Source of the DNA: Cellulophaga sp. Hel_I_12
Lineage (GTDB): Bacteria > Bacteroidota > Bacteroidia > Flavobacteriales > Flavobacteriaceae
Assembly (NCBI RefSeq): GCF_000799565.1
Contig: NZ_JUHB01000001.1
Span: 2,173,501 to 2,237,500 of the forward strand
DNA: 64,000 nt
Direction of reading: 5' to 3'
Part shown: positions 1 to 64,000 of the stretch, piece by piece
Layout of the letters: each line of letters begins with the position of its first letter
Numbering within the stretch: position 1 is the stretch's first letter
Made by a program: the position numbers and the translations under genes
The notes under the pieces: generated by a model
The model's input: only the letters and a program-made list of their open reading frames with translations
Told to the model about the DNA's origin: nothing
Databases searched by the model: none

Positions 1-12
1 TTCGCCATAAGC

Positions 13-60
13 ATCAAGAACCAAGACTAGAATATTTTAGTGTCTTGGTTCTTGATTTTA
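13..60. terminator. Strong hairpin downstream of the macroglobulin gene
   Basis: A perfect 15-bp inverted repeat (13-27 against 42-56, 14-nt loop) is followed by TTTTA on the plus strand. It lies just beyond the 3' end of the minus-strand macroglobulin gene. It could end that gene, a plus-strand gene to the left of the window, or both. Confidence 0.7.
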
Positions 61-101
61 AAAGCTCTTTACCTTAGATAAAAATCGATTTAACATATTC
101 A

Positions 102-3100
102 TTATTGAACCACTTTAACCCATTGTCCTTTTGTTCTTGCCGCATAATCATTATCATACATGGCTTCCGCTTGAACACCTGGTAAATAATAAGTGCCTAA
201 ATAGGATGCGTTTAATAATATGCTTAGCGTTTTGGTTTCGTTCTTCTTCATATCAAAATAAAAGTGTGCTCTGTCATCGCGCAAATCGGTATGCGTAACA
301 TTATTTTGAGCAAAATCGCCAAAATCAGTAAAACGTGTGTTTACAATTTCCCATCCACTAGGGAAAATTTGCGTTAAGGCAATATTTTTAATCGTACTTC
401 CGGTTGTGTTTGTCAAGGTTACCTCGGCCACAAAATCTGTTCCTTGCATCATGTTTGTCACATCAATTATAGAACCATCGCGCCCTTTAAATTTAGTCTG
501 AACTGCAAAATTACGTTGGTACTGTTTTTCTTGACCCACGGGTAAAATTCCGTTGCTGATAAGGCTTGCGTATAAAACAGTGCCTTCTTGATTTTTAAGC
601 TCGATGGTATTGCTTCCTTGTTTTATTGCTAGCGCTCTACTGGCTAAAGTTTTTGACGTACTCACACTTTCAGATGTACCATTTACAGATACCAATGCTT
701 TTACGCCTTTTCCGCCTACCATTTCAGCAAATTTACCCATAGCTAATAAACTATACGCCGTGCTTTGTGTACTCATCCATTTCTTTTCGTTTAAGCTTGC
801 TGCCACTCTTTTGGCTAATTCTTGTGCTTTCGCCTTATCTTTTAATAACACAAATGTTTCTAAAGCCATGGCGGTATTTCTTTCTGCAGAACCATAGGTA
901 TAAGAATGGTAACTATCTTCTTTAAAAGCTATTTTAGCGGTATTTAAAATTTCTTTTGCAACATTCGCTTGCCCAATTAAACCATAGGCCGCAGCCAACC
1001 TAAATTTTGCATCGTTTGATATCCCATTTGTTTCTCGTAAACGGTTCATGGATGCTACATCTGCATTAGCTGAAAGTGCCAAAGTATATAAACGATACGC
1101 TTGTACTAGGTCTGAATTTGAATTACCAGAACGCCATTGTTTCGCTACATTTTGTTGGTATTTTACCCAATTTGTTTTAAAACCAATAGGCATCACATAG
1201 CCTTTTTTCTCTGCCTCTAACAAAAAGTGACCCGCATAGGTCGTACCCCAATCATCCGCATTGTTTAATCCTGACCAATACGAGAATCCTCCGTTTGGTC
1301 GTTGCATTCTACCAATATTCTTAATGCCATTTTCAATATTCTTTTGAGTTTCTGATTTTTTCTGTGCTGTTAAATCAAAAATATCATTCAAATACAATTG
1401 TGGAAATGCGGCTGATGTGGTTTGCTCTACACAACCATGCGGGTATCGAATTAAATAGTTCATTCTACCATCAAAATTCATAGGTGGTAGGGTTGAAAAT
1501 TCTACGTGTGCCGAATTGCTTCCTGATATTCCAAAAGTTTCTAAGTTAATGGTTTGATTCGCATTAGCTTCTAAAATAAAATCTTGTTTTTCTGAACTCA
1601 TCGGGTTCGGGTTCACCACATCAATCGGAATTTCAAAAGTAGCAGTTTCTCCGCCACCAGAAGCTTCAACCCTCACTTTTCCAATACCTTTAAAATCAGC
1701 CACTTCCAAATCAAAATATACCATTTTTTCATCAGGTTGACTAAAGGTTAACGATTTTGTGGCTTCGCCTAAAACGGTAAATGCTTTATCTTTTTTAATT
1801 CTTATCGTGACGTTTTTTACCTTGTTTTCCATGGCAAATACGGTCACAGGCAGGGTCACTTTTTCACCTGGAGTAATTTTTCGAGGTAAGGATGCTAAAA
1901 TCATTAATGGCTTACGAACTGGTGTTGTCTTCTCTGCCAAACCATAAGCTTCTTTTTCTGCATTACCCGCAATGACCATGGTTCTAACAGCACCTACATA
2001 TTTAGGGATTGTGATTTTATGTGTATCTGTTTCACCTGTTTTTAATGTAAAAGGCCCTAAATGCATCACCATGGGCTCAAACCTATTGGCTTTCTTATTT
2101 TTAGCACCTGCAAGTTCATCATCACCGCCAATAGCAAAGACTTGATCTATTCTGCCACCAAATGCACCAATAACATCGTCATACATATCCCATGTTTTTA
2201 CGCCTAATGCCTCTTTGGCGTAGAAAGAACGCCATGCATCTGGTGTTTTAAAACGGGTTAAATCTAACAAACCTTCATCAACAATAGCGATGGTATAAGT
2301 CATTGCCTTTTTATTTTTCTCTGAGACTCTTATGATGATGCTTTCTTCTGGACGCAGCACATCTGGCATGCTAATTTCAGGCGCTAATTTTGTTTTGGGA
2401 TTTTCGACACCTATACCAACAATACCATACATGCGAATAGGAGCATCGTTTAGCGTAGAGGCATGTGGTTGTAATAGCGCAATATTGATATAGATATTCG
2501 GTGTAAATAATTCTGTAATGGGCAACTGAAATTTCGTTTCGCCTTTGGTCGTTTCTACCCATATCGCTTCTAGTACTTCACTTCCGTTTTCTACCGTCAC
2601 CAGAGCTCTGCCCCCTTCTGAACTGGGAAAAGTAACTGTAGCCTTTTCGCCAACGCTATACTTTTCTTTATCGGTTGAAAACTGCAGCATAGTCGCTGCC
2701 GAGGGATCATTTTTACGGGATTTTCCTGCCCATCCTGGCCAATCAATATACACCGTTGTACCAGTTGAATGACCTCCATCTGTATCTTCAACCAGCACTA
2801 AATACCGACCCCAATCTGGATATTGTAATTCGAAATTAAAACTGCCTTTTCCATTTGAATTGGTGTTGATGGTTTCTTCAAAAACTTTTTCACGGTATTC
2901 GCTGCTGCTGTAGGATGATAAATTGTCGGCAGCGTTGTCCCACCACCATCTCCAACTTACTTTAAGAATCGAGACTTTTACATTGCTTGATGCTTTTGGC
3001 TTTCCATTTTCATCAACAGTAACCACTTCAAACGTATTTTGCACATCAGTCAACAACATACCTCTATTTTTATCGCCTTTTGGCACATTTAAACCTACAT

Positions 3101-5621
3101 AGGTGTTAAAAGGAGAGTAGGGTTTAATAAATACATCGGTACTAAAATCGCCTCCATTTTCGTAAACTTTAGTCACAAAGGCTGCATTTAACATGCCAGC
3201 CGCTTTGCCTTTTAACTGTGGATTAATGCTAAAATTAGCTTTGCCTTCCTCGTTAAGTTTCCCATTAAAAACTACTTGTTCTTCGGTAGAAAAACTACGT
3301 GTTGGATCATCAAAAATATATCCTGGAAACGATTTAAACGATGTGGTTGTGGGGTTAAATTTAGCGGTAATATCTGCCCTTAAGTTTTTAGCAATTGCGC
3401 CATGAAGCCATTTTACTTCCATTACTCCCTGAATGGGCTTTGAAGCATCTAAAATTTCAGCGCCAAAATCGGTGTTAATTTTTAATCGATTTGGTTTAAT
3501 GGTTTCAATTTTTAATGTTTTTGTAAACGATGCACCACCAACCGATAGTTTAGCCATCCAGTTTCCTGTTGGCGCATTTTCGTCGGTTTTTAAATCAAAA
3601 TGATAAAAATTATCTAATCCGTTTGTTTTTATTTCTTGATGCACCACTTTATTATAAGGATCTAACAACTCCAATTTTACAGGGTGATTTGCAGGTAATT
3701 TATTGGCATTATCATTCAACATAAAGGATAGGAATATGTTATCGCCTGGTCTCCAAACACCACGTTCCCCAAAAATAAAGCCTTTAATCCCTTCTTGTAA
3801 GGCAACACCAGAAACATCAAACTTACTTACCGAAAGCACATTAGCGTCGTTAAGTTTTAGGTAGGTTTTTTCTCCATTATTTTCAACGACAACAAAATAC
3901 GCTTGGTTATTTTCTGCATCGAAGAAGGTCGTTCCTTTTACATCTGTCGTAATAGAGCCAACTGGTTGTTGCTGATAATTATAAAAAGTAACCTTTGCCC
4001 CCGCAATAGGTTTTGTGCTAATCATATCGTTAACTGCAATAAAATAGCTTTTGTTGAGTCCTTTTTTTACGGTCACCCCTATGTCTGAGGCTAAAACGTT
4101 TATCCCTATTTTTTTATCGTAATAGTAAGACGAATGACATGGATTTTCACGTTCGTTCCAATCATAGTCATCATAATTATCTTCGTAATAGTAGTCTTCA
4201 ATACCATTCCAAGAACTATCTTCGGTTTCTTCGTCATAATTGTCACCTTGAGCTTGGGTATTCTCAAAATTAGTAGACCTACACTTGTATGAACTATAAG
4301 ACGGTTTAAAGGAAAATTCTACTCTATATAGTGCCCCTTTTTCTGGTGTAATGAGAGATTTTAAGTCTAAGGCATGCGCTGACCATTTACCGTTATTTAC
4401 AGATAAATTATTTTGTAATTCTAATTTTTTTGTTGCAATTGGTCTGGCGACGCGTTTTAAATTATAGTTGCCATTTAGATTATTGTCCTGTAAAAACTGC
4501 ATGACATTATTTTGGTAGATTTTCACTACTGAAACATCGACATATTTTAAATTTACAGCCTCAAAATTTATTTTTAAATTGCTTGAAGATGGTAAAATAG
4601 TTCCGTTTGACAACCATCTAACTTGGGGTAAAATCTGTTCAAAGGCGACGCTCTCTTCATATTTATTTTTAAGCTTGTAACCATCTACACTTTGAATGCC
4701 GTCAAAAACCTCAAGTAATGCCGTTCCTGTAATTTCTATGGCAGGATATACTTTTAAAGAATTACCATCAACGCTATATTTTACATTAGTATCACCTTCT
4801 AGAACTACTAAACCCTTAAAATTCTGACCTTTTTTCAGTGGATCAGAAAAATTGATGCTCAGTAAAGGCCTCTCTGTATTTTCAACCACAACATCTAAAA
4901 TGGTAAAGTTGTTTTTTCCTGGAATACGCAAGGTGTTTGTTCCTTGACTACTAATATTAAACTTTGCACCATCCCAAGAAATTTCTAAATCTGTATCCTC
5001 TTCAAAACGTTGAATATTTTCTATTTTAAATTGGAATAAAGTTCCTTCTTTAACCGTCCCATCAAATTTTACTGGAATTTCTTTTCCCTTTTGTTTAACG
5101 CTAAGTAATTGCTCTGCTATTTCTAATGGAAGTATGTCTGAACTGCGCAACTGTCCTTCAATAAATTGTTTGTCTTTAGCATAAGATTGTAAGGCATTCG
5201 TATAAATACTAAACTGTTGTTCTAGTATTTTTACACTAAAACTTAAGGATTTCAACTCTTTAGGCACGTCTTTTATAATATCCCCTAAAACCAAAGTAAA
5301 CTGATATTCTGTATTCTGATTAAATTCTTTTTCAGGAACAAAAGCAATAGTTCTGCTATCTAAGGCCACAACCTTTCCTGCTACATTAGGCGTAACCTTA
5401 AAAAGTTGTTTATCTAATACCTCATTGGAGTTCCATGCTACTACTGGATTGGTAAGCACTACACGAACATCACTCTTAGAAGAAATGATTCCCTGTGTTA
5501 CCTCCGTAATATATTCTTGATACTTATTTAGGTTATCTGATGGATTTTTTAGTTCATTATCCTTGTCTTTACAAGAGTAAAAAAACAGGATACTGGCTAG
5601 AATTAGATATTTTAGGTTCAT
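102..5621 (-). CDS. Alpha-2-macroglobulin family lipoprotein
   Basis: This very large (1839 aa) secreted lipoprotein resembles bacterial alpha-2-macroglobulins (YfhM/YfaS type), which trap attacking proteases in the periplasm or on the envelope. The N-terminus is a lipoprotein signal with lipobox FFYSC (Cys17). MG domains and the conserved A2M block (near 'GAFGGRIDQVFA') follow. The thioester motif CVEQ lies at about residues 1394-1397, in the context HGCVEQTT, followed by an alpha-helical TED-like region and a C-terminal MG/receptor-like domain. An intact CxEQ means covalent trapping is possible. An odd Asp/Tyr/Glu-rich insert at about residues 454-497 lies between two cysteines. The usual partner, penicillin-binding protein 1C, is not in the window. 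The family call is certain; the protease-trap role is inferred from the family. Confidence 0.93.
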   Translation of the reverse strand: MNLKYLILASILFFYSCKDKDNELKNPSDNLNKYQEYITEVTQGIISSKSDVRVVLTNPVVAWNSNEVLDKQLFKVTPNVAGKVVALDSRTIAFVPEKEFNQNTEYQFTLVLGDIIKDVPKELKSLSFSVKILEQQFSIYTNALQSYAKDKQFIEGQLRSSDILPLEIAEQLLSVKQKGKEIPVKFDGTVKEGTLFQFKIENIQRFEEDTDLEISWDGAKFNISSQGTNTLRIPGKNNFTILDVVVENTERPLLSINFSDPLKKGQNFKGLVVLEGDTNVKYSVDGNSLKVYPAIEITGTALLEVFDGIQSVDGYKLKNKYEESVAFEQILPQVRWLSNGTILPSSSNLKINFEAVNLKYVDVSVVKIYQNNVMQFLQDNNLNGNYNLKRVARPIATKKLELQNNLSVNNGKWSAHALDLKSLITPEKGALYRVEFSFKPSYSSYKCRSTNFENTQAQGDNYDEETEDSSWNGIEDYYYEDNYDDYDWNERENPCHSSYYYDKKIGINVLASDIGVTVKKGLNKSYFIAVNDMISTKPIAGAKVTFYNYQQQPVGSITTDVKGTTFFDAENNQAYFVVVENNGEKTYLKLNDANVLSVSKFDVSGVALQEGIKGFIFGERGVWRPGDNIFLSFMLNDNANKLPANHPVKLELLDPYNKVVHQEIKTNGLDNFYHFDLKTDENAPTGNWMAKLSVGGASFTKTLKIETIKPNRLKINTDFGAEILDASKPIQGVMEVKWLHGAIAKNLRADITAKFNPTTTSFKSFPGYIFDDPTRSFSTEEQVVFNGKLNEEGKANFSINPQLKGKAAGMLNAAFVTKVYENGGDFSTDVFIKPYSPFNTYVGLNVPKGDKNRGMLLTDVQNTFEVVTVDENGKPKASSNVKVSILKVSWRWWWDNAADNLSSYSSSEYREKVFEETINTNSNGKGSFNFELQYPDWGRYLVLVEDTDGGHSTGTTVYIDWPGWAGKSRKNDPSAATMLQFSTDKEKYSVGEKATVTFPSSEGGRALVTVENGSEVLEAIWVETTKGETKFQLPITELFTPNIYINIALLQPHASTLNDAPIRMYGIVGIGVENPKTKLAPEISMPDVLRPEESIIIRVSEKNKKAMTYTIAIVDEGLLDLTRFKTPDAWRSFYAKEALGVKTWDMYDDVIGAFGGRIDQVFAIGGDDELAGAKNKKANRFEPMVMHLGPFTLKTGETDTHKITIPKYVGAVRTMVIAGNAEKEAYGLAEKTTPVRKPLMILASLPRKITPGEKVTLPVTVFAMENKVKNVTIRIKKDKAFTVLGEATKSLTFSQPDEKMVYFDLEVADFKGIGKVRVEASGGGETATFEIPIDVVNPNPMSSEKQDFILEANANQTINLETFGISGSNSAHVEFSTLPPMNFDGRMNYLIRYPHGCVEQTTSAAFPQLYLNDIFDLTAQKKSETQKNIENGIKNIGRMQRPNGGFSYWSGLNNADDWGTTYAGHFLLEAEKKGYVMPIGFKTNWVKYQQNVAKQWRSGNSNSDLVQAYRLYTLALSANADVASMNRLRETNGISNDAKFRLAAAYGLIGQANVAKEILNTAKIAFKEDSYHSYTYGSAERNTAMALETFVLLKDKAKAQELAKRVAASLNEKKWMSTQSTAYSLLAMGKFAEMVGGKGVKALVSVNGTSESVSTSKTLASRALAIKQGSNTIELKNQEGTVLYASLISNGILPVGQEKQYQRNFAVQTKFKGRDGSIIDVTNMMQGTDFVAEVTLTNTTGSTIKNIALTQIFPSGWEIVNTRFTDFGDFAQNNVTHTDLRDDRAHFYFDMKKNETKTLSILLNASYLGTYYLPGVQAEAMYDNDYAARTKGQWVKVVQ

Positions 5622-5948
5622 GTTCGGATATTTCTTTAAGTAAATATACTATGTTTCTTAGGATAAAGACGAATGCCTAACAGTGATGTTATAGAGCAAG
5701 ATACTAGCTATTAGTGGGTACTATTTTTTAAAAATGTGTAGCTTATATGTGGTGTTTTATGTAAGGTTATTTTTAATTTTGTAATACATACACCACAAGT
5801 CTTAAAAAAAGATGTATTTCATCGAAAAATGATGCCCACTTGCGGATTACAAGCATATTTTTAATAATCTTACAGTATTGGAATTCGAGAACCAAAATTA
5901 CCCTAGAAATCCCCTTTTCTACCGCTTCCTGCTTGCAAATAGAACATT
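5622..5948. other. Intergenic region between macroglobulin and CAP genes
   Basis: About 327 bases between divergent genes, with no convincing ORF. A perfect -7 box match (TAATTTTG, 5774-5781) points toward the CAP gene but has no clear TTG at the -33 position. On the minus strand a near match (TATATTTA, 5641-5648) lies about 20 nt ahead of the macroglobulin start. I see no stable hairpin. Confidence 0.4.
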
Positions 5949-6443
5949 ATGAAAATGAGAATGCACTATGCAATCTTAGTTTTATTTGTATTAACGATTA
6001 GCTCTTGCGGTAAAGAGTCAATAGAAGATACAGTTACAATAGAATCTGAGAATGTAGTTTTGATTGAAAATGAAGTACTAAAATTAGTAAATAACTATAG
6101 AGGCTCTAAAAATTATAATACTTTAGAATTTAGCCCAGTAGCGTATAAATATGCCAATGTACATACAGAGTACATGATTGCTAAAGGAAACATAAATCAT
6201 GATAATTTTACATCAAGAGCTTCTGGAATTGCTTCTGAAATAAATGTTTCAGAGGTTGCCGAAAATGTAGCTAAAAATTATAGTACTGCTTTGCAAGCTT
6301 TTGAAAATTGGATGAAAAGTACCGATCACCGTAAAGCAATAGAAGGAAATTATAGTCATACTGCCGTAAGTGTTAAAATGGATAAAAATGGGAATTACTA
6401 CTATACCCAGTTATTTTTCAGAAAAGCTCAGGATTTAAATTAA
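5949..6443 (+). CDS. CAP (SCP/PR-1-like) domain lipoprotein
   Basis: This 164-aa protein starts with a lipoprotein signal ending in SSCG (Cys at about 20), so it should be lipid-anchored outside the inner membrane. The rest is a single CAP domain: an N-terminal helix with 'LVNNYRG', a His in 'NVHTEYM', the pair 'INHDNF', 'EVAENVA', and 'WMKSTDHRKAI', ending in a beta strand 'YYYTQLFF'. These match the conserved CAP1/CAP2 His and Glu positions. Bacterial CAP proteins are poorly characterised; no enzymatic activity can be assigned. The gene stands alone, with about 80 nt before the next gene. Confidence 0.85.
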   Translation: MKMRMHYAILVLFVLTISSCGKESIEDTVTIESENVVLIENEVLKLVNNYRGSKNYNTLEFSPVAYKYANVHTEYMIAKGNINHDNFTSRASGIASEINVSEVAENVAKNYSTALQAFENWMKSTDHRKAIEGNYSHTAVSVKMDKNGNYYYTQLFFRKAQDLN

Positions 6444-6525
6444 ATACCTACTGAGATAAGTAGTTCTTCATTGCGGCACGCATTATGTCAAGAGTTTTTT
6501 TTAACTTTCGTAAAAACTCAAAAAC

Positions 6526-7065
6526 ATGGCTATTGCACCTCCTTTTAATCTAACCAAATGGATTTCAGAAAATAGAGACCTCCTAAAGCCGCCAGTTGGT
6601 AATAAAAACTTATATACCGAATCTGGGGATTATATTGTGATGATCGTTGCTGGACCCAATGCGCGTAAAGATTATCATTATAACGAAACTGAAGAATTAT
6701 TTTATCAATTAGAAGGCTTTATAAAAGTACATATACAAGAAGATGGTCAAAAAAAGACCATGGAACTTGGCCCTGGGGACATGTATTTACACCCTGCTAA
6801 AACACCACACTCACCTGAGCGAGGAGAAAATTCTATAGGTTTAGTCATCGAAAGAAAAAGAAATCACCTTAAGGTCGATGATGGTTTACTTTGGTTTTGT
6901 GACAACTGCAATCACAAATTATACGAAGCTTACTTTACTTTAAATGATATAGAAAAAGATTTCTTAGCGCATTTTAAACATTTTTATAATTCAAAAGAAT
7001 TGCGTACTTGTGACAATTGTGGTGCTGTTATGCCTGTTGACGAACGTTTTATTGCTAAAGAATAA
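6526..7065 (+). CDS. nbaC: 3-hydroxyanthranilate 3,4-dioxygenase
   Basis: A cytosolic cupin enzyme of the kynurenine pathway. It opens the ring of 3-hydroxyanthranilate with O2 to give aminocarboxymuconate semialdehyde, which leads to quinolinate/NAD or to further catabolism. The 179-aa length is normal for the bacterial form. The cupin metal ligands are visible in 'HYNETEELFYQLEG' (His, Glu) and 'YLHPAKTPHSP' (His). The C-terminal rubredoxin-like iron site is present as two CxxC pairs, CDNC at about residue 125 and CDNC at about residue 163. Only 4 nt separate it from the next gene, so the two are probably cotranscribed. No other kynurenine-pathway gene is in the window. Confidence 0.93.
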   Translation: MAIAPPFNLTKWISENRDLLKPPVGNKNLYTESGDYIVMIVAGPNARKDYHYNETEELFYQLEGFIKVHIQEDGQKKTMELGPGDMYLHPAKTPHSPERGENSIGLVIERKRNHLKVDDGLLWFCDNCNHKLYEAYFTLNDIEKDFLAHFKHFYNSKELRTCDNCGAVMPVDERFIAKE

Positions 7066-7069
7066 TACT

Positions 7070-7432
7070 ATGACCATTACATTAAATATACTGATTGGAA
7101 GTATAGCCCTTCTGCACCTATACTTTATGTGGTTCGAAATGTTTGCATGGACCACTAAAGGAAGAAAAGTATTTTATAAATTCCCAAAAGACCTCTTTGA
7201 ACCCACCAAACAAATGGCTGCAAATCAAGGTTTGTATAATGGATTTTTAGCAGCAGGCCTGCTTTGGACATTTTTTATAGCTAATATGGAATGGAAAACT
7301 AATATTGCCCTATTTTTTCTAAGTTGTGTAGTAATCGCTGGAATTTATGGTGCGTATAGTGTGGAACGTAAAATATTTTTTATTCAGGCTTTACCTGCTA
7401 TTTTAGCTATTCTTTTCTTATTCATTAGTTAA
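7070..7432 (+). CDS. DUF1304 family membrane protein
   Basis: A 120-aa integral membrane protein with four predicted transmembrane helices and the DUF1304 hallmarks 'HLYFMWFEMFAW', 'NQGLYNGFLAAGL' and 'GIYGAYSVERKI'. Its function is unknown. I chose the ATG 4 nt after the dioxygenase stop. A longer reading starting at 7010 would overlap the dioxygenase heavily and add a non-conserved N-terminus. Translational coupling to the upstream gene is likely. Confidence 0.85.
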   Translation: MTITLNILIGSIALLHLYFMWFEMFAWTTKGRKVFYKFPKDLFEPTKQMAANQGLYNGFLAAGLLWTFFIANMEWKTNIALFFLSCVVIAGIYGAYSVERKIFFIQALPAILAILFLFIS

Positions 7433-7451
7433 TATAATTTAAGACGAGAGT

Positions 7452-7483
7452 TTGAGGTTTCAAGACTAAAATTCGTAAATTTG
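7452..7483 (+). promoter_or_regulatory. Promoter of the ALDH gene
   Basis: TTG (7452-7454), a 21-nt spacer and TAAATTTG (7476-7483) match the flavobacterial consensus TTG-N17-23-TAnnTTTG exactly. The start codon is 37 nt downstream of the -7 box. Confidence 0.65.
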
Positions 7484-7520
7484 AAATAAATATAACAAAA
7501 CAGAATAAAAACGTTACAAA

Positions 7521-9074
7521 ATGTCAAAAATAGCTGCAGATTTCGGTATCAATGAAGCTCTTAAAATTTTAGGAGTTAAAGAATTAAATCATGGTTCATC
7601 AACTGGATCGGATAGTTTTGGTTCAGGAGATGAAATTTCATCGTTTTCCCCTGTCGATGGTGCCTTAATTGCAAAAGTAAAGAGCACCACCCAAGCAGAT
7701 TATGATAAAGTTATGGCATCAGCCACAGCAGCTTTTGCAACATGGAGAACGAAACCTGCACCTTTACGTGGCGAAATTGTGCGTCAGTTTGGTGATAAGT
7801 TAAGGGAATATAAAGAACCTTTAGGGAAATTAGTCTCTTACGAAATGGGAAAGTCGTACCAAGAAGGTCTTGGAGAGGTACAAGAAATGATTGATATCTG
7901 TGATTTTGCAGTTGGGTTATCACGGCAATTACACGGACTAACGATGCATTCTGAACGTCCAGGACATAGAATGTATGAACAATATCATCCTTTAGGTGTT
8001 GTTGGTATTATATCTGCTTTTAATTTTCCGGTGGCTGTTTGGGCATGGAATACGGCATTGGCATGGATTTGTGGTGATGTTTGTATATGGAAACCTTCAG
8101 AAAAAACACCTCTATGTGGTATCGCTTGTCAAAATATAGCTGCCGAAGTATTTAAAGCAAATAACTTACCAGAAGGTATTTCTTGTTTAATCAATGGGGA
8201 CTATACGGTTGGAGAAATGATGACGAAAGATACAAGAATACCATTAATTTCAGCGACAGGTTCTACAAGAATGGGGAAAATAGTAGCGCAAACTGTTGCA
8301 GGTCGTTTAGGTAAATCACTCTTAGAATTAGGCGGTAATAATGCCATTATTGTTACGCCAGATGCCGATATTAAAATGACGGTAATAGGTGCTGTTTTTG
8401 GCGCCGTTGGTACCGCTGGCCAACGCTGTACCTCAACACGGCGTTTAATAATACACGACAGTATTTATGACCAAGTAAAAGATGCATTAGTTTCGGCGTA
8501 CCAACAACTTAGTATTGGCAATCCTTTAGATGAAAATAATCACGTGGGCCCAATAATTGATAAAGATGCCGTTGCCAGTTATGAGAAAGCTTTAGCCTCG
8601 GTAGTTATAGAAGGTGGCAAGTTTATTGTAGAAGGTGGTGTGTTATCAGGAGAGGGCTATGAAAGCGGTTGTTATGTTAAACCAGCCATTGCAGAAGCTA
8701 AAAATTCATTTGCCATTGTACAACACGAAACTTTTGCTCCTGTACTTTACCTTTTAAAATATTCAGGTGAAGTAACAGATGCGCTTGCCATACAAAACGG
8801 TGTAGCTCAAGGATTATCATCAGCTATTATGACAAATAATTTAAGAGAAGCTGAACTTTTTCTTTCTACAAATGGAAGCGATTGTGGAATTGCCAATGTA
8901 AATATTGGTACTTCAGGTGCTGAAATTGGTGGTGCCTTCGGTGGTGAAAAAGAAACAGGCGGTGGAAGAGAGTCCGGATCTGATGCTTGGAAAATTTATA
9001 TGAGAAGACAAACCAACACCATTAATTATACCACAGAACTGCCTTTAGCGCAAGGCATTAAATTTAATTTATAA
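7521..9074 (+). CDS. amaB: Aldehyde dehydrogenase, ALDH7 type (alpha-aminoadipic semialdehyde dehydrogenase-like)
   Basis: A 517-aa NAD(P)-dependent aldehyde dehydrogenase. The catalytic Cys lies in 'GTAGQRCTSTRRL' (about residue 299) and the general base Glu in 'LELGGNNA'. The N-anchoring block is 'ISAFNFPVAVWAWN'. The wording of these motifs is that of the ALDH7/antiquitin group, which oxidises alpha-aminoadipic semialdehyde (piperideine-6-carboxylate) in lysine breakdown. It lies downstream of the 3-hydroxyanthranilate dioxygenase, where a 2-aminomuconate semialdehyde dehydrogenase might be expected, but the sequence fits ALDH7 better. It has its own promoter and its own terminator. Substrate is inferred. 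Confidence 0.85.
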   Translation: MSKIAADFGINEALKILGVKELNHGSSTGSDSFGSGDEISSFSPVDGALIAKVKSTTQADYDKVMASATAAFATWRTKPAPLRGEIVRQFGDKLREYKEPLGKLVSYEMGKSYQEGLGEVQEMIDICDFAVGLSRQLHGLTMHSERPGHRMYEQYHPLGVVGIISAFNFPVAVWAWNTALAWICGDVCIWKPSEKTPLCGIACQNIAAEVFKANNLPEGISCLINGDYTVGEMMTKDTRIPLISATGSTRMGKIVAQTVAGRLGKSLLELGGNNAIIVTPDADIKMTVIGAVFGAVGTAGQRCTSTRRLIIHDSIYDQVKDALVSAYQQLSIGNPLDENNHVGPIIDKDAVASYEKALASVVIEGGKFIVEGGVLSGEGYESGCYVKPAIAEAKNSFAIVQHETFAPVLYLLKYSGEVTDALAIQNGVAQGLSSAIMTNNLREAELFLSTNGSDCGIANVNIGTSGAEIGGAFGGEKETGGGRESGSDAWKIYMRRQTNTINYTTELPLAQGIKFNL

Positions 9075-9094
9075 GTATATTTTCCGTTAGTGAG

Positions 9095-9139
9095 AAACCA
9101 CGTTAAACTAAAATAAAACTAGTCTTAACGTGGTTTTTT
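9095..9139 (+). terminator. Rho-independent terminator of the ALDH gene
   Basis: AAACCACGTTAA (9095-9106) pairs with TTAACGTGGTTT (9125-9136), and the right arm runs into a T tract. It lies 20 nt after the ALDH stop codon. Confidence 0.85.
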
Positions 9140-9633
9140 AACTAATCAAAAATACTCCTAAAAAAACCTATGTTGTACACCTTGTCTTTATCAAGGGAAA
9201 AAAGGTTTTAACCTAACGCTTCTTAAAGGTGGTCAATAACCATCTTCTGTACAAGCAACATCTTATAGACGGTACGGAAAAATGTATAAAATGCATTTAA
9301 ACCAGTTCTAGGCTATTTTTCACTTCCTAGTTTTTAATCATTAGCTAAGCTACATCTAGTATTTAATCCTCTAATAATTAACAACTTAAGAATTTTTTTA
9401 ATACTTTAGGTATCCTAAGCAAATAACTCAGCGCTTCAGCAGCATTATTTTAAAAGATTTTAAGGTTTAAGAAGTACTTTAAGCTAATATTTCAAAAGTA
9501 CTTTTAGAGAAATTTGAGAGTATCTCGTGGTGCTGAATTATTTAATGTGATAAAAAAATTACATTCTTAAGCCTAGTTAAAATAAATTTTGTAGTGTTCA
9601 AAAAAATCAACTAACCAATAAATACACATAAAA
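9140..9633. other. Gene-free stretch of about 490 bases
   Basis: No convincing ORF on either strand. A nested inverted repeat lies at 9163-9209: outer arms AAAACCT/AGGTTTT, inner arms CCTTG/CAAGG. It could be a second terminator or a structured RNA. The rest is AT-rich and unstructured. A degenerate -7 box (TAAATTTTG, one base too long) lies about 40 nt before the next gene. Confidence 0.4.
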
Positions 9634-10191
9634 ATGAACTTTGAAAATTTGACTATTTGGCACTGGATTATTCCAATTTTAATTGGGGTTCTTTCTACCT
9701 TCCTAGGGTACTATTGGGGTCTTGCCAGCAAAAAAACAATGGATCACGATGGTGAATTAAAACTATGTCAAGATAAAGTATCTAAATTAGAAAAAGATTT
9801 AAGAGATTGCAAGGAAACATTATCGACACCAGCCCTTAAAACAACTGTAGCATCTGGTACTGCTACAAAAGCAACAAATATTTCAACGAATGCTTTCAAT
9901 GCTGGAGCTGCAAAAGCGATTTTAGGTAAAACTATTAAAGAAAATGATTTAAAAGTAGTCGAAGGTATTGGTCCAAAAATCGAAGCCATGTTTAAAGATG
10001 CTGGTATTAACACTTGGCAAAAATTATCAGACACCAAGGTTTCGGATTGTCAAAAAATACTAGACTTAGGCGGAAATCGATACAAAATTCACGACCCTTC
10101 ATCGTGGCCAATGCAAGCTAAAATGTGTTATGAAGGCAAATGGGCACAACTTCAAAAATGGCAAGTTGAGCATAAATCCGGTAAATTATAA
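9634..10191 (+). CDS. Membrane-anchored helix-hairpin-helix domain protein
   Basis: 185 aa. One transmembrane helix at about residues 10-30 is followed by a short charged, coiled-coil-like stretch (about 38-65), an Ala/Thr-rich linker, and a C-terminal domain. That domain opens with 'VVEGIGPKIEAMF' (about 108-120), a helix-hairpin-helix motif with the GIGP turn. The end contains 'DPSSWPMQAKMCYEGKW'. Similar domains occur in proteins loosely annotated as ribosomal L21-like or DUF4332-like. HhH motifs usually bind DNA non-specifically; here the domain would be tethered to the inner membrane. Function unknown. The gene is monocistronic and is followed by a shared terminator. Confidence 0.8.
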   Translation: MNFENLTIWHWIIPILIGVLSTFLGYYWGLASKKTMDHDGELKLCQDKVSKLEKDLRDCKETLSTPALKTTVASGTATKATNISTNAFNAGAAKAILGKTIKENDLKVVEGIGPKIEAMFKDAGINTWQKLSDTKVSDCQKILDLGGNRYKIHDPSSWPMQAKMCYEGKWAQLQKWQVEHKSGKL

Positions 10192-10210
10192 AGTGTTCCT
10201 TTTATAAAAA

Positions 10211-10247
10211 AATAAGAGACCAGCAATCTGCTGGTCTCTTATTTTTT
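10211..10247. terminator. Bidirectional terminator
   Basis: A hairpin with a 15-bp stem (core AGAGACCAGCA against TGCTGGTCTCT) has A tracts on the left and T tracts on the right. It lies between two converging genes and can serve both. Confidence 0.9.
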
Positions 10248-10271
10248 ATAGTCCCTGAAATCAATGATGTA

Positions 10272-11267
10272 TTAAAACCTTCCGTTGGCCTCAACCCATT
10301 TAAATTGGTATTGATCGTCAGGAAATTTCATTCTCGTAGCTATGCGCTCTAAACGATCTGGCAATTTCATTAAATAATCTCTAGCACGTTCGGCATCATC
10401 GTTAAGTGCTCTTATGTTATCTAATTCCCAATAAGCGTTTAATTTTTTCAAAATGTCAATATAATCTAAAGCCGTGTAGACCCCTAAACGCTGTGCACAA
10501 TTTGAAAAATTCTCAAAAGCAGTGCCTATGGTTCCTCCTGATTCTCTTAAAAAATGGGCAGGCATGACAATTTTTTTCTTCATCATATCGGCAAAAGCCA
10601 ACATCATTTGACTTGGGTCCTGATCAAAGATTGATTTCACAAACTCTCGGTATGCCAAATGGTGACGCATTTCATCACCCGCTATAATTGTACACATTTT
10701 ACCTAAAAGCACGTTGCCTTTTTTCTTCGCCATTTGCCCTACCCTTTTATGAGAAATATTCGTGGCTAACTCTTGGAAAGAAGTGTATATAAAATTCTTA
10801 TAAGGGTCTCTATCCGTACCTATATCAAAACCATCTGCTATCAAGTGTTGTGTAGTCATTTCGACTTCACGCATATTAACACGTCCAGAAAGGTATAAAT
10901 ATTTGTTTAGCACATCACCATGACGGTTTTCTTCAGCAGTCCAATGGCGAACCCATTTAGACCAACCGTTTTTATTTTCGCCATGTTGATCGATTCCTTC
11001 AACATCCATCAACCATGATTCATAAGTTGGTAAAGCCTCTTCTGTAATCGTATCAGCAACCATGGTTACCCAAAAGTCATACCCGAGCTCTTTAGATTCT
11101 TCTTGAATTTGCTTCACAGCATCTAAAAAACCATCGCTTTGAGAATCTGGCAAAAAATCTGTTGGCTGCCAAATTTCTTCCGTAGGAATAAGATACTGGT
11201 CTATAAAGCCATTAACTTTGCCCTCAATAGCTCGCATAACCTCTATTCTAATATTCTTTGCTGACAT
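10272..11267 (-). CDS. Acyl-ACP desaturase (fatty acid desaturase type 2)
   Basis: A soluble di-iron enzyme that introduces a cis double bond into acyl-ACP, making unsaturated fatty acids for membrane lipids. The 331-aa length is normal for bacterial members. The two iron-binding motifs are present: 'EENRHGD' (about residue 121) and 'DEMRHH' (about residue 207). An N-terminal 'PTEEIWQPTDFLP' is also typical of the plant and bacterial stearoyl-ACP desaturase family. It reads as a single-gene unit, 70 nt upstream of the next minus-strand gene. Double-bond position cannot be read from sequence. Confidence 0.93.
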   Translation of the reverse strand: MSAKNIRIEVMRAIEGKVNGFIDQYLIPTEEIWQPTDFLPDSQSDGFLDAVKQIQEESKELGYDFWVTMVADTITEEALPTYESWLMDVEGIDQHGENKNGWSKWVRHWTAEENRHGDVLNKYLYLSGRVNMREVEMTTQHLIADGFDIGTDRDPYKNFIYTSFQELATNISHKRVGQMAKKKGNVLLGKMCTIIAGDEMRHHLAYREFVKSIFDQDPSQMMLAFADMMKKKIVMPAHFLRESGGTIGTAFENFSNCAQRLGVYTALDYIDILKKLNAYWELDNIRALNDDAERARDYLMKLPDRLERIATRMKFPDDQYQFKWVEANGRF

Positions 11268-11337
11268 ATTTTTGTTTTTTACAAATTTCGTAATAATACT
11301 TATAAGTTTTCTTAAAACTGAATCAAATTTACTAAAA

Positions 11338-12066
11338 TCAGTTTCTTCCTAGTTCACTGGGATAAAATGTATGCACCGGATCACTCTGCCAAACCTGTTT
11401 TGTGACTACGTCTATGATTGATAGTGGGCCTTTAAATGCCGCTCCAGTGTCAATATTCCATACATTCGCAGCATTTTGGGGTGTTGTTTCTCCAATCCGT
11501 GTTACTGGGGTGTGCCCAATATATATTTCAGAATAATGTAATAATCGCTTTGGATAAAATTGATCATTCTTTTTTAAACCAGGATTCATCGAAAGAACCA
11601 ATTCCCAAAGCGTTCTGTCCCAATAAAAGTTTTTAGAAAAATACTCATATTCAATACCCTTTAAGTTAGTGAATCCTGCGTGAAGAAACAAACGATTTTG
11701 TGGATCTAGGTAATAATTTTCTAATTTTTCATAAAACTCAAGATGTACATTTATGGTATTGCCATTGGTTTTACCATAGGATTTTACGGTGGCCTCCCCA
11801 CCGTGTTGGTACCACAGTGGGTTATCTTTCCCTTCTTTTAACCACAAATAACACAATTCATCATGGTTACCGCGAATAAAAGTACATTGGTGGCTTTTGT
11901 TTAGTTCAATTAAAAAATTAATTGTTTCAACGGCCTCACTCCAACCATCTACATAGTCTCCTAAAAAAATAAGGTGATCTTCGGTCGTTAATTTTGCTTT
12001 GTATAAAACTTGCTGTAAAGCTTTCAATCCTGAATGAATATCTCCGATAACTAATGTTCTCTTCAT
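11338..12066 (-). CDS. Calcineurin-like metallophosphoesterase (PP2A-type serine/threonine phosphatase fold)
   Basis: 242 aa with the full metallophosphatase signature: 'GDIHSG' at residues 8-13, 'GDYVDGW' at about 37 and 'RGNHDE' at about 66, with later His residues in 'LFLHAG' and 'IGHTPV'. These bind the two metal ions. Relatives (PrpA/ApaH-like) remove phosphate from proteins or cleave dinucleoside polyphosphates; the substrate here is unknown. Its start overlaps the end of the upstream zinc-ribbon gene by 4 nt (ATGA), so translation is probably coupled. Confidence 0.88.
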   Translation of the reverse strand: MKRTLVIGDIHSGLKALQQVLYKAKLTTEDHLIFLGDYVDGWSEAVETINFLIELNKSHQCTFIRGNHDELCYLWLKEGKDNPLWYQHGGEATVKSYGKTNGNTINVHLEFYEKLENYYLDPQNRLFLHAGFTNLKGIEYEYFSKNFYWDRTLWELVLSMNPGLKKNDQFYPKRLLHYSEIYIGHTPVTRIGETTPQNAANVWNIDTGAAFKGPLSIIDVVTKQVWQSDPVHTFYPSELGRN

Positions 12067-13145
12067 TTAGCAAAAATCGCAATTACTGTTATGATAAGCA
12101 CAATAAAAAGCACTAAAAAGAATATTTTCCAGAAAGAATAAGGTCTAACACCACTAATACTGCCTGTTTGGCCATTGATATAAAAATTGTAGTTTTTGCC
12201 ATTAAAAAAGTATGAGCTAATAAATACAGGCACTAGTATATGTTTAAATGTTTCGTTAGATAGTTTTATGTCGGCATGATCTATTCGCTGAGTATCGCCT
12301 CCTATATCTTGCCGAATCCAAGCATAGGCAATATTTTTGGCTTCTTGAAAAGACTGATGATGGCCTTCTTTTAAAGAAATGGTATATTTCTCAGTAACAA
12401 AACCCGATAAATATTTTGAATTAAAACCTACCATTTCCTTCAAGTTCCAAAAGGCAACTTTACTCGGAATATGGTGGCTTTTTTTTTCCGATGCATTGAT
12501 TAAAATATCATCAATAAAACCATCCACTGATCCAGAGGCACTTCGCCATCTTGTTTTTCTTACTTGTCTAGTTTGTGTTCCTTTTTTAGTTCTGTAGGTT
12601 TGTGTTTCGTAATAATAATCCCCTCTTTGTCCTTGGTACTTTGCATCTAGATGCGCATCAAAAGTCCAATAAGGCACATACAAGCCATGCAGCCCTTCCG
12701 CATCTAAAGCTGCTTTTTTTAAATTATCAGGCGCAAACCAAAGGCTTTTTACCCAATTTGTAAAAATCTGTTTCGCCTTATTCGCATCCATTTGAAAAGG
12801 CACCAATGCACCTGGTAGAATCCAACCTTCTTTTTGAATGTCTTCTCTAATTAATGGCTCACCGCAATAAACACAGCCAAGTGATTTATAATGTTCTTCA
12901 ACGTGTTGATTCGCACCACAATTTTTACAATGGAGCAATGCTATAGTTTCGGTGTATGCATTGGCGCCCACCACTTTTAAATAGTGTTGTAGTTCTAACT
13001 CTTCGAAACTCGACTTTTCTTGCTCAATAAACTCTTCATACCCGCAATAGTCGCACTTTAACTGGTGCGAACCGGGCTTAAATTTTAGTTCTGCCCCACA
13101 ATTAGCACATGCTTTTTTAGCTTCTGATGAAAAGGTTTTTTCCAT
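12063..13145 (-). CDS. Zinc-ribbon membrane protein (YdjG-like)
   Basis: 360 aa. Two zinc ribbons lie at the N-terminus: CANC...CDYC at about residues 13-36 and CKNC...CVYC at about 73-96. A middle domain contains 'YVPYWTFDA' (about 156-164). A single transmembrane helix near the C-terminus (about 338-358) ends the protein. This layout resembles B. subtilis YdjG, which works with the SPFH protein YdjI and with PspA at the membrane. The next gene upstream is such an SPFH protein, 98 nt away. No PspA gene is nearby. Automatic annotations sometimes call such proteins primosomal or helicase-like; nothing here supports that. Confidence 0.75.
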   Translation of the reverse strand: MEKTFSSEAKKACANCGAELKFKPGSHQLKCDYCGYEEFIEQEKSSFEELELQHYLKVVGANAYTETIALLHCKNCGANQHVEEHYKSLGCVYCGEPLIREDIQKEGWILPGALVPFQMDANKAKQIFTNWVKSLWFAPDNLKKAALDAEGLHGLYVPYWTFDAHLDAKYQGQRGDYYYETQTYRTKKGTQTRQVRKTRWRSASGSVDGFIDDILINASEKKSHHIPSKVAFWNLKEMVGFNSKYLSGFVTEKYTISLKEGHHQSFQEAKNIAYAWIRQDIGGDTQRIDHADIKLSNETFKHILVPVFISSYFFNGKNYNFYINGQTGSISGVRPYSFWKIFFLVLFIVLIITVIAIFAK

Positions 13146-13243
13146 TGACGAATGTTGTAGCCCAAGACGGACATTAACAAAAAGATAGGTCTAAACAATT
13201 TAAAAAATTGAAAAGATATTCTGTTTAATTAGTTTGTGTTCTG

Positions 13244-14368
13244 CTATTGTGGTAGTGGTGGTGGTGTGTTACCCCCTAAAAAAACCTTTAACTCCTCAAT
13301 TTCTTGCAATGCCATCCAATTTGTCATGCCTTGCTTCCAAATTAAAGAATCTTTATTGATGGTTCTATTAGCAAATAACTCTTTTAATTTATTGAGATTT
13401 ACAGGTCCCATTTGCGTGCCATTCGATGCGTAATGATACATTATTTGTACTGGCATTGGCGGCGGAAAAGCCTGTGTTTGTGCTGGCTGACCTTGACCCA
13501 TTTGTGGCTGCATAAGCCCACCCATTTGTTGGGCCAATACAAAGCCCATACCCATACCCATACCAGCTCCGGCAGTACCGCCTTCATTTTTAGCAGCTTC
13601 TTCAATAGCTTTAGCCGTTTTAAATTGGGTAAGTTTAGCCATATCTAACTTGTCAAGCCTACTGTACTCAAAAATTTCCTTTTTGAGTTCTTCGGGCATC
13701 GATACATTTTCTATATAAAATTTCTCCAATTCAATACCAACACGACCAAATTCAGGTTGCATTACTTCTTGACAAGCCTCAGATAATTCTGAGGTATTTG
13801 CAGCATATAATTCAATAGGTAATTTAGCCTCTCCAACGGTATCCGTAAAGCGAGTGACAATTAAACTTTTTAAATGTTCGTTAATTTCATAATTGGTAAA
13901 ATTACCATCGGTACCTACAACATTAATTATAAACTTACCCGCATCAGAAATTTTAAAACTATACGTTCCAAAAGCCCGAATTTCCGTGAGCCCGAAACGT
14001 TCATCATTTAATATTATGGCATTTTTAGTTCCCCATTTTTCATCCGTGAAGAGGCGTGTACTTACAAAGTAAACTTCAGCCTTAAACGGACTATCAAAGC
14101 CATATTTCCAACCTTTTAGCGTGGATAAAATAGGTAAGTTTTGAGTGCTTAAGGTGTGGGTTCCTGGTTTAAAAACATCGGCCAATTGCCCTTCGTTGAT
14201 AAAAACTGCAACTTGTCCTTCGCGTACAATAAGCTGGGCATTATTTTTAATTTCATTTTGGTAACGCTCAAAACGATGTACAATGGTTTCATTCGTAGTA
14301 TCTAGCCATTCTATGATATCTATAAACTCATTGCTTAGCTTCTTTTTTATTTCATCAAATAGTCCCAT
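13244..14368 (-). CDS. SPFH domain protein (YdjI/virion-core-like) with C-terminal GYF_2 domain
   Basis: 374 aa. It begins with the 'MGLFDEIKKKL' start typical of the YdjI type of SPFH proteins; the SPFH fold spans about residues 20-250, with 'IVREGQVAVFINEGQ' near its beginning. A Gly/Met/Gln/Pro-rich linker (about 262-307) leads to a GYF_2 (DUF4339) domain at about 310-365, recognisable by 'YHYASNGTQMGPV' and 'LIWKQGMTNWMAL'. SPFH proteins assemble at membranes. The downstream zinc-ribbon protein suggests a membrane-stress module like ydjG-ydjI. The role is inferred. Confidence 0.85.
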   Translation of the reverse strand: MGLFDEIKKKLSNEFIDIIEWLDTTNETIVHRFERYQNEIKNNAQLIVREGQVAVFINEGQLADVFKPGTHTLSTQNLPILSTLKGWKYGFDSPFKAEVYFVSTRLFTDEKWGTKNAIILNDERFGLTEIRAFGTYSFKISDAGKFIINVVGTDGNFTNYEINEHLKSLIVTRFTDTVGEAKLPIELYAANTSELSEACQEVMQPEFGRVGIELEKFYIENVSMPEELKKEIFEYSRLDKLDMAKLTQFKTAKAIEEAAKNEGGTAGAGMGMGMGFVLAQQMGGLMQPQMGQGQPAQTQAFPPPMPVQIMYHYASNGTQMGPVNLNKLKELFANRTINKDSLIWKQGMTNWMALQEIEELKVFLGGNTPPPLPQ

Positions 14369-14849
14369 TTTCGGTTTGTGTTTTTATAATGAGTAAGAAG
14401 GTAAGGATTTCTTTAGAAATGGCAAAATACCCCATTTTGTTTTTTAAGAGATTTCTGAAACAACGACTACTTTTTAACAAGCACAGCTAGCCATAGCTTA
14501 AAATTCGAGTGTAAAAAAACCACTACTTAAAGATTTCCTAGGAATAGTCAAAAACTTCTGGTGCCTAAAGAAAAAGATTGTGGCTCTTCGAAATGTGGTT
14601 AATCAAAAACCTTGTAAGAAGCTAACCGCATAACAATGCCTATAGTTGTAGCAAGGTTTTTCTTTTTCTTTCTTGTCCAAAAAATACGCTACCGGTTTTA
14701 GATGGTATCTGCTCCAATTAGCCCAGAAATACAAAGCTAATTGGGGCTCTCTTAGCGCAATTCTAGGTGTAAGCTTGTAAGAGTTTCCCATTGATTATTG
14801 GTATTATAAAAGATTTCTAAGTACTTTAGACTTTCCCTAATTAAATAGC
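14369..14849. other. Gene-free stretch of about 480 bases
   Basis: Divergent intergenic region between the SPFH gene and the sugar cluster. A 62-codon minus-strand ORF (14603-14791) has no recognisable domain and an unusual composition, and I do not consider it a gene. The right end holds a candidate promoter for the sugar genes. I see no other structure. Confidence 0.4.
14798..14829 (+). promoter_or_regulatory. Candidate promoter of the sucrose cluster
   Basis: TTG (14798-14800), a 21-nt spacer and TACTTTAG (14822-14829) match the flavobacterial consensus with one mismatch in the -7 box. The start codon of the fructokinase is 20 nt downstream. Confidence 0.45.
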
Positions 14850-15794
14850 ATGAAAAAAGTATTTTGTGTCGGTGAACTTCTCATCGATTTTGTTGCTGAA
14901 AAGCAAGGCAGTGATCTTTCTAAAGCAAAAGAATTTACAAAAAAAGCAGGTGGTGCACCTGCTAATGTGGCCTGTGCTATAGGGCGTTTAGGTGGCGCAA
15001 GTTCATTTATTGGCTGTGTGGGCGATGATCCTTTTGGAAATTTTTTAGCAGGTATTTTAGATCAAATTAAGGTCGATATTTCATTCTTACAACGCTCTAA
15101 AACCTTTACTACCCTCGCCTTTGTTTCGTTAGCCGAAGACGGTGAACGCGATTTTGTTTTTAACCGAGGAGCCGATAAAGAATTAGGCTATGACAAAGCC
15201 CTGAAAAATAGTTTTAAAAATAACATGCTGCATTTAGGTGCTGCGACTTCATTTTTAGGAGGCGCGCTTGAAGACACGTATTCACGTTATTTTCGAGATG
15301 CCATTCAGGCACAAACCTTTATAAGTTTTGACCCAAATTATAGGCTTGATTTATGGAAAAATAATGAAGCTACTTTTATTAAAAAGTGCTTGCCTTTTAT
15401 AGAAGGCTCCCATTTGTGTAAATTTAGTGCAGAAGAAGCGCAACTTATTTCTGGTAAAGAAAACCTAGAAGAAGCTTGCGATAAATTGCATCAAATAGGC
15501 ACTCAAATTATTACCATAACCCTAGGTGCTGGAGGCACCTTATTAAGCACACCAAGTAGCAAAAAAATAATCCCTAGTATAAAAGTTTCTCCTGTAGATA
15601 CAACTGGCGCAGGGGATGCTTTTATTGGATGCCTATTATATCAAATTTCAAATTTACCAAACTTAGATACCATTTTTAAGGACAAAAACATCCTTGAACA
15701 TATGGTACTTATAGCCAATAAAGCGGGTGCTATAACCACTACAAATTATGGCGCTATTGAATCTTTACCCACTTTAAGTCAATTAGAATCTTAG
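14850..15794 (+). CDS. scrK: PfkB-family fructokinase
   Basis: 314 aa, cytosolic. Its PfkB signatures are 'GGAPANVACAIGRLGG' (about residues 34-49) and 'DTTGAGDAFIGCLL' (about 250-263); the Asp in GAGD is the catalytic base. The N-terminus 'VFCVGELLIDFV' fits fructokinases. It would phosphorylate fructose to fructose-6-phosphate. The gene is followed after only 4 nt by an amylosucrase-like gene that would release fructose from sucrose, and this neighbour is the main support for fructose as the substrate. First gene of a three-gene operon. Confidence 0.88.
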   Translation: MKKVFCVGELLIDFVAEKQGSDLSKAKEFTKKAGGAPANVACAIGRLGGASSFIGCVGDDPFGNFLAGILDQIKVDISFLQRSKTFTTLAFVSLAEDGERDFVFNRGADKELGYDKALKNSFKNNMLHLGAATSFLGGALEDTYSRYFRDAIQAQTFISFDPNYRLDLWKNNEATFIKKCLPFIEGSHLCKFSAEEAQLISGKENLEEACDKLHQIGTQIITITLGAGGTLLSTPSSKKIIPSIKVSPVDTTGAGDAFIGCLLYQISNLPNLDTIFKDKNILEHMVLIANKAGAITTTNYGAIESLPTLSQLES

Positions 15795-15798
15795 TGCT

Positions 15799-17736
15799 AT
15801 GAATCAAAATTCGTTACACCAACTGTTAGGAAAATCTAAATTTAAAAATTTAGATAAAGCCGCTTTAGATGATCTTTTTGAATTGCGATTAGCCACCAAC
15901 AGCACCCTGATAAAAGACCTGTTTTTTTCCTTATATCCTGAGGAAAACCATATAGCAGACTTTAAAAAACTACTCTCTTTATTACCGCAACTATTTAAAA
16001 ACAGGCCCATTGATTTAAAAAAACAAGATATAGAACGACTGCAAAAAGGAACTTGGTACCAATCTGAAAAAATAGTTGGTATGCAATTGTATGTAGATCA
16101 TTTTAACAAAGATATTAATGGTCTTTCTGAAAAACTACATTACTTTGAAACCTTAGGCGTTAATTTTTTACACTTAATGCCCATTACTACCAGGCCTAAA
16201 GAAGAAAATGATGGCGGTTATGCCGTAAACAGCTATACGGAGGTTGATAAAAAATACGGCACAAAAAACGATTTACTGAATTTGACTCAAAAATTACGTA
16301 AAAAGGGTATGTTTCTCATGCTTGATTTTGTAGTAAACCATACTTCAGATGAATTTTCTTGGGCTAAAAAGGCTCAAAAGGGCGATTTAAAATACCAAAA
16401 CTACTATTACACCTATCCTGACCGCAAGATTCCTGATGCCTTTGAACGGTCACTTCCAGAAGTTTTTCCTAGCTCATCACCTGGCAACTTTACCTATAAT
16501 CATGACATGCAAAAATGGGTCATGACCGTTTTTAATTCATACCAATGGGATTTAAATTATAGCAATCCAGAGGTGTTTTACGAAATGCTGACCAAGCTTA
16601 TAAAACTTGCTGATTTAGGAGTAGATGTCGTTCGATTTGATGCATTGGCCTTTCTTTGGAAGAAAATAGGTACGGACTCTCAAAACTTACCCGAGGCACA
16701 TGCCTTAATAAGTTTATTTAGAATGTGCCTCCAAATAGTAGCTCCTGGCGTCATTCTTTTAGCAGAAGCCATTGTTTCACCTTATGAAATCATGAAGTAT
16801 TTTGGGGAAAAGCAGTACAAAGGAAACGAATGTGAAGTAGCCTACAACGCTACCTTAATGGCCTTATTATGGGAGGCGATCGCCACTACAAAAACACAGT
16901 TGTTGTATAGAAGCCTACAGCATTTACCCCAAAAACCTAAAAGTGCTACATGGATAAATTACGTTCGATGCCATGATGATATTGGTTTAGGATTTGAAGA
17001 TCAAGAGGTGTACAACCTAGGTCTTGATGCGCGACAACACCGCTTATTTTTGTTAAATTATTACACTCGAAAATTAAGCTGGTCACAAGCAAGAGGTGAA
17101 ATGTTTATGTACAACCCCAAAACAGGGGATGGCAGAATTACAGGCAGTACCGCTTCATTACTTGGTTTAGAAGCTGCCTTAGCTAAAAATAAGCCTGAAG
17201 ATATAACAACCGCCATCAAAAAAATTAAAATGATGCATAGCATTATTTTGGCCTATGGTGGTATTCCTTTAATTTACGCAGGAGATGAAATTGGCACCCT
17301 TAATGACTACTCCTATAAAAGTGATCCTAATAAAAAACAAGACAGCCGTTGGGTGAACAGACCGCAACAAAATTGGGCTACTATCGCAGATTTAGAAAAG
17401 AAAAAAACACCAGAATCTGATATCTATTATACCCTAAAAAATTTGATAGAAATTCGTAAAAATAATCCGGTATTTGCAGATCATAACAATTTTAGGCTAC
17501 ACCAAAATGAAAATCCTCATCTTTTAATTTTTGAACGATACGCTGAAAAAGAGCGCATTTTGATTATTTGTAATTTTGATACGCACCCACAAAGCATTGA
17601 TAGGTCTTGGTTAGACCATATCGAATTTTGGATCACTGAAAAAACGATAGATCTAATTAGCAATACCTCTTTGATTCTTAAAAATAATACACTTGAAATT
17701 GAAGCTTACGCCACGTATTGGATGCTCAAAAACTAA
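15799..17736 (+). CDS. GH13 amylosucrase-like glycoside hydrolase
   Basis: 645 aa, with no signal peptide, so cytosolic. The length, the helical N-terminal domain and the barrel motifs match amylosucrase (GH13 subfamily 4): 'DFVVNHTSDEF', the nucleophile Asp in 'VDVVRFDAL' (about residue 280), the acid/base Glu in 'LLAEAIV' (about 321) and the third acid in 'RCHDDIG' (about 392). Amylosucrase cleaves sucrose, transferring glucose to an alpha-1,4-glucan and releasing fructose; close relatives simply hydrolyse sucrose. The fructokinase directly upstream fits a fructose product. No transporter or regulator is in the cluster. Transfer versus hydrolysis cannot be decided here. Confidence 0.85.
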   Translation: MNQNSLHQLLGKSKFKNLDKAALDDLFELRLATNSTLIKDLFFSLYPEENHIADFKKLLSLLPQLFKNRPIDLKKQDIERLQKGTWYQSEKIVGMQLYVDHFNKDINGLSEKLHYFETLGVNFLHLMPITTRPKEENDGGYAVNSYTEVDKKYGTKNDLLNLTQKLRKKGMFLMLDFVVNHTSDEFSWAKKAQKGDLKYQNYYYTYPDRKIPDAFERSLPEVFPSSSPGNFTYNHDMQKWVMTVFNSYQWDLNYSNPEVFYEMLTKLIKLADLGVDVVRFDALAFLWKKIGTDSQNLPEAHALISLFRMCLQIVAPGVILLAEAIVSPYEIMKYFGEKQYKGNECEVAYNATLMALLWEAIATTKTQLLYRSLQHLPQKPKSATWINYVRCHDDIGLGFEDQEVYNLGLDARQHRLFLLNYYTRKLSWSQARGEMFMYNPKTGDGRITGSTASLLGLEAALAKNKPEDITTAIKKIKMMHSIILAYGGIPLIYAGDEIGTLNDYSYKSDPNKKQDSRWVNRPQQNWATIADLEKKKTPESDIYYTLKNLIEIRKNNPVFADHNNFRLHQNENPHLLIFERYAEKERILIICNFDTHPQSIDRSWLDHIEFWITEKTIDLISNTSLILKNNTLEIEAYATYWMLKN

Positions 17737-17746
17737 ATTAAAACCA

Positions 17747-19879
17747 ATGAAAAAACAACAAATTTTTATTTTAATATTGATAACCAGCATCTTACTAACG
17801 GGCTGTCAAAAAAATATAACGAATCTTAAGCTTAATTCTCCTGATGAAAATATTTCAGTCGATTTTGCACTTTCCTCTAAAGGACAACCCTTTTATGTAG
17901 TGCACTACAAAGACAAAAAAATTATTGACACTTCTTATATGAGCTTTGATTTTAAAGACTTAGCTTCTTTAAAAGACAATTTTAAAATTATCAATACGGC
18001 TACCGCCGCTGTTGATGAAACTTGGGCTATGCCTTGGGGAGAACAAGAGCAGGTAAGAGACCATTATAATGCTTTAATTATTAATTTAGAAGAGCAATCT
18101 GATTTAAAAAGAAAACTAAGTATCCATTTTAAAGTGTTCAATGATGGTATAGGGTTTCGCTATGAATTTCCCGAGCAATCTAACTTAGAGGAAATACTGA
18201 TCACAGCCGAGAATACAGAATTTAATTTAACAGGAGACCATACCGTTTGGTGGCTGCCAGGCGATTGGGATAATTACGAACATTTATATAACGAAAGTTA
18301 TTTCTCGAAAATTGATGCATTATCAAAACGTGACAATCCCGATTTAGCGGCTACCTATATTCCTGAAAATGCCATAAATACTCCTGTTACTATGAAAACT
18401 GCTGATGGTTTGTATTTAAGTTTTCACGAGGCTGATTTAACGAACTATTCTGATATGACCTTGAAAATAGACCCCGAAAATTTGGGGATGACAAGTGAAC
18501 TTGTGGGATCTGAAATTTTAGGAGGAAAAGCAGAAGTTAAACTACCTTTCAATACACCTTGGAGGTCGATTCAAATAGCAGAAAAGCCAGGTGCTTTAAT
18601 CGAATCTAAAATGATTTTGAATCTTAATGATCCCAATATAATTGGTGATGTTAGCTATTTTACACCAATGAAATACGTAGGTATTTGGTGGGAAATGCAT
18701 ATTGGAAAATCTACTTGGGACTTAGAGGGTAGTCAAGATATGAACACCTACACTACAGGAAAAAAAGGATCATCAAAACATGGTGCTACTACAGAAAATG
18801 CTAAAAAATATATTGATTTTGCTTCTGAAAATGGTATTAAAGGGCTTTTAGTAGAAGGCTGGAACACGGGCTGGGACAAATGGATCAATACGGATGATAG
18901 AGAGGGTGTTTTTGACTTTATGACGCCTTATCCTGATTATAATTTTGACGAAGTAATGGCTTACGCTAGTGAAAAAAATGTTGAGGTAATTATGCATCAT
19001 GAAACTTCCGCTGCTCCACGAACTTACGAAAAGCAAATGAATGAAGCTTACGATTTTATGAAAGCCAACAATATGAACTCGGTTAAGACGGGTTACGTAG
19101 GTAAAATTATTCCAAAAGGAGAATACCATCACGGGCAGTGGATGGTGAACCATTATCACCATGTTTTAGAAGAGGCTGCCAAAAAAGAAATCGCTATAAA
19201 TGCTCATGAACCCATTAAAGATACTGGAAAAAGAAGAACTTACCCAAATGCCATTTCTAGAGAAGGTTTACGAGGTCAAGAATTTAATGCCTGGGCTAGT
19301 GACGGTGGTAATCCACCAAATCACTTACCTACGATTGCTTTTACGAGAATGTTGGCCGGACCAATAGATTTCACGCCAGGGATTTTTAACATCAAATTTA
19401 ACGAGTATAAAACAGAAAATGAATTAAATACTACTTTGGCACACCAATTAGCACTCTATGTAGTTATTTACAGTCCAATACAAATGGTAGCCGATTTGCC
19501 AGAGCATTACATGGAAAACGGACAAATACACCCGGCTTTTCAATTTATTAGCGATGTTGGCGTAGATTGGCAGAAAACAAAAGTATTAGACGGTGAAGTT
19601 GGAGATTTCGTAATCATTGCTAGACAAGAAAAAACATCTGGTAACTGGTTTTTAGGGGGTATAACCAACGAAGATACTAGAACAGCAAACTTGAGTTTTG
19701 ATTTTCTTGAACCCAACGAAGCCTATAAAGCTGTCATCTATAAAGATGCTCCTGATGCCCATTGGGATACCAATCCAGAAGCTTATGAAATTGATGAATT
19801 AGAACTCAATACAACCTCTACATTAACTATTCAATTAGCACCCGGTGGTGGTTTTGCTATCAGTATTATGAAGAAGTAG
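17747..19879 (+). CDS. GH97 family glycoside hydrolase (SusB-like alpha-glucosidase) lipoprotein
   Basis: 710 aa from the ATG at 17747, which gives a clean lipoprotein signal with lipobox LLTGC. A start at 17693 would lie inside the previous gene and spoil the signal. GH97 hallmarks are present: a beta-sandwich N-domain, 'MKYVGIWWEMHIG', 'LLVEGWNTGWD', the Glu in 'MHHETSA' (about residue 417) and the Glu in 'NAHEPIKDTG' (about 487). Glu at these sites, not Asp, fits the inverting (SusB) type. It should cut alpha-glucosidic bonds at the outer face of the cell or in the periplasm, supplying glucose. It lies 10 nt behind the amylosucrase-like gene. SusC/SusD genes are absent. Confidence 0.9.
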   Translation: MKKQQIFILILITSILLTGCQKNITNLKLNSPDENISVDFALSSKGQPFYVVHYKDKKIIDTSYMSFDFKDLASLKDNFKIINTATAAVDETWAMPWGEQEQVRDHYNALIINLEEQSDLKRKLSIHFKVFNDGIGFRYEFPEQSNLEEILITAENTEFNLTGDHTVWWLPGDWDNYEHLYNESYFSKIDALSKRDNPDLAATYIPENAINTPVTMKTADGLYLSFHEADLTNYSDMTLKIDPENLGMTSELVGSEILGGKAEVKLPFNTPWRSIQIAEKPGALIESKMILNLNDPNIIGDVSYFTPMKYVGIWWEMHIGKSTWDLEGSQDMNTYTTGKKGSSKHGATTENAKKYIDFASENGIKGLLVEGWNTGWDKWINTDDREGVFDFMTPYPDYNFDEVMAYASEKNVEVIMHHETSAAPRTYEKQMNEAYDFMKANNMNSVKTGYVGKIIPKGEYHHGQWMVNHYHHVLEEAAKKEIAINAHEPIKDTGKRRTYPNAISREGLRGQEFNAWASDGGNPPNHLPTIAFTRMLAGPIDFTPGIFNIKFNEYKTENELNTTLAHQLALYVVIYSPIQMVADLPEHYMENGQIHPAFQFISDVGVDWQKTKVLDGEVGDFVIIARQEKTSGNWFLGGITNEDTRTANLSFDFLEPNEAYKAVIYKDAPDAHWDTNPEAYEIDELELNTTSTLTIQLAPGGGFAISIMKK

Positions 19880-19918
19880 CGTATTAAATTATTAAAGATA
19901 TAGCTGCAAGGTTAATTT

Positions 19919-21055
19919 TTAACTATACTTTACTTTTCTCAAAATTCGCAAAGAATCCTTAAAAGCTTGATATACTTTTGCGTGATGCGCTTTTAACACG
20001 GGGCCTGCCTGTTCTAAATGGTCTTTAGCTTCTTGGAAACCATTTAAATAACAAATAAGGTAGGTTGCTGGTAAATTAGTTACATCTATTATTTCTGAGG
20101 GTGATAGTCGTGATTTATTTTCAAGTTTTTTTAATAATGAATTATTGGCATTGTAAATATGATGTAGTACTTTTTTATCGAACTGAGGGGCTTCAAACAA
20201 CAATTCACTTTTAATTTGATAGGTGCCATTGGCTTCAAAAGTAATCACTACTTTTTCCAAAGGATAGTACTGTTGTTGCCCACCAAGTCCTAGTTGCACA
20301 TATTCTACGGTGCTAAATGAATCGTCATCAATACGTATAATAATTTCATCTAAAGCAGAATAAAAAAGTTTTACTTGCTCATTAATTAACTCAATATCTA
20401 CACGTGAATAATAGGTCTCATTAGCTACCTTTTTTTTATGACCCGCCCAACAGATTACAAATTGTTCTTTAAAGACTTTATAATTACTGGTTAAATCTTT
20501 ATGCCGATGATTAATAAAGTCGATAACACCGTCTAAGGTGAGTTCAATATTGTTTCGTGCATGAAGCTCAATAGTCGCAACGGCTTCAGAATTTATATCT
20601 TTTAATTCAACGTTGTAGGCTTTTGGTAAACTAATGCTACCTTCTCTAAAAAAGACAGATCCGCCATAGTATTTCCAAATATTCTTTTTAAGAGAACATA
20701 CTTTTCCATTAGATTTTATGGTAACTAAACCCACTACCTTGCCTTCTGGCAAATGAGGAAATGGGATGTTTTCGTAAGCAATTAAGGGTGGGTTTTCAAG
20801 ATAGGCATTTACCAGATTTTGTATTTTACTATCATCAAAAAAATCAACTCCAACAATTTTATTGTCCTCGTCCTCAACGCCAATAACGATGAACGAATTA
20901 TTACTTGGATTGCTGTTCGCTAAAGCACAAACATGTTTTAAAAACTTGGCCTTACCCTCCCTTCGACCTATATCTACAAAACGCTTTTTATCATAAAAAC
21001 TATTCTCGTCATTATGGGCTAGAAGATTTTTTACAAGTAAGCGTTTATTAATCAT
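19919..21055 (-). CDS. AlbA_2 (schlafen-like) putative DNA-binding domain protein
   Basis: 378 aa. The N-terminal 150 residues carry the AlbA_2 fold: 'REGKAKFLKHVCALANS', 'NSFIVIGVEDEDNKIVGVDF' and 'FFREGS'. Family members are often annotated as transcriptional regulators or ATP-binding proteins, on weak evidence. The C-terminal half has no domain I recognise. Its start overlaps the stop of the upstream SDR gene by 4 nt, so the two are probably made together, though no functional link is obvious. Confidence 0.75.
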   Translation of the reverse strand: MINKRLLVKNLLAHNDENSFYDKKRFVDIGRREGKAKFLKHVCALANSNPSNNSFIVIGVEDEDNKIVGVDFFDDSKIQNLVNAYLENPPLIAYENIPFPHLPEGKVVGLVTIKSNGKVCSLKKNIWKYYGGSVFFREGSISLPKAYNVELKDINSEAVATIELHARNNIELTLDGVIDFINHRHKDLTSNYKVFKEQFVICWAGHKKKVANETYYSRVDIELINEQVKLFYSALDEIIIRIDDDSFSTVEYVQLGLGGQQQYYPLEKVVITFEANGTYQIKSELLFEAPQFDKKVLHHIYNANNSLLKKLENKSRLSPSEIIDVTNLPATYLICYLNGFQEAKDHLEQAGPVLKAHHAKVYQAFKDSLRILRKVKYS

Positions 21056-21816
21056 GAATTTCTCTTCAAAATAGTAGCACTCGCCTGGGCAGTGGGCATC
21101 ACAATTAAATCAGCGATATTTACATGATAAGGTCGGGTGACTACAAAATGAATAATATCCGCAATATCCTCTGGCTTTAAGGGCTGAAAGCCTTGGTATA
21201 CATTTTCTGCTCGAGAGGTATCGCCTTTAAAGCGCACATCGCTGAACTCAGTTTCTACCAAGCCAGGATTAACCGCACCGACACGAATTCCGTAAGGGTT
21301 CAAATCAATCCGCATCCCTTGATTAATGGCATCAACCGCGTGTTTACTGGCGCAATATACATTCCCTTTAGGATAAACTTCTTTACCTGCTGTTGAGCCA
21401 ATATTAATAATATGACCGGATTTTTTAGCGATCATTTTAGGTATAATAGCTTTAGAAACGTACAATAAACCTTTTACGTTAATATCTAACATGGCGTCCC
21501 AATCGTCAGTGCTCCCTTCATCGATAGTATCTAAACCGTGTGCATTCCCTGCATTATTGACTAAAATATCGATATCAGAAAAAGCTTCTGGCAACGAATT
21601 TATGGCATCAAAAACATCCGATTTATTGCGGACATCAAAAGTTAAGGTGTGTACTTTTGTTTGTTTACTCAATTCGCTTTTTAAAATATCAAGTCGATCT
21701 TGCCTTCTACCACATAGGACCAAATCTATTCCGTTAGCAGCAAACAAAATGGCTGTGGATTTTCCGATGCCACTAGTGGCCCCAGTAATAAAAGCTATAG
21801 GATTTTTAATTGTCAT
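21052..21816 (-). CDS. Short-chain dehydrogenase/reductase (YdfG-like)
   Basis: A 254-aa classical SDR. The cofactor loop is 'TGATSGIG' (residues 12-19), followed by 'NNAG' at about 89-92 and the catalytic Ser and 'YCASK' Tyr/Lys at about 155-159. The Arg-rich 'CGRRQDRL' after strand 2 suggests NADP(H). It resembles YdfG-type 3-hydroxy acid dehydrogenases (L-allo-threonine, serine, 3-hydroxypropionate). It forms a unit with the downstream AlbA_2 gene (4-nt overlap) and probably the upstream aldo/keto reductase (81 nt). Substrate inferred only. Confidence 0.88.
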   Translation of the reverse strand: MTIKNPIAFITGATSGIGKSTAILFAANGIDLVLCGRRQDRLDILKSELSKQTKVHTLTFDVRNKSDVFDAINSLPEAFSDIDILVNNAGNAHGLDTIDEGSTDDWDAMLDINVKGLLYVSKAIIPKMIAKKSGHIINIGSTAGKEVYPKGNVYCASKHAVDAINQGMRIDLNPYGIRVGAVNPGLVETEFSDVRFKGDTSRAENVYQGFQPLKPEDIADIIHFVVTRPYHVNIADLIVMPTAQASATILKRNS

Positions 21817-21897
21817 GTTTTTAATTTTTTATACCACTGCCGTGGATCTTTTTTTAAATAATTTTTATCGTAAAGCTTGCAAAGCCTTTGGGCTATT

Positions 21898-22770
21898 TTA
21901 TGCCACCTCGTGCCCATTGCTAGCTTCTAAAAGTAGAAACCAATCTTGCAGGTCTAATTTTATTTGAATTGCCGCTACACTAGCTGCCAAACGTTTAGGA
22001 TCTGTGGTACCTACTACTGGAAAAATTTTAGATGGATGTTTTAAAATCCATGCTAATAGTAGTTGGTCCTCAGTGGCATTATATTTATCTATCAACGAAG
22101 TTAAAGTTTTTTTAACCCGTTTTGTTCGTATCGTATTTTCGTTAAAATAAGCCCCTAATGGACTCCATGCCATGGCCATTCGATGATGGGCGATACAATC
22201 GTCCAAAGTGCCATCATGCATCACATGATTAGCCGTTAATGAGTATTCTATTTGATTTGCGGCCACCGGAATTACCGTTTCTAAGAGCGCTATCTGTGAA
22301 GGCGTAAAATTCGATACCCCAAATTTTTTGATTTTGCCACTATCCTTAAGGGTCAATATCGCCTCAGCAATTTCATCAGGTTGCATTAACGGACTCGGCC
22401 TATGGAGCAGAAAAACATCTAAATAATCGGTGTGAAGCTTTTTAAGGGATTGTTCAGCTGACCAAATAATGTAGGCTTTATCATACTGATAATGCTTTAC
22501 TACATTTTGTCTTCCAGAAGTCATTTGAATACCACATTTACTTATAAATTGAGCCTTTGTTCTATCTATTTTAGAATCTAAAAATGCGTTGCCAAAATGA
22601 GCTTCATTGGTATAATCCCCGTAAATATCAGCATGATCAAAAGTAGTAATTCCTAAACTTAAACAGTGCTCAAATAAAGATGCCATTTTTGTGCTGGAGA
22701 GCTTTTTTCCCCAACTTCCCCAAGTCATAGTTCCCGCAATAATTTTCGAATAATTTGTAAGATTTCCCAT
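21898..22770 (-). CDS. Aldo/keto reductase (YdhF-like)
   Basis: A 290-aa NADPH-dependent oxidoreductase with a TIM-barrel fold. The catalytic Asp and Tyr are in 'FDHADIYGDY' (about residues 43-52), the Lys is in 'FISKCGIQ' and the His is in 'FLLHRPSPL'. The cofactor region is 'WILKHPSKIFPVVGTTDPKRL'-like near residue 245. It matches the YdhF group of uncharacterised reductases. First gene of a probable three-gene minus-strand unit with the SDR and AlbA_2 genes. Confidence 0.88.
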   Translation of the reverse strand: MGNLTNYSKIIAGTMTWGSWGKKLSSTKMASLFEHCLSLGITTFDHADIYGDYTNEAHFGNAFLDSKIDRTKAQFISKCGIQMTSGRQNVVKHYQYDKAYIIWSAEQSLKKLHTDYLDVFLLHRPSPLMQPDEIAEAILTLKDSGKIKKFGVSNFTPSQIALLETVIPVAANQIEYSLTANHVMHDGTLDDCIAHHRMAMAWSPLGAYFNENTIRTKRVKKTLTSLIDKYNATEDQLLLAWILKHPSKIFPVVGTTDPKRLAASVAAIQIKLDLQDWFLLLEASNGHEVA

Positions 22771-22918
22771 AGGAATGTGAAATTATAAAATAAATCCCTT
22801 AAAAGCTTCATAAATGTTTGGCTTAATATCATTTTTTAACCAATTGTTAACAGCGGTTATCTAAATAAATTTTCAATTTGCGTAGCAATTTGTTAGCTTG
22901 TCCAATTAAATAAAAAAT

Positions 22919-23920
22919 ATGGAAGAAAATACTTCAATCGATATCAGTGCTATCAACGAAAAAATTGCTCAAGAAAGTGCTTTTATAGATTTATTAATGT
23001 TAGAGATGAACAAAGTCATTGTTGGTCAAAAACATATGGTGGAGCGCCTGTTAATTGGATTGCTTGGTCAAGGCCACATTCTTTTAGAAGGGGTTCCTGG
23101 TTTAGCCAAGACGCTAGCTATAAATACACTAGCAAAGGCAGTGAAGGGCAGCTTTAGTAGAATTCAGTTTACACCCGATTTATTGCCAGCAGATGTTGTG
23201 GGAACCATGATTTTTAATATGAAAGAAAATGACTTTTCTATTAAAAAAGGACCCATATTCGCCAACTTCGTATTAGCCGATGAAATTAATAGAGCTCCAG
23301 CTAAAGTGCAATCTGCATTGTTAGAGGCCATGCAAGAGAAACAAGTAACTATTGGAGACGAAACCTTTATTTTAGATAAACCTTTTTTGGTAATGGCCAC
23401 TCAAAACCCTGTAGAACAAGAAGGTACATACCCATTGCCAGAAGCACAGATAGATCGTTTTATGCTGAAAACGGTAATTGATTATCCTAAAATGAACGAG
23501 GAACAATTGATTATGCGCCAAAACCTTACTGGGAGCTACGATCAAGTAAGACCTGTCGTTTCTACAGCACAAATCTTGAGTGCTCAAAAAGCAGTGAGAG
23601 AAGTGTACATGGATGAAAAAATTGAAAAGTATATTCTTGACATTGTTTTTGCAACGCGTTATCCTGAAAAATATAAATTGGCAGATTTAAAACCCTTGAT
23701 AAGCTTTGGAGCTTCGCCAAGAGGTAGTATTAACTTAGCAAGTGCTGCTAAATGCTATGCGTTTATCAAAAGAAGAGGCTATGTGGTTCCTGAGGATGTG
23801 CGTGCCGTTGTTCATGATGTTTTAAGACATAGAGTAGGTTTAACCTATGAGGCAGAAGCAGAAAACATAACCTCTGTTGAAATCATCAATAAAATTGTAA
23901 ACGAGATTGAAGTACCCTAA
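22919..23920 (+). CDS. moxR: MoxR-family AAA+ ATPase of the Bat operon
   Basis: 333 aa. Walker A is 'GVPGLAKT' (about residues 59-66), Walker B 'FVLADEIN' (about 118-125), sensor 1 is in 'MATQNPVEQEGTYPLPEAQ', and a C-terminal lid domain follows. MoxR ATPases act as chaperones that mature or remodel partners carrying VWA (metal-binding) domains. Here the partners are encoded just downstream (DUF58, BatA, BatB). First gene of the aerotolerance operon. Confidence 0.93.
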   Translation: MEENTSIDISAINEKIAQESAFIDLLMLEMNKVIVGQKHMVERLLIGLLGQGHILLEGVPGLAKTLAINTLAKAVKGSFSRIQFTPDLLPADVVGTMIFNMKENDFSIKKGPIFANFVLADEINRAPAKVQSALLEAMQEKQVTIGDETFILDKPFLVMATQNPVEQEGTYPLPEAQIDRFMLKTVIDYPKMNEEQLIMRQNLTGSYDQVRPVVSTAQILSAQKAVREVYMDEKIEKYILDIVFATRYPEKYKLADLKPLISFGASPRGSINLASAAKCYAFIKRRGYVVPEDVRAVVHDVLRHRVGLTYEAEAENITSVEIINKIVNEIEVP

Positions 23921-23921
23921 C

Positions 23922-24010
23922 CAGTTAGCAGTTACAGTTGGCAGTGCTCTTGAAACTAAGAAGCGCTTTCACTGAAAACTAATTACTGTTTACTGAAAAC
24001 TGTTTACTAA
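23922..24010 (+). repeat. Degenerate CAGTT/ACTGAAAACT intergenic repeats
   Basis: The spacer between the MoxR and DUF58 genes is built from short imperfect direct repeats: CAGTTAGCAGTTACAGTTGG-like units first, then two ACTGAAAACT units (23971-23980 and 23992-24001) with TTTACT between. It looks like a small low-complexity intergenic repeat with no coding role. I cannot say whether it recurs outside the window. Confidence 0.5.
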
Positions 24011-24016
24011 GTTAAG

Positions 24017-24880
24017 ATGGATACTAAAGAGTTACTTAAAAAAGTTCGTAAAATTGAAATAAAGACACGTCGACTGTCTGACCATATTTTTGGTGGAGAA
24101 TACCACTCAACCTTTAAGGGTCGTGGTATGACCTTTAGCGAAGTCCGACAATATCAGTTTGGTGATGATGTAAGGGCTATTGACTGGAACGTTACCGCAC
24201 GCTACAACGAGCCCTATATAAAAGTTTTTGAAGAAGAGCGCGAACTAACTATGATGCTTATGGTTGATGTGAGTGGCTCTGAATTTTTTGGTACTTCAAA
24301 TCAATTTAAAAACGAAATTATTACGGAAATATCGGCAACCTTGGCATTTTCTGCCATGCAGAATAACGATAAAATAGGCTTAATTCTTTTTTCCGATCAA
24401 ATAGAGTTATTTATTCCTCCTAAAAAAGGAAAAAGTCATGTGTTACGGATTATAAGAGAATTGATCGAGTTTAAACCGGAAAGTAAAAAAACAGATTTAG
24501 CCGTCGCCTTAAAGTATTTGACTAATGTGATAAAAAAGAGAGCTATTGTTTTTGTGCTCTCCGATTTTATTAGCGATGATTACCTACAAACCTTGAGAAT
24601 TACGGGCAAAAAACACGATGTAACAGGTATTCGTGTGTATGACGAGCGTGAAGAAACCATTCCTAATCTCGGTATGGTACAAATGCAAGATGCGGAAACA
24701 GGACAAATACAATTAGTGAACACGCAATCTAAAAAGGTTCGTCTCAATTATGGTAAATTTTACCACGAAAGAGTAGCATATTTTGAAAATACCTTCTCTA
24801 AATCGGGTTGTGGAGTTTTAAGTTGTCGCGTTGATGAAAGTTATGTGAAAAAGCTATTAAGCTATTTTAAAAGGCGATAA
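24017..24880 (+). CDS. DUF58 domain protein of the Bat operon
   Basis: 287 aa, with no signal peptide or membrane helix. The DUF58 hallmark is 'GDDVRAIDWNVTARYNEPY' (about residues 48-66), followed by a VWA-like strand with 'MVDVSGSEFFG' whose DxSGS is a potential MIDAS motif. DUF58 proteins regularly sit next to MoxR and are thought to be its clients. It is the second gene of the operon; 95 nt separate it from the next. Confidence 0.9.
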   Translation: MDTKELLKKVRKIEIKTRRLSDHIFGGEYHSTFKGRGMTFSEVRQYQFGDDVRAIDWNVTARYNEPYIKVFEEERELTMMLMVDVSGSEFFGTSNQFKNEIITEISATLAFSAMQNNDKIGLILFSDQIELFIPPKKGKSHVLRIIRELIEFKPESKKTDLAVALKYLTNVIKKRAIVFVLSDFISDDYLQTLRITGKKHDVTGIRVYDEREETIPNLGMVQMQDAETGQIQLVNTQSKKVRLNYGKFYHERVAYFENTFSKSGCGVLSCRVDESYVKKLLSYFKRR

Positions 24881-24975
24881 TCAGTTTCGTTATTTGGGAC
24901 TGGCACAGCTTGATACTAAAAAAATTTAAATATTAAAATAGAATGCTTAGCCTTAGGTGTTAAGGAAAGAATAAA

Positions 24976-26634
24976 ATGAAGACAAAAATTTGGAATATAG
25001 CATTTATAAGATCGTGGTTACAACGGTTTGCATTTCTATGTCTTTTTTTTATGAGTTGGCATGGTAGTTCTCAAGCCAAGCCAGTGGTTCAATCGGGGGT
25101 AGATGTTACTGAAATTAAAATCGGGGAACAGATAAAATTTACGATTAATCTTAGTGTTGAACCAACTGATCAGGTTATTTTTCCAGAAGGACAAACCTTT
25201 GCTCCTTTAGAAATGGTAGAATCTTTTGCCACTGATACCCTTCGAGAAAATTCAAGATTAATACTCTTAAAAAAATACGCGCTAACGCAATTTGATTCTG
25301 GCAGCTATACCATACCTCCACAAAAAATTTTAATAAATGAAAAAGTAGTCACTACTGATTCGTTAAAAATCTATGTGAATACGGTACCCGTCGATACCAT
25401 TGCCCAACAATTATATGATATTAAAGGTCTTATAAATGTGGACAAAAGTTCGGATATTCCTTGGCTTTTAATTCTTGGGATACTTTTAGGAATTATATTC
25501 ATAATAGGCCTATTATATTGGTTCGTTTGGCGTAAAAAGAAATTAACGGAAGAAGAAAAAGTAGCACTTTTAGCACCCTATGATAGAGCTATGCTAGAGC
25601 TGAAAAAATTGGAAACTTCTAAATATTTGATTCAAGATCAGTATAAAGCTTATTATTCTGAACTAACCGATATTGTGCGTTCTTATTTAGAAGAAGATGT
25701 TCATATTTCAGCACTAGAAAGTACTACCGATCAGCTCATTGAAAAGCTCGAAATGCTTAAAGATGCTGGTAACTTAAAGTTAGATGACCAAACCATAAGT
25801 CAATTTAAAAAAATATTACAAACCTCAGATTTGGTAAAGTTTGCCAAATCTAAACCAACCAGCGCAGTAGCCGAAGAGGATCGCAAAGCTATTGAACATA
25901 TTGTTACCAAAACCAAGGATGCTATTCCGCCCCCTACTGAGGAAGAATTATTATTACGAGCAGAATATTTAGAGGAACTAGAACGCAAAAATCACCGTAG
26001 AAAAATTATCATTAGTGCCATAACTGCTGCTGCCGTATTTTTAATTGGTGTTGGGGTCGTGGTGAAGCACTATGGTTTTACCTATGTGAAAGATACGTTT
26101 CTAGGACACCCGACCAAAGAACTATTAGAAGAAAAAGAATGGATAACCAGTGCTTATGGGGCTCCTCCAATCAGCATTGAAACTCCTAAAGTTTTATTAC
26201 GACAAGAAGTAAAATTACCTCCCGAATTACAAGAAAATATTAAGGAAGTTCAAATTTTTGGTTATCGAAGTGCCATAGGTTTATTTTCTATCGGTGTCAC
26301 CTCAACAACCCTTACGCAACCAGTAGAGGTAGATCTGCAACAATCAGTAGATTTCTTTATCAAGAATTTAGAAAGCCAAGGGGCTAAAAATATTGTTACT
26401 AAAACTGATGAATTTACTACTATTGGCGGGGTAAAAGGGGTGAAAATATATGGTTCTGGAAAATTTGTAGTGCCCGAGTCTAAAGAGTTAGTCAATGGAA
26501 AGTATACTATTTTAAGCTTTGGAGGTAAAGGATTTCAACAACAGGTGATCTTAACCTGGTTAGATGAAGATGTGTATGCTGATCAAATCGTAGAACGGAT
26601 TTTAAGTACCGTTGATGTAAAAACAGAATTATAA
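24976..26634 (+). CDS. Membrane protein of the Bat operon (BatD/DUF4381-like N-terminal half)
   Basis: 552 aa. A signal peptide (about 1-33) is followed by a beta-rich extracytoplasmic domain, a transmembrane helix at about 163-186, a cytoplasmic helical domain (about 190-320), a second transmembrane helix at about 344-366 and a C-terminal domain of nearly 190 residues. The first half resembles the BatD/DUF4381 region usual between the DUF58 and batA genes. The second membrane helix and tail are extra and I do not recognise them. The stop codon is immediately followed by the ATG of batA, so translation is probably coupled. Confidence 0.75.
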   Translation: MKTKIWNIAFIRSWLQRFAFLCLFFMSWHGSSQAKPVVQSGVDVTEIKIGEQIKFTINLSVEPTDQVIFPEGQTFAPLEMVESFATDTLRENSRLILLKKYALTQFDSGSYTIPPQKILINEKVVTTDSLKIYVNTVPVDTIAQQLYDIKGLINVDKSSDIPWLLILGILLGIIFIIGLLYWFVWRKKKLTEEEKVALLAPYDRAMLELKKLETSKYLIQDQYKAYYSELTDIVRSYLEEDVHISALESTTDQLIEKLEMLKDAGNLKLDDQTISQFKKILQTSDLVKFAKSKPTSAVAEEDRKAIEHIVTKTKDAIPPPTEEELLLRAEYLEELERKNHRRKIIISAITAAAVFLIGVGVVVKHYGFTYVKDTFLGHPTKELLEEKEWITSAYGAPPISIETPKVLLRQEVKLPPELQENIKEVQIFGYRSAIGLFSIGVTSTTLTQPVEVDLQQSVDFFIKNLESQGAKNIVTKTDEFTTIGGVKGVKIYGSGKFVVPESKELVNGKYTILSFGGKGFQQQVILTWLDEDVYADQIVERILSTVDVKTEL

Positions 26635-27633
26635 ATGTTTGAAAATATAGAATTTGCTAATCCGCAGTTTTTTTGGTTGTTTTTGTTGCTTCCAATAGCC
26701 CTGCTATGGTATTTTTTAAAACGTAAAGAACAAATAGCTTCTTTAAAAATTTCAACAATTAAAGGTTTTTCAACCAGCAGTTTTTTGCCCAAATTAAAAC
26801 CTTTACTTTTTATTTTAAGGATTTTAGCGCTAGCGGCGATCATTACCGCTTTGGCCAGACCGCAAACCACAGAAGTTTCTACAAAAACAAAAACCACTAA
26901 GGGAATTGATATTGTCATGGCCATTGATGTATCATCAAGTATGCTTGCGCGAGATTTAAAACCAAATAGATTATCAGCCTTAAAAAAAGTTGCAGCAGAT
27001 TTTATTACCAAGAGGCCTAATGACCGCATTGGATTGGTAGTCTATGCAGGAGAAAGTTATACAAAAACACCTATTACCAGCGATAAAGGTATCATTTTAA
27101 GCTCTTTAAAAGAAGTAACTTATGGTACCTTAGAAGATGGTACCGCGATTGGTATGGGCTTAGCCACATCGGTAAACCGACTTAAAGAAAGTAAAGCCCT
27201 AAGTAAGATCATTATCCTATTAACAGATGGTGAAAACAATATGGGTTTTATTGAACCACAAACGGCTGCAGAATTAGCGGTAGAATATGGTATTAAAACC
27301 TATACAATAGGCTTGGGAACTAACGGAAACGCCTTATCCCCAATTGCGTATAATAGTGACGGTACATTTAGGTACGGGATGATGCCAGTGAAAATAGATG
27401 AAGATTTGTTAACCGCTATCGCAGAGGCCACTGGGGGTGCTTATTTTAGGGCAACAGATAATAATAGTCTAGAAGCTATTTACGATGAAATAAATAAATT
27501 AGAAAAAACAGAAATAGATGAATTTAAATATACTAACTATGAAGAAAAATATCGGCCTTGGTTACTCTTAGCGGGCATTTTACTTTTGTTTGAATGGCTA
27601 TTTCGAAACACCCTTTTTAGAAGTTTTATATAA
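26635..27633 (+). CDS. batA: BatA, VWA-domain membrane protein
   Basis: 332 aa. Two N-terminal membrane helices (about 10-27 and 58-78), a VWA domain with an intact MIDAS motif DVSSS starting at residue 98 and 'LLTDGENN', and a C-terminal membrane helix (about 304-322). The VWA domain should face the cytoplasm, where MoxR can act on it. BatA and BatB are paralogues sharing this topology. The Bat proteins are linked to oxygen tolerance and stress survival in Bacteroides; their molecular role is unsettled. Confidence 0.92.
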   Translation: MFENIEFANPQFFWLFLLLPIALLWYFLKRKEQIASLKISTIKGFSTSSFLPKLKPLLFILRILALAAIITALARPQTTEVSTKTKTTKGIDIVMAIDVSSSMLARDLKPNRLSALKKVAADFITKRPNDRIGLVVYAGESYTKTPITSDKGIILSSLKEVTYGTLEDGTAIGMGLATSVNRLKESKALSKIIILLTDGENNMGFIEPQTAAELAVEYGIKTYTIGLGTNGNALSPIAYNSDGTFRYGMMPVKIDEDLLTAIAEATGGAYFRATDNNSLEAIYDEINKLEKTEIDEFKYTNYEEKYRPWLLLAGILLLFEWLFRNTLFRSFI

Positions 27634-27636
27634 AAA

Positions 27637-28683
27637 ATGATTCAGTTAGAAGAAAAAATATACTTTTATTTATTATTTATCCTACCAGTTTTGGTGGTGC
27701 TTTTTGTTGTTTTACAGTTTTGGAAAAAAAGAACTCAAAAGAAATTTGGAGATCTGGACCTTCTTAAAAGAGTAACTCCTGACAAATCAATCTTTAAATC
27801 GAGTTTTAAACTTTTGCTTTTCTTACTAGGCCTATCGTTATTAATTATCGGATTGGTAAATCCAAAAATTGGGACCAAACTTGAAACTGTGAAAAGAGAA
27901 GGTGTAGATATTGTGTTTGCACTAGATGTATCAAAAAGTATGCTTGCCGAAGATATTGCTCCAAACAGATTGGAAAAAGGAAAGCGTTTGGTCTCAGAAA
28001 TTATCAATCAATTGGGAAGTGACCGTATTGGTATTATAGCGTATGCCGCACAAGCATATCCACAATTGCCAATTACGACCGATTATGGTGCGGCCAAAAT
28101 GTTTTTACAAAGCATGAACACTGATATGCTATCTTCACAGGGCACAGCAATTAATCAAGCCATAGATTTAGCATCGACCTATTATGACGATGATCAGCAA
28201 ACCAATAGGGTTTTGTTTATCATATCAGACGGTGAAGATCACGGAGAAGGTTCAACTGAAAATGAAGTAGAAAAAGCAGTCGATGAAGGTATTAAAATTT
28301 TTACTATTGGTGTCGGTAAAACGAAAGGGGCTCCCATTCCTATAAAAAGAAATGGCGTTGTAGAAAGTCTTAAAAAAGATATGAATGGTGATGTGGTCAT
28401 CACAAAACTAAACGAAGAAATATTACAAGAAATTGCAGATAAAGGCAATGGAGCCTATATTAACGGAGAGAATACCACAGAAGCTGTTGAAGTGATAAAA
28501 GAAATTCTTAACCAAATGGATAAAACAGAATTTGAAGACAAGCAATTCGCAGAATATAAAGATCAATTTCAATGGTTTGTTGCCGCTGGTTTTTTATTGT
28601 TCTTTTTAGATATGTTTGTTTTAGATCGAAAAACAAAATGGTTAAGAAAATTGAATTTATTTAACGAAAATAAAAATAATTAA
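27637..28683 (+). CDS. batB: BatB, VWA-domain membrane protein
   Basis: 348 aa, a paralogue of the preceding BatA with the same layout: N-terminal helices (about 8-29 and 57-75), MIDAS motif DVSKS beginning at residue 97, 'ISDGEDHGEG', and a C-terminal helix (about 310-330). It begins 4 nt after the batA stop. The two VWA proteins probably form a complex with the TPR proteins encoded downstream. Confidence 0.92.
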   Translation: MIQLEEKIYFYLLFILPVLVVLFVVLQFWKKRTQKKFGDLDLLKRVTPDKSIFKSSFKLLLFLLGLSLLIIGLVNPKIGTKLETVKREGVDIVFALDVSKSMLAEDIAPNRLEKGKRLVSEIINQLGSDRIGIIAYAAQAYPQLPITTDYGAAKMFLQSMNTDMLSSQGTAINQAIDLASTYYDDDQQTNRVLFIISDGEDHGEGSTENEVEKAVDEGIKIFTIGVGKTKGAPIPIKRNGVVESLKKDMNGDVVITKLNEEILQEIADKGNGAYINGENTTEAVEVIKEILNQMDKTEFEDKQFAEYKDQFQWFVAAGFLLFFLDMFVLDRKTKWLRKLNLFNENKNN

Positions 28684-28822
28684 AAATAAAGTCACGGTAG
28701 ACCTTTAAGTACGCACGGGTACTCATTGAAACCGTTTTTGAAGATAGATATAATAGCGTATTGTGCTTATTTAATTCATTAGAAAAATAGCCGCACAACG
28801 CCTAAACATAAAATTTAAAAAG

Positions 28823-29662
28823 ATGAAACATGTAGTTTATTTGGTATTTCTTTTTGTAAGTCTTTTGAATGCTCAAGACGAGGATAAAGAGAAGCAGAAA
28901 TTGAAAAACCTTCAGGCATCGAAAAATTATACTTGGGAAGCCAACAAGGCACTTGCTGAAAAAGACTTTGTGAATGCAGAAGCAGATTATAGAAAAGCCA
29001 TTTCAAAAAGTTCTGAAAATGCCGCAGCCCCCTATAATTTGGGAAATGCTTATTATACCAAAGAAACGTTTGGAGAAGCTTTTTCACGATTTAAACAAGC
29101 TGGGGAATTAGCGACTAGTAAAGAAGACAAGCATAAAGCATACCACAATATGGGTAATGTGTTTATGAAAGAAAAGCAATATGAAAAAGCTGTTGAGGGC
29201 TATAAACAAGCTTTAAGAAACGATCCTACGGATGAAGAAACTCGTTATAACTTAGCCTTGGCACAAGAAATGCTAAAAAAACAACAAGAGGAGGATAAAA
29301 AAAATCAGGATCAAGACGAAGACAAGAAAGACGATAAGAAAGACCAAGACGAGGAAAAAAAAGAAGGCGATAATAAGGAAGACCAAGGAGACGATCAAAA
29401 AAAAGAGGGAGACGAAGGCGATAAGGAAGATAAAAAAGATAAGGAAGGAGAGGGCGACAAAAAAGAAGATAATAAAAAGCCTAACGAAGGCGACAAGCCA
29501 CAGGATCAAAAAGAGCAACCACAGCAAAGACCCAGTCAGTTGTCACCTCAGCAAGTACAAAACCTCTTAGAAGCCATGCAAAACGAAGAGAAAAAAGTAC
29601 AAGAAAAAATGGATGCCAAAAAAGTAAAAGGTGTTAAAACCAAAAATGAAAAGGATTGGTAA
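28823..29662 (+). CDS. batC: BatC, TPR protein with long charged tail
   Basis: 279 aa. A signal peptide (about 1-18, ending in LNA/Q) is followed by three TPR-like repeats (about 35-155). A very hydrophilic stretch of Lys, Asp, Glu and Gln (about 150-240) precedes a short helical C-terminus 'SPQQVQNLLEAMQNEE'. TPRs are protein-binding scaffolds; in the Bat system they probably organise BatA/BatB on the periplasmic side. The low-complexity tail is typical of BatC. A 139-nt gap separates it from batB, and its stop overlaps the batD start by one base. Confidence 0.88.
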   Translation: MKHVVYLVFLFVSLLNAQDEDKEKQKLKNLQASKNYTWEANKALAEKDFVNAEADYRKAISKSSENAAAPYNLGNAYYTKETFGEAFSRFKQAGELATSKEDKHKAYHNMGNVFMKEKQYEKAVEGYKQALRNDPTDEETRYNLALAQEMLKKQQEEDKKNQDQDEDKKDDKKDQDEEKKEGDNKEDQGDDQKKEGDEGDKEDKKDKEGEGDKKEDNKKPNEGDKPQDQKEQPQQRPSQLSPQQVQNLLEAMQNEEKKVQEKMDAKKVKGVKTKNEKDW

Positions 29663-31440
29663 TGCAGCAAAAGATTAAAAATACTGTGGCTTTGGTGGGC
29701 TTATTGTTTTTTGCTTTTATTTTAAAAGCACAAGATGATGACGCCGTTACTTTCGATATGACGGTGAGCAAAGAAAAGCTTGGTATAAATGAAAGATTAC
29801 GCGTAGATTTTACCATGAACCAAGACGGTGATAATTTTTCACCTCCTGACTTTGAAGGCTTTAGAGTTATAATGGGGCCTGGACAATCGACCAGAAATTC
29901 TTGGATTAACGGAGTTCGAACTTTTTCAAGAACCTATTCCTATACCTTAGCGCCTACGGAGCGCGGAAAGTTTACGATTGGGCAAGCCAGTATTTCAATT
30001 GATGGAAAAATATACAAATCACTTACCAAAGTTATTGAGGTAACTGCCGCGGTCGATGATCCAAATGCCCCGCCAACCGCAGCCTCTGTTGCAGATGACA
30101 ACTTGTATTTGGTAGCGGAAGTATCAAAGGCAAACCCTTACTTAAATGAAGCCGTGACTGTGATTTATAAATTGTATGTAGGCAACATCAATGTTACCAA
30201 TTTTAGGCCCCTTGACAACCCAACGTATAACAATTTTTGGAGCCAAGACATGCCTGTAAAACAGTACAATGCCCAGGATGGCACGTATGACGGCAAACCA
30301 TTTAGGTATGTAGTATTAAAAAGAGTAGTGCTTTATCCGCAAAAAACAGGTGAGTTAGAACTTGAACCCTTATCTCTTGATGTCTCGGTTGAAGTTCCTA
30401 GCAGTAGACGTGACTTTTTTGGTCGTCCACTGTATACCTCAACAAACAAAACAGTGTCTGCAGGTAGAAGAACCATTAATGTCAAAGAATTGCCCACTCT
30501 TGGTAAACCCGAAAATTTTAGTGGCGCTGTAGGTGAATTTGATTTTTCGGTAACGACTAGCAAAACGGCATTAAATGCTTCAGAATCTTTACAAGCCTCA
30601 GTAAAAATTAGCGGTGCTGGAAACTTAAAGCTTTTTCAACTTCCTGAACCTAATTTTCCTAGTTCACTAGAAGTTTACGAGCCTGAGTTCGATGAGCAAG
30701 TCAGAACAAACTTAAGCGGCATGGAAGGTACGGTTTCTAATAACTATACCGTTATACCCAGTTTCAAAGGAAAATATCCAATTCCAAGTATTTCTTTCAG
30801 TTATTTTAATCCAAAAACAGAGGAGTATGCCACTTTAAACTCTGATGAAATATTAATCAATGTTCTTGAAGGTCCCTCGAGTGGAAATGCGGCGTCGAGC
30901 ACTCTAAATACAAATAAACAGTCTGTAGTGGCCACGGGAGACCAATTTCAATTCATTAGTTTAAATACTACTTTAATACCTTTGAACGATACTTATTTTT
31001 TTGGTTCTAGATCCTACTTTTTATGGTTACTACTGCCCCTTTTATTAATTCCTTTGACCATATTATTTGGCAAAAAAAGAGAGGCAATTGCAAGCGATAT
31101 TGAAGGAAATAAAATTAAAAAAGCGAATAGGTTAGCTAAAAAATATTTGTTTGCCGCTAAAAAAACTTTAGGCCACAAAGAATCGTTTTACGTGGCATTA
31201 GAGAAGGCCTTGCATAACTATCTGAAAGCAAAATTAAAGATTGAAACTTCTGAGTTTAGTAAGGACAAAATAATAGAGCTTTTATCAAAAAAGAATGTTG
31301 ACACAAATACTTCGGAAGGCTTTATAGCATTACTTAAAAACTGTGAAATGGCACGTTATAGTCCTTTTTCAGAGGTACAAATGCAAGAAGATTATACCAA
31401 AGCTAGTGAAGTTATATCGGCAATGGATAAACAATTATAG
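29662..31440 (+). CDS. batD: BatD, oxygen-tolerance membrane protein
   Basis: 592 aa from the ATG at 29662, whose A is the last base of the batC stop (TAATG), a classic coupled start. An upstream in-frame TTG is less likely. A signal peptide ends near 'FILKAQ' (about residue 20). A large beta-sandwich extracytoplasmic region with 'VRTFSRTYSYTLAPTERG' typical of BatD follows. One membrane helix lies at about 452-470, and the C-terminal cytoplasmic helical domain runs to the end. BatD is a general partner of MoxR/VWA systems. Confidence 0.9.
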   Translation: MQQKIKNTVALVGLLFFAFILKAQDDDAVTFDMTVSKEKLGINERLRVDFTMNQDGDNFSPPDFEGFRVIMGPGQSTRNSWINGVRTFSRTYSYTLAPTERGKFTIGQASISIDGKIYKSLTKVIEVTAAVDDPNAPPTAASVADDNLYLVAEVSKANPYLNEAVTVIYKLYVGNINVTNFRPLDNPTYNNFWSQDMPVKQYNAQDGTYDGKPFRYVVLKRVVLYPQKTGELELEPLSLDVSVEVPSSRRDFFGRPLYTSTNKTVSAGRRTINVKELPTLGKPENFSGAVGEFDFSVTTSKTALNASESLQASVKISGAGNLKLFQLPEPNFPSSLEVYEPEFDEQVRTNLSGMEGTVSNNYTVIPSFKGKYPIPSISFSYFNPKTEEYATLNSDEILINVLEGPSSGNAASSTLNTNKQSVVATGDQFQFISLNTTLIPLNDTYFFGSRSYFLWLLLPLLLIPLTILFGKKREAIASDIEGNKIKKANRLAKKYLFAAKKTLGHKESFYVALEKALHNYLKAKLKIETSEFSKDKIIELLSKKNVDTNTSEGFIALLKNCEMARYSPFSEVQMQEDYTKASEVISAMDKQL

Positions 31441-31474
31441 TACTTTAATACCTACGATTTAAAATTTACACAAG

Positions 31475-32233
31475 GTGAAAAATCTATATTATATACTTAT
31501 TTTATGTGTTAGCTTTTGCGGTTTTGCACAAAACAATACGCTTTTTGAAAAGGGCAACAAAGCCTATAACGAAGGCTCGTATGAGGAGGCAGCTAGTCAT
31601 TATCAAAAGATTATTGATCAGGGAGAGCATTCTGCTGAACTTTATTTTAATTTAGGTAATACCTATTATAAGTTAAACAAAATAGCACCGAGCATTTACA
31701 ATTACGAAAAGGCTCTCTTATTAAAGCCCAATGATACCGAAATAAAAAATAATTTAGCCTTTGCTCAAAACATGACACTTGATGCTATTGAGGTATTACC
31801 TGAAACAGGATTGTCAAGACTGTATCGCAGCTTAACCTCAAAACTATCCTTTGACGCGTGGGCTTATTTAAGTATTGTATGTATGTTTCTTTTTGTTGTG
31901 GGGTATATTTTATATTATTTTCTAAACTACGCTACTCATAAAAGAATTTCTTTCATCAGTAGTTTTGTGTTTCTTTTTATTGGATTAAGCCTTGTTCTCA
32001 TTGCTTATCTTGAATACAAAAAATTTAAAAATGACCAACCTGCTATCGTTTTTGATACTGAAGTTATTATAAAATCTGAACCGAACAATAGAAGCGAGGA
32101 AACCTTTAGATTACATGAAGGCGCTAAAGTAAATGTTGAAGAAACGCTTAATGAATGGAAAAAAATAAAGTTAACAGATGGTAAAACAGGCTGGATTCCT
32201 TCCAAAAGCATAAAAATGCTTAAAAATTTTTAA
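31475..32233 (+). CDS. batE: BatE, TPR and SH3-like membrane protein
   Basis: 252 aa, starting at a GTG codon that gives a good signal peptide (MKNLYYILILCVSFCGFAQ). TPR repeats span about residues 20-100 ('AELYFNLGNTYYKLNKI'), two membrane helices lie at about 128-150 and 160-178, and a bacterial SH3-like domain closes the protein ('KIKLTDGKTGWIPSKSI', about 228-244). Last gene of the Bat operon. SH3 domains of this type often bind peptidoglycan or proteins, but here the location relative to the membrane is uncertain. Confidence 0.88.
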   Translation: MKNLYYILILCVSFCGFAQNNTLFEKGNKAYNEGSYEEAASHYQKIIDQGEHSAELYFNLGNTYYKLNKIAPSIYNYEKALLLKPNDTEIKNNLAFAQNMTLDAIEVLPETGLSRLYRSLTSKLSFDAWAYLSIVCMFLFVVGYILYYFLNYATHKRISFISSFVFLFIGLSLVLIAYLEYKKFKNDQPAIVFDTEVIIKSEPNNRSEETFRLHEGAKVNVEETLNEWKKIKLTDGKTGWIPSKSIKMLKNF

Positions 32234-32267
32234 TCTTTATTTAACTGAAATATAATAGCAATACTAT

Positions 32268-32275
32268 TATATTTG
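32268..32275 (+). promoter_or_regulatory. -7 box ahead of the small membrane protein
   Basis: TATATTTG is a perfect -7 match; a CTG lies 20 nt upstream in place of TTG. The start codon at 32284 is only 8 nt after the box, which predicts an mRNA with almost no leader. Confidence 0.5.
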
Positions 32276-32283
32276 TTAATCTT

Positions 32284-32589
32284 ATGATTAACATTTATAA
32301 AGTTTATGTTTTATTATCATTTTGGCTATTCGTTTTAGCCTGCCCTACTATCATAACTATCTTAGATAATGATATAAAAATTGTTGTGACCAATTTAAAT
32401 GAAGAAGAAAATCAGGAACAGCAACTGGGGGAAAAAATTAAGGAAGTAGCCAAATATATAGCCTACGACTTTTATACTTCATCCTATCTAATCGCACAAA
32501 AAAATTTAACTTACGTAGATTGTTCTCTACTGCAAAACTCGCAGTATGCAGCAAAAATCATTCTTCCTCCTCCCGAACATACTTTATAA
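32284..32589 (+). CDS. Small hypothetical membrane-anchored protein
   Basis: 101 aa. One hydrophobic segment (about residues 7-27) could be a signal peptide or an anchor. It is followed by an acidic Gln/Glu-rich helical stretch, 'EEENQEQQLGEKI' (about 42-54), and a Pro-rich C-terminus (PPPEH). I do not recognise the family, although small periplasmic proteins of this style occur ahead of transporter genes in Bacteroidota. It precedes the SulP transporter gene by 77 nt in the same direction. Confidence 0.6.
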   Translation: MINIYKVYVLLSFWLFVLACPTIITILDNDIKIVVTNLNEEENQEQQLGEKIKEVAKYIAYDFYTSSYLIAQKNLTYVDCSLLQNSQYAAKIILPPPEHTL

Positions 32590-32666
32590 TTCTTTTAGGA
32601 AAATAGTATAAAGTATTCATCTGTCTTTGTTATTTAAGTACAAAGGCAAAAATCATTGTATTTAGT

Positions 32667-34259
32667 ATGTTTAAAAATTTAAAAAGCGACTTGCCCGCAA
32701 GTATAGTTGTATTTTTCGTTGCGCTACCTTTATGCTTAGGTATTGCTTTAGCCAGTGGTGCTCCTCTTTTTTCTGGTTTAATCGCTGGAATTATTGGGGG
32801 AATCGTTGTTGGGGGATTAAGCGGCTCCAAAATTGGTGTCAGTGGCCCCGCCGCAGGCTTAGCAGCCATAGTATTAACTGCTATAGGTGCGCTAGGAGGT
32901 TATGAAAATTTCTTGGTGGCCGTTGTTTTAGGTGGTGTTATTCAACTTATTTTTGGGATATTAAAGGCAGGTGTTATAGGGTACTATTTCCCTTCTTCCG
33001 TAATTAAAGGTATGTTAACCGGAATTGGCCTTATTATCATTTTAAAACAAATCCCAAACTTTTTTGGTTACGACGAGGAATCTGCCTGGGATTTGGAGTT
33101 TTTTGAAATTGATGGGGGAAATACTTTTTCGGAATTATTTAGTATCTTAGGTAATATACAGCCAGGACCAGCTTTAATTGGGATTATTAGTTTATTACTC
33201 ATCATCCTTTGGGATAAAGTACTGAGCAAAAAATCTAAATTATTTGAATTAATTCAAGGTCCGTTTGTTGTAGTAGTTTTGGGGATTATATTTTTTATAA
33301 TAACGAAAGATCACAAGGTTCTTTCGATCAGTGCGAACCACATGGTTAGTGTTCCTATCCCTACTGATGCCACTGATTTTATAAATCAATTTAGTTTCCC
33401 AAATTTTTCTGCCATTACAAATATCGAAGTTTGGGTTACTGCCTTCACCATTGCATTAGTAGCAAGTTTGGAGACTTTATTATGCGTAGAAGCTTCTGAT
33501 AAGATTGACCCTGATAAAAATGTAACACCGACCAATAGAGAATTATTAGCGCAAGGAACAGGTAATATAATTTCTGGTTTAATTGGTGGATTACCCATTA
33601 CACAAGTGATTGTTAGAAGTTCTGCTAATGTACAATCGGGTGGAAAAAGTAAATTATCCACTATTTTACATGGCTTTTTACTATTAATATCGGTTATTTT
33701 AATCCCTAAATTACTGAACATGATACCCTTATCAGTTTTAGCGTCTATTCTATTAGTGGTGGGCTATAAATTAGCTAAACCAACGTTATTTAAAAAAATG
33801 TATGCGCTCGGTTGGAAACAATGGGTGCCCTTTATTGTGACAGTGGTAGGCATTGTATTTACGGATCTACTCTTTGGAATTGGATTAGGATTAGGGGTTG
33901 GTATCATAGTGATATTATTAAAAAGTTACCAAAATTCACACTTCCTACATATCCAAGATAACAGTAATGGAAAGCATAAAATAAAAATGACACTAGCAGA
34001 AGAAGTAACCTTTTTCAACAAAGGAGCCATTTTAAAAGAATTGGAAAGCTTACCTAGAGACACCTATTTAGAGATCGACTTAGTAAACACCAGATATTTA
34101 GACAATGATATTATTGAAATTCTAGAAGACTTTATATTCAAGGCAAAAGAGCGAAACATAGATTTAAAATTAGTTTCCAAACGTGGGGTTGTTGAAAACC
34201 CAACGAGTTTTATTGAATTCTTTAATGAAAAGCCAAAATCGAACTTAAGTTTAAGTTAA
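32667..34259 (+). CDS. SulP-family anion transporter
   Basis: 530 aa, with 10-12 membrane helices to about residue 430 and a C-terminal STAS-like domain ('YLEIDLVNTRYLDNDIIEIL', about 471-490). SulP signatures are 'ALPLCLGIALASG' near the start, 'GPAAGLAAIV' (about 60-69) and 'RSSANVQSGGKSKLS' (about 313-327). SulP proteins carry sulfate, bicarbonate or other anions. The genes that follow (Usp, two carbonic anhydrases, a second SulP) argue for bicarbonate uptake. It is only 5 nt from the Usp gene. Bicarbonate as substrate is inferred from context. Confidence 0.88.
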   Translation: MFKNLKSDLPASIVVFFVALPLCLGIALASGAPLFSGLIAGIIGGIVVGGLSGSKIGVSGPAAGLAAIVLTAIGALGGYENFLVAVVLGGVIQLIFGILKAGVIGYYFPSSVIKGMLTGIGLIIILKQIPNFFGYDEESAWDLEFFEIDGGNTFSELFSILGNIQPGPALIGIISLLLIILWDKVLSKKSKLFELIQGPFVVVVLGIIFFIITKDHKVLSISANHMVSVPIPTDATDFINQFSFPNFSAITNIEVWVTAFTIALVASLETLLCVEASDKIDPDKNVTPTNRELLAQGTGNIISGLIGGLPITQVIVRSSANVQSGGKSKLSTILHGFLLLISVILIPKLLNMIPLSVLASILLVVGYKLAKPTLFKKMYALGWKQWVPFIVTVVGIVFTDLLFGIGLGLGVGIIVILLKSYQNSHFLHIQDNSNGKHKIKMTLAEEVTFFNKGAILKELESLPRDTYLEIDLVNTRYLDNDIIEILEDFIFKAKERNIDLKLVSKRGVVENPTSFIEFFNEKPKSNLSLS

Positions 34260-34264
34260 ACATC

Positions 34265-35095
34265 ATGAAAAATAAAAAATATAAAATACTAGTCCTTTCA
34301 GACTTAAAGGATACTACACAAAATGTATTAAAAAGCAGTATAAGTCTTGCTAAAATGGTTAATGGAGAAATTAATTTTTTCCATGTAAAAAAACCTTTAG
34401 ACGTCATTAAAAGAGATAATCAGTTATCTGCCATGCGCAGTCTTAACCAAGGACATACCGCAATTGAAAAAGAAATACAATCTATGCTATGGCCTATTTC
34501 GGACGCCTATAATGTACCTATCGATTATTCTTTTTCGATTGGAAACATAAAAACTGAAATAGAAGTATACATTAATGAGTATCAACCTGATATTATTGTA
34601 CTTGGAAAAAGAAATCCTAAAATGATTAAATTCATAGGAGATAGCATCACAAATTTTGTCCTAAATAAGTTTGATGGTGCTATTATGATGGTAGCCAACT
34701 CAAAAGATTTAGAACCAAACAAAAAGTTATCATTTGGTCTATTTAATAGCCAAGACCAAACATTTAATAGTGATTTTACAGAGCATTTGATAACTAATGC
34801 ACAAAAACCTTTAACCTCTTTCAGCGTAATTAAAAAAGGAAGCGACACCAATAAAATTGAAAGCTCTAGCGATCAAAAAGTAATAGCTTATACTTTTGAA
34901 GATAGTGCTGACGCCATAGGAAATATTTCTAAATACCTTTCAAAAACTAAAATCGATGTTCTTTTAGTGAATAGAATGAAAAATAAAGCAAAAACACCTA
35001 CAAGTTTTGTAAACACAACTATAAAAGACCTTATGGACGATTTAAATATCTCGCTGTTGATTGGTAATAAAAGTGCATCAAAAAATCTAGTTTAG
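34265..35095 (+). CDS. Universal stress protein (UspA family)
   Basis: 276 aa, cytosolic. The N-terminal half is a standard Usp domain ('KILVLSDLKDTTQNVLKSSISLA' region, then 'EYQPDIIVLGKRNPKM' at about 109-124). The glycine-rich ATP-binding loop is not well conserved, so ATP binding is doubtful. The C-terminal half looks like a diverged second Usp domain. It sits between the SulP and carbonic anhydrase genes, with gaps of 5 and 22 nt, so it probably serves that transport system as a regulator. That role is an inference. Confidence 0.82.
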   Translation: MKNKKYKILVLSDLKDTTQNVLKSSISLAKMVNGEINFFHVKKPLDVIKRDNQLSAMRSLNQGHTAIEKEIQSMLWPISDAYNVPIDYSFSIGNIKTEIEVYINEYQPDIIVLGKRNPKMIKFIGDSITNFVLNKFDGAIMMVANSKDLEPNKKLSFGLFNSQDQTFNSDFTEHLITNAQKPLTSFSVIKKGSDTNKIESSSDQKVIAYTFEDSADAIGNISKYLSKTKIDVLLVNRMKNKAKTPTSFVNTTIKDLMDDLNISLLIGNKSASKNLV

Positions 35096-35117
35096 TCAAT
35101 TAATTAAAAATAAAAAT

Positions 35118-35753
35118 ATGAACAAGTTCTATAAGCAACTTTTAGAAAATAACAAAAAATGGGTTGAATCGAAATTAGCATTAGACGAAGAATATTTTAT
35201 CAAATTATCTCAAGGGCAATCACCTCCTGTTTTATGGATAGGTTGTGCAGATAGTAGAGTACCGGCTAACGAAATTATTGGTGCAAACCCTGGAGAGGTA
35301 TTTGTACATCGTAATATTGCCAATATGGTAGTTCATAGTGATATGAATATGTTAAGCGTACTTGACTATGCCGTAAATGCTTTAAAAGTTCAGCACATTA
35401 TTGTATGCGGACACTACGGTTGTGGTGGAGTAAAAGCAGCCATGGGAAATGATTCTATTGGATTGATCGACAATTGGGTAAGGCATATAAAAGATGTATA
35501 TCGCTTTCATAAAGATGACCTTGACGCCATTAAAGATGAAAAAGAACGCTTTGACAAATTTGTTGAGTTTAATGTAATTGAGCAAGTTTTCGATTTAGCC
35601 AAAACCTCGATTGTACAATCAGCTTGGAGAAAAAACCAACAGTTAAATGTACATGGTTGGGTATATGAGTTAAGTAAAGGTATTGTAAAAGATTTAAATG
35701 TTAATTTTGGAAATAATTCTGAACTTGATAGTGTTTACCAACTTAATATCTAA
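35118..35753 (+). CDS. can: Beta-class carbonic anhydrase (first copy)
   Basis: A 211-aa zinc enzyme interconverting CO2 and bicarbonate. All zinc and catalytic residues are in place: Cys43 and Asp45 in 'GCADSRV', and His99 and Cys102 in 'GHYGCGG'. There is no signal peptide, so it is cytosolic. It is followed by a second, similar carbonic anhydrase and a SulP transporter. In the cell it would trap incoming inorganic carbon for carboxylases such as acetyl-CoA or pyruvate carboxylase. Confidence 0.93.
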   Translation: MNKFYKQLLENNKKWVESKLALDEEYFIKLSQGQSPPVLWIGCADSRVPANEIIGANPGEVFVHRNIANMVVHSDMNMLSVLDYAVNALKVQHIIVCGHYGCGGVKAAMGNDSIGLIDNWVRHIKDVYRFHKDDLDAIKDEKERFDKFVEFNVIEQVFDLAKTSIVQSAWRKNQQLNVHGWVYELSKGIVKDLNVNFGNNSELDSVYQLNI

Positions 35754-35851
35754 TTCAAAAATAGCAGGATAAATAATTGTCTTTTAGACTGCAGTCATTT
35801 TTAAAATAGTAATTCTATCTAGAAAAACCTATATTACAAAGAAGAACTAAA

Positions 35852-36478
35852 ATGGACTTAAAAAAAGTATTCGAAAACAATAAAACTTGGATTTCAGACA
35901 AACTTGCAACAAACCCAAAGTATTTTGAAGAAATGGGAAAAGGGCAAAGTCCTGAATTGCTCTATATTGGTTGTTCAGATAGTCGTGTTACTGCCGAAGA
36001 TTTAATGGGATTAGGTCCTGGAGATGTTTTTGTACATAGAAATATTGCTAACATGGTGATCAGTATCGATCTCAACGTAATGTCAGTAGTCAATTATGCG
36101 GTAGATCATCTTAAGGTGAACCACGTGGTCGTTTGTGGTCACTACGGATGCGGAGGTGTAAAAGCCGCTATGCAATCTGCTGATTTAGGTATTCTTAACC
36201 CTTGGCTAAGAAATATTCGAGATGTTTATCGCATTCATAAAGATGAATTGAGCGCGATTAAGGACGAAGATAAAAGATATGACCGCTTGGTAGAATTAAA
36301 TGTAAAAGAGCAGTGTGTAAACCTGATCAAAACTGCGGCAGTTCAAAAAGCCAACAGAGATCGAAATTTAAAAGTCCACGGCTGGGTTTTCGACATTCAC
36401 ACAGGAAAATTAATTGATTTGAATTTAGATTTTGATGGTTATTTAAAAAACATCATGGAAATATATCATTTAGATTAA
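35852..36478 (+). CDS. can: Beta-class carbonic anhydrase (second copy)
   Basis: 208 aa, clearly paralogous to the gene 98 nt upstream, with the same length and the same motifs: Cys41 and Asp43 in 'GCSDSRV', His97 and Cys100 in 'GHYGCGG'. The two have diverged considerably, so this is not a fresh duplication. It lies 22 nt before the second SulP gene, and this pairing of carbonic anhydrase and SulP is a known bicarbonate-uptake arrangement. Confidence 0.93.
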   Translation: MDLKKVFENNKTWISDKLATNPKYFEEMGKGQSPELLYIGCSDSRVTAEDLMGLGPGDVFVHRNIANMVISIDLNVMSVVNYAVDHLKVNHVVVCGHYGCGGVKAAMQSADLGILNPWLRNIRDVYRIHKDELSAIKDEDKRYDRLVELNVKEQCVNLIKTAAVQKANRDRNLKVHGWVFDIHTGKLIDLNLDFDGYLKNIMEIYHLD

Positions 36479-36500
36479 AAAGCGCTTAAAAAAGCAAGAT

Positions 36501-38387
36501 ATGAAAAATCTTTTTTCAAATTTTAAAGGGGATATGTTCGGCGGTATTACTGCTGGTATTGTTGCGCTTCCATTGGCTTTAGCTTTTGGTGTTAGTTCCG
36601 GTCTGGGTCCAAGCGCCGGATTATATGGCGCTATATTCATAAGTTTTTTCGCTGCCCTGTTTGGCGGTACCAATACTCAAATATCCGGACCAACAGCTCC
36701 CATGACGGCAGTAAGCATGGTCGTTATTGCGAGTATTATCGCTGTTTATGAAGGAAGCGTAGAGAAAGCATTGCCAGCCATCCTAAGCGTTTTTTTGTTA
36801 GCAGGAATTATGCAAATTGGTTTAGGTTTATTAGGTCTCGGAAAATACATACGCTACATACCTTACCCTGTAGTTTCTGGTTTTATGACCGCAATTGGGG
36901 TTATCATAATTATCACACAAGTGTTACCTGCATTAGGGTATTATCCAAAAGAAGATGTTGATTTTGTAAATCAATTTAAACCTCAAGCTGAAGAATTAAT
37001 CTTAGAGAACATCCTAAAAGAAGAAGCCGGTGAGGGTATTTTGGTTTTAGAAGATTTTGAACAAACCATAAAACGCTCTGGTGAGATCACCAACGAGGCT
37101 ATAATGGACGAATCTAGGACCTTAGCTGCATCAGAAGCTTCAGGGGTGATTGGTGCTTTAAAAGCAATTCCGAAGGCAATCAAAAACATTAATTGGTTAG
37201 AACTAGCACTCGCCTTATGTACCATTTTAATCATTTATGGTTTTAAAAAAATAACTACGGCCTTGCCTAGTACTTTAGTAGCGCTACTTGTAGTTTCTGG
37301 TATTGCTTACGGTTTTGGACTTAATTACCGACCTATTGAAACCATTCCTGGAGGCTTTCCAATGCCAAATTTAAAAATTTTTACAGAATTTAAGATAGGT
37401 GCTCTTACGCCCTATATTTTTACGGCTTTAACGCTGGCACTTTTGGGCGCCATAGACTCACTCTTAACATCAGTTGTAGCAGACAACATGACCAAAACAA
37501 AGCATAAGCCTAATCAAGAACTTGTAGGCCAAGGAATAGGGAACAGTATTGGTGCCATTTTTGGTGGTATACCTGGAGCTGGTGCTACTATTAGAACCGT
37601 GGTGAATATAAATTCTGGAGGTAAAACCAAACTTTCAGGAATGATCGCCGGTATCTTGCTTTTGTTTATTTTACTTGCTCTAGGACCAATTGCTTCTCAA
37701 ATTCCAGCTGCGGTTTTAGCAGGAATTTTAATTACAGTAGGCATCAGTGTCATGGATTATAAAGGTTTAAAAGCAATTCCGAGTTTACCAAAAGACATTA
37801 GTTTTGGCCCTATTAAATTGAGTTCAGAAGTTGTTATTATGATTGTTGTCATGATACTGTCAACGTTTTGGAATTTAGTTTATGCTGTTGGTATTGGTTT
37901 AGTAATCGCCTCTTTAATGTTTATGAAAAAAATGGGAGACTTAACCGCTGAACGTTCTAATGTAAAATCCTTAGAAGAAGAAACTGAATGGGACGATGAA
38001 AAGAACTTTCCTAAACACTTAAAAGAAGAAGTTTTTGTAAAACATCTAAAGGGACCCTTGTTTTTTGGCTCTACCAGTGAATTTCAAGCACTTGCAAATC
38101 AAATACCGCAAACTGCCTCGACCGTAATTATTAGGATGGATCGAATGCAATATATGGATCAATCTGGATTATATACGCTTGAAGATATTTTAATCGATTT
38201 AAAAAAATCAAACAAAAATGTGCTATTTGTAGATCTTTTGAAGCAACCTAGATATATGTTAGAACGGGTTGATGTGATACCAGATTTAATTCCAGAAGAA
38301 CATATTTTTAAGAACTTTGATGAAGCCACACAGTGGATTAAACAAAATGTAAAAGACACCATTACGGTGGCCGAAGTAGTTTCATGA
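36501..38387 (+). CDS. SulP-family transporter with STAS domain
   Basis: 628 aa, longer than the first SulP in the locus. Signatures are 'ALPLALAFGVSSGLGPSAGL' near the start, 'GPTAPMTAVSMV' (about residues 61-72) and 'GAGATIRTVVNINSGG' (about 361-376). A hydrophilic insert of about 70 residues (about 155-228) lies between membrane helices. A clear STAS domain occupies the C-terminus (about 508-610, 'MDRMQYMDQSGLYTLEDIL'). It probably imports bicarbonate in exchange for or with Na+, given the linked carbonic anhydrases; sulfate cannot be excluded. Confidence 0.9.
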   Translation: MKNLFSNFKGDMFGGITAGIVALPLALAFGVSSGLGPSAGLYGAIFISFFAALFGGTNTQISGPTAPMTAVSMVVIASIIAVYEGSVEKALPAILSVFLLAGIMQIGLGLLGLGKYIRYIPYPVVSGFMTAIGVIIIITQVLPALGYYPKEDVDFVNQFKPQAEELILENILKEEAGEGILVLEDFEQTIKRSGEITNEAIMDESRTLAASEASGVIGALKAIPKAIKNINWLELALALCTILIIYGFKKITTALPSTLVALLVVSGIAYGFGLNYRPIETIPGGFPMPNLKIFTEFKIGALTPYIFTALTLALLGAIDSLLTSVVADNMTKTKHKPNQELVGQGIGNSIGAIFGGIPGAGATIRTVVNINSGGKTKLSGMIAGILLLFILLALGPIASQIPAAVLAGILITVGISVMDYKGLKAIPSLPKDISFGPIKLSSEVVIMIVVMILSTFWNLVYAVGIGLVIASLMFMKKMGDLTAERSNVKSLEEETEWDDEKNFPKHLKEEVFVKHLKGPLFFGSTSEFQALANQIPQTASTVIIRMDRMQYMDQSGLYTLEDILIDLKKSNKNVLFVDLLKQPRYMLERVDVIPDLIPEEHIFKNFDEATQWIKQNVKDTITVAEVVS

Positions 38388-38452
38388 CACAAAAACCAAA
38401 ACAGCTTATAATTTTTAGTAGTATTTAATGGCGTAGCATGGCTAGAAAGTTT

Positions 38453-38460
38453 TAAATTTG
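38453..38460 (+). promoter_or_regulatory. -7 box ahead of pheS
   Basis: TAAATTTG is a perfect -7 box, 16-22 nt before the candidate pheS start codons. No clear TTG lies 17-23 nt upstream of it. Confidence 0.5.
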
Positions 38461-38482
38461 TGCGCTATAGTTTACGATGATT

Positions 38483-39502
38483 ATGATTGATAAAATAAAA
38501 GAACATATTGCTGAAATAGAACAATTCTCAGCTGATTCAAAAGAAGCACTGGAAGATTTCAGAATAAAATATCTGGGTAAAAAAGGACTTTTGAACGATT
38601 TTTTTGCTGAATTTAAAAATGTTCCTAATGATCAAAAAAAGGAATTTGGTCAGACCATCAATCAATTAAAGACTGTTGCTGCCGATAAAATCAACAGTTT
38701 AAAAGAAGCCTTAGAAAGTAACATAGAAGAAAAAGGAGTTTATGGAGATTTAACCCGCCCTGCAGAACCCGTTGAGCTAGGTGCGCGTCATCCCATATCT
38801 ATTGTAACCAATCAAATTATCGATATATTTTCTCGAATCGGGTTTAATGTATCTGAAGGTCCTGAAATTGAAGATGATTGGCATAATTTTACCGCCTTAA
38901 ATTTACCAGAATACCATCCCGCAAGAGATATGCAGGACACGTTTTTTATTCAAACCAATCCTGATATTCTTTTACGTACGCATACCTCATCCGTACAAGT
39001 GCGGTATATGGAAAACAATAAACCCCCTATAAGAACCATTTCTCCAGGAAGGGTTTATAGAAACGAAGCTATTTCATCACGATCGCATTGTTTTTTTCAT
39101 CAGATTGAAGGTTTGTATATTGATAAGAATGTATCTTTTGCAGACTTGAAACAAACTCTGCAGTTCTTTACTACAGAACTTTTTGGAAAATCTAAGATTC
39201 GATTGCGGCCGTCCTATTTTCCATTTACAGAACCAAGTGCAGAAGTAGATGTATACTGGGGCTTGGAAACCGAAGCTGATTATAGGATTACCAAAGGCAC
39301 AGGCTGGCTAGAAATTGGTGGCTGTGGCATGGTGGATCCCAATGTACTTACAAATTGTAATATAGACCCGGAAGAGTATTCAGGCTTTGCTTTTGGTGTT
39401 GGTATCGACCGTATTGCCATGTTATTACACCAAATAACAGATATTCGTTTGCTCAGTGAAAATGATGTTCGCTTTTTAGAACAATTTAAGTCGGCACTTT
39501 AA
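38483..39502 (+). CDS. pheS: Phenylalanyl-tRNA synthetase alpha subunit
   Basis: The 339-aa class II synthetase subunit that, with PheT as an alpha2beta2 enzyme, charges tRNA-Phe. An N-terminal coiled-coil arm ('IRYLGKKGLL'-like region at about 27-36), motif 2 ('GRVYRNEAISSRSHCFFHQ', about residues 187-205) and motif 3 ('GFAFGVGIDRIAMLLHQ', about 307-323) are intact. I start at the second of two close ATGs (38477 and 38483) because 'MIDKIKE' matches the family. pheT is not adjacent, which is usual in Flavobacteriaceae. Confidence 0.95.
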   Translation: MIDKIKEHIAEIEQFSADSKEALEDFRIKYLGKKGLLNDFFAEFKNVPNDQKKEFGQTINQLKTVAADKINSLKEALESNIEEKGVYGDLTRPAEPVELGARHPISIVTNQIIDIFSRIGFNVSEGPEIEDDWHNFTALNLPEYHPARDMQDTFFIQTNPDILLRTHTSSVQVRYMENNKPPIRTISPGRVYRNEAISSRSHCFFHQIEGLYIDKNVSFADLKQTLQFFTTELFGKSKIRLRPSYFPFTEPSAEVDVYWGLETEADYRITKGTGWLEIGGCGMVDPNVLTNCNIDPEEYSGFAFGVGIDRIAMLLHQITDIRLLSENDVRFLEQFKSAL

Positions 39503-39560
39503 AAAAATTCTAACGAGACATCCGCTATTATTTTGAATCGGTTTTAGCTAGGGATAAAGT

Positions 39561-39956
39561 ATGAAGAAAGATATTGAAATACCCATTGCTCAAGACGTCA
39601 TCGTTGCCGCAGTTCAAGAATGGAACGACGACAAGCTAACTAAATCTTGGAATGCTTATTTTATCAACGATCAAAATTCAGCTATTGATATGCTTATGGT
39701 TGTTTCTAAAGGCTATGATGCTGACCGAAAAACAGCTGTGATGCGCCATAATTTAGGGCAATTAGCAGAAAAATCTTTTCGGAAAATCGAGATGCTTCAT
39801 GAAACACTTTTTTCATTAAACAATGAATTCTACATTAGTTTTTTTGCGGACAACAAGTTGTATGAAAAGAAGTTTATCTTTAAAAAAGACAGCATCACAG
39901 AACAAAACTTAAAACCAATTCCCTTGATGGAAAATGAAGGCGTTTTGGCGGAATAA
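39561..39956 (+). CDS. Conserved hypothetical protein downstream of pheS
   Basis: 131 aa, soluble, with no signal or membrane helix. It starts 'MKKDIEIPIAQDVIVAAV' and contains 'DADRKTAVMRHNLG' and 'NEFYISFFADNKLYEKKF'. I do not recognise a domain. It follows pheS by 58 nt on the same strand and may be cotranscribed. Its regular alternation of strands and helices suggests a folded small protein. No function assigned. Confidence 0.7.
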   Translation: MKKDIEIPIAQDVIVAAVQEWNDDKLTKSWNAYFINDQNSAIDMLMVVSKGYDADRKTAVMRHNLGQLAEKSFRKIEMLHETLFSLNNEFYISFFADNKLYEKKFIFKKDSITEQNLKPIPLMENEGVLAE

Positions 39957-39972
39957 TTTATAAAATTTAGGT

Positions 39973-40440
39973 CTACCAAGTGTTAAATGGTCTTTTACTC
40001 AATTGCGAATTGTAATATTTGGTGATCCCAGAAACTTCTTCACCCAACCAACTCGGTTTTTCAAAAAATTCATTTTCAGCAACTAATTCTATTTCAGCAA
40101 CCACTAGACCTTTATTATCTCCAGAAAACTCATCGACCTCAACAGTGTGTTTGCCTACCTGTACCTCATACCTAATTTTATCAATTCTCCCTGGTTCTGC
40201 TAGTTGCAAAAGGGCTTCGGCTTCTTGAACAGCAATTTCTTTTTCCCATTCAAACCTAGTAAGTCCTGTTTCATTGCCTTTGCCTTTTACCGTTAAAAAA
40301 GCTTTATCCGCCATAATACGAATGCGAACGGTACGTTCTGGATCAGTATTTAAAAAGCCTTGAACAATTCTTTTTTTGGCTTTTGCTTGGGTTTTATACG
40401 TATCGGAAGTGACTAAAAATTTACGTTCTATTTCTATCAT
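39973..40440 (-). CDS. CYTH domain protein
   Basis: 155 aa with the CYTH signature 'IEIERKFLV' at the N-terminus, followed by the paired charged strands 'TVRIRI', 'AFLTVKGK', 'RFEWEKEI', 'KIRYEV', 'VEVDEF' and 'VVAEIEL' that line the tunnel. CYTH enzymes bind triphosphate groups with two metal ions; simple bacterial members are tripolyphosphatases or have unknown substrates. It is 2 nt downstream of the Rossmann-fold gene on the same strand, so they form an operon. Confidence 0.9.
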   Translation of the reverse strand: MIEIERKFLVTSDTYKTQAKAKKRIVQGFLNTDPERTVRIRIMADKAFLTVKGKGNETGLTRFEWEKEIAVQEAEALLQLAEPGRIDKIRYEVQVGKHTVEVDEFSGDNKGLVVAEIELVAENEFFEKPSWLGEEVSGITKYYNSQLSKRPFNTW

Positions 40441-40442
40441 TT

Positions 40443-41108
40443 TTAAGTACCGATTTTTTTTATTTGGTCAGATTCAATTCTAATCATTTCACAGTCGTTA
40501 TTTGCCAACCAAATCATTGCCTCTGCTATGGTCTGGGGTTCAATGCTCTTATACTTCGCTAAAGTACCAATCAGGATAAAATTAAAAACCTTCATCACTT
40601 GCTTAAACAGCCATTCTCCTACTCTTTTTTCAGAACGATGGCCTCCAATTAATGATGGTTGTAAAATAGTAGTATTTTTTACATTCTCAGCGAGAACGGC
40701 ATGTTCCATCTCGCCTTTTATCTTGTTATAAAATACAGAGCTTTTGGCATCAGCACCAAGGGCAGAAATAATGATTAATGTGCTGATCTTATTTTGTTTG
40801 GCTAATTTCGCAGCAGCAACAGGAATACCAAAATCTATTTTTTTATAGGTGTCTTTATCAGGTGTCTTGCTTTTGGTAGTCCCTATGCAGCAAAAAATAT
40901 CATCTCCCGTAAATAAAGCGCTATGCGTTTCTAATGCTAAAAGGTCTATTAAATGTTCTTCTATTTTTTCGTGTGTAAACCCAATAGATGATCTTGAGAA
41001 AAGTTTAATTTTCGCATACGTATCATTTTTCAACAAAAGGTCTAAAAAAATACCTCCAGTTAAACCTGTCGCCCCTAATAGTATGGCTGTTTTTCTTGAC
41101 TCTTTCAT
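40443..41108 (-). CDS. NAD(P)-binding Rossmann-fold protein (HTATIP2/NmrA-like)
   Basis: 221 aa. The dinucleotide-binding loop 'GATGLTGG' lies at about residues 12-19. Later signatures are 'CCIGTTKSK' (about 73-81), 'IIISALGADAKS' (about 107-118) and the SDR-type 'YNKIKGEME' (about 121-129), in which the Lys of the YxxxK-like motif is present. Atypical extended SDRs of this kind (oxidoreductase HTATIP2 family) often lack a known substrate. Operon with the CYTH gene. Confidence 0.82.
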   Translation of the reverse strand: MKESRKTAILLGATGLTGGIFLDLLLKNDTYAKIKLFSRSSIGFTHEKIEEHLIDLLALETHSALFTGDDIFCCIGTTKSKTPDKDTYKKIDFGIPVAAAKLAKQNKISTLIIISALGADAKSSVFYNKIKGEMEHAVLAENVKNTTILQPSLIGGHRSEKRVGEWLFKQVMKVFNFILIGTLAKYKSIEPQTIAEAMIWLANNDCEMIRIESDQIKKIGT

Positions 41109-41220
41109 GGTAATTTTATCTAACTTTAAAGATACAGCATTTCTTAAATTTAAAACTTCTAAAATTAATTTAACATGGATACTAGATTGCTAAAACTCTG
41201 AATTTATCTCATAGAAACCT

Positions 41221-41228
41221 TAAATTTG
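41221..41228 (+). promoter_or_regulatory. -7 box almost touching the dinB start codon
   Basis: TAAATTTG is a perfect -7 box, with CTG 20 nt upstream as a possible -33 element. Only 3 nt separate it from the ATG of dinB, so transcription from here would give a leaderless mRNA or begin inside the start codon. Confidence 0.5.
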
Positions 41229-41231
41229 CCT

Positions 41232-42344
41232 ATGCTTCACGAGTTGCCTTTACGAAAAATTATTCATGTGGATATGGATGCTTTTTATGCCTCTGTAGAG
41301 GAGCTAGACAATCCAAATTTAAGAGGTAAAGCAATTGCAGTGGGAGGCAGCGAACTGCGTGGAGTTGTAGCCGCCGCAAATTACGAAGCTCGTAAATTTG
41401 GTGTTCGCAGTGCCATGAGTAGTGTTATTGCAAAACGTAATTGTCCACATATCATCTTTGTAAAACCAAGATTTGAACGCTACAAAGAGATCTCTCAAAA
41501 AATTCGAAAAATTTTTTATGACTATACAGATCTTGTAGAGCCCTTATCTTTAGATGAAGCCTATTTAGATGTTACGGTGAACAAAAAAGGGAACCCTTCT
41601 GCTACCCTTATCGCAAAAGAAATACGGCAACGGATTTTTGATGAAGTGGGTCTTGCGGCTTCCGCTGGCATTTCTATCAATAAATTTATTGCAAAAGTCG
41701 CTAGCGATATCAACAAACCTAACGGACAAAAAACGGTTAATCCTGAAGAGGTTATCGGGTTTTTAGAGCAACTCGATATTCGAAAATTTTATGGTGTTGG
41801 TAAAGTTACGGCTGAAAAAATGTACACACTTGGTATTTTTACAGGTTTAGATTTAAAGCAAAAATCTGAGGCCTTTTTAAGTGCAAATTTTGGCAAAAGT
41901 GGCACGTATTACTACCACGTGGTGCGTGGTGTTCACACCAGTCCTGTAAAGCCGCACAGGACCCCAAAATCTGTCGGTGCAGAACGCACTTTTAATGAAA
42001 ACTTGAGCAGTGAAATTTTTATGTTAGAACGCTTAGCACATATTGCCAAAGAATTAGAAAGCAGATTACTGAAAAACAAAATTTCTGGTAAAACCATTAC
42101 CCTAAAGATAAAGTATAGCGATTTTACCCTGAACACCAGAAGCAAAACCTTAGCCTACTATATTTCCGATCAGCATCTAATTTTAGAGGCTGCAAAAGAA
42201 TTACTTTATCAAGAAAAGATGGAAAATTCTGTGCGTTTATTAGGCATATCTCTTGCTAATTTAAATACCGCTAAAAAATCCAAAAAAGAAGGTTCAAAAG
42301 AGGATGAAAAAATAGTTTCTGTACAATTGAAGTTTGAGTTTTAA
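41232..42344 (+). CDS. dinB: DNA polymerase IV (Y family)
   Basis: 370 aa from the ATG at 41232. This translesion DNA polymerase copies past damaged bases at low fidelity. Catalytic acids are in 'HVDMDAFYASVEEL' (about residues 12-25) and 'SLDEAYLDVT' (about 101-110). The thumb and little-finger domains are complete, and the C-terminus ends in QLKFEF, a sliding-clamp binding motif of the QLxLF type. An in-frame TTG two codons upstream is a less likely start. No LexA-type operator is evident. Confidence 0.93.
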   Translation: MLHELPLRKIIHVDMDAFYASVEELDNPNLRGKAIAVGGSELRGVVAAANYEARKFGVRSAMSSVIAKRNCPHIIFVKPRFERYKEISQKIRKIFYDYTDLVEPLSLDEAYLDVTVNKKGNPSATLIAKEIRQRIFDEVGLAASAGISINKFIAKVASDINKPNGQKTVNPEEVIGFLEQLDIRKFYGVGKVTAEKMYTLGIFTGLDLKQKSEAFLSANFGKSGTYYYHVVRGVHTSPVKPHRTPKSVGAERTFNENLSSEIFMLERLAHIAKELESRLLKNKISGKTITLKIKYSDFTLNTRSKTLAYYISDQHLILEAAKELLYQEKMENSVRLLGISLANLNTAKKSKKEGSKEDEKIVSVQLKFEF

Positions 42345-42468
42345 GATTTCGTTGTTGAAGATTAATGATCAGCAATGAGCTTCAAAATTCGCTGGTCGTA
42401 TACCTAATAACAAAAACAACAGAATATGATCATTTCTTTCATTGTCTCTAGGTATTGGTATCAAAAAA

Positions 42469-42497
42469 ATCCCCGATACTATTTAAGTATCGAGGAT
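42469..42497 (-). terminator. pyk: Terminator of the pyk operon
   Basis: ATCC-C-CGATACT pairs with AGTATCG-A-GGAT (one internal mismatch, 5-nt loop). On the minus strand the hairpin is followed by seven T residues. It lies 30 nt after the pyruvate kinase stop codon. Confidence 0.75.
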
Positions 42498-42526
42498 GTC
42501 CCTTTAGAAATATTTGATTTTGAATG

Positions 42527-43972
42527 TTATTTTAAATGCTGACTTTCTATCTCAGAAACTCTCAAGGTATTCACCATACCTTTATCTTTAATTGGCATAG
42601 CAGCTAAACTTACAAGCATATCACCAACTTCTAAAAAGCCTTTTGCCACAGCTATTCTATTTAAATCTTCGATGGTTTCGTCCGTAGACACAAACTTATC
42701 ATAATAGAATGCTTTTACACCCCATAAAAGGTTTAACTGCGTTAATATCCTTCGGTTAGAGGTAAAAACTAAAATATGTGCACTGGGCCTCCAGGCTGAA
42801 ATTTGAAAAGCGGTATACCCACTATTCGTCAATGTAGAAATAGCTTTAGCCTTAATATCGTTAGCCATAAGGGCTGCATGATAACAAATAGATTTTGTGA
42901 TAAAACGATTTGTTCGAACATGAGGTGCTTCATGCGGTACTTTAATTAAATTTGAATTTTCTACCGTTGTCAGGATACTAGCCATTCTTTCAATGACCTG
43001 AACTGGATAATTACCTACAGATGTTTCTCCGGATAGCATTACTGCATCAGCACCATCCATAACAGAGTTGGCCACATCGTTTACTTCGGCTCTAGTCGGC
43101 GTAAGACTTGTAATCATTGTTTCCATCATTTGAGTTGCAATGATTACAGGAATTCTAGCCTTTTTTGCCCTTAAAACTAATTGCTTTTGAATTAAAGGTA
43201 CTTCTTGGGCAGGAACTTCTACTCCTAAATCTCCACGAGCAACCATTAAACCATCGCAATACGCCACGATTTTGTCGATATTCTCGACTGCTTCTGGCTT
43301 TTCTATTTTTGCAATGATCGGAATTTTTACATCGGAATGCTCTTTAATCAAGTTTTGAAGATCAATTAAATCTTGACTAAAACGAACAAAAGATAAGGCC
43401 ATCCAATCTACTTTTAGGGAGATTGCGAATATGGCATCCTTAATATCCTTTTCGGTCAATGCAGGTAAAGAAATATTTGTGTTTGGAAGGTTTACCCCTT
43501 TTTTTGATTTTAAAGGCCCACCTTGAATTACTTTAGCTTCAACTTCATTTTCTCTATTGGTAGAAAGTACTTCAAACATCAATTTTCCATCATCCAAAAG
43601 GATGCGCTCCCCTGGGTTTACATCTTTTGGAAACGTGGCATAATTCATATAAACACGCTCTGCAGTTCCTTCAAATGGTTTTCCGGTTACAAAGGTTATT
43701 ATATCACCTGGAGCTACAACAACTTCTCCTGCCATTACACCAACTCTAAGTTTAGGGCCTTGTAAATCCCCTAAAATAGAAACATTGGTATCCATTTCTT
43801 CATTTAACTCCCGAATCATTTTAACACGCTCGGCGACATCTTCGTAATCTGCATGAGAAAAATTAATTCTAAAGACATCTACACCAGCTTCGATCATCTC
43901 TCTAAGCACTTCTTTTTTACTTGTAGCTGGTCCTAAGGTTGCTACAATTTTTGTCTTTTTTTTACTTGGCAT
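42527..43972 (-). CDS. pyk: Pyruvate kinase
   Basis: 481 aa. It transfers phosphate from phosphoenolpyruvate to ADP, making ATP and pyruvate in the last step of glycolysis. The N-terminal 'TKIVATLGPAT' (residues 7-17), the active-site 'IPIIAKIEKPEAVENID' with its catalytic Lys (about 218-234), the metal-binding 'MVARGDLGVE' (about 244-253) and 'ATQMMETM' (about 281-288) are all present. It is the last gene of the acpP-fabF-rnc-IPExxxVDY-pyk string, 3 nt after the IPExxxVDY gene, and it is followed by a terminator. Confidence 0.95.
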   Translation of the reverse strand: MPSKKKTKIVATLGPATSKKEVLREMIEAGVDVFRINFSHADYEDVAERVKMIRELNEEMDTNVSILGDLQGPKLRVGVMAGEVVVAPGDIITFVTGKPFEGTAERVYMNYATFPKDVNPGERILLDDGKLMFEVLSTNRENEVEAKVIQGGPLKSKKGVNLPNTNISLPALTEKDIKDAIFAISLKVDWMALSFVRFSQDLIDLQNLIKEHSDVKIPIIAKIEKPEAVENIDKIVAYCDGLMVARGDLGVEVPAQEVPLIQKQLVLRAKKARIPVIIATQMMETMITSLTPTRAEVNDVANSVMDGADAVMLSGETSVGNYPVQVIERMASILTTVENSNLIKVPHEAPHVRTNRFITKSICYHAALMANDIKAKAISTLTNSGYTAFQISAWRPSAHILVFTSNRRILTQLNLLWGVKAFYYDKFVSTDETIEDLNRIAVAKGFLEVGDMLVSLAAMPIKDKGMVNTLRVSEIESQHLK

Positions 43973-43975
43973 TAT

Positions 43976-44446
43976 TTAAAAAATTAAATTATTTTTATAT
44001 TTTAAGGTATTCGTTTTAATGGTGTAAGCGGTTACAATTTTTGGAATGGCTAAAAGCGATTTTAGAATCATTGGTTCTGACTCAAGATCTTCTTGTTCCA
44101 ATTTTAAAAAATAATCCACATTTTTGTATTCTGGTAGTAAATACGTTGTAGTCAAAGAAGGAGTATCCTTAAAAAAACCAACATTATTACTGCGCTCTTC
44201 CAGCTGAATATGATTTTGAATCATAGTCCAATACCGATCATTCACGGTATCTTTCCATTCAAAAACTGGAAGCGATATGGTTTCTGAAAAAATTAAATTT
44301 TGCTTTCGTCTTTTAAAGCTACATTTAAGGTGGCTATTTATAAGATAAGCTAATGAATGATCTTCTAAACTGCAATGCAAAGCAATTAAAACGAACGAAT
44401 CTTCGTAAAAATCCAGTGACATTTTATGCAGTGCTACCATAGGCAT
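43976..44446 (-). CDS. IPExxxVDY family protein
   Basis: About 156 aa, a protein of unknown function named for a short motif that reads LPEYKNVDY here (about residues 104-112). It is cytosolic, with no signal. The gene is regularly found between rnc and pyk in Bacteroidota, exactly as seen here. Starts at 44446, 44440 or 44422 are possible; the family usually begins just before 'LHKMSLDFYEDSF', which favours 44446 or 44440. The strict positional conservation suggests a link to RNA processing or central metabolism, but none is established. Confidence 0.85.
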   Translation of the reverse strand: MPMVALHKMSLDFYEDSFVLIALHCSLEDHSLAYLINSHLKCSFKRRKQNLIFSETISLPVFEWKDTVNDRYWTMIQNHIQLEERSNNVGFFKDTPSLTTTYLLPEYKNVDYFLKLEQEDLESEPMILKSLLAIPKIVTAYTIKTNTLKYKNNLIF

Positions 44447-44557
44447 CCAAAAAAAACTAAGATGTAAATATATGATTTCTACGACTCTAATACTAGTAGA
44501 TGTCTGTTTTTTAAGCTATGGAACAAGCGAAAACGTTGTAGATTTGAAAAATTTTCG

Positions 44558-45295
44558 TTAGTCCTTGTCTATTTTGTTCTGTAACGCGTAATAGGCCCTT
44601 TTTGATGCCATCTCTTCGGCCTTTTTTTTAGAAGTAGCTCGTGCCTTTGCTACAATTTTGTCATTTATATGCAATTTCACAGCAAAATGTTTTAGAATTT
44701 CATTGCCAGAGTCTTCATAAATATCGAACTTAAATGATTTTTTTTGCTTTTGACACCATTCAATCACCAAGCTTTTATAACTAATTACCTTACCTTCTAG
44801 TTGTTCAATATCAACATAGGGCGCTACGACCCTATTGGCTATAAATTTTTCACAATACTTGTAGCCTCTATCTAAATATATAGCGCCTACAAGTGCTTCA
44901 AAAACATTCCCATGAATATTTTCACCGAAATGCGATTTAGGAATTCTACTTTCTACATACCTTATCAGGTTTAGATCTTTCCCCAATTCGTTCAGATGCT
45001 CTCTACTGACAATTTTTGAACGCATTTTAGTTAAATACCCTTCGTCGCCAGTAGGGACTTCAACGTATAAATATTTTGAGATAATAGTTCCCAACATAGA
45101 ATCGCCTAAAAATTCTAAACGTTCATAATTCATTGGTTCTCCTTTGCTATTCTTTACATTGGCAGATCTATGTAAAAAAGCTTTTTTATAAATTTCGAGT
45201 TTCTTTGGTTTAAAACCCAATATTTTGCTAATCCCTAAAAAAAAATCCCCATCCTCTTTAGAATGGGAATTAAAAATATTTGAGGGAAAATTCAT
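44558..45295 (-). CDS. rnc: Ribonuclease III
   Basis: A 245-aa double-strand-specific endoribonuclease that processes rRNA and other RNAs. The catalytic signature 'NYERLEFLGDSML' lies at about residues 57-69, the second acidic cluster 'NVFEALVGAIYLDRG' at about 126-140, and a C-terminal double-stranded RNA-binding domain at about 165-240 ('KKAEEMASKRAYYAL'). It is 8 nt downstream of fabF on the same strand. The position fabF-rnc-pyk is typical of the phylum. Confidence 0.95.
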   Translation of the reverse strand: MNFPSNIFNSHSKEDGDFFLGISKILGFKPKKLEIYKKAFLHRSANVKNSKGEPMNYERLEFLGDSMLGTIISKYLYVEVPTGDEGYLTKMRSKIVSREHLNELGKDLNLIRYVESRIPKSHFGENIHGNVFEALVGAIYLDRGYKYCEKFIANRVVAPYVDIEQLEGKVISYKSLVIEWCQKQKKSFKFDIYEDSGNEILKHFAVKLHINDKIVAKARATSKKKAEEMASKRAYYALQNKIDKD

Positions 45296-45303
45296 AACTT
45301 GAA

Positions 45304-46554
45304 TTAACTTAATTTTTTAAAAATAACACAAGCATTGTGACCTCCAAAGCCGAAAGTATTACTTAAAGCAACTTTTACATCTCTTTTTTGAGCTTTGTTT
45401 AGGGTCAAGTTTAATCTTGGATCAATATTTTCGTCTACCGTAGTATGGTTAATTGTCGGTGGTACGATGCCATGAACCATCGAGAGTATAGCAGCAATAG
45501 CTTCAATAGCGCCTGCAGCTCCTAATAAATGCCCTGTCATAGACTTGGTAGAGTTAATATTGATATTTGGTGCATGATCGCCAAATACTTTAGTAATCGC
45601 TTTTAACTCTGCAACGTCTCCAAGTGGCGTAGATGTACCGTGTGTGTTTATGGCATCAACATCTTCAGGTTTTAAACCTGCATCTTTTAAGCAATTTTCC
45701 ATGACACGTACTACCCCAATACCTTCGGGATGCGGCGCTGTCATATGATAGGCATCACTCGATAACCCACCCCCTGCAACTTCAGCATATATTTTTGCTC
45801 CACGTGCAATAGCATGTTCGTACTCCTCTAAAATTAGTGCCCCAGCTCCTTCGCCCAAAACAAAACCGTCTCGTGTGGCATCAAATGGTCTGGAGGCTGT
45901 TTCCATTTCATCATTCCTTGTCGATAGCGCATGCATGGCGCCAAAACCACCCATGCCAGCAATAGTTACAGCTGCCTCACTTCCACCAGTTACAATAACG
46001 TCACAATGTCCTAAGCGAATCGTATTTAAGGCATCAATAATGGCATTTGCAGAAGAGGCACAAGCAGAAACAGTGGTATAATTTGGCCCCATAAAGCCAT
46101 GCTTTATAGAGATATTACCCGGTGCAATATCTGCAATCATTTTTGGGATAAAGAATGGATTAAATCTCGGTGTGCCATCTCCGGCAGCAAAATTTAATAC
46201 TTCGTTTTGAAAAGTTTCTAAACCGCCGATACCTGCTCCCCAAATAACACCAACTCTAAATTTATCGACAGTATCAAAATCAATACCGCAATCTTTTATG
46301 GCTTCATCAGATGATACTAAGGCATACTGCGCAAAGCGGTCTAATTTTCTTGCTTCTTTACGATCAAAATAATCTTCAGCATTGAAGTTTTTAAGTTCGC
46401 ACGCAAATTTTGTTTTAAATTTTTCGCTATCGTAATAGGTTATCGGGGCTGAACCGCTTCTTCCGTTTACTAATCCGTCCCAATATTCCTCAATAGTATT
46501 ACCGATTGGGGTCAATGCTCCAATTCCTGTAACAACAACTCGCTTTAACTGCAT
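45304..46554 (-). CDS. fabF: Beta-ketoacyl-ACP synthase II
   Basis: A 416-aa condensing enzyme of fatty acid elongation, which adds malonyl-ACP to acyl-ACP. The Cys-His-His triad is visible: the Cys in 'TVSACASSANAI' (about residue 165), the His in 'NTHGTSTPLGD' (about 306) and the His in 'TKSMTGHLLGAAG' (about 342). It lies 281 nt downstream of acpP, with a terminator-like hairpin between them. Confidence 0.96.
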   Translation of the reverse strand: MQLKRVVVTGIGALTPIGNTIEEYWDGLVNGRSGSAPITYYDSEKFKTKFACELKNFNAEDYFDRKEARKLDRFAQYALVSSDEAIKDCGIDFDTVDKFRVGVIWGAGIGGLETFQNEVLNFAAGDGTPRFNPFFIPKMIADIAPGNISIKHGFMGPNYTTVSACASSANAIIDALNTIRLGHCDVIVTGGSEAAVTIAGMGGFGAMHALSTRNDEMETASRPFDATRDGFVLGEGAGALILEEYEHAIARGAKIYAEVAGGGLSSDAYHMTAPHPEGIGVVRVMENCLKDAGLKPEDVDAINTHGTSTPLGDVAELKAITKVFGDHAPNININSTKSMTGHLLGAAGAIEAIAAILSMVHGIVPPTINHTTVDENIDPRLNLTLNKAQKRDVKVALSNTFGFGGHNACVIFKKLS

Positions 46555-46770
46555 TGAATATAATTTAATTAGCTATTTATACCCATTAAATTTAAAATGC
46601 GTCTGATGATTTGTTTCTATCCTGCCCTTATTTTAATAAGAAAATAAAACCCTAGCTATGCCATGATTTGATTTTCTATTTTATCTGAACACAATAGTTT
46701 TTCAATTCTTTAGACCCATTCAAACTCATCAAGGGTATTTTTCTTTCTTAACTAGGGTGTAAATTAAAAA

Positions 46771-46808
46771 AAAATATCCATGCAGAATAATTACCGCATG
46801 GATATTTT
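46771..46808 (-). terminator. Hairpin terminator between acpP and fabF
   Basis: AAAATATCCATGC (46771-46783) pairs with GCATGGATATTTT (46796-46808), with a 12-nt loop. Reading on the minus strand, it is followed by a T tract. Situated 28 nt after acpP, it should end most acpP transcripts and keep the carrier protein more abundant than FabF. Confidence 0.8.
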
Positions 46809-46835
46809 ATAATCTTAAGCTAAGATATCATAAAA

Positions 46836-47069
46836 TTACTTAGCTGCTTCTATATAACTGATCGCTTGACCAACAGTAGCAATGTTCTCTGCTTGATCAT
46901 CTGGAATTTGGATATCGAATTCTTTTTCGAATTCCATAATTAATTCTACAGTATCTAATGAATCTGCTCCTAGGTCGTTCGTAAAGCTTGCTTCTGTAAC
47001 AACTTCGTTTTCATCTACACCTAATTTATCAACGATGATAGCTTTTACTCTTGATGCAATATCTGACAT
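46836..47069 (-). CDS. acpP: Acyl carrier protein
   Basis: A 77-aa acidic protein that carries growing acyl chains on a phosphopantetheine arm. The attachment Ser is in '[15 protein letters not shown]' (about residue 36). It is the first gene of the minus-strand acpP-fabF-rnc string, divergent from purN. The promoter lies just upstream and a terminator just downstream. Confidence 0.97.
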
Positions 47070-47101
47070 AATAATTATTGTTTTAAAAATTTAACTGATG
47101 G

Positions 47102-47109
47102 CAAAAATA
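47102..47109 (-). promoter_or_regulatory. acpP: -7 box of acpP
   Basis: On the minus strand this reads TATTTTTG, a perfect -7 box, 32 nt ahead of the start codon. The -33 TTG is not obvious. Confidence 0.5.
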
Positions 47110-47228
47110 AAAAACTTTAGATTAATAACACCATTTGTCGTTAAAATGTATGGTAATTTACGAAAATTAAATACAAGAGTGTTATTTTCGCTCAAAATAA
47201 TTCTGCTTTAATAACCTTAAAACACTGC

Positions 47229-47795
47229 ATGAAACGTATTGTTCTATTTGCTTCAGGTTCCGGATCTAATGTTGAAAATATTTCACAATATTTTGCAAAT
47301 AATGCCAAGGTTACTATAGCCGCTGTTTTAACCAATAAAAGCGATGCTAAAGTTTTAGATAGATGCAATAGATTAAATATCAGTGCATTATATTTCAACA
47401 GGACTGCCTTTTATGAAACTGATTGTGTTTTAGATGTCTTAAAAGCGAGTCGTCCTGATTTAATAATTCTCGCAGGTTTTCTTTGGAAAATTCCTGAAAA
47501 GCTAACCAAAAGCTTCCCGAATAAAATTGTAAATATACATCCTGCGCTATTGCCAAAATATGGCGGAAAAGGAATGTATGGAATGCACGTTCATAACGCT
47601 GTAAAAGCAAATAATGAGCACGAAACAGGCATAACTATCCATTTTGTGAACGAAAATTATGATGAAGGAGCGATAATTAAGCAGGTAAAAGTCAAAATTT
47701 CACCTGAAGATAGCGCTACAACTATTGCTAAAAAAGTTCATGAATTAGAATATGAACATTTTCCTAAAGTAATTGATGAATTATTACATGGATAA
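47229..47795 (+). CDS. purN: Phosphoribosylglycinamide formyltransferase
   Basis: A 188-aa enzyme that transfers a formyl group from 10-formyltetrahydrofolate to GAR in purine synthesis. The phosphate-binding 'ASGSGSNVENI' (about residues 8-18), the catalytic Asn/His in 'IVNIHPALLPKYGG' (about 101-114) and the Asp in 'NENYDEGAII' (about 142-151) are present. It is divergent from acpP, a common arrangement in the phylum, and overlaps rnhA by 8 nt. Confidence 0.94.
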   Translation: MKRIVLFASGSGSNVENISQYFANNAKVTIAAVLTNKSDAKVLDRCNRLNISALYFNRTAFYETDCVLDVLKASRPDLIILAGFLWKIPEKLTKSFPNKIVNIHPALLPKYGGKGMYGMHVHNAVKANNEHETGITIHFVNENYDEGAIIKQVKVKISPEDSATTIAKKVHELEYEHFPKVIDELLHG

Positions 47796-48255
47796 AGCTC
47801 AAGTACATATTTATACCGATGGCGCTGCTAGAGGAAACCCTGGGCCGGGTGGTTACGGAATAGTTATGGAATGGGTAGGTAAACCCTACAAAAAAGAATT
47901 TTCAGAAGGTTTTGTGCACACGACCAACAACCGAATGGAATTACTCGCTGTTATTGAAGCTTTAAAAAAACTCAAAAAAGAAGGTCTTTACATTACCGTT
48001 TTTACCGATTCTAAATATGTGGTGGATACCGTTGAGAAGAAATGGTACGTAAAATGGGAAAAAACAAATTTTAAAGACAAAAAAAATCCAGACTTGTGGA
48101 AACTGTTTTTAAAAGAATATAGAAAACATCACGTAAGCTTTACATGGATTAAAGGTCATAACAACCACCCTCAAAACGAACGCTGTGATGCCTTAGCGGT
48201 AGCCGCCTCGAAAGAAAAAAAATTAAAAATAGATGAAGGGTTTGTCAGTAATTAG
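47788..48255 (+). CDS. rnhA: Ribonuclease HI
   Basis: 155 aa. It cuts the RNA strand of RNA-DNA hybrids. The four catalytic acids are in 'IYTDGAARGNPGPGG' (Asp10), 'NRMELLAVIEAL' (Glu), 'FTDSKYVVD' (Asp) and 'NERCDALAV' (Asp). The start at 47788 ('MDKAQVHIYTDG') overlaps the end of purN by 8 nt and implies translational coupling; a longer reading from 47773 is less likely. Confidence 0.93.
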   Translation: MDKAQVHIYTDGAARGNPGPGGYGIVMEWVGKPYKKEFSEGFVHTTNNRMELLAVIEALKKLKKEGLYITVFTDSKYVVDTVEKKWYVKWEKTNFKDKKNPDLWKLFLKEYRKHHVSFTWIKGHNNHPQNERCDALAVAASKEKKLKIDEGFVSN

Positions 48256-48369
48256 ACACAGTGCAAAGCCAAAAAGTAATTTTGAACTTCTAGGGCCTTG
48301 CCCATCCTAGTCTTTACCTAAATTACGATTATTGCAATATTGCTTTGTTGTTGTTTCTTTTAAACACAC

Positions 48370-49857
48370 TTAATACTTCGCGCTTTTACCATTCGCCTGT
48401 GTTCTTTTTATAAAAGAACGAAGATCATCATTTGATTTTTTTAAATCTTCATAGCGCAAATACATCATATGTCCGCTGCGGTATCCCTTAAACTCGAACC
48501 TATCTTTCATTTGTCCACTTGGATCTACTTGCCACATGGTATATTTGGCATTAAAATAAGTGGTCGCACCATCATAGTAGCCGCTTTGTATCAACACATT
48601 CAAATAAGGGTTTTGTGCCATAGCCTGTCTTAAATCATCACGTGTAGTATCCTCACTATTATCCCAAGGCTGCACTGGACCGAACATGTTGTATTTAACA
48701 TCGGTCTTAAAATTTAATTCTTCTTGTAGATAATAATTAATAGCGGGAGTAAAACTATGCAACCAAGAGGTTAATTCCGCGCTGTAATCAGGTTGCATTC
48801 CTTCCGACTGTCGATCAATACCAAGGTATCTACTATCTAATCTCCCCAGGGTAAAGCCACTTTTATCTTTTAATAAATGTTTCCAGAAATAACTATTGGG
48901 TACAACTAAATTTTGACCTAAAATATCATTTTTAGCTAAACCTGAATAGTAGGCCATTTTTTCTGCTACTTCATCTTTTTCTGCAGCATTAATAAAACCC
49001 CCTTTAGAAAGTGCGGGAATTAAAGAATTTAGCGTGTAGGCTTCTGCTTCAGGTAATATTTCTTCCAAATCTTTATTTTGCAATGCTGGTGCTAGCGCTT
49101 TGTGATGCCAAGCAGCGGCAGTATAATACGGTAGATTTAAAGCATCGGAAACCGGACCCCCTTCACGTAACACTTTATAATCTGCCGGAGAAACCATAAT
49201 CACCCCATTTAAATACATCCATTGCTGGTTTTGTAAGGCGAGTGATAATCCCATCACTCTAGTACCTCCATAACTTTCCCCAATAATGTATTTAGGGGAT
49301 AACCAACGATTGTTTCTGGTAACAAAAGTATTAAGCCATTCCGCTAAATACTTGATGTCCGCATTAATTCCAAAAAACTTTTTACGATTCACTTCTTCAC
49401 CTGTCTCTGGAATAGTTCTACTGTAGCCTGTATTTACAGGATTTACATAAACGATGTCAGTTTCGTCTAAGACAGAAAACGGATTTTCTTTTACGCCGTA
49501 TGGTTGAACAGGGTAACCCTCAGCATCTATTTTTAAAACTCTTGGTCCAGTATAGGCCAAATGCATCCAAACCGATGCTGAACCTGGACCCCCATTATAA
49601 GAAATCAATAAAGGTCTTGAAGCCCTGTCTTTGATATTATCACGAGTGTAATAAGTATAATATAAACTTGCCATTGGCTTGCCGTTCTCGTCCCAAACAG
49701 GTTGCATCCCAGTTTGTGCGGTATAGGGAATGACCACGCCATTAATAGTTACTTTATGCTGTGTCGTAATAACAGTGTCTACCGCTATTTTTCGGTGTTG
49801 ACCAAAATTACTCTGCACCATAAACACAAGACCAATACTTAGTAAAAAAACTTTCAT
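48370..49857 (-). CDS. S10-family serine carboxypeptidase-like peptidase
   Basis: 495 aa with a signal peptide (about 1-19, ending FGQ), so exported. It has the alpha/beta hydrolase fold. The oxyanion-hole region 'LISYNGGPGSASVWMHLA' (about 83-100), the nucleophile Ser in 'GESYGGTR' (about residue 195), the Asp in 'QSGYYDGATTY' and the His in 'GYRSGHMMYL' form a complete triad. The family removes C-terminal amino acids. It is a single gene with no partner in the vicinity, probably used for peptide scavenging. Confidence 0.9.
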   Translation of the reverse strand: MKVFLLSIGLVFMVQSNFGQHRKIAVDTVITTQHKVTINGVVIPYTAQTGMQPVWDENGKPMASLYYTYYTRDNIKDRASRPLLISYNGGPGSASVWMHLAYTGPRVLKIDAEGYPVQPYGVKENPFSVLDETDIVYVNPVNTGYSRTIPETGEEVNRKKFFGINADIKYLAEWLNTFVTRNNRWLSPKYIIGESYGGTRVMGLSLALQNQQWMYLNGVIMVSPADYKVLREGGPVSDALNLPYYTAAAWHHKALAPALQNKDLEEILPEAEAYTLNSLIPALSKGGFINAAEKDEVAEKMAYYSGLAKNDILGQNLVVPNSYFWKHLLKDKSGFTLGRLDSRYLGIDRQSEGMQPDYSAELTSWLHSFTPAINYYLQEELNFKTDVKYNMFGPVQPWDNSEDTTRDDLRQAMAQNPYLNVLIQSGYYDGATTYFNAKYTMWQVDPSGQMKDRFEFKGYRSGHMMYLRYEDLKKSNDDLRSFIKRTQANGKSAKY

Positions 49858-50193
49858 ATAAAAACCATTAAATGAACTATTAAGAGTTTAAAAATAATAC
49901 TAAAAATTTAAAGTTACTAGTATTTAGAACTTTTGAAATTTTCACAATAACCATCTTATAAACCAATTATTTTAAAATAACGAAATGGTGCAGCTCAATC
50001 CTAACATCAGTTACTACTGAAAATTACACCTCAGAAAATTATGGGTGTATACTTTATTCAAGCCAAAATCAAAAAGTAGCGCTTCAGCTTCTTTTTTTAA
50101 GGCAAACTAGAAAAGGAAAAGGTGTTTTTTATTGTAGTAATTTTAAATGGTAAATAGTATTACCCTTATATTTGCACAAAATTAAATACCATA
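49858..50193. other. Divergent intergenic region, S10 peptidase / PfkB kinase
   Basis: About 336 bases with no ORF. The right end holds a perfect -7 box (TATATTTG, 50167-50174) 19 nt before the kinase start. The left end has only an imperfect -7 box (TAACTTTA on the minus strand) for the peptidase. I see no stable hairpin. Confidence 0.4.
50167..50174 (+). promoter_or_regulatory. -7 box of the PfkB kinase gene
   Basis: TATATTTG, a perfect -7 match, 19 nt before the start codon, which predicts a leader of only about 14 nt. No clear TTG at the -33 distance. Confidence 0.5.
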
Positions 50194-51120
50194 ATGGGTA
50201 AATTATTAATTGTAGGTACCGTTGCTTTCGATGCTATTGAAACTCCTTTTGGAAAAACAGATAAAATTTTAGGTGGAGCTGCAACCTATATAGGCTTAGC
50301 TGCTTCCAATTTTAACGTTTCATCTGCTATTGTATCTGTTGTTGGTGATGATATGCCAGCAAACTATTTAAATTTATTGTCTGCCAAAAACATTGACATT
50401 TCTGGTCTCGAAATTGTTAAAGGCGGTAAAACTTTTTATTGGAAAGGCAAGTATCATAATGACCTGAATGTAAGGGATACACTCGCTACAGAATTAAACG
50501 TATTAGCCGACTTTAACCCTAAAGTTCCTGAATCTTTTAAAGACGCTGATGTTGTTATGCTTGGAAATTTACATCCAAATATTCAATTAAGTGTAATTAA
50601 TCAAATGACAGAACGACCAAAACTCATAGTTTTAGATACTATGAATTTTTGGATGGATCATAGCCTGCCTGAATTATTGAACGTCATACAACACATTGAT
50701 GTGCTTACGATTAATGATGAAGAAGCTCGACAATTAACTGGGGAATATTCCTTAGTAAAAGCCGCTACTAAGATTGAAGCTATGGGGCCTAAATATGTAG
50801 TGATTAAAAAAGGAGAACATGGCGCTTTGTTATTTCATAAAAACAAAGTGTTTTTTGCACCTGCATTACCTTTAGAAGAAGTTTTTGACCCAACAGGAGC
50901 CGGAGATACTTTTGCTGGAGGATTCTCGGGATATTTAGCATCTACAAGAAACATCTCATTTGAGAACATGAAAAACGCAGTGATTCAAGGGTCTAATTTG
51001 GCATCCTTCTGTGTTGAAAAATTTGGTACCGAGCGCATGGTTACTTTAAATAAAGAAGAAGTAAATAAAAGACTGCTACAATTCAAAGAATTAAGTCAGT
51101 TTGATATAGAATTAGAATAA
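50194..51120 (+). CDS. PfkB-family sugar or nucleoside kinase
   Basis: 308 aa. The N-terminal 'GKLLIVGTVAFDAIETPFG' and 'GGAATYIGLAASNFN' and the C-terminal 'DPTGAGDTFAGGFSGYLA' (about 231-248, catalytic Asp in GAGD) place it in the PfkB family. The substrate is not readable from sequence; the position directly before purF suggests a nucleoside or ribose role. It is separated from purF by a short terminator. Confidence 0.87.
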   Translation: MGKLLIVGTVAFDAIETPFGKTDKILGGAATYIGLAASNFNVSSAIVSVVGDDMPANYLNLLSAKNIDISGLEIVKGGKTFYWKGKYHNDLNVRDTLATELNVLADFNPKVPESFKDADVVMLGNLHPNIQLSVINQMTERPKLIVLDTMNFWMDHSLPELLNVIQHIDVLTINDEEARQLTGEYSLVKAATKIEAMGPKYVVIKKGEHGALLFHKNKVFFAPALPLEEVFDPTGAGDTFAGGFSGYLASTRNISFENMKNAVIQGSNLASFCVEKFGTERMVTLNKEEVNKRLLQFKELSQFDIELE

Positions 51121-51124
51121 AGTT

Positions 51125-51149
51125 TGCCCTGAATTTCCAGGGCATTTTT
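51125..51149 (+). terminator. Terminator or attenuator between the PfkB kinase gene and purF
   Basis: TGCCCTG (51125-51131) pairs with CAGGGCA (51138-51144) and is followed by TTTTT. It ends only 19 nt before the purF start codon, so purF must be read through it or have a promoter inside the kinase gene. Confidence 0.75.
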
Positions 51150-51168
51150 AATACAACGCTACAAGAAA

Positions 51169-53067
51169 ATGAGTGATGCAATTAAACATGAATGTGGAAT
51201 ATCTTTAATTCGCTTATTAAAGCCATTGTCCTATTATCAGGAAAAATATGGAACTGCATTTTATGGTGTAAATAAAATGTATTTGATGATGGAAAAGCAG
51301 CATAATCGTGGACAGGACGGTGCTGGTTTTGCAAGTATTAAGTTAGATATGAAAGCTGGCGAGCGCTATATGAGTAGAGTACGCTCTATTGCACAGCAAC
51401 CCATACAAGACATTTTTGCTCAAATTAACGAGCGCATTAATACCAGCTTTAAAGAACATCCAGAATATGAACAGGATGTGGAGCTGCAAAAAAAACATAT
51501 TCCTTATATCGGAGAGCTTTTACTGGGTCATGTACGGTATGGTACTTTTGGCAAAAATAGTATTGAAAATGTACACCCATTTATCCGTCAAAACAATTGG
51601 ATGCACCGTAACCTAATCGTTGCAGGGAACTTTAACATGACAAATGTTGATGTACTGTTCGATAACTTGGTTCAAATTGGGCAACATCCTAAAGAAATGG
51701 CCGATACGGTCACGGTTATGGAAAAAATTGGGCATTTCTTAGATGATGCCGTAGCCAAACTTTATAAAGAAATTAAAAAAGAAGGGTATAATAAGCAAGA
51801 GGCATCACCACTTATTGCAGAGCGCTTGAATGTGGCTAAAATATTAAGAAGAGCGGCGAAAAACTGGGATGGTGGGTACGCCATGGCAGGTTTGTTAGGG
51901 CACGGAGATGCTTTTGTTCTGCGTGATCCCGCTGGTATTAGACCAGCTTATTACTACCAAGATGATGAAGTAGTCGCCATTGCCTCTGAAAGACCTGCCA
52001 TACAAACCGTTTTTAATGTTCAATTTGAAAACGTAAAAGAATTAGATCCAGGTCATGCCATTTTGATTGGAAAAAATGGCCAAGTAAAAATCAAAAAAAT
52101 TCTTGAACCTACGGAACGTAAGGCTTGTTCGTTTGAACGTATTTATTTCTCTAGAGGTAGTGACAAAGAAATTTATCAAGAACGCAAAGAACTAGGCCGC
52201 CTTATTTTTCCAAAGATTCTAAAAGCTATCGATTCAGATATAAAAAATACTGTTTTTTCGTATATCCCCAATACTGCTGAAACTTCATTTTTTGGCATGG
52301 TGAAAGAAGCTCAAACTTATATGAATAAAAAGAAAGAAGAACAGATTCTTTCTTTAGGATACAAAATAACAAAGGAACAATTGCATGAAATTCTTGATGT
52401 ACGACCTAGAATCGAAAAGGTCGCCATTAAAGATGCCAAACTGAGAACATTTATTACACAAGACAGTGGTAGAGATGACTTGGTAGCCCATGTTTATGAT
52501 ATTTCTTATGGCTCTGTTAAACCAGGTGATAACCTAGTGATTATTGATGATAGTATTGTTAGAGGAACAACCCTTAAAAAAAGTATTCTTAAAATACTAG
52601 ATAGGTTACATCCAAAAAAAATAATAGTAGTTTCATCGGCCCCGCAAATTCGATATCCAGATTGTTATGGCATTGATATGGCAAAATTAGAAGACTTTAT
52701 TGCTTTTAGAGCGGCGCTTGAATTACATAAAGATCGAGGAACTACTCCAGTAATAGACGCTATTTATCAAAAATGTCTTTTACAAGTGAGCTCTAAAGAT
52801 AAGGATGTTATTAACTACGTTAAGGAATTTTATGCGCCTTTTACTCCTGAGGAAATATCTGAGAAAATAGGAACATTGTTAAGTTCACCTGAAATTAATG
52901 CAGAGGTTCAAATTATCTATCAAACGATTAAAAATCTTCATCAAGCCTGCCCTAAAAATCTTGGGGATTGGTATTTTACGGGAGATTACCCAACACCGGG
53001 AGGAAATAGAGTGGTAAATAGAGCATTTATAAATTTCTATGAGGGTAAAAACGAAAGAGCCTACTAA
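51169..53067 (+). CDS. purF: Amidophosphoribosyltransferase
   Basis: 632 aa, the first committed enzyme of purine synthesis, making phosphoribosylamine from PRPP and glutamine. The N-terminal nucleophile is Cys9 ('HECGISLIR'), so an 8-residue propeptide should be removed. The glutaminase domain is followed by the PRPP-binding loop 'VIIDDSIVRGTT' (about residues 461-472). It is longer than the E. coli enzyme, as in other Bacteroidota. It stands downstream of a PfkB kinase and a short terminator and just before the small-RNA array. Confidence 0.94.
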   Translation: MSDAIKHECGISLIRLLKPLSYYQEKYGTAFYGVNKMYLMMEKQHNRGQDGAGFASIKLDMKAGERYMSRVRSIAQQPIQDIFAQINERINTSFKEHPEYEQDVELQKKHIPYIGELLLGHVRYGTFGKNSIENVHPFIRQNNWMHRNLIVAGNFNMTNVDVLFDNLVQIGQHPKEMADTVTVMEKIGHFLDDAVAKLYKEIKKEGYNKQEASPLIAERLNVAKILRRAAKNWDGGYAMAGLLGHGDAFVLRDPAGIRPAYYYQDDEVVAIASERPAIQTVFNVQFENVKELDPGHAILIGKNGQVKIKKILEPTERKACSFERIYFSRGSDKEIYQERKELGRLIFPKILKAIDSDIKNTVFSYIPNTAETSFFGMVKEAQTYMNKKKEEQILSLGYKITKEQLHEILDVRPRIEKVAIKDAKLRTFITQDSGRDDLVAHVYDISYGSVKPGDNLVIIDDSIVRGTTLKKSILKILDRLHPKKIIVVSSAPQIRYPDCYGIDMAKLEDFIAFRAALELHKDRGTTPVIDAIYQKCLLQVSSKDKDVINYVKEFYAPFTPEEISEKIGTLLSSPEINAEVQIIYQTIKNLHQACPKNLGDWYFTGDYPTPGGNRVVNRAFINFYEGKNERAY

Positions 53068-53173
53068 AGCTATCATCGATGAAAAGCACCTTTAAGTGCA
53101 TTTTATCGACAATACTTGCAGTTTATCGTAATTATCGTCGTTTCAACGACTATGAGAGTAATTTTAACACTTG

Positions 53174-53249
53174 CCATAGCATAAGTAGGTTAAGTTCATG
53201 GTAAGATTTGGGGAAAAAGGCGAAGTTTATCTTCGCCTTTTTTATTTTT
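53174..53249 (+). ncRNA. Small RNA unit 1 of a four-copy array
   Basis: The conserved head begins CCATAGCATAAGTAGGTTAA (53174) and continues through a TTCATGG segment to a G run. It is followed by a 12-bp terminator hairpin (AAAAAGGCGAAG at 53214-53225, CTTCGCCTTTTT at 53231-53242) and a T-rich tail. A weak -7-like TAATTTTA lies upstream (53158 region) at 7-nt, not 5-nt, spacing. It is the copy nearest purF, 107 nt past that gene. The hairpin stem differs from the other copies but pairs fully. Confidence 0.7.
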
Positions 53250-53522
53250 AAAATCTGATTTTCTCTCATACCTAAGCTCAATGCAGTAATGCACATGCAA
53301 CTAAGCCCCCTTTTTCAGCGGGTTGTGTTAGATCTACACATTCAAAGTCTTATAAGGAATTACATCCAAAGTTAACAACGAACTTTCCTAACTACATGAT
53401 TTATTTCCCTTCATCCTTTCTCTTTTTAATCTTTATTGAAGACCAAACACCCTAATATGTACCGGTTAACTTTAAATAGTGCGTATTCATCTAAAACATA
53501 CTGCCTGTTTTACAACAATGAA

Positions 53523-53530
53523 TATCTTTG
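53523..53530 (+). promoter_or_regulatory. -7 box of small RNA unit 2
   Basis: TATCTTTG, a perfect match, ending exactly 5 nt before the conserved head. A CTG lies 19 nt upstream in the -33 position, and TTCATCTAAAA (53486-53496) stands 26 nt before the box, as in unit 3. Confidence 0.65.
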
Positions 53531-53535
53531 ATGCA

Positions 53536-53610
53536 CCATAGCATAAGTAGGTTAAGTTCATGGTAAGATTTGGGGAAAAAGGTAGAGCTATGCTCTACCT
53601 TTTGTTTTTT
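53536..53610 (+). ncRNA. Small RNA unit 2 of a four-copy array
   Basis: The head is identical to unit 1 over about 45 nt, from CCATAG to the A tract before the hairpin. The terminator is GGTAGAGC (53581-53588) paired with GCTCTACC (53592-53599), flanked by A and T tracts. Inside the head, CCAT and ATGG can close a short stem around a 20-nt loop. No ORF of consequence is present. Confidence 0.75.
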
Positions 53611-53706
53611 AAACATGAACCAAAGCCAACAGAGAACCATTTCGTAATCAAGTTTATTTCCTAAAAATAGCATTTCAACTTATAATCAAGACGTTCATCT
53701 AAAAAA

Positions 53707-53738
53707 TTGCTTAAAAGGCCCTAGTTGGTTTAATTTCG
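53707..53738 (+). promoter_or_regulatory. Promoter of small RNA unit 3
   Basis: TTG (53707-53709), a 21-nt spacer and TAATTTCG (53731-53738, one mismatch), then 5 nt to the conserved head. TTCATCTAAAA (53694-53704) lies 26 nt before the -7 box, the same distance as in unit 2. Confidence 0.65.
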
Positions 53739-53743
53739 TAGAA

Positions 53744-53818
53744 CCATAGCATAAGTAGGTTAAGTTCATGGTAAGATTTGGGGGAAAAAGGTAGAGCTAT
53801 GCTCTACCTTTTTCATTT
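53744..53818 (+). ncRNA. Small RNA unit 3 of a four-copy array
   Basis: The head is the same as in units 1 and 2, with one extra G in the G run. The terminator stem GGTAGAGC/GCTCTACC is identical to unit 2, followed by TTTTTCATTT. The shared hairpin and shared upstream element show that units 2 and 3 are the most recent duplicates. It starts 208 nt after unit 2. Confidence 0.75.
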
Positions 53819-53912
53819 CTGATAATCAGCACTTTACCAAATAATAAAGTCCTACTCCTCCTAAAACCATCAAATTAATCGTAAATAAACACATAAATTA
53901 TAGGAGAATCTT

Positions 53913-53942
53913 TTGATATTTCTCTAAATACCAGTATTTTAG
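53913..53942 (+). promoter_or_regulatory. Promoter of small RNA unit 4
   Basis: TTG (53913-53915), a 19-nt spacer and TATTTTAG (53935-53942, one mismatch), then 5 nt to the conserved head. Confidence 0.65.
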
Positions 53943-53947
53943 CATCG

Positions 53948-54019
53948 CCATAGCATAAGTAGGTTAAGTTTATGGTAAGATTTGGGATGAAAAGGGTAGA
54001 GGAAACTCTACCCTTTTCT
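53948..54019 (+). ncRNA. Small RNA unit 4 of a four-copy array
   Basis: The head has a single C-to-T change (TTTATGG in place of TTCATGG) that leaves the CCAT/ATGG pairing intact, and it differs from the others just after the G run. The terminator is distinct: GGGTAGAG and CTCTACCC around a GAAA loop, then TTTTCTA. It starts 204 nt after unit 3 and is the copy nearest sod. Confidence 0.72.
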
Positions 54020-54029
54020 ATTTGGTATT

Positions 54030-54077
54030 ACAACACAAAAGTCCGTTTGGAATTAACCAAACGGACTTTTGTGTTGT
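54030..54077. terminator. Perfect 21-bp hairpin between the RNA array and sod
   Basis: Arms 54030-54050 and 54057-54077 are exact inverted copies around an AATTAA loop. The sod gene ends 27 nt away on the minus strand. There is no long T tract, but each arm contains TTTT on the reading strand, so it probably ends or stabilises the sod transcript and also separates it from the RNA array. Confidence 0.7.
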
Positions 54078-54103
54078 AGCTCTATTTTATTGCGATACGT
54101 AGC

Positions 54104-54712
54104 TTATTTATTCGCCGCGTATAAGGCTGATACCTTTTTCCAGTTAATCACATTAAAAAATGCAGTGATATAATCTGGTCTTCTATTTTGGTAATTTAAA
54201 TAATAAGCGTGCTCCCAAATATCTAATCCTAAAATAGGAAAACCTGTGCAGCCTACTTCTGGCATTAAAGGATTGTCTTGGTTAGGTGTAGAACAAACTT
54301 CGACCTTACCGCCTTTATGCACACAAAGCCATGCCCAACCAGATCCAAATCTTGTCCCTGCCGCCTTAGAAAATGCTTCTTTAAACGCGTCAAAAGAACC
54401 AAATGCTGCATCAATGGCAGTCGCTAAGTCTCCTGAAGGTTTTCCTCCGCCGTCGGGCGACATCACTTCCCAAAATAAAGAATGATTATAGAAACCTCCA
54501 CCATTATTACGAACAGCAGCATTACTCATGTCTAAGTTTTTCAAAATAGCTTCGATCGATTTTTTCTCTAAATCTGTGCCTGCAATTGCGTTATTCAGGT
54601 TCGTTGTGTACCCGTTATGATGTTTTGTATGGTGTATTTCCATAGTGCGAGCATCAATATTTGGTTCAAGTTCATCATATGCGTATGGTAATTTTGGTAA
54701 TTCAAAGGCCAT
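54104..54712 (-). CDS. sodB: Superoxide dismutase (Fe/Mn type)
   Basis: A 202-aa cytosolic enzyme that converts superoxide to oxygen and hydrogen peroxide. The metal ligands are visible: His in '[12 protein letters not shown]' (about residues 25-36), His in '[11 protein letters not shown]' (about 73-83) and Asp/His in '[12 protein letters not shown]' (about 158-169). Whether iron or manganese is used cannot be read with confidence. A perfect -7 box (TAACTTTG on the minus strand, 54759-54766) lies upstream. Confidence 0.95.
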
Positions 54713-54858
54713 AATTATAGTTTTTAATTAATAAATCGTTGTCTTACAAAGTTAAGACTTTCAAAAAACTAATTGCATTAATTATTTGTTAAGAACTTTA
54801 GAATCCTGATTTTAGCGTGAAATTGAACTAAGATTCCGTACTTTGTAATAAAAATAGC

Positions 54859-57800
54859 TTGCAAAATTCTTCTTATCATATTTATAGTGCCTCTGCTGGG
54901 TCTGGTAAAACCTACACCTTAACAAAAGCGTATTTAAAAATAATTCTTGCGGATGCCTCTTCTGCAAATTATAGAGAAATTTTAGCCATAACGTTTACCA
55001 ATAAGGCGGTCAACGAAATGAAAGAGCGGATATTAGGTAGTTTATTTGAATTCGGAAAAGTTCCTTTACTTGATGCTGCCAAACCCATGTTCAATGCCAT
55101 TGCAGAAGAGCTTGAAATTAGCCCAGAAATACTACAAAAAAGAGCTAAAAAATCACTTAAAGAAATTCTCCATAACTATGCTTTTTTCGATGTTTCAACG
55201 ATTGATAAATTTACGTATCGGTTAATACGAACCTTTGCAAAAGACCTACAACTACCACAAAACTTTGAGGTTATTTTAGACACATCTCTTTTGTTGAATG
55301 AAGCTGTGGCAAGATTAGTAAATAAAGCAGGTACTAACGAAGAACTTACGAAGGTATTGATACATTTCGCTTTAGAAAAAGCGGATGATGATAAAAGTTG
55401 GGATGTTTCTCTAGATATTTTTGATATGGGCAAGGAGCTTATATTTCAAGAAAAACACGAAAAGCATTTAGTACATTTTTTAGATAAAAATATTGCTGAT
55501 TTTGAAATTTTAAAAAAAACCTTAAGAAAAAAAATAAGGGAATTTGAACATACTATAACCGAAGCAGCCAAAAGTGCTTTACAGCTAATTTCAGAAAACG
55601 GACTAGAATTTACCGATTTTAAAGCTTCTTATTTTCCAAAATTTATGGTAGATGTGAGCACTTTAAAGGCTGGTGTTAACTTTGATGCTGCTTGGAAACA
55701 GGATTTCGAAAACACCACCTTATACAACAAAACATTGGCGGCAGATAAAAAGGCGACAATTGATAGCTTACACGCTAGGTTTAACGAACAATTTAGCACT
55801 ATTAAAGATCATTTTTATGCCATCGCATTCTTACGAAACGGCTATAAAAACATTGTACCATTAACGGTTTTAAATGCCTTACAAAAAGAGGTTAAAGCCT
55901 TAGAATTAGAACGTGATGAAATTCCTTTATCCACATTTAATGCCATTATATCAAAAGAAATTAAAGATCAACCTGTTCCTTTTATTTATGAACGATTGGG
56001 CGAAAAATATAAGCACTATTTTATAGACGAATTTCAAGATACTTCAGAACTGCAATGGACAAATTTAATTCCCTTAATTGGCAATGCCTTAGAAAGCACT
56101 GATGATAAAGGTAATTTAGGTTCTTTATTAGTCGTGGGCGATGCCAAGCAAGCCATTTATAGGTGGCGAGGGGGAAAAGCAGAACAATTTTTAGACCTCG
56201 TTACTAAAACCGTAAATCCGTTTGTTGTAGCACCAAAAATAGAAAATTTACCTGCTAATTATAGAAGTTATGAGGAAATTATAAAATTTAATAATGACTT
56301 TTTCACGAGCAGCAGCAGCAACCTCAATAAGCCTGCATATAGCACTTTATTTCAAGAAGGAAATCAACAGGAAATTAATCATAAAAAAGGAGGCTTAGTA
56401 CAATTAAACTTTATCGAAGAAGCTAGTGAAAAGCAGCCTAACGAACTTTACTGTGAAGAGGTTTTAAAAACGATTCATTCCCTCTTGGAAAAAAATTATG
56501 CCTTACGTGATATTTGTATTCTTGTTCGGGATAAAAAAAACGGAATTTTATTAGCAAATTATCTAAGTGAACAAGGAATTCCTATTATATCCTCGGAAAC
56601 TTTACTTTTAAAGAATTCGGATAAGGTAAGTTTCTTAATTCATCTTTTAAATTTTAGTCTCAATCCCGAAGATTTTGAAGCGGCTTTTGCTATACTTTAC
56701 TTTTTAAAAGGAGAGTCAGACGATTTACATTCCTATTTAGCTTCAAATTTAAAGCAACTTGAAAAGCATTTAGACCTAGCCTTTGGCTTTAGTCTTACCA
56801 AATTTAGAACCTTATCGGTTTTCGATGGGTTTCAACAAGCCATAAAAGCCTTTGCTTTAGCAGAAGATGAGCCTGCTTATATTACCTATTTATTAGATGA
56901 AATATTAGATGTGGAATACAAGAAAGGAAGTAGCGCCGCATTGTTTTTAGACTATTGGGAAAAGAAAAAGGAGACCTTAAGCATTAGTGCTCCACAAGGT
57001 ATGGAAGCCGTTCAGATTATGACCATCCATAAATCAAAAGGACTCGAGTTTCCTGTTGTTATAGTTCCGTTTGCCAATGCACATATATATAAGGATATAA
57101 AACCAAAAATGTGGCTACCGGTGCCCGAAGAAGATTTTAATGGTTTTAAAGAACTTTTAATAAACAAGAACAAAGAGGTTGTTCAGTATGGCGCGTACGC
57201 TAATAATCTCTACGAAATAGAGCAACAACACCTAGAACTCGATGCCTTTAATGTTCTTTACGTGGCATTAACGAGGGCTGTAAAAAGCTTGTACGTCATC
57301 ACTGAAAAAAAATTAGATAGTAAAAGTAAAAAACCAAACCTTGATTATTATTCAGGGCTCTTTATGCAATATTTAATGGATAAAGGTCTTTGGAAAGAAG
57401 ACCAATTAGTTTATGATTTTGGCAGATTACCAGCCGCCAATATGGTTTCAGCTAAAAACAATAAACAACAAAGTATTCCATTTCCATATTCCTATAAAGA
57501 ACGAGCGAGCTTTAAAATATTGGCGAAATCAGGAATGCTATGGGACACGACTATGGAAGCTGCCTTATTGAAGGGAAATACGGTTCATACCATTTTGAGT
57601 TTAATACATACCCATGCTGATATCACCCCTTGTTTTGATAATTTAGTGAGCTCAGGAGAATTGAACCAAGAAGATGTAAGCGCTTTAAAACAAAAAATAT
57701 TAATGATCATTCAACACCCTAAATTAGTTGAATTTTATAGTGCCGATAAAATTATCAAAAATGAAAAAGACATAATCGATAAAAATGGTATAATTTTGCG

Positions 57801-57984
57801 TCCTGACAGACTCGTTTTTGAGGGAGATGAAGTGACCATTATCGATTATAAAACAGGAAGACGAAATATTTCCTATAAAGATCAGATTGATTCGTATGCT
57901 TTAGCCCTTGAAGCAATGAATTATAAAATAAATAATAAAATCATTGTATATATTAACAATGAAATAACTCCAGAATTTATATAA
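54859..57984 (+). CDS. addA: AddA-like helicase-nuclease (UvrD superfamily)
   Basis: 1041 aa. It is an ATP-driven DNA helicase with a C-terminal RecB-type nuclease, part of the machine that resects double-strand breaks for recombination. Motifs are Walker A '[11 protein letters not shown]' (about residues 10-20), Walker B 'FIDEFQDTS' (about 391-399), '[14 protein letters not shown]', '[13 protein letters not shown]' and 'YVALTRA', plus the nuclease motif 'RPDRLVF...IIDYKTG' near residue 1000. The only usable start codon in the reading frame is TTG at 54859. The probable partner AddB lies 2.8 kb downstream, beyond kbl and ompA. Confidence 0.9.
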
Positions 57985-57986
57985 AT

Positions 57987-59180
57987 ATGTACGGTAAAAT
58001 CAAAGAGTATTTAGCAGAAGAACTTGAAAACATTAAAGAATCGGGCTTATTTAAAAAAGAACGTATTATTACAAGCGCCCAAGACGCTGTGATTAAAATT
58101 AGTACGGGAGAAGAAGTACTGAATTTTTGTAGCAATAACTATTTAGGACTTTCAGCACATCCAGATGTTGTTAAAGCAGCTAAGGACACTTTAGATAGTC
58201 ATGGTTTTGGAATGTCCTCTGTTCGGTTTATTTGTGGTACTCAAGACATCCATAAAACACTTGAAAAAACAATTGCAGATTTTTATGGCACTGAAGACAC
58301 CATACTCTATGCCGCTGCCTTTGATGCCAACGGAGGGGTTTTTGAACCTTTGTTAGGGGCAGAAGACGCTATTATTTCAGACGCCTTAAATCACGCTTCT
58401 ATCATTGACGGTGTTCGTTTATGTAAGGCGATGCGCTACAGGTATGCTAATAATGATATGGCTGACTTAGAAAAGCAACTACAACAAGCTACTAAAGATG
58501 GCGCACGATTTAAGATTATTGTTACCGATGGTGTATTTTCTATGGATGGCGTTTTAGCCCCATTAGACAAAATATGCGATTTAGCGGATACCTACGATGC
58601 CTTGGTGATGATAGACGAATGCCACGCAACTGGCTTTATAGGGGAAACAGGACGCGGAACTCTTGAAGAAAAAGGGGTGATGGGTAGAATAGATATTATC
58701 ACCGGTACATTAGGAAAAGCGCTAGGCGGCGCTATGGGTGGCTATACCACAGGAAAAAAGGAAATTATTGAAATGTTACGACAACGCTCAAGACCTTATT
58801 TATTTTCTAATTCACTAGCACCTGCTATCGTTGGTGCCTCAATCAAGGTGTTTGAGATGTTAAAAAACGATACTTCCCTACGCGATCAACTCGAAAAAAA
58901 CACAAAATACTTCAAAAAGGAGATGAAAAATGCTGGTTTTGATATTGTTGAGGGAGATTCTGCTATTGTTCCTGTCATGTTGTATGACGCAAAATTATCA
59001 CAACAAATGGCTGAACTTTTATTAGAAAAAGGAATTTATGTCATTGGCTTCTTTTTTCCAGTTGTGCCCAAAAATAAGGCGCGAATAAGGGTTCAGATAT
59101 CTGCAGCGCATAAAAAAGAACACTTAGACAAAGCAGTTTCAGCCTTTATTGAAGTGGGGAAAAAGCTTGAAATTATTTAA
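57987..59180 (+). CDS. kbl: Glycine C-acetyltransferase
   Basis: A 397-aa PLP enzyme that makes or breaks 2-amino-3-ketobutyrate from glycine and acetyl-CoA (threonine breakdown). The PLP-binding Lys is in '[15 protein letters not shown]' (about residue 244), and '[11 protein letters not shown]', '[11 protein letters not shown]' and '[10 protein letters not shown]' are typical. It begins 2 nt after the AddA stop and is probably cotranscribed with it. The usual partner, threonine dehydrogenase, is not adjacent. Confidence 0.94.
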
Positions 59181-59228
59181 ACGCAGTACTTTTCTTATGA
59201 AATGTGTTAAAAAAAACAGGAAATTGAT

Positions 59229-59259
59229 TTTGTTAATAATAGTTAACAACTTACATTTG
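59229..59259 (+). promoter_or_regulatory. Strong promoter of the OmpA gene with internal inverted repeat
   Basis: TTTG (59229-59232), a 19-nt spacer and TACATTTG (59252-59259) give the best consensus promoter of the window. The spacer region carries an inverted repeat TTGTTAA-N6-TTAACAA (59230-59249) that could be an operator. The start codon is 35 nt downstream. Confidence 0.75.
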
Positions 59260-59293
59260 CAGTTAATAAACCCTTAAACTTAAATATTATAAA

Positions 59294-60658
59294 ATGAAAC
59301 ATCTTAGCAAATTATTAGTTGTTGCCCTACTTTTTGTAGGATTTAACAGCATTCAAGCGCAAGACGAGAATAATCCGTGGCAAATAGGTTTTGGTCTTAA
59401 CGCCATTGATGTTTATCCAGCTGCTGGTACCAATGCACGTCTTGGTGACATTCCAAGTTCTTTCGGTAACGAATTTTTTAATGCAACTGATCACTGGAAC
59501 ATTCTTCCTTCTATTTCTTATGTATCTGTATCTAAATATGTAGGTAGTGGATTTTCTGTAGGCGCTAGAGGTTCTTTAAACAGAATTAGTAAATTAGGTG
59601 ACGTAGAAGTTGATGATTTATCTCACTATGCAATTGACGGTACTATAAAATATTCATTCCTTAAAAATACAGTAATCGATCCTTTCGCTGAGATTGGTGG
59701 TGGTTATACTTGGGTTGAAGAAGTTGGTTCTGGTACAGTAAATGGTGGTGTTGGTGTAAACTTATGGTTTACGGAAAACATTGGACTTACTTTTCAAACT
59801 GTATACAAGCACGCTTTTGAAGATTACGGAGTTACACATTTCCAACATTTAGCTGGTGTCAACATTAAGTTCGGTGGTACTGATACTGATGGTGATGGTA
59901 TTTATGACAAAGATGACGCTTGTCCAGAAGTTGCTGGTTTAGCTGCTTTCAACGGTTGTCCAGATGCTGATGGTGATGGTATTGAAGATAGCAAAGATGC
60001 TTGTCCTAATGTTGCAGGTTCAAAAGAAATGAACGGTTGTCCTGATACAGACGGTGATGGTGTTGCTGATAAAGATGATGCTTGTCCTAATGTTGCTGGC
60101 TTAAAAGCCTTAAATGGTTGTCCAGATGCTGATGGCGATGGTATTGCTGATAAAGATGACGCATGTCCTTCTGAAGCTGGTCCTGCTGCTAACAAAGGTT
60201 GTCCTTACCAAGATGCTGACGGTGATGGCGTTTTAGACAAAGACGATATGTGTCCAGATGTTGCTGGAACTGTAGCTAATAAAGGTTGTCCTGAAGTAAC
60301 TGAAGAAGTTCAGAAAAAATTGAATGATTATGCTAGAACTATCTTATTTGATACTGGTAAATCTTCTATTAAAGCTGAATCTACTTCTGTAATGGTTGAT
60401 ATCATTACGATCTTAAAGGAATATCCTAATTCTAAATTTACTGTAGAAGGTCATACGGATAGTGTTGGTTCAAACAAATTAAACCAAAGCTTATCTGAAT
60501 CTCGTGCACTTTCTGTAAAAGAATTTTTAGTAGAAAAAGGTATCGAAGAATTTAGATTATCTGCTGTAGGTTACGGTGAAGAGAAGCCAATCGCTTCTAA
60601 CGCTACAAGATCAGGTAGAGAGCAAAACAGAAGAGTTGAAATTAATTTAGTAAAGTAA
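59294..60658 (+). CDS. OmpA-family outer membrane protein with thrombospondin type 3 repeats
   Basis: 454 aa. The signal peptide ends near 'NSIQAQ' (about residue 22). A beta-barrel-like N-domain (about 25-195) is followed by five calcium-binding TSP3 repeats of the DxDGDGxxDxxDxCP type (about 197-335) and a C-terminal OmpA peptidoglycan-binding domain ('[20 protein letters not shown]', about 393-412, then 'REQNRRVEI'). This is one of the abundant structural outer membrane proteins linking outer membrane and cell wall. Expression should be high, given its consensus promoter and strong terminator. Confidence 0.94.
59880..60290 (+). repeat. Five tandem TSP3-coding repeats
   Basis: Five in-frame units of about 70-80 nt encode the Asp/Gly-rich calcium-binding repeats of the OmpA protein. 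Units begin near 59880, 59965, 60045, 60130 and 60215. They are similar but not identical, so recombination between them could change repeat number. Confidence 0.8.
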
Positions 60659-60696
60659 TTTAATTACTGAGAATTAATTTTCAAATATTACATAGT

Positions 60697-60726
60697 AAAA
60701 AGCTCCGCAATCGCGGAGCTTTTTTT
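60697..60726 (+). terminator. Terminator of the OmpA gene
   Basis: AAAAAGCTCCGC pairs with GCGGAGCTTTTT around a short loop and runs into a T tract, 38 nt after the stop codon. The AddB gene begins 12 nt beyond it. Confidence 0.9.
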
Positions 60727-60737
60727 ATTTTTACTTC

Positions 60738-63464
60738 ATGCAAAGTTTTATTGAAGAAGTTGTAGAGACCCTTGTCAAATCTGAAAATGATATTTCTAAG
60801 CTACTCTTTGTTCTACCCAGTAAAAGAGCAGGTACGTTTCTAAAAAATAGTATTTCCAAATCAGCTCATAAAACCATTTTTGCTCCAGAAATTTATAGCA
60901 TAGAAACCTTTGTAGAAAAAATATCTGGTTTTAGCTACGCAACAAATACTGACCAACTCTTTACCCTATATCAATCGTATCTAGCCACTACGAAGGAAGC
61001 GCAAAAAGATTCGTTTTTAAGCTTCTCCAAATGGGGACAAACAATTTTACAAGATTTCAATGAAATAGATAGATACCTTGTAGATACCAATAAAATTTTT
61101 TCGCATATGTCGGCGATTCAAGAAATGAATACCTACATGCAGGGCGAAAAAACACCAATGATTCAAGATTATGTAAAATTCTGGAACTCATTAGATGCGT
61201 TATACCATCATTTCAACACCAGTTTAGCGAAGAAAAACATAGCCTCTCAAGGATTTGCCTACCGAAAAGCTTACGAGAATATTCAAAATTTTATTTCGTC
61301 TTTAAAAGAGCAAAAAATAATATTTATTGGATTTAATGCCCTTAACAAAGCCGAAGAATTCATTATCCAAGAAGTTCTTAAGACTACCAATTCTGATATT
61401 TATTGGGACCTAGATTCATATTTTTTAGAAGATACCATCCACGATGCTAGTTATTTTATTCGTCAACACAAAAAAAATTGGTCTTATTTCAATGATCACC
61501 CTTTAAAAGGGATCAGTAATCATTACCTCAGCCCAAAGAATATCCAAATTATAGGCGTACCAAAAAACATATCACAAGCTAATTATGTAGGGGATTTATT
61601 AAAGAAAATACATGTAGAAAATGCTACTTTATTAAAAAATACGGCCATAGTCTTGGGAGATGAACATCTATTAAACCCAGTTATGAATGCAATTCCTATA
61701 GAAATTGACCGTGTCAACATTACTATGGGCTACCCTATTTCTAAAACGCCTTTAGCCGGACTCTTTTCCTTGTATTTTGATTTATGGCTAGGAAAAACTA
61801 AAAACGGATGGTTTTACGAGTATGTACTCAACATACTGTCAAACCCCTACATACAGTATTTCTTAGAAGAAAATTCGAGCAGCCAAGCTATGCTCATAGC
61901 CAACGCTATAAAAACTAAAAACTGGAGCTATATAAAAAGCCAACAGCTCTATAATTTAGTAGAAGATCCAAAATTATTAAGCATTTTATTTTCTGAAAAA
62001 GACTTTTCTGTGGATGTCTTTTTAAGTCACTGCATAAAAATAATCACAGTGCTAAAAGAAAAATTTCAGACTTTAAATCAGCACTTAGAATTAGAATACT
62101 TATATCGCTTTAACGCGCTATTTCATCAAATTTTACAGCTTGTACAGGAACATACATTCATAGCAGATATAAAGTCATTGCAAAGTTTATACAAAGAACT
62201 TATAGCTACTGAAACTTTAGATTTTCAAGGCGAACCACTGCAAGGCACTCAAATTATGGGAATGCTTGAGAGTAGAAATCTTGATTTTGAAACCGTTATT
62301 ATTACCTCAGTCAATGAAGGCATATTACCTTCTGGAAAGTCAAATAATTCGTTTATTCCTTTTGATATTAAAATTAATTACGGCTTGCCTACCTACAAAG
62401 AAAAGGATGCCGTTTACACCTATCACTTTTATAGGTTGTTACAGAGAGCGAAAAATGTTTACCTCATATACAACACAGAACCTAATGTTTTGGAGGGTAA
62501 TGAAAAAAGTCGCTTACTAACTCAATTATTGACCGATGAAAACAAAAATGCAGCTATTACTGAAATTACAGCTTCAAGCCTTGTAAAAACCTCTCCGATA
62601 AAAAAGCAAAGTATTTTTAAAAATGATGCGTTGATGGCCGAAATTAAAGCCTTAGGAACAAGGGGGTTTTCACCTAGTTCATTGAGCAATTATATAAGAA
62701 ACCCAATAGATTTTTACAAAAAAAGTATCTTAAAAATATACGAAACTAATGAGGTTGAAGAAAGCGTTGCCGCCAATACCTTTGGAACTATTGTACACGA
62801 TAGCTTAGAAGATTTATACCAAAGCTTTGTTGGAAAATTTTTAGAAAAAGAAAGCTTAACAAAGCTATTAACTGAGGTGGAGAAAACCGTACAACTCAAT
62901 TTCAAAAAAACCTATGTAGAAGGAGAAATATCGACAGGTAAAAACCTTATTGCTTACCACGTAATTTTGCGGTATATTCAAAATTTCATTCAATTAGAAA
63001 TAAAAGAAGTAGCAAAGCACAAGATTAAAGTGGTGGCTCTGGAGCAAAATTTAGAACTTGTTTTTTCTGTACCCAACATTGAAGTTCCAATTAAAATTAA
63101 GGGAAAGCTCGACCGTATTGATGAGGTGGATGGCGTACTAAGAATTATCGATTACAAAACAGGAAAGGTAGAGCCTAAAAACGTAAAAATAAAAGACTGG
63201 GAAGACATCATTCTAAACTATGACATGAGTAAGGCCTTTCAACTTATGTGCTATGCCCTTCTCTATGATCAGAAAACGCCAATAACGCGTATTGAAGCAG
63301 GAATACTATCTTTCAAAAACTTAAATAAAGGTGTCTTGTTATTCAACCAAAATACTACTACTGTCATAACCCAAGACACCCTTACTGATTTTAAAAATGT
63401 TCTCTTTGAACTAATTCAAGAAATTTTTGATCCTAACATTCCGTTCACCGAAAAAGAACTATAA
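60738..63464 (+). CDS. addB: AddB-like nuclease subunit (PD-(D/E)XK superfamily)
   Basis: 908 aa, probable partner of the AddA-like helicase. The N-terminal helicase-like part ('LLFVLPSKRAGTFLKN', about residues 20-35) lacks a proper Walker A motif, so it should not hydrolyse ATP. The C-terminal nuclease domain is intact: 'FGTIVHDSLEDLY' (about 682-694) and the PD-(D/E)XK core in 'KLDRIDEV' and 'LRIIDYKTGKVEP' (about 793-812). An iron-sulfur Cys cluster, as in Bacillus AddB, is not evident. It stops one base before the stop of the opposing SDR gene. Confidence 0.85.
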   Translation: MQSFIEEVVETLVKSENDISKLLFVLPSKRAGTFLKNSISKSAHKTIFAPEIYSIETFVEKISGFSYATNTDQLFTLYQSYLATTKEAQKDSFLSFSKWGQTILQDFNEIDRYLVDTNKIFSHMSAIQEMNTYMQGEKTPMIQDYVKFWNSLDALYHHFNTSLAKKNIASQGFAYRKAYENIQNFISSLKEQKIIFIGFNALNKAEEFIIQEVLKTTNSDIYWDLDSYFLEDTIHDASYFIRQHKKNWSYFNDHPLKGISNHYLSPKNIQIIGVPKNISQANYVGDLLKKIHVENATLLKNTAIVLGDEHLLNPVMNAIPIEIDRVNITMGYPISKTPLAGLFSLYFDLWLGKTKNGWFYEYVLNILSNPYIQYFLEENSSSQAMLIANAIKTKNWSYIKSQQLYNLVEDPKLLSILFSEKDFSVDVFLSHCIKIITVLKEKFQTLNQHLELEYLYRFNALFHQILQLVQEHTFIADIKSLQSLYKELIATETLDFQGEPLQGTQIMGMLESRNLDFETVIITSVNEGILPSGKSNNSFIPFDIKINYGLPTYKEKDAVYTYHFYRLLQRAKNVYLIYNTEPNVLEGNEKSRLLTQLLTDENKNAAITEITASSLVKTSPIKKQSIFKNDALMAEIKALGTRGFSPSSLSNYIRNPIDFYKKSILKIYETNEVEESVAANTFGTIVHDSLEDLYQSFVGKFLEKESLTKLLTEVEKTVQLNFKKTYVEGEISTGKNLIAYHVILRYIQNFIQLEIKEVAKHKIKVVALEQNLELVFSVPNIEVPIKIKGKLDRIDEVDGVLRIIDYKTGKVEPKNVKIKDWEDIILNYDMSKAFQLMCYALLYDQKTPITRIEAGILSFKNLNKGVLLFNQNTTTVITQDTLTDFKNVLFELIQEIFDPNIPFTEKEL

Positions 63465-64000
63465 TTATTTTAAATCTGGTCGTGTAGGCCTAACTTCAAT
63501 TTTACTAGGCAAAGTTCTTGGATTCATTTTTAATAAATCATAGACCAGTTCTCCAATATCCTCAGGTTGAATTTTCCAAGCATCTTTTTCAGAAGGCGTA
63601 TGATCATTAAAATGCGTAGCTACTGAACCTGGCATAATGGTAGAAACTTTAATTCCGTATTGTCGTAAATCAAGCATTACCGCTTGTGTAAACCCAACAA
63701 CACCAAATTTGGTAGCGTTATAACCCGCTCCCTTTTCAAAAAAATTTGTACCTGCTAAGCTTGCTAAAGTGATATAATAACCTTTAGATTGTTTGAGTGC
63801 TTTGACAGAGGCCTTTAGCGTGTGAAAAACTCCGTTTAGGTTAGTGTTGATCATTTGATGCCATTGGTGCTCTGACATTTGATCTATAGGCGCGAAATTA
63901 CCTACTCCTGCATTAGCCAGCACCACATCTAGCTGACCCCATTTTTTTAGTATAGCTTCAACAGCTTTTTGTTCGTCAACTAACTTTGTAACATCTGATG
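63465..64000 (-). CDS. Short-chain dehydrogenase/reductase, cut by the window end
   Basis: Partial gene: the reading frame stays open to base 64000, so the N-terminus with the TGxxxGxG cofactor loop lies beyond the window. The visible part includes the 'DVT' strand-4 motif near the edge, 'LANAG' in place of NNAG, the Ser in 'YYITLASLAGT' and the catalytic 'YNATK' Tyr/Lys. Classical SDR; substrate unknown. It ends base-to-base with the convergent AddB gene, with no terminator between. Confidence 0.88.
   Translation of the reverse strand, partial: SDVTKLVDEQKAVEAILKKWGQLDVVLANAGVGNFAPIDQMSEHQWHQMINTNLNGVFHTLKASVKALKQSKGYYITLASLAGTNFFEKGAGYNATKFGVVGFTQAVMLDLRQYGIKVSTIMPGSVATHFNDHTPSEKDAWKIQPEDIGELVYDLLKMNPRTLPSKIEVRPTRPDLK

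Follow-up and report, generated by a model that had tools for sequence, protein, structure and literature searches.

A conserved tandem array of probable sibling small-RNA genes in the Flavobacteriaceae, predicted to pair with mRNAs at their translation starts

Introduction

Regulation by small RNAs (sRNAs) appears to be little explored in the Flavobacteriaceae. Within the stretch of 64,000 nucleotides of the Cellulophaga sp. Hel_I_12 genome that we analysed as a whole (the window), the interval between the gene of a glutamine-amidotransferase-family protein and sod contains four short units whose first parts are nearly identical, which arrangement raises the question of whether these units are independent sRNA genes and, if so, what their common part recognizes. 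The reading that we favour, at a probability of about 0.82, is that the units form a tandem array of sibling sRNAs acting in trans, which would clamp the initiation of translation in the manner of FopS of Bacteroides.

Results

Anatomy of the locus

Each of the four units is about 75 nt long: a 39-nt head that hardly varies is followed by an intrinsic terminator peculiar to that copy. The heads start on the + strand at precisely the four positions given in the original prediction—53174, 53536, 53744, and 53948—with spacings of 362, 208, and 204 nt; and a search for CCATAGCATAAG with at most one mismatch gave 4 matches against a shuffle mean of 0.22, none of 100 shuffles containing four. The units and their neighbours are:

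51169..53067, + strand: upstream neighbour, a 632-aa glutamine-amidotransferase-family protein (GATase_7 domain), here called purF, a name taken over from the original prediction
53174..53249, + strand: sRNA copy 1 (first), with head at 53174-53212, terminator stem at 53213-53243, and T tract
53536..53610, + strand: sRNA copy 2 (middle type), with head, terminator stem at 53577-53603, and T tract
53744..53818, + strand: sRNA copy 3 (middle type), with head and terminator stem at 53784-53814
53948..54022, + strand: sRNA copy 4 (last type, C24T plus GATGAAAAGGG), with head and terminator stem at 53989-54018
54104..54712, - strand: downstream neighbour sod, Fe/Mn superoxide dismutase

Over head positions 1 to 39 the copies differ only in that copy 4 has T instead of C at position 24, and beyond position 39 the copies diverge from the G run onward, the terminator included, so that the near-invariance originally described—one substitution plus changes around the G run—was borne out. 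The hairpin and T tract attributed to each head were likewise recovered, in that 4 of the 6 terminator-like sites within 53000-54150 belong to the units (shuffle mean 0.5). The whole units folded better than their shuffles (z -2.5 to -4.4), while the head alone did not (z -0.1). A 5' hairpin of the head found no covariation support in 24 of the 33 listed heads and, on that basis, was set aside; two of four heads folded adopted another fold. The spacers had been considered unrelated, which description holds for the most part, the exception being an element upstream of the promoter, TTCATCTAAAA, common to copies 2 and 3. Between the array and sod lies a perfect 22-bp inverted repeat with a 6-nt loop (window 54029-54078), likely the terminator of the convergent sod gene.

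A coding reading of the units was dropped for want of a conserved peptide across the copies: the ATGGTA frame stops at many different places and is shifted in the Flavobacterium-type copies, in keeping with the original view that no ORF is shared.

Distribution and synteny

The array is a conserved Flavobacteriaceae locus. BLASTN against the genomes of the family, as proposed with the original prediction, was run with one unit as query and gave a match at E ≤1 in 277 of 299 genomes, with 238 of these below 1e-6 among the matches listed and 39 weak (best E >0.01). With stricter filters, a covariance model of 90 units located the array in 40 of 50 family genomes but nowhere in the roughly 196 genomes that represent the rest of the order, which split was read from a listing where 186 genomes have no row. 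An exact-pattern search of named genomes matched at least 118 stretches; the 80 titles among the matches listed name Flavobacteriaceae genera or unclassified Bacteroidota/Flavobacteriia. The same search gave six copies in Zobellia uliginosa. A short 17-mer pattern searched across the class remained at chance level and was discarded.

The position of the array is likewise conserved, since it adjoins purF or sod in 95 of 99 loci (purF in 85, sod in 80), a set that includes 19 hand-picked loci (a 20th pick, L132, was missed by the pattern of the script) and in which at least two pairs, L138/L155 and L131/L189, appear to be the same contig twice. A head confined to a known mobile repeat, one of the outcomes that the original prediction regarded as adverse, was not seen: the locus is syntenic, the own genome (4,031,126 bases) holds no copies beyond these four when searched with a 22-base head pattern at up to 3 mismatches, and the viral contigs contained 0 exact matches to the one head pattern tried, upon which result spread by phage was rejected.

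Head columns 1 to 23 are invariant in 90 units, which invariance is in part a matter of choice because the alignment was drawn from the best-scoring BLASTN loci. The divergent Flavobacterium-type heads retain AGTAGGTTAAGTTTATGGTAGATTTGGGG, the 5' arm being variable.

Promoters, terminators, and copy types

A sigma-A-type -7 box (TAnnTTTG) lies 5 to 7 nt ahead of each head in the window, accompanied by other upstream elements:

53159..53166, + strand: TAATTTTA, weak -7-like box of copy 1, separated from the head by 7 nt
53486..53499, + strand: TTCATCTAAAA element 50 nt upstream of copy 2, a repeat conserved before middle copies
53523..53530, + strand: TATCTTTG, -7 box of copy 2, separated from the head by 5 nt
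53694..53707, + strand: TTCATCTAAAA element 50 nt upstream of copy 3, a repeat conserved before middle copies
53731..53738, + strand: TAATTTCG, -7 box of copy 3, separated from the head by 5 nt
53926-53942, + strand: AAATACCAGTATTTTAG stretch of the copy 4 promoter, conserved in last copies
53935..53942, + strand: TATTTTAG, -7 box of copy 4, within AAATACCAGTATTTTAG and separated from the head by 5 nt

In F. psychrophilum the sigma-A box TAnnTTTG is described at -12 to -5 of mapped starts (PMC9723704), from which spacing the head should be the 5' end of the RNA, so that four transcripts starting at the head are predicted for the window.

We compared the upstreams of 316 distinct units (loci L005-L034 and L095-L224), across which a TAnnTTTG-like box precedes the head. 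Counted by type, the distance from the box to CCA was exactly 5 nt in 92 of 96 middle, 39 of 42 last, and 26 of 49 first copies and in 110 of the remaining 129; and the box scored at least 5 of 6 in all 96 middle copies, against 13 of 96 shuffled upstreams. A terminator stem of at least 9 bp, G-U pairs allowed, was present in 314 of 315 units, with 101 distinct stem arms. The family-wide boxes together with these terminators support the original proposal of sibling small RNAs with a sequence-specific head.

The copies sort into first, middle, and last types, each with its own conserved upstream, which types tend to hold their order across genera in the loci compared. The last type comprises 42 of the 316 distinct units, copy 4 of the window included, and has the upstream consensus CAATACCAGTAATTTAG, present in the window as AAATACCAGTATTTTAG. 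That promoter stretch (consensus CACAATACCAGTAATTTAG) is unusually conserved in the last copies, unlike in the others. The TTCATCTAAAA element ahead of copies 2 and 3 is a probable activator site; and the middle-copy upstreams in general bear two TTnAnC-like elements with a distance of 21 nt between them, one about 50 nt and the other about 71 nt upstream of the head, which pair looks like a direct-repeat activator site common to the middle and the Flavobacterium-type copies.

A proposed bipartite target site at translation starts

The target rule proposed for these sRNAs is new here. The head has two segments, UAAGUAGGU and AUUUGGG, to which the site CCCAAAT-N0-13-ACCTACTTA is the complement, and this complementarity is sequence-specific and conserved in several genera. 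Among the matches listed for 199 family genomes, the site occurred at 51 places in 42 genomes (one place being sRNA antisense) against 11 for the reversed pattern, while the one-base-changed motif ACCTACTAA occurred at 12 places against 21 for its own reversed control. With 30 loci fetched, 18 of 29 bipartite places overlapped or directly preceded the start codon (ATG) of an ORF with a length of 80 aa or more; the changed motif was at ORF starts in 2 of 12 instances, which two resemble, by eye, 7TMR and CAP-domain proteins. A search for DTTAACCTACTTATG—in which the D excludes the sRNA's own antisense—gave 12 places in 120 family genomes versus 4 for the reversed pattern; 5 of those 12 also had CCCAAA upstream, one place was in an orthologue of the lipoprotein considered below, and a CAP-domain protein carries the DTTAACCTACTTATG site as well. 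Variants of the half-site reading CCCGAAT would keep pairing through G-U. To some extent the bipartite site might reflect a leader or promoter element.

Three genes recurred with the bipartite site: that of a lipoprotein (5 loci), that of a protein of 415-437 aa (4 loci, L395, L398, L404, and L418, with L462 added by eye), and that of another lipoprotein-like protein (3 loci), where the site spans the start codon, as in ATGAAAACCTACTTA. The L395 copy of the 415-437 aa protein, the only one scanned, has a 7TMR-DISM domain and a sub-threshold C-terminal LuxR-type domain; this 7TMR-DISM protein, a membrane-bound regulator, carries the sRNA site at its start in several genera. Among the proteins met only once with the site are a choice-of-anchor L protein and an M28 peptidase that has a T9SS sorting tail. 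Two similar 29-aa ORFs with YVAKKVFL inside, from two genera (L362 and L406), have the sRNA site at the start codon.

The lipoprotein had been picked for its site in the genome of the window and in one other, and the remaining orthologues were obtained by protein similarity, 35 of 199 family genomes giving a match. After dropping 8 of 30 fetched loci, where the rule of the script found no start, the 22 orthologues left had a mean duplex energy of -24.8 with the head, versus -15.5 +- 1.4 for shuffled heads, a value reached by 0 of 200 shuffles. The half-sites occurred in order in 18 of these 22 orthologues versus 3 of 944 starts of the own genome, two of which three are the MKCLECNKEL and 119-aa candidates described next. 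The match of two head segments to a start-codon-associated mRNA site lends support to the original suggestion that the head might bind mRNAs.

Predicted pairing within the genome of the window

At 944 ORF starts of the window's genome, taken from 60 stretches plus the window, we observed a modest excess of pairing with the start regions. With the 40-nt head, 73 of the 944 reached -20 kcal/mol, as compared with 46.4 +- 12.5 for shuffled heads (3 of 120 attaining that number); at the stricter cut-offs of -22 and -24, the count was reached by 15 and 7 of 120 shuffles, respectively. The 30-nt core gave 24 start regions at -20 versus 12.6 +- 5.1 (3 of 100 shuffles). For the 40-nt head neither gene interiors (90 vs 104) nor 3' ends (43 vs 52) were in excess, and exact head matches of 9 to 12 nt were not clearly in excess at these starts. 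Signal-like starts, called by a crude script rule, were only slightly commoner among the 40 best candidates (21) than in the rest (368 of 904). The top candidates included a protein beginning MKCLECNKEL, whose start codon falls within a perfect match of 14 nt, TTAACCTACTTATG, as well as a 119-aa lipoprotein-like protein with CCCAAATTAAACCTACTTATC directly ahead of its ATG.

A SusC/TonB regulon was rejected as a class, since the TonB plug starts paired no better than the background: for 30 of the 44 TonB plug genes of the own genome the mean was -14.4 versus -14.2 kcal/mol (p 0.44). One TonB-dependent receptor, at L088, was an outlier at -28.8 kcal/mol (second estimate, -26.3).

Counter-evidence from Flavobacterium

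In 199 Flavobacterium genomes many copies read CAUUAGUAGG, and the site was not clearly enriched: among the matches listed, 20 places remained after the removal of 19 sRNA-antisense places, versus 13 for the reversed control. Those 20 comprised 14 with TAA and 6 with TTA, which is the direction expected for a compensatory shift of the target, though not clearly above the control, so that we do not claim such a shift. The places were at ORF starts in 5 of 29 examined, and about 13 of 30 loci were sRNA antisense.

Discussion

Proposed mechanism and alternatives

From the conserved promoters and terminators, we infer that each gene would yield, from its own sigma-A promoter, an RNA of about 70-75 nt that, to judge from the promoter spacing, would begin at or next to the head. 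Segment CAUAAGUAGGUUAA would be an apical loop if a weak 5' hairpin forms, and segment GAUUUGGGG would be unpaired ahead of the terminator. Both segments would then pair in the cell with 5'-CCCAAAT...ACCTACTTAT-3', a site that covers the start codon or lies immediately ahead of it, with the middle of the head looped out, which pairing would block the entry of the ribosome. The regulon thus repressed would consist of lipoproteins, secreted proteins, and one membrane sensor-regulator; and since the siblings have one seed and different conserved promoters according to whether they are first, middle, or last, several inducing signals would feed that one regulon.

If, as an alternative, the RNAs were real and the invariant head mainly bound a protein, through titration of the CsrB type, complementarity to mRNAs would be secondary. 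The head is indeed conserved beyond what a seed needs—columns 1 to 23 in the units from best-scoring loci—and that conservation takes in a UUCAUGG middle that the lipoprotein target leaves unpaired; yet the conserved target site is complementary rather than similar to the head and often at start codons, a single-base change in the site abolishes its enrichment, and a protein-bound middle segment could coexist with pairing, so that we consider this alternative distinctly unlikely. The same siblings might instead be activators, in which case they would open up a leader structure or protect the mRNA of their targets. The position of the site does not by itself fix the sign, and Rfp18 of F. psychrophilum is described as required for full levels of two protease mRNAs (PMC9723704); but the site ends at or includes the AUG, where FopS is described to repress (PMC11697453), and activation accordingly seems to us improbable. 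The last alternative, that of a repeat or attenuator array whose copies are not transcribed independently, being either left over from duplications or a barrier to transcription between purF and sod, would suit a row of terminators between convergent genes and the likeness of the copies; the head, however, is conserved while the spacers and terminator stems diverge, the promoters are conserved per copy type, and the types tend to keep their order across genera, which features leave that explanation hardly any likelihood.

Significance

If translation-clamping siblings are the correct reading, a single two-part seed clamps the start codons of lipoprotein, secreted-protein, and sensor mRNAs, and several signals drive the regulon. 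This would be a widespread sRNA locus that keeps its position and whose target rule can be read off the sequence, by virtue of which rule the regulon becomes predictable in many marine and soil genomes. Bacteria of the Flavobacteriaceae type largely lack Shine-Dalgarno sequences, and the array offers a direct test of an sRNA block of initiation in such bacteria.

Comparison with known RNA systems

The original prediction considered membership in an existing Rfam family such as flavo-1, a motif described as widespread in the Flavobacteriaceae (PMC9723704). That part did not stand: no family, flavo-1 included, reached its gathering score in the window, upon which Rfam membership was rejected, and flavo-1 was absent from the 44 matches at E ≤10 over the array, which sub-threshold matches look mostly like terminator or hairpin resemblances. 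The literature covered, largely from outside the subscription journals, contained no recognisable description of the array, which may be among the 85 new RNAs of F. psychrophilum.

With LhrC1-5 of Listeria the array has in common the multicopy siblings with a shared seed, and the sequence signals—repeated copies that carry individual promoters and terminators, and that seed—agree with the LhrC-like build originally proposed. LhrC1-5, whose seeds are CU-rich, repress envelope proteins at their start sites. The sequences, however, are unrelated and the phylum is another, and the Rfam search of the window gave no LhrC match. Rfp18, an F. psychrophilum sRNA described as affecting secreted-protein mRNAs and pairing via its third stem-loop (PMC9723704), is similarly flavobacterial, and secreted-protein mRNAs are predicted targets of the window family as well; in contrast to that family, tandem copies are not mentioned in the part of the source consulted, the comparison being by description only.

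The closest known system is FopS (GibS; Rfam RF04319), described as multicopy Bacteroides sRNAs of about 70 nt with a -7 box, a short 5' seed, and a terminator, that repress translation by pairing over mRNA start regions, RbpB being the antagonist (PMC11697453). The window family resembles FopS, so described, in belonging to the Bacteroidota, in its multiple copies, length, -7 box, and terminator, and in its predicted start-region pairing, for which last the own-genome, bipartite-site, and lipoprotein tests provide the computational evidence. The window-type head and FopS have in common a core, UUCAUGGUA-(UU)-AGAUUU-GG, whose parts follow one another in the same order ahead of the terminator and align as TTCATGGTA--AGATTT--GG. 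The score of 26 for this head against FopS form 1, for one pair of representatives, was reached by 7 and 5 of 2000 shuffles and the score against form 2 by 55 and 73 of 2000, whereas the Flavobacterium-type heads showed no significant similarity (540 to 860 of 2000). The FopS model itself, whose gathering score is 56, gave at best 17.6 bits (E 7.4 over the array, 0.69 for a single copy) and no match in the own genome with stricter filters. The two systems differ, moreover, in that FopS matches are mostly dispersed whereas the window family is tandem at one locus, uses a second segment, UAAGUAGGUUAA, and does not prefer TonB/SusC starts. RRM_1 (PF00076), the domain of an RbpB-type partner, had 0 matches in the own genome, with Bacteroides ihuae as a positive control. 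The array appears to operate as FopS does, but homology to FopS is unproven, and we do not claim membership. We advance only tentatively, as a rather doubtful possibility, that the array is the core of a family-wide post-transcriptional envelope regulon with promoter-specialised siblings, derived together with FopS from an ancient sRNA of the Bacteroidota that had the UUCAUGGUA-AGAUUU core, the partner protein and targets having been exchanged later. Set beside FopS, the array offers a test of whether sRNA seeds outlive their protein partners.
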